DNA of 64,000 nt, taken from NCBI GenBank assembly GCA_950295325.1, contig OX485803.1:71749554-71813553 (forward strand), read 5' to 3'. The stretch's first letter is position 1, and each line of letters opens with the position of its first letter. A program made the translations under genes and the position numbers. Under the pieces are notes generated by a model. It was not told where the DNA came from and did not search any database. It saw nothing but the letters and a program-made list of their open reading frames with translations. The DNA is from Polytrichum commune. Taxonomy: Eukaryota > Streptophyta > Polytrichopsida > Polytrichales > Polytrichaceae. Positions 1 through 64,000 of the stretch are shown one piece after another.

Positions 1-999
1 TGGTGTTGATTGCTAAGGGCGCCACATCAATGGAAGCAAAATGAGATTCAATGGTGACATCAAGATGTTCCTTGGAACAACTCCCCAATTGTTTATTGAA
101 ATTTTGCAGTGGAAAGTCATCCAACAAGTTAGCAGCACATAAGACTGCCCAATTTTTTTGAAGGAATCTTAACCAGTGTCTGACTTGTTGCCCAGAGTTT
201 TCCATTTTACTACCCAAGGTATACCTTCAGCACACTCATCGAAGATAGATGCGAACATTGGCTCCTGAGCTGCTGCTAAGACCTAGTCCAACCTCTAGAT
301 TTTTTGAATCTTGAAGAGACTTGAACGTCACACCTGGAAAACGTTTCACCAAGTAATTGAAGATCTTATTGCACTTCCCATAGCATTTGCTGTGAGGTGT
401 CGGGACTGCTCTTTCCCCCACCAGCAACGACTGCAACGATATCCTGAAGAGTAATTTTGCACTATCTCAAAGAATTGTATTTTGGTGCTAAACAATTTGT
501 AATTTTGCACACCCAATAAAAATATACATTTGCAAACGGAGATTCATGTTGATTCTTGACAACAATTGCAATTACTTGATGCCTTTATCACAGCGAGATA
601 AATTATACAATGGGATGAAATTGCAGAACAGAATTTCAGGTCATGTGCAAGGTATAGAATCCAAGTCAAACTTGTCTCAAACGTGTAGGAGTTGCTCTTT
701 GGTGGGAATGTCCTCGAGCATTGCAAGATATTTGTAAGGATAAGCAGATACTGCAACATGCGGTCCACACTTGACATTGAGTTTACTAGTTGTTACTATT
801 GATCTGATAACCTCTTCTACAAGCCCAGAGCAGGCTAGCACAACAGGGCGTGAGACCTTGTTTCTCCATGATGTTCACTCGATTAGATATGTCCAGAGCA
901 GTCTAGGTTGAATGTGTTGATTTTTATCCCTCGGAACGGAAGTGTCTGACAAGGGGAATGGATAGCGGCTGGAAAGAAGCAGAGCAGCAAGCTGGACTG
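1..999. other. No recognisable gene
   Basis: I see only short, unconvincing reading frames here. The segment near 228-300 is clearly similar to 5,118-5,185 upstream of the third U2 copy (shared words include CACACTCATC and CATTGGCTC). This suggests that a block of several hundred bases including a U2 unit was duplicated. The last 100 bases (about 920-1,000) are conserved upstream of U2 copies 1 and 3. Confidence 0.5.
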
Positions 1000-1055
1000 T
1001 TGCCCCATACGCCTGGGTAGGGGTTGGCGATGTAGAGGTGCATAGGTATATAAGG
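1000..1055 (+). promoter_or_regulatory. snRNA promoter of U2 copy 1 (USE-like element and TATA box)
   Basis: TTGCCCCATACG at 1,000-1,011 resembles the plant upstream sequence element (consensus RTCCCACATCG). TATATAAGG follows at 1,047-1,055, 23-31 bases before the RNA start. The roughly 35-base gap between them is the spacing known for Pol II-type plant snRNA genes (Pol III-type genes have about one helical turn less). The same pair recurs before the other two U2 copies. Confidence 0.75.
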
Positions 1056-1077
1056 CGAAGTTGAGGACGGGAGTTGT

Positions 1078-1268
1078 ATACCTTTCTCGGCCTTTTGGCT
1101 AAGATCAAGTATAGTATCTGTTCATATCAGTTTAATATCTGATACGAGGCTCATCGAGCCTCATGATATTAATCTCATTTTTTTAAGGGTGTTGGTTCAT
1201 ACGGCAGCTTGCTGTCAGAGCCCGCGAGCGCCGCCATGGTATTGCACTACATCTTGAGAGGCGCAACC
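1078..1268 (+). ncRNA. U2: U2 spliceosomal snRNA, copy 1 (near-complete)
   Basis: U2 snRNA pairs with the intron branch site in the spliceosome. The copy starts with ATACCTTTCTCGGCCTTTTG and continues through stem-loop I, the branch-site recognition region, stem-loops IIa and IIb (GAGGCTC-ATC-GAGCCTC), a T-rich Sm site (CATTTTTTTAAG), stem-loop III (GGCAGCTTGCTGTC) and a terminal stem-loop ending in GGCGCAACC. The 191-nt length fits plant U2 (about 190-196). One change matters: the branch-site recognition hexamer GUAGUA reads AUAGUA (G34A in plant numbering). This is the most intact of the three copies, with a promoter and a 3' box in place. Confidence 0.88.
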
Positions 1269-1281
1269 CTCTCCGGGAACC

Positions 1282-1294
1282 CAAAATAAGCCAA
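1282..1294 (+). terminator. 3' box of U2 copy 1
   Basis: CAAAATAAGCCAA lies 14 bases after the RNA end. It matches the plant snRNA 3'-end signal CA(N)3-10AGTNNAA loosely, with AGC in place of AGT. The perfect version sits at the same distance after copy 3. Confidence 0.5.
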
Positions 1295-1299
1295 ACCGC

Positions 1300-2610
1300 A
1301 TACTTTATGTTTCCACAATCGCATAACGAAAACTCTTCTGGCGCCAAATTATAGACCACACTTCAAAATGCAGAAGACAATCGTTATTGTTAAGGCAGTA
1401 CTGAAACATACCCTTCAGAGTTTAACATCTTTTCGATGCTTACTTGACATTTAGGTAATGAATCATTCAACATTCAATTCATAATCCAATCTTTCAGCTC
1501 TTGCAACTATGAAACTTAGAAACAAAAGATTATAATATTCAGTATTGTGGCTTGATGTCTTTGAATGAATCAATGTGAAATCAGTGTTGATATATGAATT
1601 TGAGGTTTGTGATGCAGGTTATGGTTCTCTGTCATGCACGCAAATATTCCTACTAGTCATTCGAATTCTGTTGCCGTGGCCACAGCATCTAACCAAAATG
1701 TGAAGGCGATTCATTCTTTCCGAAAGCTGCCATCACAACTTCTAATTTCTCGCCGATGCATCTCTTATCCCGTATTGGTTCAGCATTTGGTCTTCTGCAT
1801 GACGCAGTGACTCTGCGAGCCGTGGGACTTTATCTATTGCTTCTGAAGAGCCCTTTATGAATAAGGATGCCCGTCAGCGCTTTCGTAATTTAAGAGTATT
1901 TCAGCGAACTGGAGATGAAAATACGAATTGAATTTGTGCAAGATGGGATTTCGGTGTATGTGCCTTAAGAAAGAAAATGAGAATGTAGAAGCTTGCACTG
2001 GAAATATGAATGTAAGCTCTTGTACATCATTGCAAACGGTGAAGCTGGTTTAGTCACTAGGTTACTGTAGTCGTAAACTTATATTCTTCCCGTCTCAAGT
2101 GACACGAGTCAATTTACTTCATCTTCAAGTCAGAGTTCACATCAACTAACTGTGCAAGAGGTTCTCATTCATAACGAGTAGCTCTTGATTTCCATCGCAT
2201 ACTTATGCCTGTCCAAAATTCTGATAACAGCTAGGTGCCCAACATCCTTCTCAGTCATGTGCTCAGTTTATTTGCTACGAAGAACCCTTGTTGTGGAGGG
2301 AATGGAAATTGCTGATATTTAAAGTCTGAACTTATTGATATGGTGGTTTCAAAACTTGGAGAAATGGCGAGGGTTAAATTTCCAATGCAAGTAACTCAGC
2401 ATCTGTTTGAGGTGTGGTTAGGGGCAAGCTAAGGCCCGGCCGAAACAGGCCATTGAGGCTCAGGTGAGGCCTTTCATGCAAAACCAAAAAGGCTACTAGG
2501 TGCAATTGGGGATATCTTAACCAAGGCGCAAGAAGTCTGTATGTGAGTGAAAACCCAAGTTGGGCAAGTACGCAAGAGGATTTACTGGAGAGTGCTGGTT
2601 GTGGTGGGTG
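1300..2610. other. No recognisable gene (between U2 copies 1 and 2)
   Basis: AT-rich, with no reading frame over 60 codons and no repeat structure that I can see. It is spacer DNA between snRNA units. Confidence 0.5.
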
Positions 2611-2617
2611 GACGTGG

Positions 2618-2669
2618 TCGTCCTATACGTATCGGGTATGGGTTAGTGAGGGAGAAGAAATATATAACG
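2618..2669 (+). promoter_or_regulatory. snRNA promoter of U2 copy 2
   Basis: CGTCCTATACG near 2,619-2,629 is a USE-like match. TATATAACG at 2,661-2,669 is the TATA box, 22-30 bases before the RNA start. Spacing is as in copies 1 and 3. Confidence 0.7.
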
Positions 2670-2690
2670 GGAAGTTAGGAAGGTAGAAGG

Positions 2691-2880
2691 ATACCTTTCT
2701 CGGCCTTTTGGCTAAGATCAAGTTTGGTATCTGTTCTTATCGGTTTAATGTCTGACACGAGGCTAATCGAGCCTCACGATATTAATCTATTTTTTCATGG
2801 GTTCGGGCTCATCGGGCAGCTTGCTGTCGGAGCACGCGAGCGTCGCCTTGGTGTTGCACTAAATCTTGGTAGGCGCAACC
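2691..2880 (+). ncRNA. U2: U2 spliceosomal snRNA, copy 2 (variant branch-site region)
   Basis: This 190-nt copy starts ATACCTTTCTCGGCC and keeps stem-loop I, stem-loop IIb, the T-rich Sm site (CTATTTTTTCATG), stem-loop III (GGCAGCTTGCTGTC) and the terminal stem-loop to GGCGCAACC. The branch-site recognition hexamer GUAGUA has become UUGGUA, two changes in the bases that pair with the intron. Stem IIa (ATCGG/CTGAC) has one mismatch and one wobble. The promoter looks intact, but I see no good 3' box (CCCAAACAATTCAT lacks the AGT core). It is either a divergent U2 isoform or an early pseudogene. Confidence 0.78.
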
Positions 2881-2942
2881 TTCCCCTTGGGGTTCCCAAA
2901 CAATTCATACATCATGTGGAATTGGAATTGGAAATATCATAA

Positions 2943-4017
2943 GTCATGTAATTTCCATCCCCGGATTAATTTCCTGTTACATGCCAACAGACTCTGTTTC
3001 TTCTTGAACTTCCAGCTAGTAAATTGGTAGCAAGCGAGCGTTTTGCACCTCTGCCATGTCACCTAATCCAGTCCAATATCTTTGATCACGAGCTGGGTTG
3101 TCTGAACGTCTGAACCATGTATGTGGCCGAACTTCGAAGATATGTAGTGAATAACTCTATCATGACAGCTTTTTGGTGTTTAACACAAATCTTGCAACAA
3201 GTAAGACTGTGAATGCGCACCAATCAGCTTGAGTTCCGAAACTGTTTACTACTGAGTTGGATCCAGCAGAAAGTAGGCCCACAAGTTCTTCATCCAGAAA
3301 TCATTCTGCGAATTTCTGAAGAATTGTTATGTTTGCCGGAATCCCCTCATGCGAGGACAGGTTTGGGGTTTATCTATATGTTTTAGTTGTTTAGTTACGA
3401 ATGCAGGGATGTCAGTGGGCATATGTATACAGAGATAAACGAATCAACATGTAGGAGGATTGCAAGGGACTGTTCGTACATGACCTCTCATGCATCTACA
3501 ACAACTGTATCGAAAGGTCCGGGATACCGGATACGAAGCAAGAGCACTGTGGTGTAGGTGAGGAGGAGCTGCATCTAATTCCTTGTACAGTCGAAGTAGC
3601 TGCACAACTTGGTTCGGGTTCGGAGTTGGTGCGGGCAACACGCCAACAGTCCAACAACTTGCAGAAACTCTCATGTATAACTGGCGCAGCAAACTGTTGG
3701 ATCTTCATCATCAACACGCAGTACGCAAATCCAGGCACCATAGATTGCCCAGGCTGCGAGATGCATGCATTCATACACCTCATTGTGAAATCTCTTTGGT
3801 GATCTTCCATCCCCATCTGCAAATTGACGTAGCCTAATGCAATACTGAGATCCTTCCATTCGCAAATCTCACATACAGATCAACATTGTGGTACAAACTT
3901 AGGTCAAGACTGGGTGTCAACTTTTAACTTTCTCAAACACACACATCACACTACTAGAAATTTGCAATCCCTAATTCCACAGTGATCACTGGTACTGTAG
4001 CATACTTTGTACCATCG
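2943..4017. other. No firm gene upstream of the S-protein homologue
   Basis: Overlapping frames of 60-108 codons exist at 3,444-3,865 on both strands. None resembles a known family and they contradict each other, so I do not call them. The last 100 bases would be the promoter region of the next gene. Confidence 0.45.
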
Positions 4018-4019
4018 AC

Positions 4020-4028
4020 ATATAAATC
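4020..4028 (+). promoter_or_regulatory. TATA box of the S-protein-homologue gene
   Basis: ATATAAATC lies 50-58 bases before the chosen ATG at 4,078, which leaves room for a short leader. Confidence 0.5.
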
Positions 4029-4077
4029 ACTACCTGAGACACGTTTGTGAGATTTTAGGGCAGGAGCAGGAGCAGCC

Positions 4078-4590
4078 ATGACAACCGCATGGACATCCTG
4101 GCCACTCACGATGATTGTGTCTGTGATGAATCTGCTCTTCATTACCTCAATGGTCGTAGCTGCGCAGCCACCTGAAGCTGCGTCGGATTATACGGGTCTG
4201 GTGGACATCTACAACTATGTGGGGGATCCGATCACAGTTCACTGCAAGGACCAATTCACCGATTTGAAGCCGCAGAGTATTGCCCACGGGGCGGACTACA
4301 CCTTCAAAGTGCAGCCCAACCGGGAAGAAACCACTCTCTACACCTGCTCCTTCGTGTGGGGGCTCAACATGTCCCAAGAGTTTCCTGTCTGGAGAGGGAG
4401 CAGCTATCAAGACTCTTCCATCTGCGGAGCTATGGCTTCCAGGAAGTGCTTGTACAAGGCCACCCAGAAGGGCATCTTCGTCGCCACTTCCAGCATTCCA
4501 GTGAATCGACCGGAGGGTGCCTCTACTTGGGTGCTTCTCAGGAATTGGATAAGTGCTGCAATGAGCTCAAATAGCCAGAATTCGTCATGA
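4078..4590 (+). CDS. Plant self-incompatibility S1 / S-protein-homologue (SPH) family, secreted
   Basis: A single-exon frame of 170 residues, as usual for the S1 family of small secreted plant proteins. Poppy PrsS is the female self-incompatibility ligand of that family, and most other members have unknown signalling roles. Residues 1-29 look like a signal peptide (hydrophobic run around MNLLFITSMVVAA, cleavage probably after Ala29). The mature part shows the family pattern: DIYNYVGDPITVHC, then the SIAHGADYTFKVQPN turn, TTLYTCSFVWG, and a late pair of cysteines in SSICGAMASRKC. The four cysteines (56, 90, 116, 124) fit the two disulphides of the family. The ATG at 4,078 is chosen because it alone gives a complete signal peptide and follows a TATA box. 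It lies between U2 units on the same strand, with no sign of linkage. The family call is good; the function is unknown. Confidence 0.8.
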   Translation: MTTAWTSWPLTMIVSVMNLLFITSMVVAAQPPEAASDYTGLVDIYNYVGDPITVHCKDQFTDLKPQSIAHGADYTFKVQPNREETTLYTCSFVWGLNMSQEFPVWRGSSYQDSSICGAMASRKCLYKATQKGIFVATSSIPVNRPEGASTWVLLRNWISAAMSSNSQNSS

Positions 4591-4599
4591 ATATCCATG

Positions 4600-5345
4600 G
4601 AGAGTCTTCAATTTCATCTCACCAATTTCAGTTTGCTGATGAACTGGCTCACTGCAAAGTTGTGGCATACTGATGAAGAAGGAAGTGGACGTTGGCCATT
4701 GCCTACAGTACATTCATTACACTGTCACTGCATGACACATTTCTGTAGAGATTCATGCAGTGATAGTGTCGCGCATTCGGCTTACTCAGGTGGTATGCTT
4801 GATGTAGAAACCAATAAATAGGTACAGGAGCACGTGAATCAAGTGCTTTCGTGGGCTAGAACTTTGAGAGGCTAAGGTGCAAATTAAAGGCCGGATTCAA
4901 TGCTTGCTGTTAAATTGTAAGCACTGATGTTGAGATAGATGCCTGCCATTCAATAAATCCCGTGTTTAGGTATGAATCGACCTCAAGCATGGAAAGTTTC
5001 ATAATTCTCAAAAAACAATTCATGATCGTGTTTCCAATCTACCAGTGTGAGTGGTTAACAAACAGATCAGGTCGAATGTTACATGTATGAATCAAGTGTA
5101 GCCAAGACAATAACTTTGGCACACTCATCAAAGAACGACCTGCACATTGGCTCAAGCTGTTGACAAGACGAATCCCAACCTCTACATATATCGCATCAGA
5201 CATCGTATCGGACATCGTATCAGACGTTGATTCTTCATGATTTCATTAGACTTCTCTATCCTATTTGTTTTCTTTTTCCTGAACGGAAGGTGAGGCAAGG
5301 GGAATGGATTGCGTCTGGAACGAACCAGAGCAGCAAGCTGGACCT
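4600..5345. other. No recognisable gene; duplicated U2 5' flank at its end
   Basis: The first part is the likely 3' region of the SPH gene. From about 5,118 on, the sequence matches flanking DNA near 228-300. From about 5,275 it matches 930-1,000 upstream of U2 copy 1 (both share AAGGGGAATGGAT and AGAGCAGCAAGCTGGAC). Confidence 0.5.
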
Positions 5346-5348
5346 TGT

Positions 5349-5399
5349 TGCCCCCTATGCTCGGGGTAAGGAGTAGTAATGATTGGCGAGTATATAAAG
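5349..5399 (+). promoter_or_regulatory. snRNA promoter of U2 copy 3
   Basis: TTGCCCCCTATGC at 5,349-5,361 is the USE-like element and TATATAAAG at 5,391-5,399 the TATA box, 23-31 bases before the RNA start. The promoter looks intact although the RNA body is damaged. Confidence 0.7.
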
Positions 5400-5421
5400 C
5401 GAAGTTGAAGAGAAAAGAAGC

Positions 5422-5584
5422 ATGCCTCTCGGCCTTTCGGCTAAGATCAAGTGTAGTATCTGTTCTTATTAGTTTAATATCTGATACGAGGCTCATTGAG
5501 CCTTATGATATTAACCTAATCTTCAGTCGGGTGCGGGTTCAAGCGTCGCCATGGTATTGCACCACGTCCTTGGCAGGCGCAACC
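5422..5584 (+). pseudogene. U2: U2 snRNA, copy 3 (internally deleted)
   Basis: The 5' half is good: stem-loop I is slightly altered (CTCGGCCTTTCGG), the branch-site hexamer GTAGTA is canonical, and stem-loop IIa is present. The Sm-site region reads ACCTAATCTTCAG instead of a T run, and about 28 nt including stem-loop III (GGCAGCTTGCTGTC in the others) are missing, giving 163 nt. The terminal stem-loop to GGCGCAACC is kept. Without an Sm site the RNA should not assemble into a stable snRNP, so I call it a pseudogene, despite a good promoter and the best 3' box of the cluster. Confidence 0.75.
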
Positions 5585-5598
5585 CTCCCCTTTGGGAC

Positions 5599-5611
5599 CA
5601 ATAGAAGTCAA
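5599..5611 (+). terminator. 3' box of U2 copy 3
   Basis: CAATAGAAGTCAA matches the plant snRNA 3'-end signal (CA, five bases, AGTCAA) and lies 15 bases past the RNA end. Confidence 0.6.
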
Positions 5612-5619
5612 ACAGAAAA

Positions 5620-6090
5620 CTGGTAACTCTTCTGAGCCTATTTAGTTTAATTCCGAGTGAGAGTAGGACAAGCTGATCCTTGAATTTCAGGATGCTGGAT
5701 AAGTGAAAAATGTGTTGATACATTGTGCAGAGAGAATTGAAACAATTGAGACCCTCGCAGCCATGGCAAGAACAAGCAATGTCTTTTAGAGCTGGCTTTT
5801 GGGTTCACTGCAAGATCATACGGATTAAGTTGATATGTGTACAACACTGGATGTGTGGGCAACAGTTGCCATCGTGCAGGAGTTACGGTGGTAATCAAAT
5901 CTTGTCATCGACGTGAAGATGTCTTCTAAAAACTCGAGATTACAAATCCCAAGAATGCAACATTGACCTTGCAATACAACATAATATATAGTGGGTATAA
6001 GTGTCCAGACACATTTCCTCTATGTTTTGCCTGACTCAATATAGTGAGAACCTGCAAAGTGATGGATAATGGATGGATGTGGCTATGGCC
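5620..6090. other. No recognisable gene
   Basis: Spacer between U2 copy 3 and the minus-strand U2 fragment. I see only short frames with no family resemblance. Confidence 0.45.
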
Positions 6091-6092
6091 AG

Positions 6093-6143
6093 TGATAAGA
6101 ACAGATACCGCACTTGATCTTAGCCAACTGCTGAGAAACGTAT
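6093..6143 (-). pseudogene. U2: 5'-truncated-copy fragment of U2 snRNA
   Basis: On the minus strand, about 51 nt match the first quarter of U2: ATACGTTTCTC..., then TTGGCTAAGATCAAGTG, CGGTATCTGTTCTTATCA. Homology stops abruptly at the start of stem-loop IIa. The hexamer GTAGTA reads GCGGTA. Short 5' U2 pieces like this are typical snRNA retro-pseudogenes. No USE/TATA pair is obvious upstream. Confidence 0.7.
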
Positions 6144-6149
6144 ATTGAG

Positions 6150-7400
6150 GATTTTTTATACAATTCATGGTTTAACACAGAATTGCCCATATTGGTGAAC
6201 TTTTTGTAGTCTAGCAGTCAAGCTGTAGGTTCTTGTCAAACTTGAGGCGGACCAACTCAATCTTCTCAGTTCGAGGAATTTCCCATAGCAGTTTTCTTGG
6301 CAGTATATACACAAGTATTTTCTTAGGTTACATCTCAATATGCTGGGGCAGCGGGGCTGGACCGTCCATGTGCTCGACATCTGAGCTAGTCACTTGTACA
6401 GAATAGTTTGTTGTTTTCTGGGATCGTTCTGGAGGGTGTTGTCGGTATATCGGTTCCAGGCTGAAGTTGCTGTGGCTCTGGTTGCTGATCCTGGAGCTCA
6501 TTTGGCGAGTAAATATCTATGTGGTGCAATTTCTGATTCCTGAATTGGATTCCACTGTCTCCATCGCAGTGCAAAGTGGTGGTCGAGTGTGTTGTGGATG
6601 CCAGAGTTTGTTTTGGCCGGATTCCAAGGTCGCCTTTAGGGATGTGGTGATACCTAGCAGTTTGTGTGGGTGTTCATAGTAGACCTTTCTCTATTGTACG
6701 GAAAACCTGAACATAATTGTTTGATGGACATTGGAAAAATATTTTGGATTTACGGAAATTTGACCTTTCATTCCACCCAAGGTCCTTCACGACCCAGACA
6801 ATAACTGGATCAGAAGAGGTACCGACTGGTGAATGGAGCTTGTAATCTCCGTCTTGGAGGTCATTTGGTGTAGGCAATCAGATTGAATTGAAGAGAATCG
6901 TTGAGACGCAACATGACAAGGATGAGCGAGAAATTAAGAATTGGAAGAAGAAGAAGCTCTTTTGTTTGCGAATTAATACTCTGGCAAATCTTTGTGACAG
7001 ATTTGAGCAGCATCTCCTCTTCGGATTGCGGAGATGGAGAAATTGGGGGTACCGCGAATTCTGCAGAATGCTATCCCCATATTCGACGGCATGACAGCAC
7101 TCGACGCCTGAGGGGCTCTACAATGTGTTGCACTTATCGTCGAATGTGAATACAGTATTTGTGAGCCACAACAAGGGACTCTATGGAGACCGTGTGCTCG
7201 CCATGGAGGCAAACGCAAGCTTTGACGAGGTTGCTAGCCCTAACCCTCTCCATGACCGTTTCGGTTTGGTGTCAATGTGTCAAAGGTTTCTGTCCCTTGA
7301 TGGAACTGCGGTCGGCTGATTTGGAATCCAAGTCTGTGAGACTTTCCTTTTGTTTCACTTCATTATCACTTGTGCCACTTATTCAGCTTTGCATCTATTA
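6150..7400. other. Unassigned region with several short frames
   Basis: The minus strand has open stretches at 6,386-6,574, 6,674-6,877 and 6,973-7,218, and the plus strand at 6,888-7,319. The minus-strand stretch around 6,386-6,877 (Q/P-rich end) could be the tail of a gene with introns, but I recognise no domain and cannot join exons with confidence. Confidence 0.3.
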
Positions 7401-10400
7401 AGACCCCCTCCCATACACATAGCCCCACAAGAGAAGACTGACTACAAAAACACATGTCATCTTCAGCAAGGCCTGCAACTTTCTCTACCCCAAAAAAACA
7501 CAAAAAACTAACTAACTAAACTTGGCTCGAACAGCAGCCAAGCAGCTGTTCCCGGGCAAGCCAGCACAGCCAGCAAGCATAATGACTCTTGTACCAAGAA
7601 CACTAAGAATAAGTATTGTGTGATCCCTGCCTACAAGCTGCCTTCCATTTCAAAAGGTGCCCAACAATTGCCACCTCCTGCCGTTGCCGCATATAACACT
7701 TCCTATAGGCAACTATCCTAGGCAGGCGTACATGGCGCCGGTCCGCCCTGCCAGCCACTTGGCAGAGGTCCACGTGACCCCCCACGGTTGGCTGGCTAGG
7801 GGCGCGTGCATACCTCTGCTGCAAGGCTCACACGCCAGGCGGGCGGAGAGCACCTTGTGCCCCAACCTCCACCTCTCCCCGCTTCCCGCACTCACTCTTT
7901 CCTAACCTTTTCTACCTCAATATGTGTTTGTGAGTGCAAGAGAGAAAGGAGAAAGAGGGAGTTTGAGAGTGTTGAAGTTGTTTCACAATAAGAAACTTGA
8001 CAAGGAATTACCCGGTAGAGGGCGGGGAACCCACGGCTTCCGGACTGGGGCGGATAGTCCGCTTCGCCACCCTCGTGAGCGGAGCAGAATGAGATGCATC
8101 ACCTAAGCAGAGCGGTTGATGGTTGCTCATGTGCGCGGTACCCCTGGCGTCGCATGTCCACCTCCTCGCTCTCCGCCATGAAATCCATTTGTCCACCCCC
8201 ATGCTCTACGTTGCAGACCACCCAACCCTACCACCACCTTGATCACTCTCTATGCCACCGTGTCTCGGAAATCCACCATGGCAAACTCCCTAAACCCTAA
8301 ACCTAGACATTGTTGTGGTGTCACGAGGGTTAGGCACTTGTTGGCTCGTCCACAACAAACCTTGATAGAGAGCTCAATGGAAGCGCCATAGAGGGATACT
8401 AATCAATTCAAGTGAAGTTGAGCTAGGGTTCATAATAGATATGGTTTGGTAACAAGATGAGTCACAAATAAATGAAAGTGGCCAATGAATGCTCAAAGGA
8501 TGTATAATGTTCTAAGGAAGATAAAAAGATATTTAGTTGAGGATGTTTGACTATTAGTAGAGCAACTAATGTCAATACGGTAAAAATACATAGTATGAGG
8601 TAGAGCTACTTGATAGATGTAGTCAACTCTAACACAGCTTAGAAATTGTGAGTGGTTGAAACCCGCATCAATGACTATGGAGGCAAAAGTGGCACGGGTG
8701 GGTCATTCTATAGGGTTTTTGTGCATCATGTGCCATGTAAGGGTATTTGTTTAGGTGCTATTTACTTTTAAGACATGAATTAAAGGTTCCCTACATTTAC
8801 TTGATTCTTTAAAACGACCTATTTGTTTGCACCCTACCATTACTTATATTTCATAGGTTGATGTAATTTTTTTTGGTCTATATTTATTTTAAGTAATATA
8901 GAGTAAAACCATGTTCATACATACCATTCCATACAAACAAAAACCAATGTAACATATATACTATGGCAAACACAATTCCATACAAGCCATTGCTTGAGGA
9001 TCATATTACAAAACACGACAATACTATTTGATCACACAATATAATCCTAGAACAAAAAAACATTGACTCCCATGTGTTTACATGTCAGACCTAACAAAAA
9101 AATTTAATCATGAAGACTATATATTCAATATTTGTCGCAACCTTGCTAGCTCCACTTAACTATATTGACCATTTTCATTTCTAACAAGGATTACGAGCGC
9201 TAACCCTTCGCATTCCGCCATGCTAATGGTTAGCTCCTCCTACCCCGGACCTTATAGTTCATAGGAGGGGAACCAACCTTCTACTTTGCTTTTGGGACTC
9301 ATCCCTTAATCAGTAACCAATTCTTAGATGTGGACTTCCATTCATGAAAGTCCAATCTTATGTTGATCATCGCGTTGCTGGAGCAACACTATAACAACCC
9401 GAACCATACTAGGCAACTATGCCCTCACATTGGGCCAATGCCCATGAAGGCCGTGCCGTTCGGTCTCGGGTGGGTTTGGCCACACCACCTCATCCATATA
9501 AGCCTCTAGGACTTTTGGCAAAGCCCCTACCCCACCGTCAAGAAACCTTTTATCTCTCTACCAAGAGTTGGGGCCAAGTAGGCATTTCCCCTTAGCCGCT
9601 GGGGCTAGAAGCCCCCAACAGCTTCAGAATACCATAACTTCCTTGTTTGATCTTGGATGCTAACAAGAAACCACTCCATCACCATCTACGCTTCACGTAA
9701 ATGCCGATGGACTCCTCACTTGCCCCATACAGGAAATTATTGAAGAAGTTATGCCTCTTCAAACCTTGGCAGTCCCGGGAGCCACTCCCAGGCCACTGCT
9801 GTCCCACGACAACGCCCCACTCAAATTGCCATATCTCCTAACTCATACTTCTGATTGAGGTGTTCTTGAGCATTCTAGAATCCTCATGGCATAAACTACG
9901 CATAGCTTAGGGCCTTACCCTCGTGACTCCTAATCTCCGTGGGTGGGAGGCGTTCCCAACGCCCCAGGCCCTCACCCACACTAGGATCACTTGGGCCTTC
10001 TCACCAACGGCGCCACAAGTCCCAGGTGTCACTCCGGGGTCCCCCTTGTGCCCATGGTGTTTCGGGCACTCCTCATAGAGAGGTGCGCGACAGGGGGGGG
10101 GGGGTGTTTGGGTGGGAGAGGGTGTGTGGTTAGTGATGGATTTATAAGTTGAGTGTCTTTCCCATAGCTATGTTAATCTTTCAAGTGGTATAGCAGTTTG
10201 GTAGTACCTATGTTGTTGTGTATTTGTGCAAGGGAGGATTATATTTCTATTGTGGGTGATGTGGCAATGATGTCTTCGTTCGGGTTACACTCTTGGGTTT
10301 GGAGGGTAAAGTGAGGGATGTCAAGGCTAGGGCAAACAATTCATCTGTCACGTGATTGTTAAGTTTTCAAGTGGTCGAGTTTCATCTCTTGTTTTATTTT

Positions 10401-11510
10401 GTGCATGAGTTTTGTGATGAGTACCAAGTTGTGTTTGTAGAGGGTGTTCTTAGGATTTAAAAGTTGGTTTTGTGTGATCCATCTGGAGTACCCACCTTTT
10501 GCACCTTTAGTACTTCTCCCTTTTCACATTTACGTATTCTTTCTTTTATCACATGTTTGTTTTGAACGAAAATCTTTGACATGTGATCCTTTTTCTTTTA
10601 TTATTTTTTGGTTTATGCAAGAATAGTGGGGAATGACAATCACCGCACCACCACCACAATGTCTTCTAAGTTTTGTATATGGAAAGATATAGATATATGC
10701 ACCACTCATTCTAGCCGCCACTTTTAATGGTCAGCACAATTTTGTGCCTTGCAAAGTGAAAAAGGGCAATAATTTAATACGAATCCTGTAATTTGTAGCC
10801 ATGGCCTTCAAAAAAATACTCAACTTTCCCTCTACATATATAAAATCGAATAATTATTGGCTAAGTATAGAGCAGACTAATGACCACCACGTATATAACC
10901 ACAGCAGTCTGTAACTTTGAAAGTATGCAATTTGGTCACCAATTTCTTAAACTTGATGCAAAAAGTTGGTTTCAAGACCAAAAATTCCAACGACAACTAT
11001 GCGATGTCTTTGATCTGGACAAGCTTACTCTTGTCCTAACAACGCGAGAAGATCTCTCTCAGACACATCTTTAAAGCGGTGACTGGAATACTCCCCGAAG
11101 GACTTATATCGTATCGTTGAGGAAGAGTAGGTGCAAAACTCTTGGGTGAACTCATCAATGCACAGTTCATACTAGATTGAGAGTTAGGAGAAGCACTTGT
11201 ACCATCATTGATGAAATAGAAAAATCTCCAGTAATCAGATTTTTAGGACTTTGAGATCACTTGCCCACTGCATAATTGTGGTCCCAAATATTATAAGACA
11301 TTGCAAATTACACAGATTCAATTCCCTTCACACAAGAGTAAAATCACACCATTCTCTCTCGCACCATCAATCCACACGGGCTCCGTAAATCATCATCACT
11401 ATTTTCTTTTCGGACACACCACAAGAGATCAGCAGGTTCGTTTCTACTATTAGTCCAAGTAAGCAGTAGAAGTTTATAAACTCGTTGTGTGGCAGGTCTC
11501 CCTTCCATTA
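7400..11510. other. No recognisable gene; mixed-composition intergenic DNA
   Basis: 7.4-8.3 kb is C-rich and contains CCCTAAACCCTAAACCTA (about 8,290), a short telomere-type motif. 8.3-9.1 kb is AT-rich. 9.1-10.1 kb is C/G-richer, ending in a run of 13-14 G near 10,091. 10.1-11.5 kb is AT-rich again. No frame has family resemblance, and I see no paired terminal repeats. Confidence 0.4.
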
Positions 11511-11515
11511 ATCCT

Positions 11516-12678
11516 TCATGGCCACGCGGGGTGCTCCAGAGTGTACTTCTCAAGCGATTTCATGATCTCAAGGGCAACAAGCTTGACATCTTCCGGTGGG
11601 GGAGTGGCTGGATCTCTCGGCTCAAACTCAACCTGCCAGTTGATGATGGTGCCAGAGCCGCCTGGACCGGCAGTGAATTTGAATGTGTATACAAAAGTGC
11701 TAAATCGAGGATCGTCCACATTCTCATAGCAATACGTGCTGGTGGCTATGTCGTTCACTGTCACACGCTCTCTGACTTTCATTCCAGCGGCGCCGGGCAC
11801 CCCTGCAAGCGGCACATCATTATAGTCAATCTTGAAGGTTTTGTACGTACTTTAATCTATTCCCAAGTGGACACTATATATATATATATATATATATTTG
11901 TAGCACTCGTCTTGAGAATTCCATTTGGAGCAGCTGCCAAAACATGTATAATAAGTATGGATTTGGATCTGGTTTCGATCGTTTTAAATTCCGAGCATTT
12001 TACTAAGTCATAGATACCCCGAAATCAAACAAATTCTTCTTAGAAGTGGAAATTTCTCACTTAGAGGTTTGGATGGTGATTCCAGATTAAGAGATCCTAT
12101 TGCTTCTAATCAGTTCTAAGAACGACAACTGAAAGTATGAAACCTTTTTTAGTTCAGATCTCACAAATAATATCAATATAATGGAGTCCGCTCAATACCC
12201 CACTCTTTCCAACCACACATTTGCTCTTCTGTGTGACATAAAAAATCTTCAATTCAGTAGAAGCATTATTACAAGTAATTTAGAAACAAATCCTGTTCTA
12301 GAAAGTAGAGTTGATAGAGTTGCCACCCCGGGACATATGTAATTCCTCGACGAAGTTGATGATCTTATGATACTGGAGCAGAGCGGAAGCGAGGAAAATT
12401 CGGGTTAATGCCATACATTCTGTTGCGATCGATGGAGCATGGGAAGAGAGAAAAGTGCAGTGTTGCAATTAAGTGTTGACTCGATCGAGGTTATACATAC
12501 CAGGTCCAAGCGTAACAACACGAGTGCTTCCGACGTCTCCGACGCCTTCTAGCCGCTCAACGCTGCCGAAGAACTGTGGCAAAAGTTCGGAAAGCAATTG
12601 GTCACCGTGCAGGCAGATCTTCATGGCTCGCTCCACCGTCATGTGGCTCATTGTGTACTCCAATTTGATGATCCCCAT
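11516..12678 (-). CDS. Bet v 1 / PR-10-like protein (START-like fold), two exons
   Basis: Minus-strand gene. Exon 1 is 12,678-12,501, the intron 12,500-11,803 (GTATGT...TTGCAG, 698 bp) and exon 2 11,802-11,516, giving 154 residues against the usual 155-160. The phase-1 intron falls after codon 59, matching the classical PR-10 intron at codon 61-62. Family marks are the start MGIIKLEYTMSH (beta-1), the loop VGDVGST at the place of the P-loop-like GxGGxGT, the beta-strand series VRERVTVND, TFVYTFKFTA and IINWQVEFEP, and the long C-terminal helix ending near EKYTLEHP. The family binds hydrophobic ligands in a cavity in the cytosol; members include pathogenesis-related proteins and some enzymes. 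The ligand cannot be told from sequence. The intron carries a (TA)n run. No disabling mutation is seen. Confidence 0.85.
11875..11897. repeat. (TA)n microsatellite
   Basis: About 11 TA units inside the intron of the Bet v 1-like gene. Confidence 0.9.
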
Positions 12679-12699
12679 CTTTAAGCTCGACGACCGATG

Positions 12700-13605
12700 C
12701 CAACTCTCGTCACTGCTGCCAGTACCCCAACAAATGATGTCAAACTAAAACTGAACTGCAGATCCTGGAAATTCGGTCGATGAAGGTGGACCAGCTGATA
12801 CTACGTGACAGCTATAGTTCATCACATCATTAAGCTCATTAACATCAGATTCAAGCAACGAATTAAGGGTCCAACGCTCAACCGGTGTCTGACATTTTCT
12901 CTACTAATTAAAACTGATGAATTGACGTGAAAATACAGACATATATATACATATTTGTGATTAACTTTGTGGCCGAATTATACCATTTCGCACATCATCA
13001 TCCTTCACGGGCATCAACACTGAACTTTCTAAAGCAAAACTTGGGTTGACGACCACCCATGATCTACATGAAGCACAAAATGTTTTTGGGAAACTGAAGT
13101 ACTTTCAGATCATGATTCATGATCCAGTTAAAAAAGCGCATAAAAGTAATATCATCATGAGGTCACCACCACCAGATAACGCCGATCATGCATCAGATGA
13201 AGACCCAGAATCAACGGAAACGGCAAGTTATTACCTGTGCGGAGGAAAGGTTGAATCCGCTGGATATTAAGCTTGGCAAGCCTGGAGGATGATGTTGAGA
13301 ACAAATGTGTCGATCTGAATGGGCAGAGGGAGGTATTTGTAGTCGATTGGTGAGAGAATTTAGCCACGCATGTTGATGAGTTTCTCGAAGGTGCTGATGA
13401 ATGAAAACGTTGACGGAGGAAGGCTACGAGGTCGGCAGGCATTTGGAATTTTTTTATTCTATTTTCTAGAAACGCTGCAGGAATGCAGCCATGGCATCTT
13501 CCTACAGCTTAGGAGGCTAGAGCATGTTCCCGTACCGACATTTCCTCTCGACCAGGGTGTAAATTATGTGCAGCATGCTGTCAACAGTTTTGACACTGTG
13601 TAAAT
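12700..13605. other. Upstream region of the Bet v 1-like gene, no further gene
   Basis: On the minus strand this would hold the promoter of the PR-10-like gene. The nearest TATA-like run (ATATATATAC near 12,940) is some 260 bases before the ATG. A 95-codon minus frame at 13,155-13,442 is not recognisable. Confidence 0.35.
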
Positions 13606-13609
13606 AAAA

Positions 13610-13900
13610 TGAAACTGATTTTTAAAGTCCGGAAAGCCAAAAGGCTTATGGGAATAGGAATAGATCAAGTTGGTGACAAAGAGGCCAATTCCCCACAGTT
13701 ACAAAGAGTGGCCTCAAGCTAATATCAACTTGCTGATCCAATTGGAAGAAAGAGTGGAGACTGTCTAGTACTTACATTTTGAAATAGAGAAGGAAGCCTA
13801 TCTCTAATAGAGTTGTAGAAGGAACACTCCAACACAAATCATGTTTCGTTTTCAACTACATTGTAAGAGTAAGAGTGGTGCATAATTATTTATCTTTCGG
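13610..13900 (-). pseudogene. LINE (non-LTR retrotransposon) C-terminal remnant 1
   Basis: Read on the minus strand from 13,900, a stretch with stops resembles the extreme C-terminus of LINE ORF2: SYNVVENET, then LECSFYNSIRDRLPSLFQNV. This is the zinc-knuckle-like C-x2-C...H-x4-C region that follows the reverse transcriptase, with its first cysteine and histidine lost. It is clearly related to the longer remnant at 15.2-16.6 kb. Confidence 0.6.
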
Positions 13901-13902
13901 GA

Positions 13903-15220
13903 TTGGAAAAGGCGGGTCGGGCCAAGGGAAATGGGGACATGTCTATTTTTTATTTGGTACGAGGAGGCACATTTTCACTTTTAATTGATGATCTAGACCA
14001 CTATATTCAGTATCGGACACATATTGGTTTACCATCAGAGGTAGTAGACACCTTAAATCTACCTCACCACGGCTTGATTGGTTGGACGCCTTCTACAACC
14101 CATGTCGGGGCTCCTCCTTCTTCATGCTTGCCGATTTGGGAGATTTGTTTCCACACTTCGTTTTTGTTTCCAAAAAATTTTATCCTCTGGTGGCACGGCC
14201 ACTTAGGTGAAAGTGGCGAACTCTTGTCATTGACCCAATTCTGTAACCTGATTTTTGGCCCCAAAGCGGGTAAAGCCATCAGCTATTCGCACCCTATGTA
14301 AACACCAAGGACTTTCTGGTCAACCTTTGAAGTTACTAGGATAAAGGGAGTTTCACAAGGGTTTTCATGGATACTATCCGGACAACTCTAAAAGGTATTG
14401 TTATTCGATTGGTAGACCCAAGGCAACTGGTGTGCATGGAATTTTCAATGTACAAGACACACCTAGCGGTTGTGAAAATTTAGTTTCAGTGGGTGAGGGA
14501 TTCTTTGGCTTTCAGCTGCCCTTCACTAAATAGAAAGTGTGGGCCCAAGTTTTTTGCGCAACAAAACTCAATGCCTGTTTGTAAAGGAACAAGTTGCGTC
14601 TTTAAAGTCCCCTCAGGTTGTGTACAATCAATCCCAGATACGTGTGAAACGGTCCAATTTAAGTTCTAGTTTTTGGGATGTTCACGCGATGCCACTCATG
14701 TTTGGCTTTCTGCTGGTGTTAATGGAACACAACCCCGAGCCAGAGAACAAGGCAGTTGTACATGTTTCAAGTTTTACCTTGACAGGCATGAAATCGCAAG
14801 TCTGATATTACACTCTGCTCATTAAATTCAGTTCATGAGCATGTGCAGAGCAGCAAAATCAGTTGTAATGGCAGGATCTTAATGCCCGCGCTTGCTTTGG
14901 GATGTTCACATTGCATTTACACTGGCGAGCTCAAGAAACATGGTGATGTAGTAGTAATTAATTACACTGGTTTCTAATGTTGGGCAGCTCTGAGTGTGAA
15001 CACCGTGAGAGGGGAGTCCTGGTTTGGGGGCAAGCTTCCATATGTGCTTATCTCATCATTCCTAAATCAAAGTCAACTTACTAACAAACTGGCACTTGCT
15101 ATATTATATATAGGAGCCTAAAATTAGCTGAAGAACAATTCCTGCAACCCACATTCTGTTATCATCACATGATACTCAGAAGAATCTAAGTGCAAGTGGG
15201 AATGTACGAACCGGGATATC
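13903..15220. other. Unassigned; one 132-codon frame
   Basis: A plus-strand frame at 13,903-14,301 (132 codons) and one at 14,539-14,805 (88 codons) have no family resemblance that I can see. The DNA between the two LINE remnants may itself be old repeat. Confidence 0.3.
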
Positions 15221-15226
15221 CGTACA

Positions 15227-16650
15227 CTACTTACAGATGGGCTGGATGAGTTTGAGAAATAACTGGTTCAGGTTCAAGACTTTAGTGGACAAATGAAATG
15301 AAGTAGGTTTTAAAGTCTGGGAAGTCCAATTGAAAGAAAGACTGGAGCCTCTTTGGAACTGCATTCTCAAATAGTGATGGATAGTTATTTTTAATGTGTC
15401 ATATACGGGACATTCCAACATAAAATGTGTCTCATTTTCAGCTACATTATAAGAGCAAAAGTGGTATAGTTTAGTATCTCTAGAGATAGGGTTAGTCATT
15501 CATTTTCATTACAGTCCAAGGTTTGAGGTGCGATAGGCAGCAATGATCTTGCATTATGGTGGAGTCCATGGTTGCTTCAAGTGCAGCTCACATTTATATT
15601 TTAGAAAATCCTTGAGGTGGAGGTAATCTACTTTCTTCCCCTCATTGATGGAAAGAGTTGCACTCTTTAGCAAGAAAAACCTTCTTGATATCATCATATG
15701 TTATTTTGATGTGATTGGGTTGTCATGGGTTTCCACATGAGATCCCCATGATGTCTTCCACATGATTGTCGATTTGTGACAGATATTAAATCCTTGTTTG
15801 CCCAAGTGTTGGGAAAGTGAGGCTTCTTTTTTGACTACCAAGAGGGATGTTGGTGGACAAGCCGTTGTTGAAAGCCCATCGTGAGCTTGAGAGCATATAA
15901 TTCTATGGGAAGTACTCCAAATTTGGCTAGCAAAATATAATATGTAGTTGAAGAACGCACTTTGACGTGAGACATCATATGCATCGTCATGCCCTTCTCG
16001 AAATGTGAAATATGGGCCCATATGAAAGATTTAGCATTCCCAAAGCTTGTCACATGTCAAAAGACTTCTTCAACCAAACAAGAATAGAGACCTACAAATA
16101 CTTCTTGTTCAATTAAAGTACGTAAGTAAGGATGTGGTCCAAAGTGAATCTACCTTCCCTGAAACTTGTTCATCCTCTCACCTTGACCCCTTTCAATTCC
16201 GTCCATTGACTACTTTTTTTCCTTTCTAAAATAGAGCCATAAGCTTGCCAAAGATTGTTCCTAGGATTATAATGGTCTTATAGTTTGCCATGACCCATCT
16301 TTCATTAGATTTGAAGGTTATTTGAATGATGTTGATAGTCCATGAAGCCACCAAATTAAATAGCTTTGTGATTGGTTCATATGAATCATTTGCAATTCAT
16401 TTTAGAAACTCAAGTTTTAACCCATGGATATCACCGGCCTTGTGGTTTGCTAATCCTTTCATATGGGCCCATATTTCCCTTTTTGTATAAACATCAACAA
16501 GTTGAATATTTAGAAAAAAATAATCATTGATAGTTTGTCCCGAGGTGTATAGTTTTGTGCAATAATCATCGATAACTTTAGAGGAAACTACAAAATATAT
16601 CTTAAATTCATACATGAAAATTAGAATATGTCAACGTGTTATTAGCTGGA
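15227..16650 (-). pseudogene. LINE reverse-transcriptase remnant 2
   Basis: Minus strand, broken by stops and frameshifts. In order it shows IWAHMKGLANHKAGDIHGLK (equivalent of the KAPGxDGI start of the reverse transcriptase), NYKTIIILGTIFGKLM (equivalent of NYRTIS...FGKL), then from 16,053 FGVLPIELYALKLTMGFQQR and LGKQGFNICHKSTIMWKTSW, then CKIIAAYRTSN. It ends at 15,499-15,227 with LYHFCSYNVAENETHFMLEC, the zinc-knuckle-like C-x2-C-x8-H-x4-C terminus. The YxDD catalytic core is not visible, so it is a dead, internally deleted copy. Confidence 0.7.
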
Positions 16651-16861
16651 CTTGGATAGACTTGGATCTCAACCAATTTGGACACCTGTGGGCATCTTGC
16701 TTCAAAATCTGTATCTATCTCTTATAACTTAATAGAGGAAAGCTGGGTATTGGTGCTAAGGGCCTTGATATTTCCTAGAACACTCCTACCCTTTCTCATG
16801 AGGATAAGCTTAATGTTCCTTCCATATCTAGCTTGGTACACCTTTGGCAACTTACATCTAA

Positions 16862-17439
16862 TGGCCGCTTCACACTATGGCCGTCCAAGTTGAGAGGCCG
16901 TGGGATTGAATGGCCAAACTTTGTTGTGATTCCAAAGGAATATGCTAAAAATAGTCAATAAAACATAGGAATTGGAACCTTCGGCCGGGCACAGTTTCAA
17001 GCCTCCAAAGGCCAAGCGCAAAGTCCAAACCTTTGGCCATGAACTCCCACAGCCTCTCGACTTGGACGGCCATAGTGTGAAGCCCCCATAGACCAAGCTC
17101 AAAGTCCAAAGGAAGAAGGAGCATCCCACAAAATTCCATGTCCAAAACAACCCCTCCAATCTAACAGCCAAGATCTTGTCAACGTTTGATTGTTTTATGA
17201 AAAAAAATCAATGGCCTCTCAACCATAGTTTGGGTTTTCATTCCCGTCCAATCCAACCTTCCTTTGAGAGTCCGTCGCCTCAGTCAAAAAGTGTTGCCAT
17301 GTAGGCATTTTAAATTGCGACGGCCTTTGAACTTTGGCCTCTACTGTGAAAGGTCAAGAGGCCGAATTCTTGATTTCTTGCACCCTGATTGGTGGAAATC
17401 AACAGCCTCTTGACCTTCGACCATAGTGTGAAGCGGCCC
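16862..17439. mobile_element. Harbinger-like MITE 1 (578 bp)
   Basis: The left end TGGCCGCTTCACACTATGG mirrors the right end CCATAGTGTGAAGCGGCCC, and the element is flanked by TAA on both sides (16,859-16,861 and 17,440-17,442). A 3-bp TWA target duplication and GG(G)CC-type termini are marks of PIF/Harbinger-derived MITEs. The interior repeats words of the ends (GGCCTC...GACC), and there is no coding sequence. Confidence 0.75.
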
Positions 17440-17442
17440 TAA

Positions 17443-17875
17443 GTAGTGTAGACCATCATCATGAAGATTAAGATTTCTTCCCCTGTCAAGCAGACCCGTC
17501 TCATTGTCATCAATGTTCACAAGTTTCTTCTCCACATCTCATACCAACGTGAGTTTGATCATCTCAAGAATGAATCCCACGTTTAATCCTCGACAATCTC
17601 ATCTCTAATCCCTCACACCGAGAGGTAGAAAGGGTCCAATATTGTTAAGTTACAAACTTCTGCAGTTTTTTTTGCATTTTTGCATTTTTGTATTTTTGGA
17701 TGGACAACATTGGACAATAAATTTTTAACAACTTTGTTGAATACAAACTTGTCCAATATTGTTAGGTATGAACTTTTGAGGAAAGAGGAATACTTGGCGA
17801 GTCATTTGAGTTGTTGGTGTTTGTGAATGTATTGTTGGGAAATGTCATATGAGGAATGGGAGGGGTGCCCGATGA
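17443..17875. other. Short intervening stretch without genes
   Basis: AT-rich, with a local repeat of TTGCATTTTTG and GTCCAATATTGTTA words around 17,630-17,770. No gene. Confidence 0.4.
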
Positions 17876-17878
17876 TTA

Positions 17879-18377
17879 GGGCCACTTCACACACGAGACT
17901 GAGAGCCCGTGACCATTACACTTCAAGCACTCTCATTGGTCCAAAAGGCGGAGCCGGTCCAAGTTCACTTCACACTATACTTGAGGGACCAACGGAGTAT
18001 GTGCATGCAAGATGGATGTAAAGTCTACATGAATTCTTACATGGCATCGAATGGATCAGGTTTTATGGTCACTTGGACTATTTTCAAAAACCACCTCTTG
18101 GAGGCATGCCTAACACAAGACCAGGAGACCATGGCACTATGAATCCTCACAACTTTTGGTTTATTCTATTTGATCATGCGTGAGAACCCACACGAGTAGA
18201 AATTCATTGAAATAGCATTTGGTTGAGGGCCCGGTTACATGTGGCTTCACACTGCACTCGACGATCCGTGACCATACTGCATGATTTTGGAGGTGTGTTG
18301 GGACGGCCTTTGGACACTTTCTTTTAGGCTCTCACAATTTCATGGTCACAGCTCTTGGCTCGTGTGTGAAGTGACCC
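17879..18377. mobile_element. Harbinger-like MITE 2 (499 bp)
   Basis: The left end GGGCCACTTCACACACGAG matches the inverted right end CTCGTGTGTGAAGTGACCC. The flanks are TTA at 17,876-17,878 and 18,378-18,380. The sequence is a reverse-complement relative of the element at 54,908-55,440 along most of its length, including internal stretches around the GGAGCC and TTGGAGGCATGCCTA words. Non-coding. Confidence 0.8.
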
Positions 18378-18380
18378 TTA

Positions 18381-19567
18381 GTAGTATGTTTGTGCAAGTT
18401 TTCAAAGACATTGACATGGTTGGGATGGACATGAGCAATATTTGGTAATATCTATTCTAGTCCTATGTGGATTGAGAGGGGTGAGTATGGATTCCATGTC
18501 ACATCATGTTTTATGAAGGCAACGTGACGTTAGAAGTTAACGGTATTAGTTTGATTGCATTTATAATAGACATGTTGGGTGTTAACATTTTATTTTGGAG
18601 GTGCTACCATATTATATTCAATTAATTTTGTTAAAAAAATAGCATTTAATTTGGTGATAATGATGGTGGATGAAGAGAACACATTATCGGAACCTTCACA
18701 TGGCGGGGATTTGTAATTGGGAACAACTCCAAGAAGGTCTCCGTTGTCAACTTTAGGAGACAACTAGGAAAAGATGACCAAATACACCAAGGGGTAGACC
18801 ATAGCCCATCAATTTGGAGGTGGCACAGGATCCCAACATTCTTGTTAATCTTGGTTGATAGAATGAGAACGAATGTGAACGTATAACACTACCCAAAGGT
18901 TTGTGGAGTGGACACAAATGATGACTCAAGATGTTCATTCTAAACTTGAATGTCGATGAAATGCCCAAACAAAACAAGGTGAGCAGGAAGATTTTTGGAG
19001 ACTGGGACAAGAAGGTTTGGAATTTTATGAAGAATGCACCAAAGGATTTTAAGTCATGGGCACTTATTCATGTAGTTGTGCCAAATGGTGAATGTTGAGA
19101 TTATAATGAGCGTACACATAGATTAGTTTACCATCCCACATAGCAATGTCTAGAAGTTTGTGTTTGTTCCAAAGCGCAGGACTTTCGGCAATGATGGTTA
19201 TGTGATCTATAGATGCTCAAAATTTACATAAGTTAATTACTAACAACTCTATTTTTATGAATAAAATGTCTTTAATGTAATATTTATTTATTTTTCTTAT
19301 GAATTGGATACTCATCTAATTCATTATGAGTGCTCACTTAATCAATGTTCAAGAACTAAAATTTATATTTTCTTTTCAAAAATATACAATCCGGGTGCAA
19401 GCAATGCTTGGGTATACTAAAGCCATAATGTTTTTGGTCAAACACCTAAAAGTAATAGCAATGAGTTGTTTAAAGTGGTTTTTTTATGCTGACCTCTATT
19501 ATTATGTCAAATACTCTAATATGGAATATCAAGATGAGATCTTCAAAACTTATCATTAAAAATGATG
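18381..19567. other. No recognisable gene
   Basis: AT-rich with short frames only. The stretch 18,690-19,080 looks like a decayed coding relic (no family named). Nothing else is supportable. Confidence 0.4.
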
Positions 19568-19575
19568 CTCAAGAG

Positions 19576-20264
19576 CAGGGTTGTCTATCCCGACGTCATG
19601 ACGGTGTCGTGCCGTCATGACGTGTCGTGTCGTGACGGACCCCTCCGTCACGACACAATAGGGTCCACGTAGGGTCAACCTAGGGGACAGCAAGTAGGGT
19701 GGGTAAAATACTTACCTTCTTGCCAAGGTGGCGTCCTATGTGGCAGAAAAGGCCGACGTGGACGTGGATATGCCTAGCGCCAGGTAAACCATTTTGCCAT
19801 TCTGTTATCATTCTGTTAAAATCAAAGTAGTAAAATATGACTAAGGAGTGTGTGGGGCGAAGGACGAGGGTGGGGCGGACGGGGGGGGGGGGGGGGGGGG
19901 GCGGGCGGACAGGAAGGGAAAAAAAAAGAAAAAAAAAGGGGGGGGGGGGACGGACGGGGAGGGAGGGGAGGGGGGGTGGGAACGGGGCGGGAACGAGGCG
20001 GGAACGGGGGCGGACGGGGGTGGACGGGGGGGGGCGGATGGGGGCTAGTAATTTTTTCCCCACTTTACCTCTACTTTGCTGACATGTCATCACACGTGGA
20101 CATCTTACATCCTACGTGTCCGAAATGGGATAATGTAATTACACACAAAATTCGGTAAAATTCAAGTCCATCAGGATAAAGATAGCATCCGGCATAATGT
20201 CGTGACGCATACGTGTCGTGCCGTGCCGAGATTAGCCTCCGTCACGACACAATAGACAACCCTG
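19576..20264. mobile_element. hAT-like non-autonomous element with G-rich core (689 bp)
   Basis: The termini CAGGGTTGTCTAT and ATAGACAACCCTG are perfect inverted repeats, flanked by an exact 8-bp duplication CTCAAGAG (19,568-19,575 and 20,265-20,272). An 8-bp TSD with CAGGG-type ends marks the hAT superfamily. Subterminal DNA is full of TCATGACG/GTCGTG words, possible transposase-binding repeats. The core (about 19,855-20,045) is a one-sided purine tract with G runs of 8-20 bases. The frames through it are composition artefacts. Confidence 0.85.
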
Positions 20265-20272
20265 CTCAAGAG

Positions 20273-21638
20273 AAAATGACTAAATCTAGTTCTGGACTTG
20301 AAGTTCATGATCTTAAAGTTATATTTTTTTCAATTTCCTTGAATCCATTATAGACTTGAGGGCATCAATACAAAATTCTATTGAAAAACATCAATTTAAT
20401 ATAATCTTATCATTTTTAAACAAATGCTTGTTCAATATCACCTACTTGCACACCACTTGCCCGGGGGGTGGACTCTTCATTGGAAACCTAAATGACGTGC
20501 GTGGGTCGCTATGAAATTGACCCTTTATATACGAGAAGTTTATACAGAAAAAAAAAAAGTTGTATACATACTAACGGCATGCTAGAAAACGAGCTCATGT
20601 ATTTATACTAAGCTTTTCAATGTAATGTAATAAATGCCTCCACCACATATACAAAATATAAATCTTGAATTAAATAATCATGTTTACATATAAAATCCAC
20701 TTTCACCTTTCCATAAGAAAGTCATTGAACATTTTTTCCATCCATGATAGCATGCAACTCAACAATAGAGCCAAAGAAAGGAGAAAGCGAAATGCGAGAC
20801 AAAGCAAGGGTTGCATGAACAAGACATGACTACGAGAGCGACGTCAAGAGCTGTGGGAAAAGATAGGGATGTGGGAGTGATGCCATGGTTGTGAGAGAAG
20901 ACATGGTTGTGGGAACGAAGCCACGGCCGTTGGGAACGGTTGCAAGCTCCCGAGAACGCGAGCAAGCCATTGGGAACTTAGGGAATTTAGATAGACTTAA
21001 AAACATAAGTGTGAACACTACTTAACTTGGAAAGTCCTTTGATGAAGTTGAATAGATGAAGGGACATGCCCAAAGGATGACCATCCTTTGAATGAACATA
21101 GCTATCTCAACTCCTTTTGAATGAATGTGGCGGATAGGATTTCATCAGATGCAATGGAAGACCACGACACATCTAGGCATATCGATGGAATGGGCCATAT
21201 GTCTCTCGCATGTACATATCAATTAAACACGTGATTATTACTAAAAATAGGTATACATTGACAAATTCAATATATAAGAATATACCATGCTACAAATAGA
21301 CACTCTTTTGAATATTTTTTTGGAAGACCCTCTTGGAGGCTGTGTTGAGAAACCTTTGGCAGCCAAAGGACTTATGAAACAAAGCAAACTTGGAACTCCA
21401 AGTCTTAGTGTTTAGAGCAAACAAAACACTTGAAATTCAAATGTAGAAGATAGTCTCAAAACAACCGAAAGGTTGATCAAAGTAGAAGATGGTAAAAACA
21501 ACTGAAAGGTCAAATAAATTAGAAGTTGGTAAATTTGACCAAAAAGTCAAACAAATTAGTGGATAGTAAAACTGACTAAGGGGTCAAACTAAATTAGAAA
21601 ATATTAAAAAAAACCGGAAGGTTATTGAAACTGAGAAG
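20273..21638. other. No recognisable gene
   Basis: AT-rich spacer. The 20,860-20,960 stretch is made of loosely repeated GGTTGTGGGAACG-type words. No coding evidence. Confidence 0.4.
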
Positions 21639-21639
21639 A

Positions 21640-21930
21640 CTTAGAAAAATACTTAGACTTACAAATATCACAAAAATACTTGAATCACAAAATTATGTGA
21701 AACTTAGAGATATCACCAAAAGTACTTGAATCACAAGATTATGTGAAATTAAGAAAAGTACTTAGTCTTAGAGATATCACAAAAATACTTAAATCACAAA
21801 ATTATGTGAAACTTAGAGATATCACCAAAAGTACTTGAATCTCAAGGTTATGTGAAACTTAGAAAAGTACTTAGACTTAGAGATATCACAAAATACTTGA
21901 ATCACAACATTGTGTGAACTTAGAGATAGA
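21640..21930. repeat. Tandem repeat with AACTTAGAGATATCAC-type units
   Basis: Alternating words ACTTAGAGATATCAC, AAAAGTACTTGAATCAC and AAATTATGTGAAACTTAG recur about four to five times with small changes, giving a higher-order period near 60 or 120 bases. Confidence 0.75.
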
Positions 21931-23085
21931 AAGTAATCAAAACTTAGAAAGTTGCCGGAAACAACAAAAGAAAAGAATATTTGAAATTCGGAAGTGATAA
22001 GTTAGTTGATATACCTACCAAATGATTTTTTTTTAATTGAGCATCAGATTTGAGACTTTGAATTATGCTTGGAATGATGTGTGGAGTCTAATCGGTAGGT
22101 GATGTGAAGCCATCATGAGAAAAGAGATTCTAAAGTGGAAGGAGGATCGTGAAGATGCCATCATCACCTCTTAAAGTAGGCCAAATCACCTCTTAAACTA
22201 GGATATCCACATCATAAAGAACATCATACCAATCAAGATAGAGGTGTATCACATTAGGGAGGGAATATACTTGAGTTATGATTACGTGCTTGCATGAAGA
22301 TCTTGAAACTTTGACTAAGCACATTTGGAATTGGATTGAATGAATGTTGATATAAGCCATACAAGCCATGAAGTGAATAAGAGTATTTACACATGATATT
22401 AGGCATTGGAAGCAATGTTGGAAATATGAACTTATTCTACTCCAAGACTATTAACCTTGACATTAGAATCTTAGGGGAACATAAACTTGTAAGACTTGAG
22501 AGCACCTACTCCATGGAGATTCCTAAGAGATTGAAAAAGGAACATTTTGAAACTAATAAGATATGTGTGTATTGAAATTACAAAGGGATAAGAAATAAGA
22601 GATTGCCCTTGATGGATGCATCTAAATAACCTTTGAACTGGGGGAGCTCAAAGTATACCTAGAAGGGAATAATCCTCCTTACACCTAGGGATAAGGATTT
22701 CATTGACTCGCTTCATAAGACAAGATATTACATATAAACAACTTGGATTAAAATTTTAGGTTTTCCATAAAATTATCTAATTTACACAAGGCGTGATATT
22801 CATGCAACCGGTCAAGTAGTGGGTTACACCGTTTAAGGTTGAGAGATCCTTTGACCAGAAGGCGACTTCGACATCAATAATTGCATTAAACAACAAAGAC
22901 AATAGTACAACATTCTAGCCACAATCCAAAGAGCAAAATTCAAGGGAGCTCATGCGTGGTTCAAGAGCCTTCAATTTGTAGAACCTAAAACCCAAATGCA
23001 AACCCCAACAAGAATGGACAAGGCAATCATTAAGGACCGAGGGAAGCTAAGATATGAGCGATGAGCGGTGAGCATTGGCGGTTAG
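21931..23085. other. No recognisable gene
   Basis: AT-rich sequence with only short frames. A 60-codon frame at 22,393-22,575 has no recognisable features. Confidence 0.35.
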
Positions 23086-23087
23086 CG

Positions 23088-23157
23088 GTAACACATGAGC
23101 AGTGAGCAATAACACATGAGCAGTGAGCAATAACACATGAGCAGTGAGCGGTAACAT
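23088..23157. repeat. 21-bp minisatellite
   Basis: TAACACATGAGCAGTGAGC with two more bases repeats about three times, with decaying flanking copies of the GAGCGGTGAGC type. Confidence 0.8.
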
Positions 23158-23409
23158 GTGAACGATGATGCCATATTTAGCAATCATGCACGATTTTAGG
23201 GTCCATACTCTAAATTTGGTAATATTTTTATTGCAATTTTCAATTGTGAAGTACTAATAGTTTGAATGAACAACAATGAAGGAGGCCTATTACCATGAAT
23301 ACTTTAGAAAACTATCAGTCCATTGTTGATTCTTATTATAACTTTTCATACCAATACATGTCACTTATTGATATTTTCAAGTATGCGGTTGAACACAACA
23401 CTTTGAACA

Positions 23410-25560
23410 TCACTCATACTCTACAACACTGGCAAGTTCAAGTAGTCGCATGACCTCGTTGTAGGCATACATTAGAGCATGCATAAACTTATCAATGTCG
23501 TAATCCACCTTGCACATAAATCTAAACACATAATAGAGATGTTTGTAGTGCACCCATTTCCCTTTCTTTCCCAAATCTTGAGATGACGTTTTTATGAAGT
23601 TTGGGCATGTGCAATGCGGGATGTCGCCAATTATGATACAGTATGAGATTTCCTCCTTGGAGACGATGTTGATTATCACTCCAAATCCTGGATATGGAAT
23701 GGCAGTCACTCCAACAACATAATAATTGTCCATGAGTCTAGCGCTCTCTCATTTGTTTTTGTGATTTACCGTGGGTGTTGTTGGATTGTGATGCACTGTC
23801 TTCGAGAATTTGGTAGTTGAGTGGGTGTCCGGATTTGGGGGCACACAAAAATACGACCAAGGGATCGGGAGTGTCGCAATTGTTGAAAGCATGTGACATG
23901 GAGAAAGGGCTTCCCTTTGTTGCAATCGGAACCCAACGTCTTCGAGCGCCAACACCTCCTCCCTTGAGAGATTGGTACCTATCTTCACCGGCCATGTGTT
24001 GGGTACTATAGGCTAGTCCAGAACGTTTATTTTTTTTCATTGCCACTCACACAACATTTAATGTCATCGGGGTAAAACCAAAACTCGTGCTCCACATTGT
24101 TAGTGGAATGAAACTTCTTCTTCAACTCTTTGTAAGTTGAAGCAAGAGTGCCAAGTTTTCCAATGTTAATTTTTGCATTGCATAAAGAACATGTATTGGC
24201 TTGCATTGCCCAACATCTTTTGGCCGAGCTTGGGGGCAATCTAGCAATGTGCCACTAAGAAGCAAAGCAGTTAGTCTCTAACACAGATGTGGTATGAGCC
24301 ACACCATGCATTCCAGAATTCAAGGACTCCTCTCTGCATGCTCTTTTAGCATGACGAGTGTTAGGGCGAGGAATGGAGTAGTTAACCTTGTCGGGTCGAT
24401 GTAAGTCACAATCGGCTCCGGGTGGCAAGTCAAGCTTCCATTTGGTGGACCCAAACAACTCCGAGCCCTCCAAAGCACAATTCCTAGTGTTAAGATCTTC
24501 TACCCCCATATAAGACTTCATGGCATCTACTAGTAGCTTGGGATCTCCACATCTTGCAGCAATCTTCAATTTCAAGGACACTGAATCAAGGCCTTTACCA
24601 GTGGAACCCCCTTTCAACCATGACCTATAACTTGCAATATGCATAAACGCACGAATCAAATTGTCCACTATAGCTTCGTAGAGACAAATCATCTTGTTGC
24701 CGGACTGTTGGAGCCACTTGTTGTGCACCGTCTCTGTAAGGTTACATAATGCATTTCCGCATGTTCATCTATTGTCATATCCTGCAAACACCACAATTGT
24801 AAATTGTAGTAGATTATATATATTTCTTAGATGTTCAAAATAAAATAACATTCAAGAGTATAATTTAGCAATGCACTCACAATAAGCATATGATCACCCC
24901 ATTGCTTGTAACAAAAGTGCCAAAATCCCAACCACTCAGAAAGACCAAAAATGCCTTCTTCTGTGGCAGCTCCGGACAATAACCACCATGAACAAAGCAC
25001 ATGATATTCAGTCTCAACTTTGTCCATTGTCTTCGCATCCTTGTAATCCTTGCATATTTTCTTGTGCTAAAATTGCAAGGATGGTTTGATATACTTCTAT
25101 GTCACCTTATCCAAATTTGGAGTCCAATGGAGAAGACATGTGCACTCACGACCGACTATGACGTGGGTCACCGTCCCCATAGATCTTCCTCACTGCATTC
25201 CAATTAGCTTGAGCGTTGTCTGCCATGAAACCCTTGAAGTTTACATTTGGCACTTCATTCTCCGCCATGATAGAATTCAAGTTTTCCCAAAAGAGTGTTT
25301 ATGCTCTACCATTTTCAAATTGCATGTCACAACATGCAATCATCAACACCTTACAATATTTGTTATTATACACATGGCACGCCAAGGTGGTCCAGTCCTT
25401 CAAACATTATTCATGAATATTTCATGTCCCCTCCGACTCCAAAAATGAGTTCATTAGGGAAGTTGCCACAAAAGATTGTTGTAATCATTGTTGTTGCCAA
25501 TTGTTCCCACGGGGGGAAAATGAAGGTTATTCGGGAAGAAATGTGGCTTAGAGATTTCCA
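23410..25560 (-). pseudogene. Decayed transposase-like gene with SWIM-type zinc-finger end
   Basis: Minus-strand relic with several frames and one recognisable intron (24,880-24,782, GTGAGT...TTGCAG). In order it shows NFKGFMADNAQANWNAVRKIYG (25.2 kb, core words of a transposon protein family I remember from streptophyte genomes), CSWWLLSGAATEEGIF and LGFWHFCYKQWG (24.9-25.0 kb), then NKWLQQSGNKMICLYEAIVDN in the next exon. Near the end (23,733-23,410) is a SWIM-like zinc finger, HCTCPNF...WVHYKHLYYVF, in which the third cysteine of CxC...CxH has become Tyr. SWIM fingers are common in MULE-type and related transposases. Many stops and frame changes show it is dead. The superfamily assignment is uncertain. 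Confidence 0.55.
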
Positions 25561-25908
25561 CCTTAATTCTTCATAAAAACTTGATGTTTACTGGGGAGTA
25601 CTACGTATGAATGAGACGGAATGTAAGGTGATCCCACTCGAAAGCATACATGTGTGTTTTACAATATGATACATCATTCATGGTGTATCTAAAACAAATT
25701 TTTATAGACAAGTAGCTTCTGCCACATAAGGTTGCCATTCCCGTAACCATGGGAAATTGGGTTTAAAGAAAACTAAGGAAATAATACGATAAAAATTTGC
25801 TACACTGGCGACCATCATTGTGCCTCTTGCTCACATGATGCCACACAAGATATGTACACTTTCCATGGGGGAGAAGGTGTTTGAAAATGTCATTTTTGTT
25901 TAAACAAA

Positions 25909-26981
25909 GTGAAAAGACCTTTTTTGGATGTAATTGCAGTTGGTGAGAAGTCTGATTTGGAAACAATTTCATTGTCTAAATTGAGTGTAATTAAGAAAGA
26001 AAACCTAAACGACTACATTACAAAAATACACAGTGACAAGTTTGGTTGGTGTTCCAAATGCAAGACATTGAAGCACCTTCATGATGTACATGCAATCGAG
26101 ACCAAGTCTTACGCAACATATCAATTGCATTATTTTAAGCATGTGAACATGCAAGAGGAAAATCATAATGATTATTACACAAATAAAGCGTAGTCCGTCA
26201 CTAGATCATTGGAGGTGCTCAAGGTCATTCATGACAAAATGGACCATGCCAAAATATCCTCATCATGTTTTGCGTAACGAATCAAGGCTGCATACAATCT
26301 CTTTGAGCTACTTGTGTGAGTCACATGTATGGTTCTTTGTGGATTCTCTCCAACATCTTATAGCTAGTTCTTTATTTTGTGGGGTTCCACAATTCTATAT
26401 CTTTGTTATGGTACTTAGGAACATAGGTATAATGGATTTGGATTCCTTACTTGACAATGAGTCTTTGGGTTGTTTTTGTAAGGATGATTGCTCATGTCCA
26501 TGGCAATGTCAAGTTTGTCCATTATGCTCTTGATTTGTTTCTAGCGGACTCAAAACACATCATTCAATCATTTGCATAGCTTTTGCATGATTTGGAGAAA
26601 TCGCCCACATACTCTTCAATTAGGTGCTGACTTCAAAGCATTTATAGAACTATTCTTTGGAATAGTGCTCACTATCAAATTGGGCACACAAAGGCTCAAC
26701 AAATTTGGTTTTATATGCGTGATGTTTGTATTCCAACCATGCGATACAAGATGTTGTGTAGAACCAAGATTGGAGCCCACTGGAGGGTTTTATTGTTTGG
26801 CGCGTTAACAAGGAAAGTAAGACAATGTTACTAGATGGGGAGCCCAAACCTTGTAAACCAATACCCATGAAGAATGTGGATGATATTATAAAGATCATAT
26901 CAAACTTCATACAATACTTGGATCATCTACGGGTAGTAGATGTTAGTGGATCATTTTGCCACCAATATGGGACTTGGATAG
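25909..26981 (+). pseudogene. DUF7869-like gene relic, left half (interrupted by the giant element)
   Basis: Plus-strand fragments line up in order with the intact minus-strand copies elsewhere in the window: WCSKCKTLKHLHDVHAIETK (zinc-like CxxC), KVIHDKMDHAK (equivalent of IIHDKMDYGK), GHTKAQQ...FYMRD near 26,690, and DGEPKPCKPIPMKN near 26,840. Homology runs to the target-site duplication and resumes at 51,915. Stops and frame changes show that it was already decayed or decayed later. This is the DNA into which the 24.9-kb element inserted. Confidence 0.75.
26973..26981. repeat. Target-site duplication, left copy
   Basis: CTTGGATAG directly before the left terminus; the partner at 51,906-51,914 is TTTGGATAG (8 of 9 identical). 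With one copy removed, the flanking relic reads on without gap against its paralogues (WDL-DR... against WDRIRS...). Confidence 0.75.
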
Positions 26982-27741
26982 GGATCTCCGTATTTTAGTG
27001 CTACGAGCGTTTGTAGGACGCCTCCCGCGGGCAGCGTTCATGCTCGGGCAACCCGTTCCTGTCCTCCCGACCCGACCCGTCTTACCTGCCCAACTTGGCC
27101 TTCCTGCCCGACGCGGCCTTCCGCCTATCCAGCTGTCCACCCGTCTGTCCATCCGACCGTTCATCCGTCATATCCGTCTCCACCACTACCCCACACCGAA
27201 CCCGAGCTCCGTCATTCTTCCTTGCTCACGCCATTAGACAGCTCCGGAGCGAGTGAGGAAGTTGGGGAAAGGTTGTTGCATTGCTAGTTTAGGGTTTGGA
27301 AGAGTTGTAACTTTTATCGATGTTGTCTTAGTCGCCCGCCATGGAGGTGGACATTGTGGATCTGAGAGGGAAATGTGTATCTTTTGAAGAAGGGTTTGAT
27401 TTTGTAATAGAGGAGGCCACGGAAGATCTACAGGACGGACAAGATTTAGTTTTAGATCTGGAAATTCTTCCGTCATTCTTCTGTCATTCGTCCTTGCTCA
27501 CGCCACTGGACAACTTCGGAGCGAGTGAGGAAGTTGGGGAAAGGCTATTGCATTGCCAGTTTAGGGTTCGGAAGAGTTGTAACCTCGTTCGATGTTGTCT
27601 TAGTCGCCCGCCATGGAGGTGGACACCGTGGATCTGGGAGGGAAATGTGTCTCTTTCGAAGAAGGGTTTGATTTTGTAATAGAGGAGGCCACGGAAGATC
27701 TACAAGACGGACAGGGTTTAGTTTCAGATCTGAAAATTCTT
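26982..27741. repeat. Left terminal inverted repeat
   Basis: Matches 51,905-51,164 inverted. The outer 250 bases include a C/G-rich block of GACCCGACCCGTC and CCGTCTGTCCATCCG words. The left copy has an extra 18-base duplication (CTTGGCCTTCCTGCC region near 27,095). The inner 500 bases are two tandem units that each contain an ATG in GCCATGG context. Confidence 0.85.
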
Positions 27742-28010
27742 CCGTCATTCTTCCTTGCTCACGCCACTGGATAGCTTCGGAGCGAGTGAGGAAACTTGAG
27801 AAAGGCTGTTACATTGCTAGTTTAGGATTTGAAAGAGTTGAAACTTTGAGCGACGTTGTCCTAGTCGATCGCCATGAAGGTGGACATTGTGGATCTGGGA
27901 TGGAAATGTGTCTCTTTTGAAGAAAGATTTGATTTTGTCATAGAGGAGGCCACGGAAGATCTACAGGACGGACAAGGTTTAGTTTCAGATTTGGAAATTC
28001 CTGCACGTAC
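27235..28010 (+). repeat. Three tandem about 255-bp units with embedded start codons (left end)
   Basis: Units start near 27,235, 27,500 and 27,765. Each has GGAGCGAGTGAGGAA, GTTTAGG(G/A)TTTGGAAGAG, CGCC-ATG-GAGGTGGAC and a conserved coding-like stretch MEVDxVDLxGKCVSFEEGFDF then VIEEATEDLQDGQ, ending in a GGTTTAG donor-like site. Only the first two belong to the TIR shared with the right end; the third is more diverged (MKVDIVDLGWKC...). The protein pattern is better conserved than chance would suggest, so these may be alternative first exons or promoter units. Confidence 0.65.
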
Positions 28011-28079
28011 AATCGTCCACAAAGACACCCATACGTGTTTGAAAGCTGGTGCGTAAGAAAGGTTTAGGGTGCGGGATGT

Positions 28080-28103
28080 AATGGGGATATTAACTAAAAT
28101 GAG
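28080..28103. repeat. Inner inverted-repeat block, left copy
   Basis: AATGGGGATATTAACTAAAA plus TGAG (24 bases) has an exact inverted partner at 50,067-50,090. Looser similarity (GGGAACGTG...GGGAACG) follows inward on both sides. It is inside the TIRs and separated from them by unlike DNA. Confidence 0.75.
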
Positions 28104-28289
28104 ACAAATGGTCCGCTCATTTTAATGTGGGGAACGTGATGGGAACGCAATGATTGATTTTTTTGTACGAGAGAATACCCGTAGAGGTTTTAGCCTCCAC
28201 AAACCAAGTGTTCCAATGAAACCGGGCAAACAATCAATTGTAATATGGAGGATCCCATCAAGGAAGACAAAAGGATTGTGCCTACACTC

Positions 28290-28307
28290 CATGGGTGAAC
28301 ACCCGTG
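28290..28307. repeat. Palindrome copy (one mismatch)
   Basis: CATGGGTG-AA-CACCCGTG, the outermost left copy of the element-specific palindrome family. Confidence 0.7.
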
Positions 28308-28574
28308 GACTATTAAACATTGGACGACATTGGACGACTCCCACATATTAAACATGTTGGCTAATATGACAATGCACATGAAAATTCACAAAAAAAGATG
28401 CCTTTAAAAGTGGTAGTTTGAACATCCGTGGGACAAATGTCAATGTCTACGGCTCTCTAATTAATGCTCACAAAATTAAAATTGAGCTCCAAACATGCTA
28501 GATGGTGTCAACCATCTAGCCCACCCATGAGAGTCCACCCGTAGATACCCAGGAATGAGCAAGGCAACTTTAAT

Positions 28575-28787
28575 CTAGAGGTCTTCTGTTGGTACCCCAT
28601 CCTCGAAAGTATCTCCATCAGTCATTTTCTCACCTCTAGTGCATCGATCTAAATTATCCTTTGCGAAAAGAATTTGCCGAGCTGGGATGAGAACATTGTC
28701 ATCGGACGCATTCCTTTGTCTTGCCCATGATGCCACAACACAATCTAGGGATTGATGTTGTGGTGCATAGTCCTTGAGCCTCGTCCA
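28575..28787 (-). pseudogene. Conserved C-terminal tail of the DUF7869-like gene after an in-frame TGA
   Basis: Directly after the TGA at 28,790-28,788 the same frame stays open for about 70 codons to a TAG at 28,577-28,575. It matches the tail of the 62.6-kb paralogue: SWARQRN...VLIPARQILFAKDNL against AWKPRKG...MTIPQKHIDFAKDNL. So either the stop is a recent nonsense mutation or it is read through. In the paralogue the codon at the stop position is AAG. Confidence 0.7.
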
Positions 28788-31554
28788 TCAAAAAGATTTT
28801 GCCGTGTCCCATTCCTCATAACGTTCGTCTAAGGTCTTCTTGTTCCTTTGGCCAAGGACCGGTACATAATAGACAATCTCAATGGAACGAGGATTAGGAC
28901 CGATATGTGCCAAATTCGGCTCAGAAATCACTCGTCCCATCCACACTGGATTAGGACAATCCTCACTAGGACGTAGTAACACATAATGGCCAATCCTGAT
29001 ATGTGCGCCGGGACGGAAGGTCTCAACAGGTCGAGAACTAGCTGGCCCCACGTAAGCATAATCAGTGATGTTTTCCTCAAGTAGATGCACATTATCCACA
29101 TGGAGGGTTGGTGCAATGGAGAACCGTGTAGCTGGCCAGAATGGCTCGCTAAGTTCAGATGGAGTTGGGAGTAAAGGTTGATCCATAGCCGCAAGCACAT
29201 TCTCCCAATATAAAATTGTTGGTGCAATGGACTCCATATATTGACCCGAACTATCTTGATCTGCCGTATCCTTCCAATACTTAATAAAACCTTGCACCCC
29301 AAGCTTTATGTTCACGGAATCTTTCATCTCCCTTTTTGGAACGGGACGGGGGCACCCTACAAAAACAAACATACAATGAGCTCGGAGCAATACCACGGAC
29401 TAACTGCCCACGGGTGATCACCCGTGGGCCACATACTTCACACCATGTATTTTCTAGTGCACTTCCAAAGCAATACAAACAAGGGACCCACTAACCTGTT
29501 GGGACCATGGTCTTCTTTGTGATAGGGTCCACCTTCCAAAGAGCAATTCCTCCATCAGGCACCCAACTTGGATCTGTACAATACACTTTGTACTGCATCA
29601 ATGGCACTCCTTGAGGATCTACATAAAAACGGAATTGGTGCGCCTTGGAATGCCCAATAAGTCGATCTTGACCATACTCATTGTAGTATCCCTTCACCCA
29701 TTCCTTGAAATCTGCAACCTCGTGGATTAAGGACGGGACAATAGTGGGTTCCCCAGCAGCCATGAACGATGCCATGAGGTCTGGGAGTGTATGGCAATCC
29801 TCAATCTTCAGCCTTTGTCCAAACCTCCCAAACATTGCATCCACATCCTCATGCGTATGTCCAACAATAAGGAAAGACACCCTGACTTCCCGAAAAATTC
29901 CCTTTGCAGTCAGAGCTGACCAAAACAACATGTTGTATTTTGATTTGTTGTCCTTCGCACAATTGTCCATTTGAACAAGGAGGAGGGGTGGCAAACCTGT
30001 AGGAGGAATACTTGCGGGCGGTGGCAAGGGAAGTACTCCTGAACACTTCTCTACACCAACCACCAATGCGTCGTGTAAAGGATCACCTATGGACGAAATC
30101 GGAATGTGTCTACTAGAGCAAACAGGTTGTACCTCAAGTTGACAAAGCAACTTCATCATCGAGGTGATAGTGAAGTTGGCATCGGATGGGTACATATCAA
30201 GGACATAATGCGCATAATTCACATCTGAGTGACCATGTGCAATCATCCCCGCAATGGATATGGGGAATCGCTCGTATTTGTCAACACGTTTGTTTTTGTG
30301 CGCGAAGACGGGAAGAGCCGTTTTCCCATAATCCATTTTGTCATGGATTATACAAAGCACCTCATTGGGAGCATACTTTGACAAAATCCTATCTTTATAG
30401 TAACTGTTTCTATGAGCCTCCTGCAATGTTAGATGACGAAGGCTAGCATTCGAGATGGCCAAGTGACCAGTTGTGTTCTTTGTGTGTATTCGCAACAAAT
30501 CCTTGAATGCTGCACAAGTTCCACAACGCGAGAAGTTGTCGCCGGGGCTCTTTATAACATACTGCTTGAAATGTTGTCGATGTAGGCGGCTGAAGGTGGA
30601 CGTGGAGATAGGCGTGTACCCTAGGTCTCCGTCCAAGTTGTTCACTTCCTGCAATAGGTTGCACCACGTTGTTCCCACAGGGAGCATCTCCGTCCCTATC
30701 TTCTCACCAGTTGGAAGAGTCCGAGTCATATGGGGCATGGCGTCCGCCCTACCCTCAACCAATACTCCAAGGGTGGCTCGTGCTTGCACTGTATTCGCCC
30801 GTGGTTTTCTAGTTCCTGTATTTCCATGATCTCGAGATCTAACCCCCATCAAGCTTTCAGCCTTGTTCCTATTATATTGTGCCCTTGATATCATATAGAT
30901 GTTCATCCATGCTCGAGTGCATATTGTTCTCCCTTCCAACTGCACCATTTCACGTCCGTTGTGCTCATGTTTCTGGATCGATTGGAACACCGACAGGGCT
31001 ATGAGCTTCCGAGCATTGAATGGCAATGCGAAGTAGTGTTCCCGAATACTCATCAACAAAGGCCTTGGGAATACCTGGCAACAATGCTCGGAACAACAAT
31101 CCACCGCTGATAACATCCGCGCATGCTCCTCAGTGGCTCCCCAAATTTTCTTCCCAGGTGGCCGAGGTGCACACATCCTCACAGTGTTGTATTGGCGTTT
31201 TCCAAGCAAGCGCCGATGACTTTGAACTTCGCGGGTCGCATTATGATGGACCAACAATATTTCCGCTAATGTATGTCCTTCAAATTTGGTGAGTGAAAGT
31301 GGCCATCGGTGCAGCGTATTCTCCCAATCTTGCGAAATAACATTGTCAGTTGGGTTCAAGATAATAACTCCAACATCCTCAGCCCCTAGGATGCTATTGT
31401 CAACACAATCCAACGGATTTGTGTTGCAAATCAATCCATCACACAAAGCATGGCCCTCATCATCAAAGAGCACAACGGCCTTCCCCTTCAAGTCCGTCCT
31501 CGACAGTCCAATGTAATGTGGAATCTGAACATCGATATCAAAGTATGTCAACAC
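28788..31554 (-). CDS. DUF7869-like protein, candidate transposase of the giant element
   Basis: Two joined exons on the minus strand: 31,554-29,496 (first exon boundary uncertain) and 29,356-28,788, with a GT-AG intron of 139 bp (29,495-29,357) whose splice gives ...VPTG-CPRPVP, aligning with ...VPDG-EPKPCK in the uninterrupted paralogue at 62.6 kb. Marks, numbered from 31,554: DCCSEHCCQVFP at 152-163 followed by REHYFAL and ICTRAW (a CCx3CC...ICxxAW arrangement known from eukaryotic DUF7869 proteins), SRCGTC at 342-347, IIHDKMDYGK at 402-411, VQMDNCAKDNK at 527-537 and VGHTHEDVDAMFGR at 564-577. The spaced Asp residues in HDxMD, MDN and HEDVD suggest an RNase H-like catalytic triad (inference). 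The start is unclear: the frame opens after a stop in the palindrome at 31,571, so an upstream exon is expected. Palindromes sit in the intron and just upstream. Confidence 0.72.
29406..29429. repeat. Perfect 24-bp palindrome inside the DUF7869-like gene intron
   Basis: GCCCACGGGTGA followed by its reverse complement. It is the only copy with an AT centre and so the only strictly perfect palindrome. Confidence 0.9.
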
Positions 31555-31570
31555 ACATTGACCAGAAGCT

Positions 31571-31588
31571 CACGGGTGTTCACCCGTG
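31571..31588. repeat. Palindrome copy at the 5' edge of the DUF7869-like frame
   Basis: CACGGGTG-TT-CACCCGTG; exact core. Confidence 0.9.
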
Positions 31589-32084
31589 GGGGACAACATT
31601 GACATCTCAAGAGAATATTTACATTCATATAGGGGTGAGCTTTACACCTCACTTCACACAACTCAAGTGAAGTATGTGTTACTTATCATATCCCCATTGG
31701 GAGAATGACCCTTATTACCAGTTTCCACAAAGCCCAAACACCAAAACTATCACCCCTAACACTTACTTGTGTACAATTATTACTATGCATGTAGGTGTCA
31801 CATCTGCTGGCCCAAGTGCTAGCGAAATAGTTGCCATTCAGGATAGTGTCAACATTCCAGTTTAACGAATATCATCGTCATCATTTATCATAATGCATCA
31901 CGAAACTCCCAACTCGTAATAATATGTACCAATTACCCATTGACAACATATTTCACATACTCAGCAGGAAATTTACAAATAAGCATAATTGCATATACAA
32001 CTATTGAGTATGTCACACACATGATACATGCCTATCTTATAACCACACATATGTAGGGAGAACTAAAATACAAATCATGAACTG

Positions 32085-32384
32085 CCACGGGTGAACACCC
32101 GTGGGGGCTTCCATGCTGGTGCCGGATTCTCCCACGGGTGTTCACCCGTGGGAGGCTACCATGCTGACATCTACTACTAGAAAGTTTGTCACACACATGA
32201 GCATATGGATAACTTCTATTCTGACATATGCTAGGATAACCGAAATAAAAACCATAAGCTCCCACGGGTGAACACCCGTGGGGGCCCCAAACCGGGTGCC
32301 AGAGTCTCCCACGGGTGAACACCCGTGGCAGACTGGCCGTACAGGAGGGGTACGGCCAGAGTGTTGTCACGGGTGCACCCGTGG
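32085..32384. repeat. Cluster of five palindromes upstream of the DUF7869-like gene
   Basis: Exact cores at 32,086 (AA centre), 32,133 (TT), 32,263 (AA) and 32,310 (AA), plus a spacerless CACGGGTGCACCCGTG at 32,369-32,384. The two AA/TT pairs are each about 47 bases apart, the same period as in the 44-kb array. Confidence 0.9.
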
Positions 32385-32447
32385 GAAAGTGGATGCACAT
32401 TGGGGTTATAAAACCAACCTCTTCACTCATGTGAGGCACGCTCTCCA

Positions 32448-32526
32448 TGGTTGCTCCTCAAGGGTGAAGGGGGGTGGACTCAAATGAGGAGAAAGAAATG
32501 ACCCTCCAAATGGTGGCCTTTATATA
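32448..32526 (-). promoter_or_regulatory. Candidate promoter and first ATG of the DUF7869-like gene
   Basis: On the minus strand TATATAAAGG (32,526-32,517) is a good TATA box. The first ATG after it, at 32,448, begins MESVPHMSEE. A leader exon here, spliced over the palindrome cluster to the main frame near 31,560, is plausible, but no splice pair is certain. Confidence 0.4.
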
Positions 32527-32529
32527 GGT

Positions 32530-33280
32530 CGTGAGCATGGCCATCAACTTCTCATGAGGAAGTACAAGGCATTCCCTCCAAATTCGTAAGTACATAGACG
32601 TCATTCCCTCCAATTCCTATCGCTATTAGCTAATCACGTTCTAACCTTCCTCATATTGAATAATGATGACCTTCGGTAGTGGGGTTCTACATCGTATGTA
32701 CATGGAGTGAAAATTTGTTACAAGGCGAAGGAGAGTCTTTGCGGTACCAATGATCATTGGATAACCTTTGCATACACCTCATACCACTACCAAGCATACT
32801 CATGCCAAAATTACATAAGGACATGTGCACACATAACAGGTCCACCACTTATGATGGGCACCCTTGCAAAATGAATAGTATGAAGGTTAGGTATTGTTTC
32901 ATCCGCAAGAGTTAACAACGACATGGGATTCTCTCACCAGAGTTATAGTTCCTTTATATTTTATAATTGTGAATAGGATGCCTATTTTGTGGGCAAGGTG
33001 CAAGGATAACCCGGTCAAAGCTACTATTATCTTTCATGATTGCAGTCTAATTTGGGAATATGATTGCACCCAAATTCAAGGTTTGAAGCTCAACACTAGC
33101 CTGCTCCTTTTAGAGCAACTAGCATTGTGGCCCATTGTGTTGCAACTTCGGAATAGTTTCATATACTTCTCTCGAGGGGGGGTAGTCATTGGTTGGAGTA
33201 GCAATATACGTGCGAACAAATGATAGGGTATTTTAAAAACATGGGGGCTAAAAATTATAAATGGAGTTAAGAGTAATATA
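32530..33280. other. No recognisable gene (element interior)
   Basis: A 109-codon plus frame at 32,894-33,223 has no family resemblance. Otherwise AT-rich. Confidence 0.35.
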
Positions 33281-33282
33281 GG

Positions 33283-33480
33283 GTATCAACCAGTATGCTC
33301 GACAGCTTTAAAGTCCTATAGGGTATGGAATAATAGGTAATTTGGAATTATAAGTAATGCAAGCCATTTTTCTATTAACCCAAAGTAGAAATTTACATAA
33401 TGATAGCATCATTGTGAGAAAAATAAGAGAATTGAAAGTAACACCCCCCCTATAAAATAATGGTTGTTCGCACCTATATC
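33283..33480. repeat. Interior repeat R, inverted copy 1
   Basis: Shares in order TTTAAAGT..CTATAGGGTATGG, TAATGCAAG..CTTTTCTA, AATTGAAAGTAA and TATAAAATA.TGGTTGTT with 38,880-39,075. It is the reverse complement of the family at 35,302-35,460 and 39,222-39,385. Confidence 0.7.
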
Positions 33481-33500
33481 CTTAACTTTTTAACACACTG

Positions 33501-33512
33501 CCCCCCCCCCCC
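33501..33512. repeat. C12 homopolymer
   Basis: Twelve consecutive C, one of six C/G runs of 11 or more inside the element interior. The others are 35,520-35,533, 35,993-36,008, 36,690-36,704, 40,030-40,040 and 41,330-41,341. Confidence 0.9.
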
Positions 33513-33514
33513 AA

Positions 33515-35146
33515 GATACTTATACTTTCCTAGCCTTGTCAACTTGCCTCGCTCCACCCCATTGTCCAATGTTGTATTTCATGAGCAAATGTTTTGTTGT
33601 ATCCCCATGATCATTCTTCTTAACCGACTTGACATGTGGCACACCTCAATTTCATGATAGTGGACATTTATCTTTATCAACTTTGTGAATCTTCCATATC
33701 AAGTTCACACTTTATGGTTTTTTTATTTCTCAAATTCTCGCCGCCTCATTTCGCATTCTTTGCCTTCTCATTGTTTTGTATTTACTTGGAAGCCTCTAGC
33801 CTTGATGTCAAATTTTCTTTGGTCTTCATTACACTACCTTGGAGTTAGAAGCAAGCAATGTCATTTTTCCTTTGGTCTTTGATTATTGTACATCAAAGCA
33901 AACAACTCATACCCAACATAGTTGGAGTGCGTAATCTCATGGGTTTGAGAGTGTACGTAGTGTAGTTGGGGGTTTGATTATGGGAAGAGTGTTGGTAGCG
34001 TGAGCAAAGCGCATAACGTTTTTGGAGTGTAGTGTATAGTTGTGCGGAATAGGGAGCAATTTGTTTACTAGGATAATCCTATACATGATGTAATGTTCTT
34101 TGTGAAATAGAGTTATGCATTTCCTAAAATTGATTTTGTGAAGTTTTGAATATGGGTACCAAATCATGAAATTGTTCACAACATGTACTGAAATTGGTTG
34201 TTTAAATAATGAACTTGGTTCATATTTCCAATGAAATTGGAAGAACCTATCGCTAAATTGCTTTGTTAAATCATGAATTTGAGTTTGCACTTTTGTGGAT
34301 TCATCTTACCAAAGGAGTATGTGTCACTTTCCTTTATAAACCTCTTGGTTTTGTTCACGACTTTGAAACATTAAACATCAAAACCCTAAGGTCACAATCA
34401 TGTACTTAAGTTATCGAAGATGACCATTGAGAATTATTACATCAAAACATAAAACCTTGAATTTATAATTATGAAGTTAAGTGGACCACCTTTCCCAAAC
34501 AATCTCAACCTTAACCTCAAACTCAACCTAAACCCCGATGGTTCACGGCAGTTTTTTCAAGTTAAGTTATCCAAGATGATTGTTGAACACTCTTCCCAAA
34601 CAACCTCAACCTCATCATCAACGGTTCACAATGGCTTGTGGTGGTTTTATCAAGTTAAGTTATCCAAGATGCCCATTTAATAACTTTCTCATGTGACCTC
34701 AAATTTAGCACCAATGATTTGTGACCATGCCCAGCCTTGTCAACTTGCCACAACCTTGCCTCGCCCACCCCCATTAATAGTATGATATAGGATGTGATGA
34801 CTCAATACCTACCTAGACTCCTACTATGGCATTATACACAATTTGACAATTCGACCCTTCTCCCAATAGCTCAAGCCTAGGGTTAATCCATCTTTGACTT
34901 GAAAGCGCCACATGTTACAAAATGAATTTGCATGTATTGACTGAAACATGCAAAATGCCACCAAAGAGAGAGAGAGAGGGAGAGAGAGTCCATTTTCATG
35001 GCACCTCTTTGATTTGCACAACCCATTTTTCAACTTTTAGCATCACTTGTCATTCTTATCAATCATGATGTTGGACATGTAGCAACATACCATAGAGTTC
35101 CTTTGCCACAAATATGTGTGTGTGTGTCTATATGTATGTATGTATG

Positions 35147-35181
<35 letters not shown>

Positions 35182-35265
35182 GGCCAACTCGGGCGTCAAT
35201 GCCCTATTTACACTGGGGAAATCATCAAATTTATAGCACTACGCTAGAGATGTTGATCCATTTAT
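33515..35265. other. No recognisable gene (element interior)
   Basis: AT-rich DNA. GCCTTGTCAACTTGCC followed by CTCGC-CACCCC occurs near 33,532 and again near 34,734. GTTAAGTTATCCAAGATG repeats at 34,560 and 34,654. A run GTGTGTGTGTCTATATGTATGTATG and (TA)n occupies 35,113-35,180. No coding evidence. Confidence 0.45.
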
Positions 35266-35271
35266 AAACCG

Positions 35272-35300
35272 GTTTAGGGTTTAGGGTTTAGGGTTTAAGG
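35272..35300 (+). repeat. Interstitial telomere-type array 1
   Basis: About four TTTAGGG units, directly followed by repeat R copy 2. Confidence 0.85.
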
Positions 35301-35301
35301 T

Positions 35302-35460
35302 TATTTATTTCCTTAGCATTTTCAGCTCTAGGTTAGTAGGATAGGGCCTTGCATTACTTATATTTCCAAGTTACCTATTATTTCAAACCCTATAGTACTT
35401 TAAAGATGTCCAACGCCATTTTTGACACCCTATATTATTCTAAATCATTTTGTTCATTTT
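35302..35460. repeat. Interior repeat R, direct copy 2
   Basis: TTATTTATTTCCTTAGCATT, then GCCTTGCATTACTTATA, CCCTATAGTACTTTAAAGAT, GTCCA..GCCATTTTTGACACC and TATATTATTCTAA. The same order recurs at 39,222-39,385, there too right after a telomere-type array. Confidence 0.8.
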
Positions 35461-38400
35461 ACGTCCCCATATACCCTCTCAATTTTTCGCACGTATATTT
35501 CTACTCCAATACATCACAACCCCCCCCCCCCCCGGTATGTGTCCACTACATTTCTAGCTGCACTTCCTAGGTTTTACGCTATATACTTATGGGCCCACCA
35601 CTTATGCCCTTTGGATGACCGTTTTGAGATCCCATGTCGAAATGATGGCTTAAGGCTGACCGATCGACAAGGCTGTAGAAAAACGTGACTCCAATCATTT
35701 GACATGTCCTTGGATAATGCACATGTTTGGGTAGACTTAGTTTGGACACCACGTGTGTGATTGGAACTCCCAATGCAGCTAGAGGACATATACTCCTTAA
35801 CCTAAACCTTATGCCACAACACATACATTGAAACAACAATACAAAACAAACACATACAACCCCTTAATAGATGCAATGAGATACAATGGTTGCAATGTCA
35901 ACCCCCTCTTCCCAAACTTGGATGCCCCAAATAGATAGTTGCACCCAACATAGCCCGGCTTCCAAAAGGAAGGCAATAAGCCCTATAATGAGCCCCCCCC
36001 CCCCCCCCACCACCACCCCCAAACTCATGTACATTATAGAGCAAACATACTCAATTTTTCCTAATAAAAATTTCTTCCCCTTTTCAGGATGTGCTCTTCC
36101 ATATGTGGAGAAAAACCTCACATTCAAGAGTACCTCTCATCGATCCGACAGAAAATATAAAACTAAACCCCCTTGGTTTAGACTAATTCCGTAACTTTGA
36201 AGCTAATTACGGTGTCAAACCAATTGAATTTTTAAATAAAATGTTTTTGGATGAATGTTGGGTGTGCTTGTATGTGAGCATGTTTTCTTGTCTTTGCCCT
36301 CGGATTGATAGGCTTTGCCTACGCATGGGGAATTTGTGATAGCATTTACATCCTCAAGGGCTTGGGCTTCTAATGTGAGGCCCTATATACATATCAATGT
36401 TTTTTTGGCCAACGAAATGGGATTATCGCATACGAGCATATTACTCTCATTCATCCAACAATGAAACTTTAAACTAGTATGTAGTAAGGAGGTTATTTTT
36501 CAAAGTTTATTGGAAACCCTATTTAGTTGAATTGACCCCAAATTAGTCTAGCCCAAGTTAGGGCACACTTTCATGTACCAATCGTTTTGGTGAAACAAAA
36601 TAGAGTTCTCTGACGTTGGTGAAGGTTTTGCCGGTATCTTCAAGCATCTTTTGGACTGAGCACTCCCATGTGGAGTGGCAATGGTGGTTGGGGGGGGGGG
36701 GGGGTAGCAGATTCGGCTCGTTGCCCAAAACACAAGTTGAAACGTGGCCATCCTTGTACTGACGCACTTTAGTTGTTGATTGACTAGACTGATTGATTTT
36801 TAATCATGGGATGCTAGAAAAATGAAAACCAAAATCTCCATAAATTAAGAAAACTTTGGGCAAGGTTTGAATAGTAAGAACATGGCATCATGAACTCTCA
36901 ATGTAAATACAACAAATTATGGTTCACACTAACAATGTATATAAAAACCAAGGTTTCTCCGCTCAAATGAAAATCAATTTCCATGTGCTAGAATACCAAC
37001 CTAGTCAAGTTTCCCTCCTCAAACTACAACTATCAATGAGCCCCACATACCTTATTAGTTTGGGCATGTGCCATCCTGACCCATTACACCAGTCCGTATG
37101 AATCATTTTGGGTTCATATCTTGCATGAACCCAACCACATACATTAACCCTTGCAAACCATATGCCCATGCCCCTGTAAAACCTTCATGTGCATGTACGC
37201 ACATAGCCCCACTCATAAGCCCCCGTGACCCGCTTTGGGAAAAAAAATAAAAAAATGAATTTATTATCTTTGTTAACTAATTGTCTTTTTTAACTAATTG
37301 CTAAAATAAAAAATGAATTTATTTAGTTATGTAGCATGTGAGCTCTCAAAACAACAGTCAGTACTCAATGCAATAAACTCTAATTGTTGCACCATAGGTA
37401 GGTATCATGGGATGATTCAATACAACATCTACTAAGGGGAGGGAGACCAAGGGAGGGGAAGTCGAAAGCATTGGTAACAATAGGACTAGAGATTTCTATT
37501 TAGAGATTATTAAACTACTCTTTAAAATCGGGGTCAAATACCTTTGAGTAACCTTTAAGTAACCTTTCCATAATGTCATGCTCCAATCCATGGGTATGAC
37601 TTGTGGACTTGCCATAAAGTATTTTTGAAATCACCTTTAAGGAGAATATAAAAGCTCAATTTTGGACCGTGTAGCCATAGATGTTGCATCCATGTGGGAT
37701 TTGTTGTTGCTCAAATTTAGTACTTTGGTACTTAGGTTGTCAATCCATGTGCACTATCGACCCTACAATGACCGAAAATATTTTGAGAGTGTGCGATTGA
37801 CTATGTTAGGTTATAATAAGGCTCTATGTGATAGCATGGTTATACTTACATGAGTACCCTTAGATGTGCACTTTGGGAAGGACATTCGAGGCCGTAAATA
37901 TGAAAGTCAACAAATACCTTAACCGTACAAGCCCACTTGAAATGGCCGGGGATTCGTGGCACTCAAGTAAAGTCATCCGGTAACAAAAATCGGATGAGTC
38001 CATCAAGAAGCTCGGATGGAGCTTACTTTAGTGAAATACCTCCGAGTTGGCATGTAAGACCTACTTTCTCCCTCATAGTTATTTTATAAATATTAATTTG
38101 TTGGCAAGGGGCAATGATGTGGCCTTGGATGCTCTAAGCCTATTTTCCAACCTCCCATGAGATGTTTCCAAGGCCATGATGTGGCTTTGAATTTCACATG
38201 GTTATTTTGATAAATATTGTAAGATATCAATGTGTGCAATATATAATTATGAAGTGTTGTCATAGACATCTTTTTGTTCATAATTCATTTATTTTGCACA
38301 TGTGTGATTGTTCAAACATTTGTAATATGGCACAATAATATATATCACCTTATGATAAATTGGTGAACTAAAAAACTCAATTCAATATTAGTATTAGTAT

Positions 38401-38870
38401 TGTTATTATTAGTATTTGCATAATAGTATTAGTATTAGTATTAGTATCATATAATTATATTTATTTAAAAGTAACGGTTATACACTATGTGATTTGAAAG
38501 ATAATACAATATGTGATGAGGATAAATTATTAAATAATTCAGATAGGCTATAGTCAGAAACTTATGATTTTCTCAGTAATATATACCCCATCTATAACAT
38601 TGTCCCACGAGTCTAATTCCAAATAACATATCATTTATTTATACCTTATTCTCTTATAAACACTTGCACTAATCTATCATTAGAATGACAAATATAAGTT
38701 ATTTATGGTAAGTCAAGCGGATTTTAGTGCACTCAATATGGGATTTGTAGTCAAGCGGCCTTCAAGAATGCAATTTTTGGTCGGGTTTAGAAATTTTCTC
38801 TACAAGATTGCCCCAACCCAGATTAGATACCTCCAAAAGTTCGTGAGGGGGTATTTAACGTCCGCCCATG
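35461..38870. other. No recognisable gene (element interior)
   Basis: AT-rich, with C14 at 35,520, C16 at 35,993 and G15 at 36,690. The (ATT)(AGT)-type microsatellite lies at 38,390-38,450. Frames of 60-117 codons show no family resemblance, and those through the C/G runs are artefacts. Confidence 0.4.
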
Positions 38871-38879
38871 TTAAAGCAA

Positions 38880-39075
38880 ATATAATATGGGGTGTCAAAA
38901 ATGACACTGGGCATCATTAAAGTACTATAGGGTATGGAACAAATCGATTATTTGGATTTGTAATTAATGCAAGGCCCTTTTCTACTAACCCGACTAAGAA
39001 AACTACATAATCATAGCATGTGAAGAAAAAAATTGAAAGTAATAACCCCATATAAAATAGTGGTTGTTTGCACAT
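38880..39075. repeat. Interior repeat R, inverted copy 3
   Basis: GGTGTCAAAAATGACACTGG, AAAGTACTATAGGGTATGGA, TAATGCAAGGCCCTTTTCTA and TGAAAGTAATAACCCC. It forms an inverted pair with the copy starting 150 bases downstream. Confidence 0.7.
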
Positions 39076-39191
39076 GGATGCGCGATAAAAGAGAATTAGT
39101 TGTTGCTAGACTCCTAATTGCATATGAGTAGGACACAAATAGATGGCGAGCAACTAGTAAGGTCCAACACTAAGTGGACTACCACACTAAT

Positions 39192-39222
39192 GGGTTTAGG
39201 GTTTAGGGTTTAGGGTTTAGGG
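39192..39222 (+). repeat. Interstitial telomere-type array 2
   Basis: Four TTTAGGG units; the same junction to repeat R (GGG-TTATTTATTTC) as in array 1. Confidence 0.88.
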
Positions 39223-39385
39223 TTATTTATTTCATTAGCATTTTCAACCTTGGGTTAATAGAAAAAGCCTTGCATTTCATATAATTCCAAATTACATATT
39301 CTTCCATACCCTATAGTACTTTAAAGATGTCCATTGCCATTTTTGAAACCTTATATTATTCTAAGTCATGTTGTTCATTTTTAGT
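39222..39385. repeat. Interior repeat R, direct copy 4
   Basis: Follows the telomere-type array as copy 2 does. TTAGCATTTTCAACC, CCTTGCATTTCATATAATTC, CCCTATAGTACTTTAAAGAT and TATATTATTCTAAGTCATG align with it. Confidence 0.8.
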
Positions 39386-42300
39386 GTGGCCCACTGTAAT
39401 ATTATTGTACTTTCGTTGCCTTACATTGGATTTTCATCCAAATATACAGATGAAAAACCCACAGTAATGGAAACCCCTATTTTGAAGGGTATGCTATGTT
39501 ATATTGCAGATTAACAACAACACCGTAAGTGTCGTCACATGACACTGGGTGTTTGAGTGCACTTATTAAAATCTTGACATGACATGCCATTAGTATGCTT
39601 AAGGATGTATTCCTCTTAAATATTAAAATGAAACACATGACACTTGCCAATAGTGAGCTTAAGCATCTTACCCTTGGGAATGTAGTGGGAATTAACAAAA
39701 CCGTTTAATATGAACATGTACGTTATCACTATATCACAGTAGACAATATAGCAATCATCCATGACAATGTTGCATCACAAGTTGCTAACATGAGAAGGTC
39801 AATGGATGAACTCATCCATCATCATGACATGGCTCTAAGTTATACCTCATGTAGCGTTCACATATGAAGAGATAGTCTGGCATACAATGGGGTATGGGTT
39901 GGCATGTGAACTATGTTGAGGATCTGTGATCATATGTTTACTAATTTCCAATCTCAATATGATATCCTTGTCCAATAATTCTTAAGTGAGTCAGTGCCTT
40001 TAGAATTCAAGTTGATGTTCCCTAAGCTCGGGGGGGGGGGCATTCCCTTGTATATTTTGCATACACCTGCGATAATGATCTATTAAAATGGGGGCTATTT
40101 ACCTATGAGAAAGGATTATAAGGGATGCTAATTTTTGAAATAATGGTAAATTGTTGTGATTATTTGCACCCTATTGGTAATTATAAATTCTTGGATGGTT
40201 GATTTTATGGTACCCTATATTACTTATATGCAATTTTTCCCCCCTGATTGCCCCCATTCCTTAAAGTGTATGATACAGTAGAATTCTCGTTAGAAGCACG
40301 TGTACAAAGTAAGAGAAACAAACATTTACTAGGGTTTAGGGTTCAGGGTCACACTGAAGTCCGGGCAAAGCAAAACACTAAACAATAACAACAAAAGATT
40401 GCAATTACATGTCATTAAGCAACACGAGCCAACGAATGAAAGTTGTGTTGGATAACACAGTTAGAAACCTTGAGGTCTTAGGGAACAGGCCAGCCACATG
40501 TGTCTCAAAGTCACATTTACAAGGTTTGTAGAAGCCCTACAATTGATGCCTTGATCTTCCAATCCTACACATTGGTAGAAAATCCCACGCCATGCAAGCA
40601 AAATCCACCTAAACTAGCTAGGCTACCATTTACACATGTGGGAGATATGAGGGTAATCGAACTGAAATGGCTACTACAGATTTCAAGGTATACTAATGAT
40701 CATTCAACCCTTTCTCCAAATTATATCTCCACATGTGTGAGATAGTACAAATTTAACAGGTTTTATTTTTTATTTGAAATGAACTCATTCAATGAGTTTG
40801 CATCTACCTCATCTAAGGTGTAGATTTTGCTAGTTGATTCATTGTTACTAGAGACACTGTTGAGAGAATAGCATCCACATCAACCCACACACAATCACTC
40901 TCAACATACTTATATTTGTTGAGACCTAGCTGTTTTTTTAACCAATGGAGGTAAGCCATAGTAGTTGGGAAGAGCGTCTCTCTATTTCCGTTCTGGACTG
41001 CACGTTTCATCAAGTCAATGGGTTGCCAACAATTGCCCCACTTAGTACCAACCTTCACCCTTATCTTTTGAACCCTTCCTATATAGAACATGCCATATTT
41101 TGGTGGCAAAGTATTTAATTTTTGAAACTATCGCTTTTTGTCCATGCTATTTTATATGTACCACTTAGGTAATTTAATCATGTTTTGTCAAATGCTATAT
41201 TACATATAATCATGTTTCACAATCCCAAAGCACCCTATACTACACCTAATAATTTTACAAATTTTACGCCAAATTTTTATACAAGACCCTATATTTTATC
41301 GCACGTAGTTCCTACATTTTTCGCCAGTGCCCCCCCCCCCCGAGTCCCTAAGACATTAATGTCAAAGCTAAGTGTTCATGCATGTAAATCATTCTCATCT
41401 CTAATAACTTATGGAGTTATTTTTATCTCTTTCATGGATTGAATGACCTACGTATTATTCTTCCTCTATTCAATTATATTTCAATATTTCAATTTGAAAG
41501 AGTCTCAAGACTTTATGTATTCCTAACCTACTCCTCGCTAAAGTATCTTTACGAGATTCCACAAACCATTCAATTCATAGAGTACACATGATTTACATGA
41601 ATTCATTCATTGAAGTGTTTGACCCATTTCCTATTCAAGTTCTCATTTCCGTAAATCTTATGCCATCATTTAGAATTCCCTTTAATCGATGAGGTATGGT
41701 TATGGAGATGCAATCTTAATATTGCTCGAGATTCATGTGGTGCTTGATGTGGCCCACTCGTTGGCCACCTCCTTTGTCATCCTCTCAATATGATTTCGAT
41801 TCCGATGTCTCCCGCGGCCTTGCATATCACCTTGTACTTCAATATGTTAGTTTCCAAAGTCCTTTCTCTTTAGTTGACCGCTAATTTTGGCTAAGTCCAT
41901 ATGTGTTGCATGCAAAACAACCAACCCCCACCCAAAAATTTGAGTGGGATAAATGATAACTCTAGTGCCTTTGAGAAGGTCATTCTTGAATTTGTGTTAT
42001 CGCAAGCATGTGTGTTCATATTAGATGTCGACTATGAACGTCAAAAATCTTAGCCAATGAAGAGCACATAATGAATCTAGTAATAATATAACTTAAGATA
42101 CAATTACAAGAATAAACGCTAGGAGAATGACTTTAAAACCAAGTTATGAAGTGATTCTCAATGCATGGGGGTGAGGGCAAAGCCACAAAGAGATTTATGC
42201 TAAAATTGCCTAAATTTTTTTTTTATGTTAAACGATTTATGTTCATTCCTAGTAGTATTTACCTATCCAGTAGGGTTTATTGGGTATGGGAGGTGGGCAT

Positions 42301-42690
42301 GTACCCATTATGCGCGGCAAGTATTATGTGTGATGATTTCTAATGGCCAGCAACTTTGATGCTTTATAAGTATCCATAGCCGCTTCTTATGTCATGCCAT
42401 TATTTTCGTTGCCATAATATATGTTATATTTAAAATTTTGAATTCTTGGAACTCTAATGGTTCATAGTCCAAGAGAAAACAAGAGAACAATCGAACTTGA
42501 GTTCATGGGCTAAGGTGAAAGTGGGCCTATTATGGATGCTCACGACTTCATCAATAAGGAATTGGAAATCATAGCTATGCTTGATGTCAAGCGCGATTGA
42601 GCATCTTACACGCATATTATGAGAATGTGCAATTGACTTTGGTATGTTATAATAGGAATCTATGTTACAGAGTAGAATGTTAAAGTATGG
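39386..42690. other. No recognisable gene (element interior)
   Basis: 39,490-39,700 shares words (ACACATGACACTTGCCA, TTAGTATGCT) with 53,430-53,670 outside the element. A short TAGGGTTTAGGGTTCAGGG lies at 40,332. A partial repeat R with a C12 run lies at 41,200-41,345. No coding sequence is supportable. Confidence 0.4.
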
Positions 42691-42699
42691 AATCTATGT

Positions 42700-43260
42700 T
42701 ATAATATGAACCTATTTTAAGCATTATCAATACTATTACCATTTATCGATTGAAAGTGATTATTATTATTACTATAAATCACTACTAGTCAGCCATTAGT
42801 AATTCATAATTATTAATCACTATTAAACATTATTAATGACTATAATGACCTATGAAGCACTAGCATTCACTATTATTCACTACTAGTCACTATTAGTTAC
42901 TATTAGTTACTATTACTGGTAATTACTATTAATCACTATAAATCATTTTTACTAATATTACTAATATTACTAATATTAACAATAGAGTGAATATGACAAT
43001 TTACTAACAATAAAAATAATATCAATCATACTAATATGAGTTATCTTAATAAGTACTAATAATGAACTTACTAATATGAGTTATCCTACTAAGTACTGAT
43101 AATTATCTTACTAATACGCAGTTATCTTACTAATTACTAATAATTGTCTTACTAATACTTAGATATCTTACTAAGTACTAATAATTATCTCACTAATACT
43201 TAGATATCTTACTAAGTACTAATAATTATCATACCAATAGGGCGAACCTTACAAAGTACC
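42700..43260. repeat. AT-rich tandem repeat region
   Basis: Words ACTATTA, CACTATTAATC and TTACTATTAG dominate 42,720-42,960. From 42,960 a roughly 43-bp unit (TTATCTTACTAA...TACTTAGATATC, TTACTAAGTACTAATAATTA) repeats about five times. Confidence 0.8.
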
Positions 43261-43299
43261 AATAATTTTTTATCGCTACGTCCTAATACCATCATACCG

Positions 43300-43825
43300 C
43301 CCATCCCTCCTCAAAACGTACTTTAGCCGCCAAATCGCATATCTCTTCGCGTCCCGAGATTTCCTCCATCATGTCCCTTCGTACTAATGAGGCATTATGT
43401 GACATGCGACTTCCACCCTCTCGTCATTATGGCAACATTTCGCACCCTCTCTCTCCCTCTCTCTCCCTCTCTCTCATTCTCCTCTCCCAATTCTTTCTCT
43501 CTTTCCTTCACCACTCTCCACTTTTCTGGAATGCTCTTGCAAAACTCTTCTCCCACAATTCTGAACTTGCTTTGCTTCTCTTCATTCTCTTCATTCTCTT
43601 CTCTTCATTCAATTATTGTACTCCTTGTCTTGATTATCTTCTCAAGAAAACCCTGGAATAGATTCAGTGTGCATTTTCTTGGAATATGTGATAGTTTCTT
43701 GGTGAGCATAGTTGTTTCTTGCTCAATCCAGCATGTGGTAGAGGTGAGATGTGGAGAAGAGGAAGGCGACCTTGAAGCAAGTGGAGGGAAGTTCCAATCA
43801 TGAAGAATTGAGAACCCACAAGCTT
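43300..43825 (+). promoter_or_regulatory. Candidate promoter/leader of the H3-mimic gene
   Basis: A sharp change from AT-rich repeats to CT-rich DNA (TCTCTCCC runs at 43,434-43,500, common in plant 5' leaders) precedes a consensus donor AGCTT-GTAAGT (exon end 43,825). The next acceptor, TTTTGTGCAG, ends at 44,317. The exon 44,318-44,370 ends in GTGAGT and has an upstream ATG with only nine codons (MVPPKNPGT) once spliced to the acceptor TTCATTCAG at 45,113. This gives a three-exon leader with the real start at 45,154. It is inferred from splice sites only. Confidence 0.4.
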
Positions 43826-43890
43826 GTAAGTTTCTGAACTCTTTCAATGTTTTGCACTCTCTTTCACTCTTTTGCTTTCTCTTTCAATTT

Positions 43891-44020
43891 CATTGTTCCT
43901 CTTGCTTGCATTGTTCCTCTTGCATGCATTGTTCCTCTTGCATGCATTGTTCCTCTTGCATGCATTGTTCCTCTTGCATGCATTGTTCCTCTTGCTTGCA
44001 TTCTTCCTCTTGCTTGCATT
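43891..44020. repeat. 18-bp minisatellite
   Basis: CATTGTTCCTCTTGCATG repeats about seven times with small changes, inside the putative first leader intron. All long frames through it are hexapeptide repeats and not real genes. Confidence 0.9.
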
Positions 44021-44444
44021 TCAAATTTCTGGTGCACTAGGGTTTGAATTGCTTGAAGAATTTCAAACCCAGAAATACTAGAGATTTGCATGTGAGTTGT
44101 GTGATGCTTGGGTGTGAAGAGTTGATTGAAATGTGAGAAAAATGCTCAAATCAGAATGCAAGATGAATGACAAGAGGTTATGTTCATAAAAATGTGAGAC
44201 CAGATTGCAAGAAGAATGTGAGGGCAGAATTTACCTATTGAGATGTTTGAGAGTATGAATGTATTGCACATGTAGGCATAGTTTGAAACAATAGCTCTTG
44301 TGTTTTGTTTTGTGCAGGAAACCACATTCGTATTGAAAGAATTTTGACATGGTCCCCCCAAAGAACCCTGGTGAGTGTCCATTACATAAATCCCAGTTTT
44401 TCTGTTAGTGTGAACGCGGTTATCTGAAAGTGGATATTTGAAGT

Positions 44445-44610
44445 GCCCACGGGTGAACACCCGTGGGCTTTTGCACCCACAAGGTGGAGAGGCCCACGGG
44501 TGAACACCCGTGGGCCTCTCCCCCCATCCGGTTGAATGTGCCCACGGGTGTTCACCCGTGGGCTTTTGCACCCACAAGGTGGAGAGGCCCACGGGTGAAC
44601 ACCCGTGGGC
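44445..44610. repeat. Palindrome array A (four copies)
   Basis: Exact cores at 44,448, 44,495, 44,543 and 44,590, centres AA, AA, TT, AA, each extended to GCCCACGGGTG...GGGC; the second reaches 30 bases (GAGGCC...GGCCTC). The period is 47-48 bases. Spacers alternate between TTTTGCACCCACAAGGTGG-type and CTCTCCCCCCATCCGGTTG-type. The array lies in the last leader intron of the H3-mimic gene. Confidence 0.92.
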
Positions 44611-44855
44611 AGTGGTGATTCTTCACAAGGTCCCTAACATGTCCGTGGTCACATGTCGACATCTTCGTTTTTTTCTGTTCTTTTTTCCTAATTTTGTACC
44701 AACTTGAGGGAGACTTAACTTGTATAGATATTACCGGTTTCGGGACGGGTTGAGATTTTTTTGCCTTTCAATTCAAGGTTTTTGGACGTGGACGAGCTAA
44801 AACTTTGTGAAAAATCAGCCCTCCCGTGGGCCTCTCCCCTCATCTGGTTGAAAGT

Positions 44856-44975
44856 GCCCACGGGTGTTCACCCGTGGGCCTTTGCACTCACCTGGTTAGG
44901 AGTGCCCACGGGTGTTCACCCGTGGGCCTTTGCCCTCACCTGGTTAGGAGTGCCCACGGGTGTTCACCCGTGAGC
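44856..44975. repeat. Palindrome array B (three copies)
   Basis: Exact cores at 44,859, 44,907 and 44,955, all with TT centres, exactly 48 bases apart. Spacers are CTTTGCACTCACCTGGTTAG-like. A half copy (CCCGTGGGCC) is at 44,823. Same intron as array A. Confidence 0.92.
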
Positions 44976-45153
44976 CTTTGCACTCACCTGGGTGGGAGAT
45001 TTTGTTTGATAAATGTCTTTTTGATTTTCTATGTAGACAAATTTGGTGTGTCTCTGTAAGCATTTGAAGGTTTTAGACATAAACATGTGATAGACAGTTG
45101 GTGTTTCATTCAGGTACATAGAGGTGTCGAAGTGTTCTCTCATTTGAATTGAG

Positions 45154-48100
45154 ATGGCAAGAACTAAGCAAACAGCCCGTAAAGGTATAACCACAATACC
45201 TATGTGCACGTCAATGTTATATGAGTTATAGAATCCGTGATAATATTGGGCTATGCTGAATACTTACATGTGCATTGTCTTCTGCAGTATCGGGAGGTGT
45301 GGGCAGACGGGTGAATTACGATGTTGAAGTTTTGGGCCCAGATTTGCAATGGTTCATGCAGTATAGTGGTTTCGGAGAGACAACGGTGCTCTCGCTTTAC
45401 ACGAGGACTGGGCCCAATTCCACATGGAGAAAGTACATGAAGGCAAAACATGTACTGGACATTCAAGCGGATGGGAGCCGGGTATTGATAATGTGCAAGT
45501 CGCCTGAACGGAAGAAGGACTTCAAGGTTGCAGCACTCGTGGAGACTTTCTCATATGCGGATGTGAATGAAGAGCTCAACAATGAGGGAGAGAACATCCG
45601 CTTATTGAACGGTGATTTCCTCACCTATTGTATACTATATTGCGAGACCAATGTGCACACGAAGTCCGTGGAGGAGAGGTCAGTAATGATCGAGCAGGAC
45701 TACAAGTCTGCTCTAGCACGAGTGAAGGTTATAGTTGAGGAGGCAAAGGCGGCAAGGTTGGAAGCATCTTTGAAGAAGAAGGAAATCCGCGATGGCAAGA
45801 GGAAGGATCTTGCTGATGTACGTGCCACCTCGTCTAGGAAGAAGACGAGACCCGATGAAGGACAACCACTGATTGTCGAAGACACTGACGGCCAGGATGT
45901 TGTCTCCAAGAGAGGCAAGAAGAAAACACCTGAGGATAGTCCATTTCTTGAACTCGAGAAGATTCCCAAGCGATCAATGCATGGGCCTCCAGACAAATCG
46001 GTTGGAGACAGGTTGATGGATATGGAGTTGTTCAAGAACAAGTACCAAAGGGTGTGGATATTCGGAGCATTCTGGTCTTTATCGCGAGGTTGAATCTGGC
46101 CAAGCGGATGTTCCGCGGGATGCAATCATGTCTGAAGCTGTGCATGTTGAAGTGACAAACACAGATTTGAACGTCAGCTCACCTGTTGAGGACGTTGCCG
46201 CTGCCGTTCTCGAGGTGCTAGGACATGGGCGATCAAATCGTGATTCACCTGGTGTTGTGGTTGCAGAAGAGCCTACTGTAGCGGCACCATCCAATGAAGC
46301 AGAGGAGGTTATTCGAACCGAAGTCATATGCTTGGATAGTGATGACGATGTGCCCGAAAGATGCGTAGAACTAGACGTGAGGGTGAAGGTGAGAGATCGA
46401 GTTCCACATCGGATTCGGGGGACGTTTGCGGACTACATGACGGATGATTCCGAGGATGAGGATTATGGGAAGCCTGGGTACAACAGAGTGAAACTCAACT
46501 TTGTTGATGACCCTCACCCGGTGTTTGCTGGGAGACCTGACATGGGCAAGGAATCGGATGGGAAGGACAAGGTGCATTTTGCCCCATTTGTGGACAAATA
46601 CTTGGTAGATGTGCCCGAGAACGTGCGATTGAATCTTGCGCATTTGTACACGTCGTACGATTATCACAAGATGTTCGCTTATCTCTCCACACCAGCGTTT
46701 TGTGAAGCAGTGAAGGTGAAACATATTCTTCATGCCGCTGCATTAAAGAAAATGAGAAAGAGATGGACAGCGTTCGAAGCTCCCAAACATCGTGATGAAC
46801 GAGGTCAATTCGCGGGGTCCTCGGCCGCTCAAGCCGGCAGTGTTGTGGACTCTACGTTGGAGATCATTGACATTACTGGAGTGCCAGAGTCTCCAAGGAG
46901 GGAAGTCGATGTTGCAGTTGCGGAGTCCTCAAGCCCTCATGTCGAACGTGTTGCTGAGGGTCAACCGGCATCGTCCGAAATGGTAATACATACTCCCTTT
47001 CCAATGCTATATTGTGTTTGGCGGTGGAAGCAAACTCGTCAAGATTTCTAAAAGTGTCTTTGCAACAGGTGTTGGTTGCGGCAGAACGGGATGTCATTCC
47101 ACCGAGTTCTCATGACGACCCTGCACATGGTGGGGATCCCCCCCTAAGCCAAGCTCAAGGTATCATATATAGTGTTATTTGAATGCAATTGGTCCCACGG
47201 GTGAACACCCGTGGGACCACCTGTTTATACTTTTCAATTTCCATACAAATTGTTATCTCTCGAGTAATATTTATATAAGGGACTTTTGATATTGTGCCCA
47301 CGGGTGTTCACCCGTGGGAGATTATGGGTTTGAGCGTGTGGATCTCATAAGTCATGTGTGCATGTGGTCACAGGTCATACAGCCACTGCCGGAATACCAC
47401 CTTCGGTACGATATTTTCCTCGATCTCGCAAAACTAATCCATAAATGTGGAGGCATTCTTTTATCTTGCATACTCATGTGTACCCAACGTGTTGTTTCAT
47501 TCGATAAAAATCATGTAGAATATACTTTTTCCTTAGATAGAAATTCTTTACAATGACTTTCAATTTTGTCATCGCCAGATCCTCACCTCTCCAACCACTG
47601 TTGTCCATCGGAGAGAGAAGATATGGTTAGTGCTGGATGTGAACGGGATCCTGGTGAGGTCAACAAAGTGCGACAATGTCAACACCAGGAAGACTCTTGA
47701 ATCACAACATAGCCCTCAGATAACTGGGGAGTTGGTTCCACTTTTTCTCCCATATAGTGCCCTCATACCTAGGAGAGGACTGGGACGCTTTCTGCGTTTT
47801 GTTCTCTCAAACTTCCATGTTGTCATCTGGTCGTCGAAGCTTATGAAGAATCTTCAGCCAATTGTCCGGCACTTCTTCAATGGTTGTAGACATCCAGAGT
47901 ATGTGTTTGGGCAAGAATTGTGTCACACTCTGAAGGATGAGAGAGGACAAGTTCTTCCTAGTCCTATGAATGCTGATTCAAGCTTCTTCATGAAAGACCT
48001 GTGCGCATTTTTTGAGTGGAGCCGGACGCATCCAGTGCCGCATACGAAGCAACCCAGTCATAGGACTACATTACTTGTTGATGACTCCCCTTACAAATGC

Positions 48101-48361
48101 ATCCCAAACCCTCCTGGGAGCTACATTAACCCTGTACCATTTATGTCAAACCAAAGCTTGGATACTCTGCATAGTTACCTGCAAAGGCTCTTGAGTTCTC
48201 AACAGTATGTGCCAGATTTTGTGGGGAGCAACCCTTATCCATCAGGACAGGGACCCTTCAATCTAGAGCTGCCAAGTTCTCTGATTTATAAGCAATCATT
48301 AGTTAGACATAAAATACTGACTTCTGCCCGTATGGTTCCAGAGGCTCAGATGTTAATGTAG
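45154..48361 (+). CDS. Histone-H3-tail mimic fused to FCP1/NIF-like HAD phosphatase domain
   Basis: Five coding exons: 45,154-45,184, 45,288-46,982, 47,069-47,159, 47,374-47,405, 47,579-48,361; all introns GT-AG. Exon 1 encodes MARTKQTARK and ends in phase 1; exon 2 continues VSGGVGRR. Residues 2-10 equal H3 residues 1-9. An in-frame TGA three codons upstream fixes the Met. Then come a Lys/Arg-rich helical stretch, basic NLS-like runs (SRKKTRP, KRGKKK), the SUMO-interaction-like VICLDSDDD and IIDIT, and a C-terminal FCP1/NIF domain: WLVLDVNGILV, VVIWSSKLMKNL, LLVDDSPYK. Such domains dephosphorylate the RNA polymerase II CTD or other proteins; here motif I is DxN where active enzymes have DxD. 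Exon 2 needs either a +1 shift near 46,020-46,090 or removal of 88 nt (46,001-46,088, weak donor). Exons 2-5 are otherwise in frame. Function unknown; nuclear chromatin role inferred. Confidence 0.68.
47191..47218. repeat. Palindrome in intron 3 of the H3-mimic gene, first copy
   Basis: 28 bases: GGTCCCACGGGTG-AA followed by the inverted arm. Confidence 0.92.
47297..47318. repeat. Palindrome in intron 3 of the H3-mimic gene, second copy
   Basis: CCCACGGGTG-TT and inverted arm, 103 bases from the previous copy and with the opposite centre. Confidence 0.92.
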
Positions 48362-48603
48362 ATTCCCTATTGGGGCCGCCTATAGTGCACATTTGCACTA
48401 TCGGTACATTGTATTTGAAATGAGTGGATCTGAAACTTTGTTGCCTTTCAACTTCATTTGAAACTTGTTTTGGTTTTGTGGATTTTCTTCATGCAAACAT
48501 GTCATGGTCATGAATGTATCTCACTGGGAGTCTACTACTTTGCAACACTGCGGTGTTAGAGAATACCCGACTATTTCCGACCACAGTGAATGTCTGGCAT
48601 TGT

Positions 48604-48624
48604 CCCACGGGTGTTCACCCGTGG
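48604..48624. repeat. Palindrome downstream of the H3-mimic gene
   Basis: Exact core 48,606-48,623 with TT centre, about 240 bases after the stop codon, probably in or near the 3' UTR. Confidence 0.9.
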
Positions 48625-48629
48625 CAATG

Positions 48630-49043
48630 TGGTAGTTGATTCAATGAATGTATCAGGCCACTTGGACAATGTTAGTTGTGTTTTTGGGAATTATGGTTGT
48701 CATAGCGAATTTTAATATGTAGGACTTAGTCGGCTATAATTCATATGTTTTGAACATGTTCATCTTTACTAAAGGGCAACGGACGGGCTCCTCTTGCACA
48801 TAATGTCCTTCTTCCATGGACTCTTATGTTATTGTATCCTAACAGCATTCCCCATTCCAAACGCGACCTAAGAACTATATTGCCAGTCCACCATGTCGAC
48901 AACGTCCTCCGGATGCTAACGCCGACTTCGCCGAAGTGACATCTCCATGCCCTAAGGTAATTCATTTTCCACATGAATCCCAATTTTTTTAGTTGTGTTT
49001 CATCCCAGGGATTCTAATATCAATTTGTCGTTTGTTGTGGTAG
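48630..49043. other. Non-coding or undetermined exons between the H3-mimic gene and the next frame
   Basis: A stretch ending in CCATGCCCTAAG-GTAATTC (about 48,955) could be an exon (frame ...PPDANADFAEVTSPCPK) splicing to the acceptor GTTGTGGTAG at 49,043. The upstream part has stops, so the structure is uncertain. Confidence 0.35.
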
Positions 49044-49430
49044 ACACATATGCTCCAAACACACGATGTTGCGCTCGCGGTTGCGGTGGCTGTTCCGGTC
49101 GCGGTTGAGAAGGCTGTTCCGGTCGATGTTGCGGGTCCGGTCACACGCGCTCGGGTGAAGAGACACCTTTCTCTCCAAACCACTCACCCCAATGAGCCCA
49201 CGGGCTCGGGAAATAGTTCTCGATGTTGGAGGTGTAGTTCACCCAATACCACCTCATCCATGTCTGATTACGTGGCTGCAAGGGTGAAACAACTTCGAGA
49301 AGCTACAGTTTTGATGGAGGAGAAAAAACGGCTTGAAGAAGTCAAGCGCAAGCAATGTACTATAGCTCAAAGACAACCTCATGACAAGATGTTGAAAATG
49401 ATTAAGGATTCATACTCCTCTTGTAGATAG
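49044..49430 (+). CDS. Possible terminal exon of a small unknown gene
   Basis: Open for 126 codons from the ATG at 49,050. The N-terminal part is a Val/Ala/Pro repeat (VAVAVPVAVEKAVPVDV), low complexity at the DNA level. The C-terminal 60 residues are charged and helical (VKQLREATVLMEEKKRLEEV), likely a coiled coil. A splice acceptor TTGTGGTAG directly precedes it and an upstream exon can be joined in frame. I recognise no family. It lies on the same strand, 0.7 kb after the H3-mimic gene, with palindromes on both sides, so it could be a second cargo gene. Confidence 0.35.
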   Translation, partial: THMLQTHDVALAVAVAVPVAVEKAVPVDVAGPVTRARVKRHLSLQTTHPNEPTGSGNSSRCWRCSSPNTTSSMSDYVAARVKQLREATVLMEEKKRLEEVKRKQCTIAQRQPHDKMLKMIKDSYSSCR

Positions 49431-49455
49431 CCGGACCTTTATGGTGATAGATTTT

Positions 49456-49475
49456 CCACGGGTGTTCACCCGTGG
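49456..49475. repeat. Palindrome after the small 49-kb frame
   Basis: CCACGGGTG-TT-CACCCGTGG, the last exact core, 25 bases past the stop codon at 49,430. Confidence 0.9.
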
Positions 49476-49639
49476 ATACAACAATTCATATACTTTGTTC
49501 ACATTTTTTGTGCCCACTGTGGCATCTATGATTCAATCAAATGATTTTTTGACCCTCATTTGTGTAGTCGGATATGATATGTAGACCTTCCTTCATGTGT
49601 TATGGATCTTGCATCGTGTGTTGCATGGCGTTGATTGGT

Positions 49640-50008
49640 CACGGGCGTTCACTCGTGGTTAGATGTATTTGTATTCTCTGAGTAGTATTAAGTGCCCATG
49701 ATAGCTTTTATGATTAGGCCCATTATATTTGCATACAGTTGTTGACATGCGCATGGTTGTTCCTTAGTGGTATCGACTTATGTTGTATTATGGATATACT
49801 AGGCTCATCTGTTGCGGGGTGTTGGTTGGTCACGAGTGAACACCCATGGTGACAACTGGGCTAAGTTTTTATGTGGGCTAGAATAAGCATTATTTTAGCT
49901 TATATATATACACCAATGTGCATGAAATAGTGCCCTAGTCTATGTTGATGACCTTCCTCTTGTTCTAAACCTTGTCAATGATGGCAATTCACGGATATTT
50001 ACTCGTGA
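49640..50008. repeat. Three degenerate palindromes
   Basis: CACGGGCG-TT-CACTCGTG at 49,640, CACGAGTG-AA-CACCCATG at 49,831, TCACGGAT-AT-TT-ACTCGTGA-like at 49,989. They are progressively mutated towards the right end, as if older or no longer maintained. Confidence 0.7.
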
Positions 50009-50066
50009 ACCACGTTCCCAATGCACGTTCCCATTGGTACGAATTGTCTCATAATGGCCCAATTGG

Positions 50067-50090
50067 CTCATTTTAGTTAATATCCCCATT
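50067..50090. repeat. Inner inverted-repeat block, right copy
   Basis: Exact inverted partner (24 bases) of 28,080-28,103. Confidence 0.75.
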
Positions 50091-50099
50091 GTAACTCTT

Positions 50100-50915
50100 G
50101 AAAATGTGCGGGCGAGGTTGCACATCCCACCCCTTGGGCCCTTTGACATGACATACATTTCTTGGGAGGAGAAATCAACCAAGGACGGGGTAGGATCAAC
50201 CCTAGATGCTAGGACAGTGGAAAAACAAAATAGTACAAAGACACCTCTTGTTCCACCTTTAGTTGTCCAATTGTTTCTACAGCCTCTGACTCTGATACAA
50301 GCTGTCCTAAAAGTCTTATAGGGCAACCACTCCCAATAGGACAGATAAAGCAGAGGAGGGTAAGTAGATTGCAAGCCAGTTTAACCTCTAAGCGAGGATG
50401 CCAATGCAATTTTGTGATGAAGCAATTGTATATGGACAACACTTTATGTGAAATTCAATACCATAAAATTAACCATTTCAACAAGATTGGACAAGCTTGT
50501 CATGGGAGTTTAGATTATGTTAGGACAATACTGAAAACAATGGATGTTGCATAGATTGATATATGACATTGATAGGATACATTACAATATTATTGAATTC
50601 AATGAGGAAGGCATAAAGTCTTTCCAGGACACCAATGTTGTACATGTCCTGTCATATTTTACTAAATTGCTTGTTTTCCGAAAATTCCCAATTGCCGAAG
50701 TTTCACTTACATTCAAAATTCAACAAACAATGATACTTTATTGAAAATGGGTAGGGGCCAATGTATCAATACTCATGTGTCCGAAGTGGACATGTAATGG
50801 TTCTTACCTATCATAACTGTGTCCTATTATGATTCAACCTTACATTGGTTTTACCTTGTCTTATTGTAACATCCAACACCATTATTCTAAGAAATAACAC
50901 TAAACTCCACAATGT
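50100..50915. other. No recognisable gene (element right arm)
   Basis: Lies between the inner repeat block and the right TIR. Short frames only; it may be an insertion, since the left arm has no equivalent. Confidence 0.35.
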
Positions 50916-50917
50916 TA

Positions 50918-51292
50918 TCAACGATTGCATTGCACTCGCCTTCCACCACCAAAATTTGTGCCCTTTGACGCGTCCAACCACAGGACACAAAGATTATCAT
51001 CTTTGTCCATAGCCAACATATCCAAGCAGGCGTTCCAGAAACAAGCTCTCATCCAGGACGAGGCCTCAGCCTGCATGGCCTCAAACCCATTGCATGTCCT
51101 CATAACTTCCAGATCGGAAACTAGCATGTACAATCGCCTGTCCTCATAATCGTCCATCCTGGCAAGAATTTTCAGATCTGAAACTAAACCCTGTCCGTCT
51201 TGTAGATCTTCCGTGGCCTCCTCTATTACAAAATCAAACCCTTCTTCGAAAGAGACACATTTCCCTCCCAGATCCACGGTGTCCACCTCCAT
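50918..51292 (-). CDS. Candidate inward-facing first exon from the right TIR
   Basis: Minus-strand frame of 124 codons beginning at the ATG of the inner TIR unit (GCC-ATG-GAGGTGG context): MEVDTVDLGGKCVSFEEGFD, then VIEEATEDLQDGQ, and outside the TIR a further coding-like stretch (CNGFEAMQAEASSWMRACFW, LDMLAMDKDDNLCVLWLDAS). I recognise no family. In Mutator elements the TIRs hold the promoters of the internal genes, and this layout would fit, but no downstream exons were found. Confidence 0.35.
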   Translation of the reverse strand: MEVDTVDLGGKCVSFEEGFDFVIEEATEDLQDGQGLVSDLKILARMDDYEDRRLYMLVSDLEVMRTCNGFEAMQAEASSWMRACFWNACLDMLAMDKDDNLCVLWLDASKGTNFGGGRRVQCNR

Positions 51293-51905
51293 GGCGGGCG
51301 ACTAAGACAACATCGATCGAGGTTACAACTCTTCCGAACCCTAAACTGGCAATGCAATAGTCTTTCCCCAACTTCCTCACTCGCTCCGAAGTTGTCCAGT
51401 GGTGTGAGCAAAGACGAATGACAGAAGAATGACGGAAGAATTTCCAGATCTAAAACTAAATCTTGTCTGTCATGTAGATCTTCCGTGGCCTCCTCTATTA
51501 CAAAATCAAATCCTTCTTCGAAAGATACACATTTCCCTCTCAGATCCACAATGTCCACCTCCATGGCGGGCGACTAAGACAACATCGATAAAAGTTACAA
51601 CTCTTCCAAACCCTAAACTAGCAATGCAACAACCTTTCCCCAACTTCCTCACTCGCTCCGGAGCTGTCTAGTGGCGTGAGCAAGGAAGAATGATGGAGCT
51701 CGGGTTCGGTGTGGGGTAGTGGTGGAGACGTATATGACGGATGAACGGTTGGATGGACAGACGGGTGGACAGCTGGACAGGCGGAAGGCCGCGTCGGGCA
51801 GGTAAGACGGGTCGGGTCGGGAGGACAGGAACGGGTTGCCCGAGCATGAACGCTGCCCGCGGGAGGCGTCTTACAAACGCTCGTAGCACTAAAATACGGA
51901 GATCC
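51164..51905. repeat. Right terminal inverted repeat
   Basis: Inverted match of 26,982-27,741, with only two of the start-codon units. The outer 100 bases differ from the left by a single base that I can see. Confidence 0.85.
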
Positions 51906-51914
51906 TTTGGATAG
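51906..51914. repeat. Target-site duplication, right copy
   Basis: TTTGGATAG; see the left copy at 26,973-26,981. Confidence 0.75.
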
Positions 51915-52510
51915 GTTATTGGACACATGTTTGTTTTGCTTTGATGGACCTTCACCAAGATAGCCCCCTTCTTTGAGGCAAGGTTTTTGGCCACAAAGTC
52001 ATGTGGATGTCCATGGGATCTTGGGAGGCTAGGCTTTTGGAGAATAGGGAGGTTCACGAGGAGTTCAATGAGGACAACCAATACATTGGGCTTGCTAGTA
52101 ATCGTCCCCCACTGTCGTTTTGTGTTGTAGTGGATTGTCATGAAGGGTATATGCAAATTTTGTGTCATGGAGTTGAGATATATGCTAAACAAGTGTGGGT
52201 GGTAAGAACTTTGTCTCAATCTAATTTTATAGCTTCTAGTCCTCGTTTTTGACAGAGTCAAGTGCAGTTTACTGACCAACAACACAAAATGAAGATGTGA
52301 TTCGTCATTACACATGCGGGGATACAAATCATAATTTTCGTTGGAGGTTGGTTTTTGAGCATGGTTCAAGTTTGATAGATACAAATTCCATATTTATAGC
52401 ATGAAAACCATTGAGAAATCATAGTGGGTCACTATTCATCTCTCAAAAATACATTTTACTTGCAAAAGACAACCTTGCTCGCCTCGTGAGGATTTATGCC
52501 AATGGTAACT
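51915..52510 (+). pseudogene. DUF7869-like gene relic, right half
   Basis: Continues the 26-kb relic: RQGFWPQSH (against TQGFWPQSR in the 62.6-kb copy), EEFNEDNQYIGLASNRP (against EEFAMDEHYVGPARNRP), VDCHEGYMQILCHG, KQVWVVRTLSQSNFIASSP, HNFRWRL, and the tail LLAKDNLAR at 52,465-52,490. Stops and frame changes show that it is dead. The tail shows that the ancestral protein ended with the AKDNL motif, like the 62.6-kb copy. Confidence 0.78.
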
Positions 52511-52519
52511 TGGTAGAAG

Positions 52520-52980
52520 TCAAGTTTTTTTTACTGTGAACAACCACCAATAATATCCAACATTTTATACTTGATCTAACATTATATTATCATATTTAAT
52601 ATTATAGTAGATTACTACACTAAATATGGTATTTAGTGTCATCATTTCTAATTGTCTTGCTCAATACTAATTGCTTGTTTTGGCCGACCATTAATTCTAG
52701 GATTGGGCTATATATTACTTGCCGGTATACCATAGCCTATGTTTAAGGTGACTTCATGTCGTTCTCATCCATATATAAATTTGAGACAATGCAAAGTCTC
52801 AAATCACCTAATAGAGTGTTATACATGATGAATAATAATTCTCTTTTCACTTTGGGAAGTTGAACTTGATTGTAAGAATAGAATAAGCATGGAGCTCCAA
52901 AATTGTACTACATTGTTTATGATATTTAGTGTCACATGCGTAATAGTGTCACTTACCCTATTTTGAGGTGTATGCTAGGT
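52520..52980. other. No recognisable gene
   Basis: AT-rich DNA between the relic and the next MITE. Confidence 0.4.
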
Positions 52981-52988
52981 TTCATTGA

Positions 52989-53398
52989 CACGGGGAGGTC
53001 ACTCCATTGTCAAGTTGAAAACCACGTGCAAACAAAGTTTGCTACCCCTATATTATATGCCATAGATAATTTTTAAGATTATGATATTTTTCTATATATA
53101 CATATCCATTGATAATATCTTTTGCATATTTTTTTGAAATTTCTAGTCATCTCCATTTTTTCTAGTAATTTGTTTAGTTCAATTTTGCATCATTCTAGTT
53201 AGAAACAATATGTTTTCTAGAATAAACATATTATCAAATTTGGTCATCAATTTTTACTATGTAATAGATACCATGTATATGTACTCATAAAAAAATTTTG
53301 ATAAAATTTTGACCCATTTTGTTGATGCAACTTAGAAAAAGTAGATTTTTTTTGTTCGCACGTGGTTTTCAACTTGACAATGGATTGACCTCCCCGTG
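52989..53398. mobile_element. hAT-like MITE (410 bp)
   Basis: CACGGGGAGGTCACTCCATT at the left and the inverted CAATGGATTGACCTCCCCGTG-type end at the right form a roughly 40-base inverted repeat with few mismatches (shared core AAGTTGAAAACCACGTGC). It is flanked by an exact 8-bp duplication TTCATTGA (52,981-52,988, 53,399-53,406). The interior is AT-rich and non-coding. Confidence 0.85.
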
Positions 53399-53406
53399 TT
53401 CATTGA

Positions 53407-54904
53407 TGGTCAACAACTTCAACATAAGTCTTCAACTCGTGACACTTGGCATTCAAGTGCACTTACTAATATCTCGGCATGAGTATCATTAATAATGTTA
53501 TGAAGTGCATGTGTATGTTATGCAATGGTCTACAAGTTGATTAAAGTGTACACAAATGACACTTGCCATTAGTATGCTCAAGACAATCTTCCACTTGCAT
53601 ACTAAAATTTAAACACATGACAAGTCTTCCCGTTAGTACACTCAAAAGTATCTTCCCCTTGCATACTAAAACGCAAGACTATCATTTAATGTATCCCAAT
53701 GTTCTACTCTGAATGTCATAATGTAGATAGTTTTTAACTTTAAAAAGTTGCTTATATTTACGAATGAAATTGTATTAGCAATTAGCGGGTGTGACACTTT
53801 GAGACCTCTAGACATCCAGTTTAGGCCCTCCGCAAATAGTGTATGTGACACTAAATACCATAAACGGTGTAGTGGTCAAAGATATACACAATATATGAGG
53901 ATGGAATATGGCTTTGGTGGTGTGGACACTTGCCAGGAGGGAGATGTGCAATACTTACGCCCTACGATCATATTTTGGCTACAAGGCAAGTATACCAATG
54001 TCTCAAATTCTTCATACAATTTCTTCAATTACAACTCCAAAAATGCCAAAATGATTATAAATTGTATTTCTAATTCCACCAAGATGATTATTGAAAACAA
54101 TCAACTAAAAAGAAATGTATGTTGTGTTTCTGTAGCCTTTTCGGGACCTGTACCCTAAAAATTATTTTATATTTTATATTTTCTAACTTAGATTGTATAT
54201 CATGGCTGGATGAATGAAATGCATCAAAAGTGTGTCTGTCAAGGCCATGAGAGCTCATGAGAGGTACATTTGAAGTAAAACGACCTCAAAGGTACGACCT
54301 TCATCCCTCACAACAATAAGACTAAAATCGTCAAGCTGTCAAAGTTTGCAGCTCTATGAATGTCCATGGTGTTTTCAAAAGCATGCCTTACCTTTCAAAT
54401 TTCAATTTTCATATTTAAAGTCTTAACATTTACGAGATTAATTTTTTTTCTAGGCTAAATTATAACATTACACAACATTCACTTCCAGAATATAACAGTA
54501 GGATGTTTAAAAAGTTATGCAGGAAGACTTAGATTCACACTGAACTCCCAACATTCCACTATTATATTATGAAGGCCCATGCATGTCATTGACTAATGTT
54601 ATGAACTTTTGGTAACACATTTGTTGTGAAATGAGTGGAAGAGTTGGTACAAGTTGTTCACAAATCCATATTCCGAACTATAAAGGATTTTTGCCTTCCC
54701 CATGAAATCAGTGTTCAAAGATTTTGGATATTAAACGATATAGTGCAAAGAGCATATTAATACACTATACTCGATAACAGTAGAATGTAAAACAATAATC
54801 AGGGGGTTGGTGTGTATTTATAGGGTGTGTCAATTGTGTTTGACAAGTGCAATAATTGTATGCAAGTGACAATAGGCTTTGTTGTGTGCAACATAATGTA
54901 AGAC
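53407..54904. other. Dispersed repeat, no gene
   Basis: 53,430-53,670 has repeated ACACATGACA and CCTTGCATACTAAAA words shared with 39,490-39,700 inside the giant element. A 136-codon frame at 53,748-54,158 has no family resemblance. The rest is AT-rich. Confidence 0.4.
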
Positions 54905-54907
54905 TTA

Positions 54908-55440
54908 GGGTCACTTCACACACAAGCCAAGAGCTGTGACCATAAAATTGTGAGAGCCCAAAAGAAAGTGTCCAAAGGCCATCCTAAGACACTTCAAAAT
55001 TCATGTGGTGTGGTCACGGGTCCTCAAGCGTAGTGTGAAGTCCTATGTAACCGGGCCCTTAACCAAATGTTATTTAAAATGAATTTGTATCCATGCAGGG
55101 TCCTCACACATGTTAAAATATAATAAATCGATGGTTGTGAGAATTGGAGTGCCATGATCTCCTAGGGGGTTGTTTTGTGTTAGGCCTACCTCCAAGAGGC
55201 GGTTTTTGAAAACAATCCTAGCATGATCCATTTGCCATGTAGGAATGAAACATGGTCCATTTGATGCCATGTAGGAATCCATGTAGACAAGTTTGTGTTC
55301 ACCTTGCAATTTCAGTTACTCCATTGGTCCCTCATGCGCAGTATGAAGCAAACTTGGACTGGCTCCGCCTGTTCTACCAATGAGAGTGCTTGAAGTGTAG
55401 TGGTCACGGGCCCTTAATCTTGTAATATGGAAAGTGGCCC
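54908..55440. mobile_element. Harbinger-like MITE 3 (533 bp)
   Basis: Begins GGGTCACTTCACACACAAG, ends AAGTGGCCC, with TTA on each side (54,905-54,907, 55,441-55,443). It is the reverse-complement relative of the element at 17,879-18,377. Confidence 0.8.
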
Positions 55441-55443
55441 TTA

Positions 55444-55916
55444 GGGCCGCTTTATACACAAACTAAGAGTTGTGGCCATGAGAACCTAAGGGTCCTATAT
55501 CCTGTGGGAACTGGAAATCCAATTTTGTAATTGATGGGCCCTCATGCGTTACTTTGTGTAAAGTGAATGTGGACCATGTTGAGGGACCGCAACATATGCT
55601 CAAGTTCAAGTCCCCACCACGGCAATATAATAATTCTAAAAACCAAATGAAAATTTAATTGATTTCTAGGGTCCTTTTATGTTAGACTCATCTCTTCTTG
55701 ATGGGTCTAACACAATATCCAGAAGACCATGAAAATCCATGCACTTGTTGTCATGTAAGATGCCAAGTATCATTTTCATCGAGTCCAATTTCATTGCTCC
55801 CTTAGACCTTCAAGGTCGAGTTTAAAGTAAACTTGGACCATCTCCGACTTCTTGACAAACCACATAACTTGTAAATCATGGATCAAGAGCCCTCAAGCTC
55901 TTGCTTAAAGTGACCC
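55444..55916. mobile_element. Harbinger-like MITE 4 (473 bp), abutting MITE 3
   Basis: Begins GGGCCGCTTTATACACAAAC, ends TTGCTTAAAGTGACCC. Its left TTA is the right TTA of MITE 3; the right TTA is 55,917-55,919. The interior differs from MITE 3 more than the ends do. Confidence 0.7.
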
Positions 55917-55995
55917 TTAGAAGGCCCTCTCTGATCCCTTCATCCAGCGCCTCCAAGACTTGACACCAACGAACAGGGAGAACTACTGATGGCAA

Positions 55996-57065
55996 GTTAC
56001 AGATGAGCCATTTAAGTTTGAGAAATAACCAGTTGAAGTCAAACAAGACTTACGAAAAAAAACTACTGATCGTTCAAAAAAAATGTAGAGAATACACCTC
56101 AAAATCAATTAATTATAATAACAAAAATAATACCAAAAGCGAAAGATGTGAACATGAAACTGGTTGGAGTTGGGAACACTCGGATCTCGACTGATTGTGC
56201 CCAGAAATTTGCCTGGGAACTGCTGGATACATATATACATATGATCTGAAACCCAACAGGAGTCGCACTGCCAGCCGTGTGTACATACAGGGAGCACATA
56301 CAGGCAGGCAACAATAAAGGATCCAGCTGCAGCGTTGCAGGTTGGTCTGGGCAGAGGCGAACCACGCCATTCATTGGATCTTGACTGCTGGGCATCATAG
56401 ATAGGCCTTCATGTAATCGTACGTGGTCGATTTGGTGGGTTAATTTGGCAGCTGTTGCCGCTCCTTTCACTTTGAAGTTGCTGCCTCCTGCTGTTGGCAG
56501 ATCTGCATTCGGAAGGGTGACAGTGGTGGTGGTGGTGCAGCAGCAGCAGCAATGGTAAGGTAATCAATCAGCAGTGATTGCCTCCTTCCCTCCCTCCCTC
56601 CCTCGCACAGCACAGAACGGAACGGAATGGAACAGGTCAGAGCATGCAGCGGGCAGACACGTACTGCACCACTTCGAAGCTCAGATCATCACTTGATATT
56701 TGAAACGTGTGGGGACAACCAACCTGGCTACGAAGTGAAGACCCTCGATCAGGTGACAAATAAAGTGAAGTGGGTGCAAGTGAAATTATCTGAGCAAGGC
56801 TGGAGGGAAGGAGTGCATCGCAGTGGTGGTCGGGGAGAACTGGCAGTTCGTTATGGATGATCGAACCGGTTGAGTTTGAGAAAGAACCAGTTGAAGAAGT
56901 TCAAGACTGCATGCAGGAGAATTACTGATCGGTTTAGAGGAAACTATTATAGAGTAGAATTCAATTCAATAAAGGAGAAGCGGAGGATGGATGTCAACAT
57001 GTATGTAACCGGTTGGACTTGCAAACACTAGGATCTCGACCGATTATGCCCAAACATCTCCCCGA
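55996..57065. repeat. Pair of about 210-bp direct repeats with simple-sequence DNA between
   Basis: 55,996-56,215 and 56,855-57,065 share in order GTTTGAGAAA.AACCAGTTGA, ACTACTGATCG.T, GATGTGAACATG-like, CGGTTGGA...GGATCTCGACYGATT and TGCCCA. In between are GGTGGTGGTGGTG, (CAG)n and (CCCT)n tracts around 56,520-56,610 and no gene that I can support. Confidence 0.6.
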
Positions 57066-57069
57066 TCGA

Positions 57070-57800
57070 TCACTGGTGCATTGTGTATCACAGGTTCGAC
57101 TTTCTACTTGCATGGGGAAAACTTGATCAATTTACACCTGAATTAGGTTGGTGCCGAAATTTGAGTTTCTCCCTTTCTGTGCCTTTAAAGTTTCCAGTGA
57201 GTTTCAAATCCCAAGAACAACTGTTAATTAGTTGAGTCTGTACATACGACTTTTGAAGACCTTTTGCACCTGGCTGATCACTTGAGAACAGAGCCCTCTG
57301 ATGTCAAGACCACACACGTTCAAAAACGGCCAGTCGGTTTTGAAGTGTAAAAGTCGCTTTTTGGCCCATGGCCTATCGAAGTGGGCAATTTTCAAATTTT
57401 GGTGGTTTTCATTTAGTGCTTGAGAGTGAGAAATTGAGAATGTCACCCATTATAGGATCATAAGGCTATTATTGTCGTGGTAAGTTGGTTATTGCTTGTC
57501 ACCACCTTCCCCTTCCTCCTAAGAAGGTTGGCCAAGGAAGGAGCATGCGACTTTCATTCGTAGAATCAAGCACAGTCTCATAGAAGGCAATAGACTTTGG
57601 AATCGCCAATGCTCAATGATTGAGATCCGGTAGACATTTATTAGGCCAAGAAGGCACTAGACTTGTAGAACTGAGTGATTCGGATTCTTGGACTCATTTA
57701 GTACTGATAAGTTGGTTTAGGGTTATTCGTAGAATATTCGTTTTTTTGGAGACCACTGTGTGCCTTACCACAATATCATGTCCTAGCTTTCCTGTTAACC
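57070..57800. other. No recognisable gene
   Basis: Short frames only. Confidence 0.4.
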
Positions 57801-57802
57801 TC

Positions 57803-57969
57803 AACAGTAATAGGGTCGGTTTAAGCTTAAGAGATTTGGGGCTCGACAATAATAGGGTCGGCTTAAGCTTAAGGCACTTGGGGCTCAACGGTAATAGGGT
57901 TAGCTTAAGCTTAAAGCATTTGGGGCTCAACGGTAATAGGGTCGGCTTAAGGTATTTAGGGGTTAACAA
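57803..57969. repeat. 45-bp minisatellite (about four units)
   Basis: Units contain AATAGGGTCGGYTTAAGCTT, AAG and ATTTGGGGCTCAACGG. It is open in frame as a 15-residue repeat NRVGLSLRHLGLNGN, but there is no gene context. Confidence 0.8.
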
Positions 57970-57974
57970 CTAAT

Positions 57975-58860
57975 GTCCTATGCGACCATAATTTGGCCAT
58001 GAGTAGTTCACTCTCACCCCTTTGACACTAGTTGAGACGGTTTCTTGATTGTTTTAAGTATTGCTCTTGTTTATGTCAAGTATGCTATGTTCTACCACGT
58101 GGATAATTTTGATTTAATAGAGTTATTTATGTTTGGAATATTTCAAATATGGGAGTGTGCTCTCAACTAGTTTACAACATGACCGCTCCATAAACCAAAA
58201 CTTGACATTTGTCACCTCCGCTATTTAGGGGCAAAATATCCTAGACATGTTTTTTTGTTGATCCTTGTGTGCAAATGATTCCCAATTGATTTGAAAATTT
58301 GCATGACACTCAAATGCAAGATATCCTAAACATCTATCGTCGGAATTTTTAGTTGGACATGTGTTGGGTGTACATCCATGTGGAAGGTGCACAGTTGAAG
58401 CACCATTGCCTCAAATTGCAAAGCTTCCCCAAAAATCACAAAAATAATGGTTTCAAGATTTATGAGGTTCTTTGAGTAGGTATAATGCCCCTCTATTGAA
58501 TGAGGGTAACATTTTGTCATTTCAAGATGATTTGAGTGGAGGTCCGATAAAAAAAACAACCCTAATTTAATTTTCAAATTTTAGCCCCTTAGGTCCATTA
58601 TTATCATTCCTATTATAATCTCCTACATGATAAAACTTTAACGTTTAAAACTTGAACAATGAGTGGTCACCTCTAACCTGCAAACATCTATATGGTTGGA
58701 TTTGTCAAATAAGCTTTAAATCTTCAGCTATGGTCGTTGAAATTGAGATCACATTTTCTGGACAGATTTGAGGGAAATTGGGCATGGGAAGTTTTAAATT
58801 AAGCTTAGCTCCGGCTTAGCGTGACAGAGCAAACACACAAGTACAGTTCTAAAGATTCCT
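57975..58860. other. No recognisable gene
   Basis: AT-rich spacer with short frames only. Confidence 0.4.
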
Positions 58861-58869
58861 GACTACTAT

Positions 58870-59770
58870 AGCTAAAGTCTAACCTCATTAATACAACACT
58901 CATTTATATGACACCCTCGATATTACGATACACTTTTGCGAGACCAAACTTTTTAGTTCAAAACTTCCTCTTTTATACAACTACGACACTCCATAATACG
59001 ACATTTAGAATCTCCATTTTGTCATATTAAAGAGGTAGTTAATGCTAAAATTCCTTTCATCCATGTTATTTACATCTAAAATACATCCATTTTTCACTTA
59101 GGAATTTCTTGGGAACTTCACTTATCATTGGAAACTTAATGAGAATTAGGGTTACTAGTGTCGAATGGACATGGTTAGGGTTAGTGTGGCCTCCTACCTA
59201 GTATGTTGCCTTGTACTCATGGTGATATAGTATCACTAGTATCTTGTGCACTCTCTTGCATGAATTGTTGGAGTATAGCACGTATATAACCTGCAACACG
59301 GAATGTTGTTTTTGCCTTGGTTGATGAAAGGGAGAAGAATAGGATGCAAAAAGAATGAGATGAACTTGGTGCTTTAATTTCAAAGTTGCAATTGGGTGAT
59401 GATGAGACGTTAATCGAGACTTACATTCAGGTGGAAGGGGAAGAGGTTACTAAGCTAGAATTGAGTACTCATGAGTTGGTGGATGCTACTTTGGGAACCA
59501 ATTCTACACAAGACTTTGATCTTGATGTTGATCTAAATTCAGTAGATGTGGATGATGTTGCTCCACCTACAATAAAGCTTAGTGATGCTAAACATCATGC
59601 ATCATTGTTGTATATATTTTAAAGCTCATATTACTTATGATTTTGTATTCCCTCAATAATGTGACAACTTTACGCCATTTTTCATATTATTGAGAAGATG
59701 ACATCTCGATAATACGACTTTTTTTGTGTTTCCCGAATGTGTCATACTAAAAGAGGGAGAACAGTAGATG
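58870..59770 (+). pseudogene. Relic of a pogo/Tigger-like (Tc1/mariner superfamily) element
   Basis: 58,880-59,040 and 59,650-59,760 share repeated words of the CGATAATACGAC, CGAGACC and GTCATAYTAAAAGAGG type, which flank plant and algal pogo/Tigger elements as I remember them. Between them the frame 59,386-59,622 (78 codons) reads DLNSVDVDDVAPPTIKLSDA then KHHASLL, like the C-terminal tail of such transposases; no DDE core remains. Termini cannot be placed exactly. Confidence 0.5.
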
Positions 59771-59774
59771 CTTC

Positions 59775-60085
59775 CATGTGACGTAACTTAGATCCTGATG
59801 TGTTCATACATTTATGCCTTGGGATAACTGTCTGTAGAGAGGCCTCGATGTTCTTGATGTCTGCAACGAGCTTGAAATATGGTGCAAATGTTTCAATCTC
59901 CTTGTTTCTTTTCTGTTCATCAGGCTCACACATGTAAAGTCAACTGGTCTCATTATTGTTGTTCAATGAAGCAATCCAAATATACAGTAGACTAGCTAGG
60001 CATGCAAACACGACAAACTTTTTAGCAATCAAACACCCATTGAATCTGCTCTCAGAGTAATCGCAACAAGAGTGTGCCATTGGCG
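59775..60085. other. No recognisable gene
   Basis: Short stretch between two repeats; nothing supportable. Confidence 0.4.
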
Positions 60086-60088
60086 TAA

Positions 60089-60482
60089 GAGCATCCTCAG
60101 TCGGTCTAGGTAAAGCTCACTGCAAACCAAAACCTATCTTCTGACTGACCTAAAATTAGAAACTGAAATTACCATCATTAGAAGCACACCTAAATAAACG
60201 TGAGATATTTCTCAAGAAAAAAGAATTGTAAAAATTTGACGTAGGTGAAATCCCTCATTGAAAACACCACATTTTCAAAATTTAGAGGGAGTGCACCAAA
60301 TCTTGCTTAAAAATGGAAAGATCCTCCCACACTCCCTCCAATTTTTTGACATTTAGAGGGAGTGTGGGAGGATCTGTCCATTTTAAGCAAGATTTGGTGC
60401 ACTCCCTCTAAATTTTGAGCAATTTTAAGCAAGATAGGTCTTGGTTTGCAGTGAGCTTTACCTAGACCGACTGAGGATGCTC
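60089..60482. mobile_element. Fold-back MITE with nested hairpin (394 bp)
   Basis: Terminal inverted repeats of 52 bases with one mismatch (GAGCATCCTCAGTCGGTCTA and inverted), flanked by TAA on both sides (60,086-60,088, 60,483-60,485), so Harbinger-like. A second inverted repeat lies inside: 60,284-60,339 against 60,355-60,409, about 55 bases nearly perfect around a 15-base loop. The transcript would fold into a long hairpin. Confidence 0.88.
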
Positions 60483-60489
60483 TAAGCAT

Positions 60490-62585
60490 GTGATTATGTC
60501 ACTTTACCCTAGATCCAAATTGTGGTTGACATTGTGGCTGCCCAAAAAATCCTCCACAACCACACTAGTAGGAAACCAGGGTACGCATGACAGCAAGCCG
60601 TGACAGGCTGGGCTGACAGTGTCGGAAATTTCCACACTGCCGCCGCTTGCGGGCAAAAAGTTGGAAATTGCCGTGAGAAAATTAAACGCCGTGCATGGAA
60701 GGCGAGGGCCTGTGGAAGTTGTGTTGCTGCAGGTTAAGGTGTTCGGCACAACCACGCAGACATTAATTAATGTAACTTGGGAGGCGGGCCGGGGATTAAG
60801 TGCTTTGGGGCATTTAACACGCCACCCCGGCATTGTTTACTGGACCGAGCCTCACCGTTGATGTACATGCCTGTATAGTATCTTATAGGTGGTTTAGGCA
60901 CTATTTTAAAGTGTGCGCTGTATTTAGCAGTCAGTATGAACTTCCCGTATATATGTATTGCACACATATACCAAGTGCATATTGGTGGACTTAAGAACTT
61001 CGTATACAGTACTGTTTCATGTCAGTCGCAATGTAAAGATAACAATACGAATTTTTTTTTGGAATTTTTTTTTAATCCGGTTGCAATAAAAGAATTGGGC
61101 ATAACAGCTGCCACATCTGCCAGTTCTGAGGTGGATTTTCCAAGGCGTCACAAAAAGCAGCAACACGGACACAGATATGGGAGGTTTGCAATACAGATTG
61201 TTTGCAAAATTCAATATATATGAATGTACAAGGTTATTTCAACCGTGTTGTGCGTGGCAGAGTTGGGGATATCGCTTTGAAAGCAATGCTAATGTCTCCC
61301 CATCATCCCCTACTATTGTCCTTCTGTTATTCTATCACATTCAATCTCCTTGCCTACACTGTGAGCTATGATGTAACACAAAGTTGCAATTCTGGCATAC
61401 GGGCTCCGACCTCCCCTTCATGTGCACCGCCGTCTTCCAGGGGCCTTCGTCGAGAATGCCACCTTAAGGTCGCCCACCAGGAGCATCCTTCGCAGATGTT
61501 GCCCACATTGGGCTCAATGTTTAGCATCCTGCTCCTGCAGGTCAAAACAATGGGCATTCAGGTACACACACTGCAACATAGTGCCCAAACACAAAAAATA
61601 ACCATGCTTGGTGATAGAAAAGCATATCACAAATGCGCACACACATGGCCTGCTGCGACTTGAATGCGGACGGTGTTCCATCCTGGCGTTATCTGTGGCA
61701 ACACCACTTACCCCATCTCCAGCACACACGGAGATGTTTGAGAATCCTAATTGCATGCCCCCTTCAAGTGCAAATTTTTTTCCCTAAGGATGTAGGGCAT
61801 GCCATGCAGGTTTCAACAATTCAAAACACACCTGCGCCTTGTGCTTCTGTCTGTAGTGTGCTTTGCGAGTGGGGTGATGCGGGTATCGATTACTGGGCGG
61901 TGTCCTGGTCTGAGGCAACATCCACTTCAATCACTTGTTCGCATCATCGTGCGCCTACAACATCTGCCACTTGCTGTCATGCTCACAGGCAATTCAGCAG
62001 GCTTCGTCCCGGTTCCGTCTCCTCCTGCCGCTGCTGCGCAAAGCTCCTGCATCTTCTGCAAAAACGTCTCCCCCACCCCCTGCAAACTCCAAGCCAGCAA
62101 ACACCTGCATGTCGTCCATGCATTCCTCTTGTCCCAAGCCGTGCTCCTCTTCCGTGGAGTTGATTCTTCTGCTGCGAGTCTCTAACACTATATTCGTTAA
62201 TCGGAGACTTTTGAAAGTCTCAAAATAAAATATGCCCATAGTTTGGGATGCCAATATTGTGGGCATATGGAATGTTGGGAACATCAAGAACATGACAATT
62301 TAAAAATTCGCACGTAAAGAATATTCCTAATACTAAAAATAGAAAATTGCAATTATAATGAAAACGTGAACTCCATGTGGAAAATAACAAGCGAATCTAA
62401 AAAACAAATGGTTTATGTCATTATAGAGTTTGGGGTGCGCATCCCATAAGTAAGGTTCTTATGGTTTTGGATGGCACATCCCAAACGTATACCACAATTG
62501 AGTGTGACAAGTCTACTAAGTCTATTAAAAACCAAGACTACTAAGCACTAATGTTTTTTCCCGCCGTTAACTTTCACCTATGTTA
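60490..62585. other. Unassigned region, no firm gene
   Basis: 60,500-60,870 and 61,380-62,170 are G/C-richer and carry long overlapping frames on both strands (153 and 176 codons plus, 109 codons minus), low in complexity and without family resemblance. They could be relics of captured host exons, but I see no domain. Confidence 0.35.
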
Positions 62586-62588
62586 TGT

Positions 62589-64000
62589 TTACCCATCTCC
62601 ATCTTCCGCTTCATATCCATTCTCGGCGTCATTTTCCGCAGCTGCAATACGTGCCAAATTGTCTTTGGCAAAATCTATATGTTTTTGGGGGATGGTCATT
62701 GCTTCTGTGTTGGAACCTTTGCGCGGCTTCCAAGCACAAAGTATAGTATCCGTGTTTATCCAAACCGGTGTGTACGCTGAGTCCACTGTCCACTTAAAAT
62801 TCTTTTTGGTGTCCCAACCTAAATAAGTGCGTAGCACGTTTTGGTCTTTAGTGCTTGGACGACAATATTCCACCTCAATTTGACGAAAGTTGGGGCTAGT
62901 TCGAACAAAATTGGGTGAAGACAATGCTTTTACCAACCAAATTGGCTTGGGATGCTCCTCATCCCCTGCTCGTACGAGGACCAAATACCCTTCATGGCAA
63001 TCAACACCTACACGAAACGACGGTGCCGGTCGATTACGGGCAGGGCCAACGTAATGCTCGTCCATTGCGAACTCTTCACGAACGTCTCCATTGCTGAAAA
63101 ACATAGTATCGGACTCGACAACCGTCAAACGACTTTGTGGCCAAAATCCTTGTGTCAAAGTCGTACGGGTGTCGCCACCAAGTGTCATCAAGGCTGAGCG
63201 AATGCGATCCCAATACGCGATCAACGGTTCATGGGTATCTCTAACACGTCTTGTGATGTCCTCCTCGCACAACTCTTTCCAATATTCAACGAATCCGGAT
63301 ATGCCTTTGATGATTTCCGGCCCATTCCTCATGGGTTCGGATTTGCAAGGCTTTGGTTCCCCATCCGGGACCAAACATTTCCCATCATTGTCTTGACGCC
63401 ATACGAGTATACCATCATCCGGGCCCCAATTAGGAGATGTGCACAAAAGCTTGAATTGCATGGCCGGGAGACCATCGTCCCTCATATAAAATCGGAATTG
63501 TTGTGCTTTGGTATGCCCCACCAAACGGTCCCCTCCCTTCAACATGTATGGCTTGATGAAGGCCTTGAAATCTGGTACTTCCTCAATCAAGTGCGGAATT
63601 ACTGGCATATGGTCCAAATCCATATACGATTTCATAAGAAGAGGTATGGTTGGAAAATCTTCTTCATGCAACTTCATGCTCCACCGTCCGAATGATGCAT
63701 CAATGTCGTCGTGTGTATGTCCCACCATCAAGAAAGACACAAACACCTCCTTGAAGATTCCTTTCGCCACGAGCAATGACCAAAAACAAAATACGTATCG
63801 ACATTTGTTGTCCTTCGTACAATTATCAAGTTGAACGTGGAGAGTTGGAGGCAATGGTTTTGCACAAATGGGCTCTCCGGGTGGTTTTGGCAATGACGAC
63901 ATACAAACCTCCTTCCCCGCAAGCACTGCCTCATAAAGGGATGTGGTTCCACAACCATCAAAAAGTGCACGGGAAGAATGTACCGGTGGCTTCTCAAGAT
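62589..64000 (-). CDS. DUF7869-like protein, C-terminal part, runs off the window
   Basis: Minus strand, open without interruption from the right edge of the window to the TAA at 62,591-62,589 (470 codons visible, 5' end outside). It holds the second half of the family pattern: VQLDNCTKDNK, VSFLMVGHTHDDIDASFGRW, GDRLVGHTKAQQFRFYMRD, WGPDDGILVW, GFWPQSRL, HYVGPARNRPAPSFRVGVDC, WLVKALSSPNF and the tail IPQKHIDFAKDNLAR followed by an acidic end. It has no intron where the 29-kb copy has one, and Lys in place of that copy's stop codon. About 445 intact codons suggest recent or continuing selection, or a young copy. The role is the same as for the 29-kb gene: candidate transposase of a related element (inference). 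Confidence 0.75.
   Translation of the reverse strand, partial: LEKPPVHSSRALFDGCGTTSLYEAVLAGKEVCMSSLPKPPGEPICAKPLPPTLHVQLDNCTKDNKCRYVFCFWSLLVAKGIFKEVFVSFLMVGHTHDDIDASFGRWSMKLHEEDFPTIPLLMKSYMDLDHMPVIPHLIEEVPDFKAFIKPYMLKGGDRLVGHTKAQQFRFYMRDDGLPAMQFKLLCTSPNWGPDDGILVWRQDNDGKCLVPDGEPKPCKSEPMRNGPEIIKGISGFVEYWKELCEEDITRRVRDTHEPLIAYWDRIRSALMTLGGDTRTTLTQGFWPQSRLTVVESDTMFFSNGDVREEFAMDEHYVGPARNRPAPSFRVGVDCHEGYLVLVRAGDEEHPKPIWLVKALSSPNFVRTSPNFRQIEVEYCRPSTKDQNVLRTYLGWDTKKNFKWTVDSAYTPVWINTDTILCAWKPRKGSNTEAMTIPQKHIDFAKDNLARIAAAENDAENGYEAEDGDG

Follow-up and report, generated by a model that had tools for sequence, protein, structure and literature searches.

A predicted histone H3-like N-terminus encoded by the first exon of a transposon gene in Polytrichum commune

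Why should a gene carried by a DNA transposon begin with the N-terminal residues of histone H3, which enzymes of chromatin silencing read, and do these codons represent a genuine protein start? This question is raised by a locus in the window, i.e., the whole stretch of 64,000 nt of Polytrichum commune DNA that was analysed. From the sequence alone, the first-pass annotation had described a start codon followed by ARTKQTARK, an in-frame TGA upstream of it, a phase-1 GT-AG intron, and a second exon with VSGG, and each of these elements was confirmed by reading the sequence. The coordinates of the features are compiled in Table 1.

Translation from the ATG at 45,154 yields A R T K Q T A R K as codons 2 to 10. 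An initiator Met before Ala is removed, and as far as can be judged from the sequence the H3-like residues are thus situated at the N-terminus behind a removable Met, with a second case given by the relative P0071. The donor reads AAAG/GTATAA at 45,185, the acceptor TTCTGCAG ends at 45,287, and the phase-1 junction codon is GTA, which places V at H3 position 10 and is followed by SGGVGRRVNYD; exon 2 opens with VSGGVGRRVNYD. When all GT and AG sites of the window are ranked by simple, home-made splice-site scores, intron 1 has its donor at the 99th percentile and its acceptor at the 98th. Due to in-frame stops in intron 1, exon 2 is reachable by splicing only.

In a six-frame scan of the 64 kb, ARTK, TKQTA or QTARK occurred at a single place, which is exon 1. 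The expected number of chance occurrences of MARTKQTARK is 4.3e-9 (64 kb, both strands, base composition of the window) or 6.7e-5 per Gb, in good agreement with the earlier statement that a chance match is very unlikely. A tblastn search with histone H3 matched residues 1-10 exactly at exon 1 with an E-value of 0.19, the match being too short for BLAST alone, and the next match (E 0.60, 43% identity) is located elsewhere; a longer H3 stretch or pseudogene was not evident in the window. A histone-fold core was not found after the tail, the H3 query being exact over residues 1-10 only. SNAG is not letter-for-letter H3 sequence, and judged by eye no SNAG consensus is present at the N-terminus, where the sequence is the H3 tail itself.

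A second potential first exon, starting with MVPPKNP, is situated further upstream. Exon 1 was considered as an internal exon following 44,349-44,370 and rejected, as that phase leads to a stop at the fifth codon past the join. Thus exon 1 must either hold the start, at 45,154, or be skipped. In sum, the gene model with a start in exon 1 is well supported.

Table 1. Location of the transposon, its genes and its repeats in the window
Feature	Position	Strand	Basis
Whole DNA transposon, ~24.9 kb	26,983-51,906	.	TIRs + 9-bp TSD
Target site duplication (TSD), left copy TTGGATAGG	26974..26982	+	perfect 9-bp repeat abutting TIR
Left terminal inverted repeat (TIR), internal subterminal repeats of about 260 bp	26983..27741	+	self-comparison
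7 palindromes around DUF7869 gene; two pairs at 47-bp spacing upstream of DUF7869 gene	28288..32329	.	sequence
Second gene: ORF of 692 aa with DUF7869 (PF25273), candidate transposase	29491..31569	-	Pfam E 2.4e-46
Potential other first coding exon, or else an upstream ORF (MVPPKNP, donor GTGAGTG, phase 1)	44349..44370	+	sequence; donor 98.4th percentile
7 palindromes in two clusters (4 and 3), 47-48 bp spacing, directly 5' of H3-tail exon	44446..44974	.	sequence
In-frame TGA 5' of start codon	45145..45147	+	sequence
Exon 1 (MARTKQTARK, then G), exact match to histone H3 residues 1-9	45154..45184	+	sequence; same ten residues in P0071
Intron 1, phase-1 GT-AG, 103 nt	45185..45287	+	sequence, splice scores, relatives' acceptors
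Conserved part of exon 2, with [V/A]SGG linker followed by a predicted PH-like domain, a coiled coil and a basic region	45288..46066	+	55 relatives; fold prediction
Later exon of same gene, frame +1, with VICLDSDDD	46065..46985	+	25 relatives; tblastn coordinates
Out-of-frame continuation to stop after deletion junction	46067..46093	+	P0004 comparison
4 palindromes in later introns / 3' part of gene	47194..49476	.	sequence
Exon with NIF/FCP1-like phosphatase domain (PF03031), probably same or next gene	47578..48361	+	Pfam E 4.6e-11
Right terminal inverted repeat	51164..51906	-	self-comparison
Target site duplication, right copy TTGGATAGG	51907..51915	+	perfect 9-bp repeat abutting TIR

Relatives were collected from a database of predicted reading frames, mostly derived from unspliced DNA. 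The exon-2 reading had 40 relatives at E<=1, an alignment of exon-2 relatives yielded 55 at E<=0.01 (15 of them new), and the next reading frame (46,017-47,051) had 25 relatives, resulting in a family of 80 different predicted proteins, 55 of which belong to exon 2. All 80 are derived from contigs marked jgi, ena or lgn and come without a precomputed Pfam domain. MARTKQTARK joined to VSGG was absent from all matches of the searches whose queries contained the spliced tail. For most relatives the ORF begins inside intron 1 or exon 2, and hence exon 1 is beyond its reach.

Among all collected relatives, an N-terminal ARTK, KQTA or TARK was observed in one case, P0071 (494 aa), which starts with MARTKQTARKGITTVPMCTSML...STVSGGMSRAVNYDVEV and has MARTKQTARK as its first residues. 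Intron 1 of P0071, with a length of 102 nt as counted from the protein, is free of stops, and for this reason its open reading frame extends into exon 1. Exon 2 of P0071 is 79% identical to that of the window (204/259), and due to the presence of MARTKQTARK in both, the tail exon predates the divergence of these two copies. Paralogues without exon 1 had been named beforehand as a finding that would speak against the H3-tail gene; in the single readable relative the opposite was seen. At the start of the intron, 11 of the first 12 codon-equivalents match between P0071 and the window, and farther in the frames do not correspond, as expected of an intron. As tail and intron start are conserved to about the same degree, the conservation of the tail in P0071 is weak evidence for selection.

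The splice acceptor can be followed in more relatives than the tail. In all 11 relatives that read visibly into the intron, the intron residue preceding residue 10 is T, A or S, each of which is possible as NCA followed by G, and therefore a CAG acceptor is compatible with 11/11, in line with the splice claimed at 45,288. Under the assumption that exon 1 of the relatives ends in G, ten of these 11 have V as residue 10 and one, P0069, has A, in support of the earlier claim that Ser10 is replaced; the claim that K4 and K9 are kept holds as well. Histone H3 has S10, T11, G12 and G13 at the corresponding positions. In the 16 pattern-selected relatives, positions 12-13 are GG in 15 and GA in one, a count biased towards GG because the selecting pattern demanded G and then G or A at these positions and missed other sequences; position 11 is S in 11, P in four, and H in one of the 16. 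With the register of G12-G13 kept in exon 2, the likeness to H3 extends slightly past exon 1. In P0073, exon 2 runs into a coding-looking WKEFTTCLMWT..., where others show a WKV donor read-through; this sequence perhaps derives from a transcript in which intron 2 has been spliced out but intron 1 kept.

Identity of the relatives to exon 2 of the window ranges from 100% (P0004, 252/252 residues up to 46,066) down to about 60%. P0004 continues with 216 more residues without match in the window, about 175 of which are family-conserved, and the matches of P0044, P0045, and P0064 start at 46,065 in another frame. From this end point and these other-frame matches it follows that the copy in the window lost the middle of the gene and changed its frame. 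The frame shifts behind residue 270 (Met included) and runs into a stop at 46,093. Read in this way, the copy is an internal deletion derivative, from which no more than a truncated tail-PH-coil protein of 278 aa would be expected. Being deleted and frameshifted, it is not itself a good copy for function, and any function belongs to the intact relatives, which exist.

The relatives extend beyond exon 2 of the window into a conserved region with VVNGQHTLAAC, presumably resembling a ParB/Srx DGQHR-like motif. For this part the motif resemblance to ParB/Srx was found in the absence of a Pfam or PDB sequence match, and the structural model is poor (pLDDT 44). The N-terminal domain of exon 2 is predicted to be PH-like, with a candidate PH/PTB/FERM-F3 arrangement; a Foldseek search with the exon-2 model had no match reaching E 0.001. 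The protein body was scanned with Pfam in the reading frames of the window and in 26 of the 80 relatives, with nothing above the cut-off (best E 0.0047, one member, Secretogranin-3). NCBIfam likewise gave nothing above it in four of the 80, and PDB sequences had no match to P0003 or alignment A1. Relatives were found neither in IMG/VR (0 from 111 pattern stretches) nor in GTDB genomes (0 from 13 stretches), and the exon-1 pattern had 0 matches in IMG/VR.

The VICLDSDDD of the later exon is taken by us to be SUMO-interaction-like. In the NIF/FCP1-like domain, the first catalytic motif reads DVNG with Asn in place of the usual second Asp, and thus this phosphatase-like domain may be inactive.

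The claim that the gene belongs to a transposon was substantiated by terminal inverted repeats and a 9-bp target site duplication. In a self-comparison, which pairs 26,982-27,741 with 51,164-51,905, the inverted repeats of ~750 bp are identical in 728 of 760 columns (95.8%), and their tips differ by two bases; the chance of finding any such duplication no more than 6 bp from both ends is about 6e-4. Inverted repeats flanked by a 9-bp direct repeat delimit a defined transposon that holds the H3-tail gene. This gene, on the plus strand, and the DUF7869 gene, on the minus strand, are situated in opposite orientation, and the DUF7869 protein is the likely transposase. A target site duplication of about 9 bp is typical of Mutator-like elements (MULEs), and the duplication observed here has this length. 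A MULE transposase domain was not among the scanned part of the 98 listed ORFs of the element, where DUF7869 was found instead.

The inverted repeats carry repeated ATG-led ORFs (MEVD[T/I]VDL[G/R]GKCVSFEEGFDF) at 27,332-27,679 (+) and 50,918-51,301 (-). The latter extends past the inverted repeat, comprises 127 aa from stop to stop, and has no Pfam match above the cut-off.

A 22-bp palindrome, CCCACGGGTGWWCACCCGTGGG, occurs in the window in 18 copies with up to 3 mismatches, all of which (18/18) are located inside the element; none was found in 100 shuffles. When the repeat list is relaxed to 65% or more, two further weak copies appear inside the element and one 69% match outside of it at 55,009. 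Elsewhere, the palindrome was not found in IMG/VR (0 matches), and a single Streptacidiphilus stretch in GTDB genomes was taken as unrelated. Read-through peptides place the unit after exon 2 in P0004, P0005, P0069, and P0070, in case of P0069 twice (48 nt). Moreover, the peptides HGCSPVG or HGRSPVG in P0044, P0047, and P0049 suggest, at the level of the protein only, that the unit is present within a coding exon as well, which makes it less like a pure non-coding site. A confinement of the motif arrays to the non-coding parts of the element, as in the VANC type, is thus observed in the window, with the peptides of these relatives pointing to a coding unit in addition.

Other features were also encountered in the window. 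A MITE-like element of 410 bp (52,989-53,398) has inverted ends of 49 bp (96%) and an 8-bp target site duplication, TTCATTGA. A short element at 60,088-60,483 has inverted ends of 53 bp (98%), and a search for its target site duplication of 5 bp or more found none. An ORF with a plant self-incompatibility protein S1 domain (PF05938, E 1.8e-13) is located at 4,051-4,590. TTTAGGG is the plant telomere unit, and a run of it occurs near 39,193; this run and the S1 gene point to a land plant as host.

We consider it somewhat more probable than an even bet (about 0.55) that a regulatory protein encoded by the element truly begins with exon 1 and displays an H3 N-terminal mimic, probably at the element's own palindromes. 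To judge from its letters, the tail is likely to act in histone mimicry. Intact family members would be translated and, upon removal of the initiator Met, would present an exposed, free ARTKQTARK-[V/A]-SGG end imitating H3 residues 1-13, joined via a short linker to the PH-like domain, the coiled coil, the basic region, and, further on, a large C-terminal part that is conserved. The protein would most likely act on the element's own DNA, i.e., bind the palindromes, which form clusters upstream of both genes and also occur in introns. At these sites the tail could engage host readers, writers or erasers of the H3 tail, and either soak up or block H3K4/K9 enzymes as an anti-silencing decoy or bring an H3-tail binder to the transposon. 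Having V or A as residue 10, the tail would offer a K9 site without the Ser10 phospho-switch. The effect might run in the direction of anti-silencing, targeting or recruitment. Only tentatively do we suggest a sequence-tethered anti-silencing factor on the palindrome arrays, where dense H3K4/K9 decoys would divert H3K9 methylation or its readers; by analogy, such a decoy would combine VANC-like targeting with viral-style histone mimicry, a combination which is possible but still doubtful.

A serious rival is the capture of an exon without function: the start of a host H3 gene would serve only as a start codon and leader and persist by recency. Plant transposable elements do capture pieces of host genes (PMC13317346), and in P0071 the intron after the tail is nearly as conserved as the tail, with no excess constraint visible. 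On the other hand, the similarity comprises ten H3 codons only, breaks off at a clean donor, recurs in a relative whose exon 2 has diverged by 21%, and is followed by a maintained GG register in exon 2; together with the lack of an evident longer H3 stretch in the window, this makes functionless capture rather improbable in our view, if deserving of attention. A coincidence of ten residues at a start codon, with 4e-9 expected in the window and 7e-5 per Gb, is ruled out by this expectation for practical purposes, and its second occurrence at the same place in P0071 renders it vanishingly improbable.

The sequence facts that argue for the regulatory protein apply equally to a targeting role, in which chromodomain or PHD proteins of the host would recognise the tail after its methylation at K9 (or K4), so that the element complex might be carried to chosen chromatin for integration or the element might be kept quiet. 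ARK-V/A fits the broad H3K9-methyltransferase motif [GCSAKLN]RK[TGQSVMALNKER], which accepts RKV and RKA and was derived from the animal enzymes EHMT1/2 (PMC10611923); nevertheless, we regard targeting as unlikely. Less credit still is given to exon 1 being untranslated or minor, with another ATG as the main start, e.g., that at 44,349 joined to 45,288 to give MVPPKNPVSGG, and the tail isoform absent or rare. An exon at 44,319-44,370 indeed possesses good splice sites at its two ends, and its in-phase junction with exon 2 could result in a tail-less product, but the donor at 44,370 could also use a strong acceptor ending at 45,113, leading only to a short upstream ORF terminated ahead of the H3 ATG. 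Furthermore, the ten-residue match to H3 in an unused frame would be a coincidence and yet recurs in P0071, making this start quite improbable.

If the regulatory protein with an H3 mimic is real, it joins histone mimicry, known from viruses and host repressors, with the transposon anti-silencing of VANDALs. A mobile element would then attack the H3K4/H3K9 step itself, which is testable with a short natural peptide, ARTKQTARKVSGGVGRRV. Moreover, antibodies against H3K4 or H3K9 marks could recognise H3-tail transposon proteins. In a search of the open-access literature, with subscription papers and preprints outside its scope, a transposon-encoded H3-tail mimic was not among the matches listed.

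By layout, the H3-tail protein is comparable to VANC of the VANDAL (MULE) transposons of Arabidopsis, likewise an element-encoded second protein. VANC21 motifs form tandem repeats in the introns of VANC21 and VANB21 and upstream of VANA21 and are dense only in the element (PMC5735166), similar to the short motifs in introns and upstream regions observed here, which are palindromes with a spacing of 47-48 bp. In contrast, the VANC21 motif consists of nine bases and is non-palindromic, the available part of the same paper mentions no H3 tail for VANC (PMC5735166), and VANDALs are described as non-TIR MULEs (PMC13317346). Pack-type gene capture by plant transposable elements also leads to a host-like exon inside a transposon, but here ten codons only are concerned, and these serve as the first exon of a large conserved gene family. 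Like the SNAG repressors GFI1 and SNAI1 with LSD1, of which the SNAG domain of GFI1 fills the substrate pocket of LSD1 as an N-terminal H3 mimic (PMC5896174), the tail would occupy an enzyme of the H3 tail; unlike the H3-tail gene, SNAG repressors are animal host factors and not part of a mobile element. The viral histone mimics are the counterpart as regards a selfish element whose protein imitates the H3 tail, e.g., ARSK of influenza NS1 and ARKS of SARS-CoV-2 ORF8 (PMC10208167). These viral motifs are, however, short stretches of four residues, in NS1 situated at the C-terminus, and belong to viruses of animals and people (PMC10208167), whereas the H3-tail protein would carry its mimic, with nine exact residues, at the very N-terminus.
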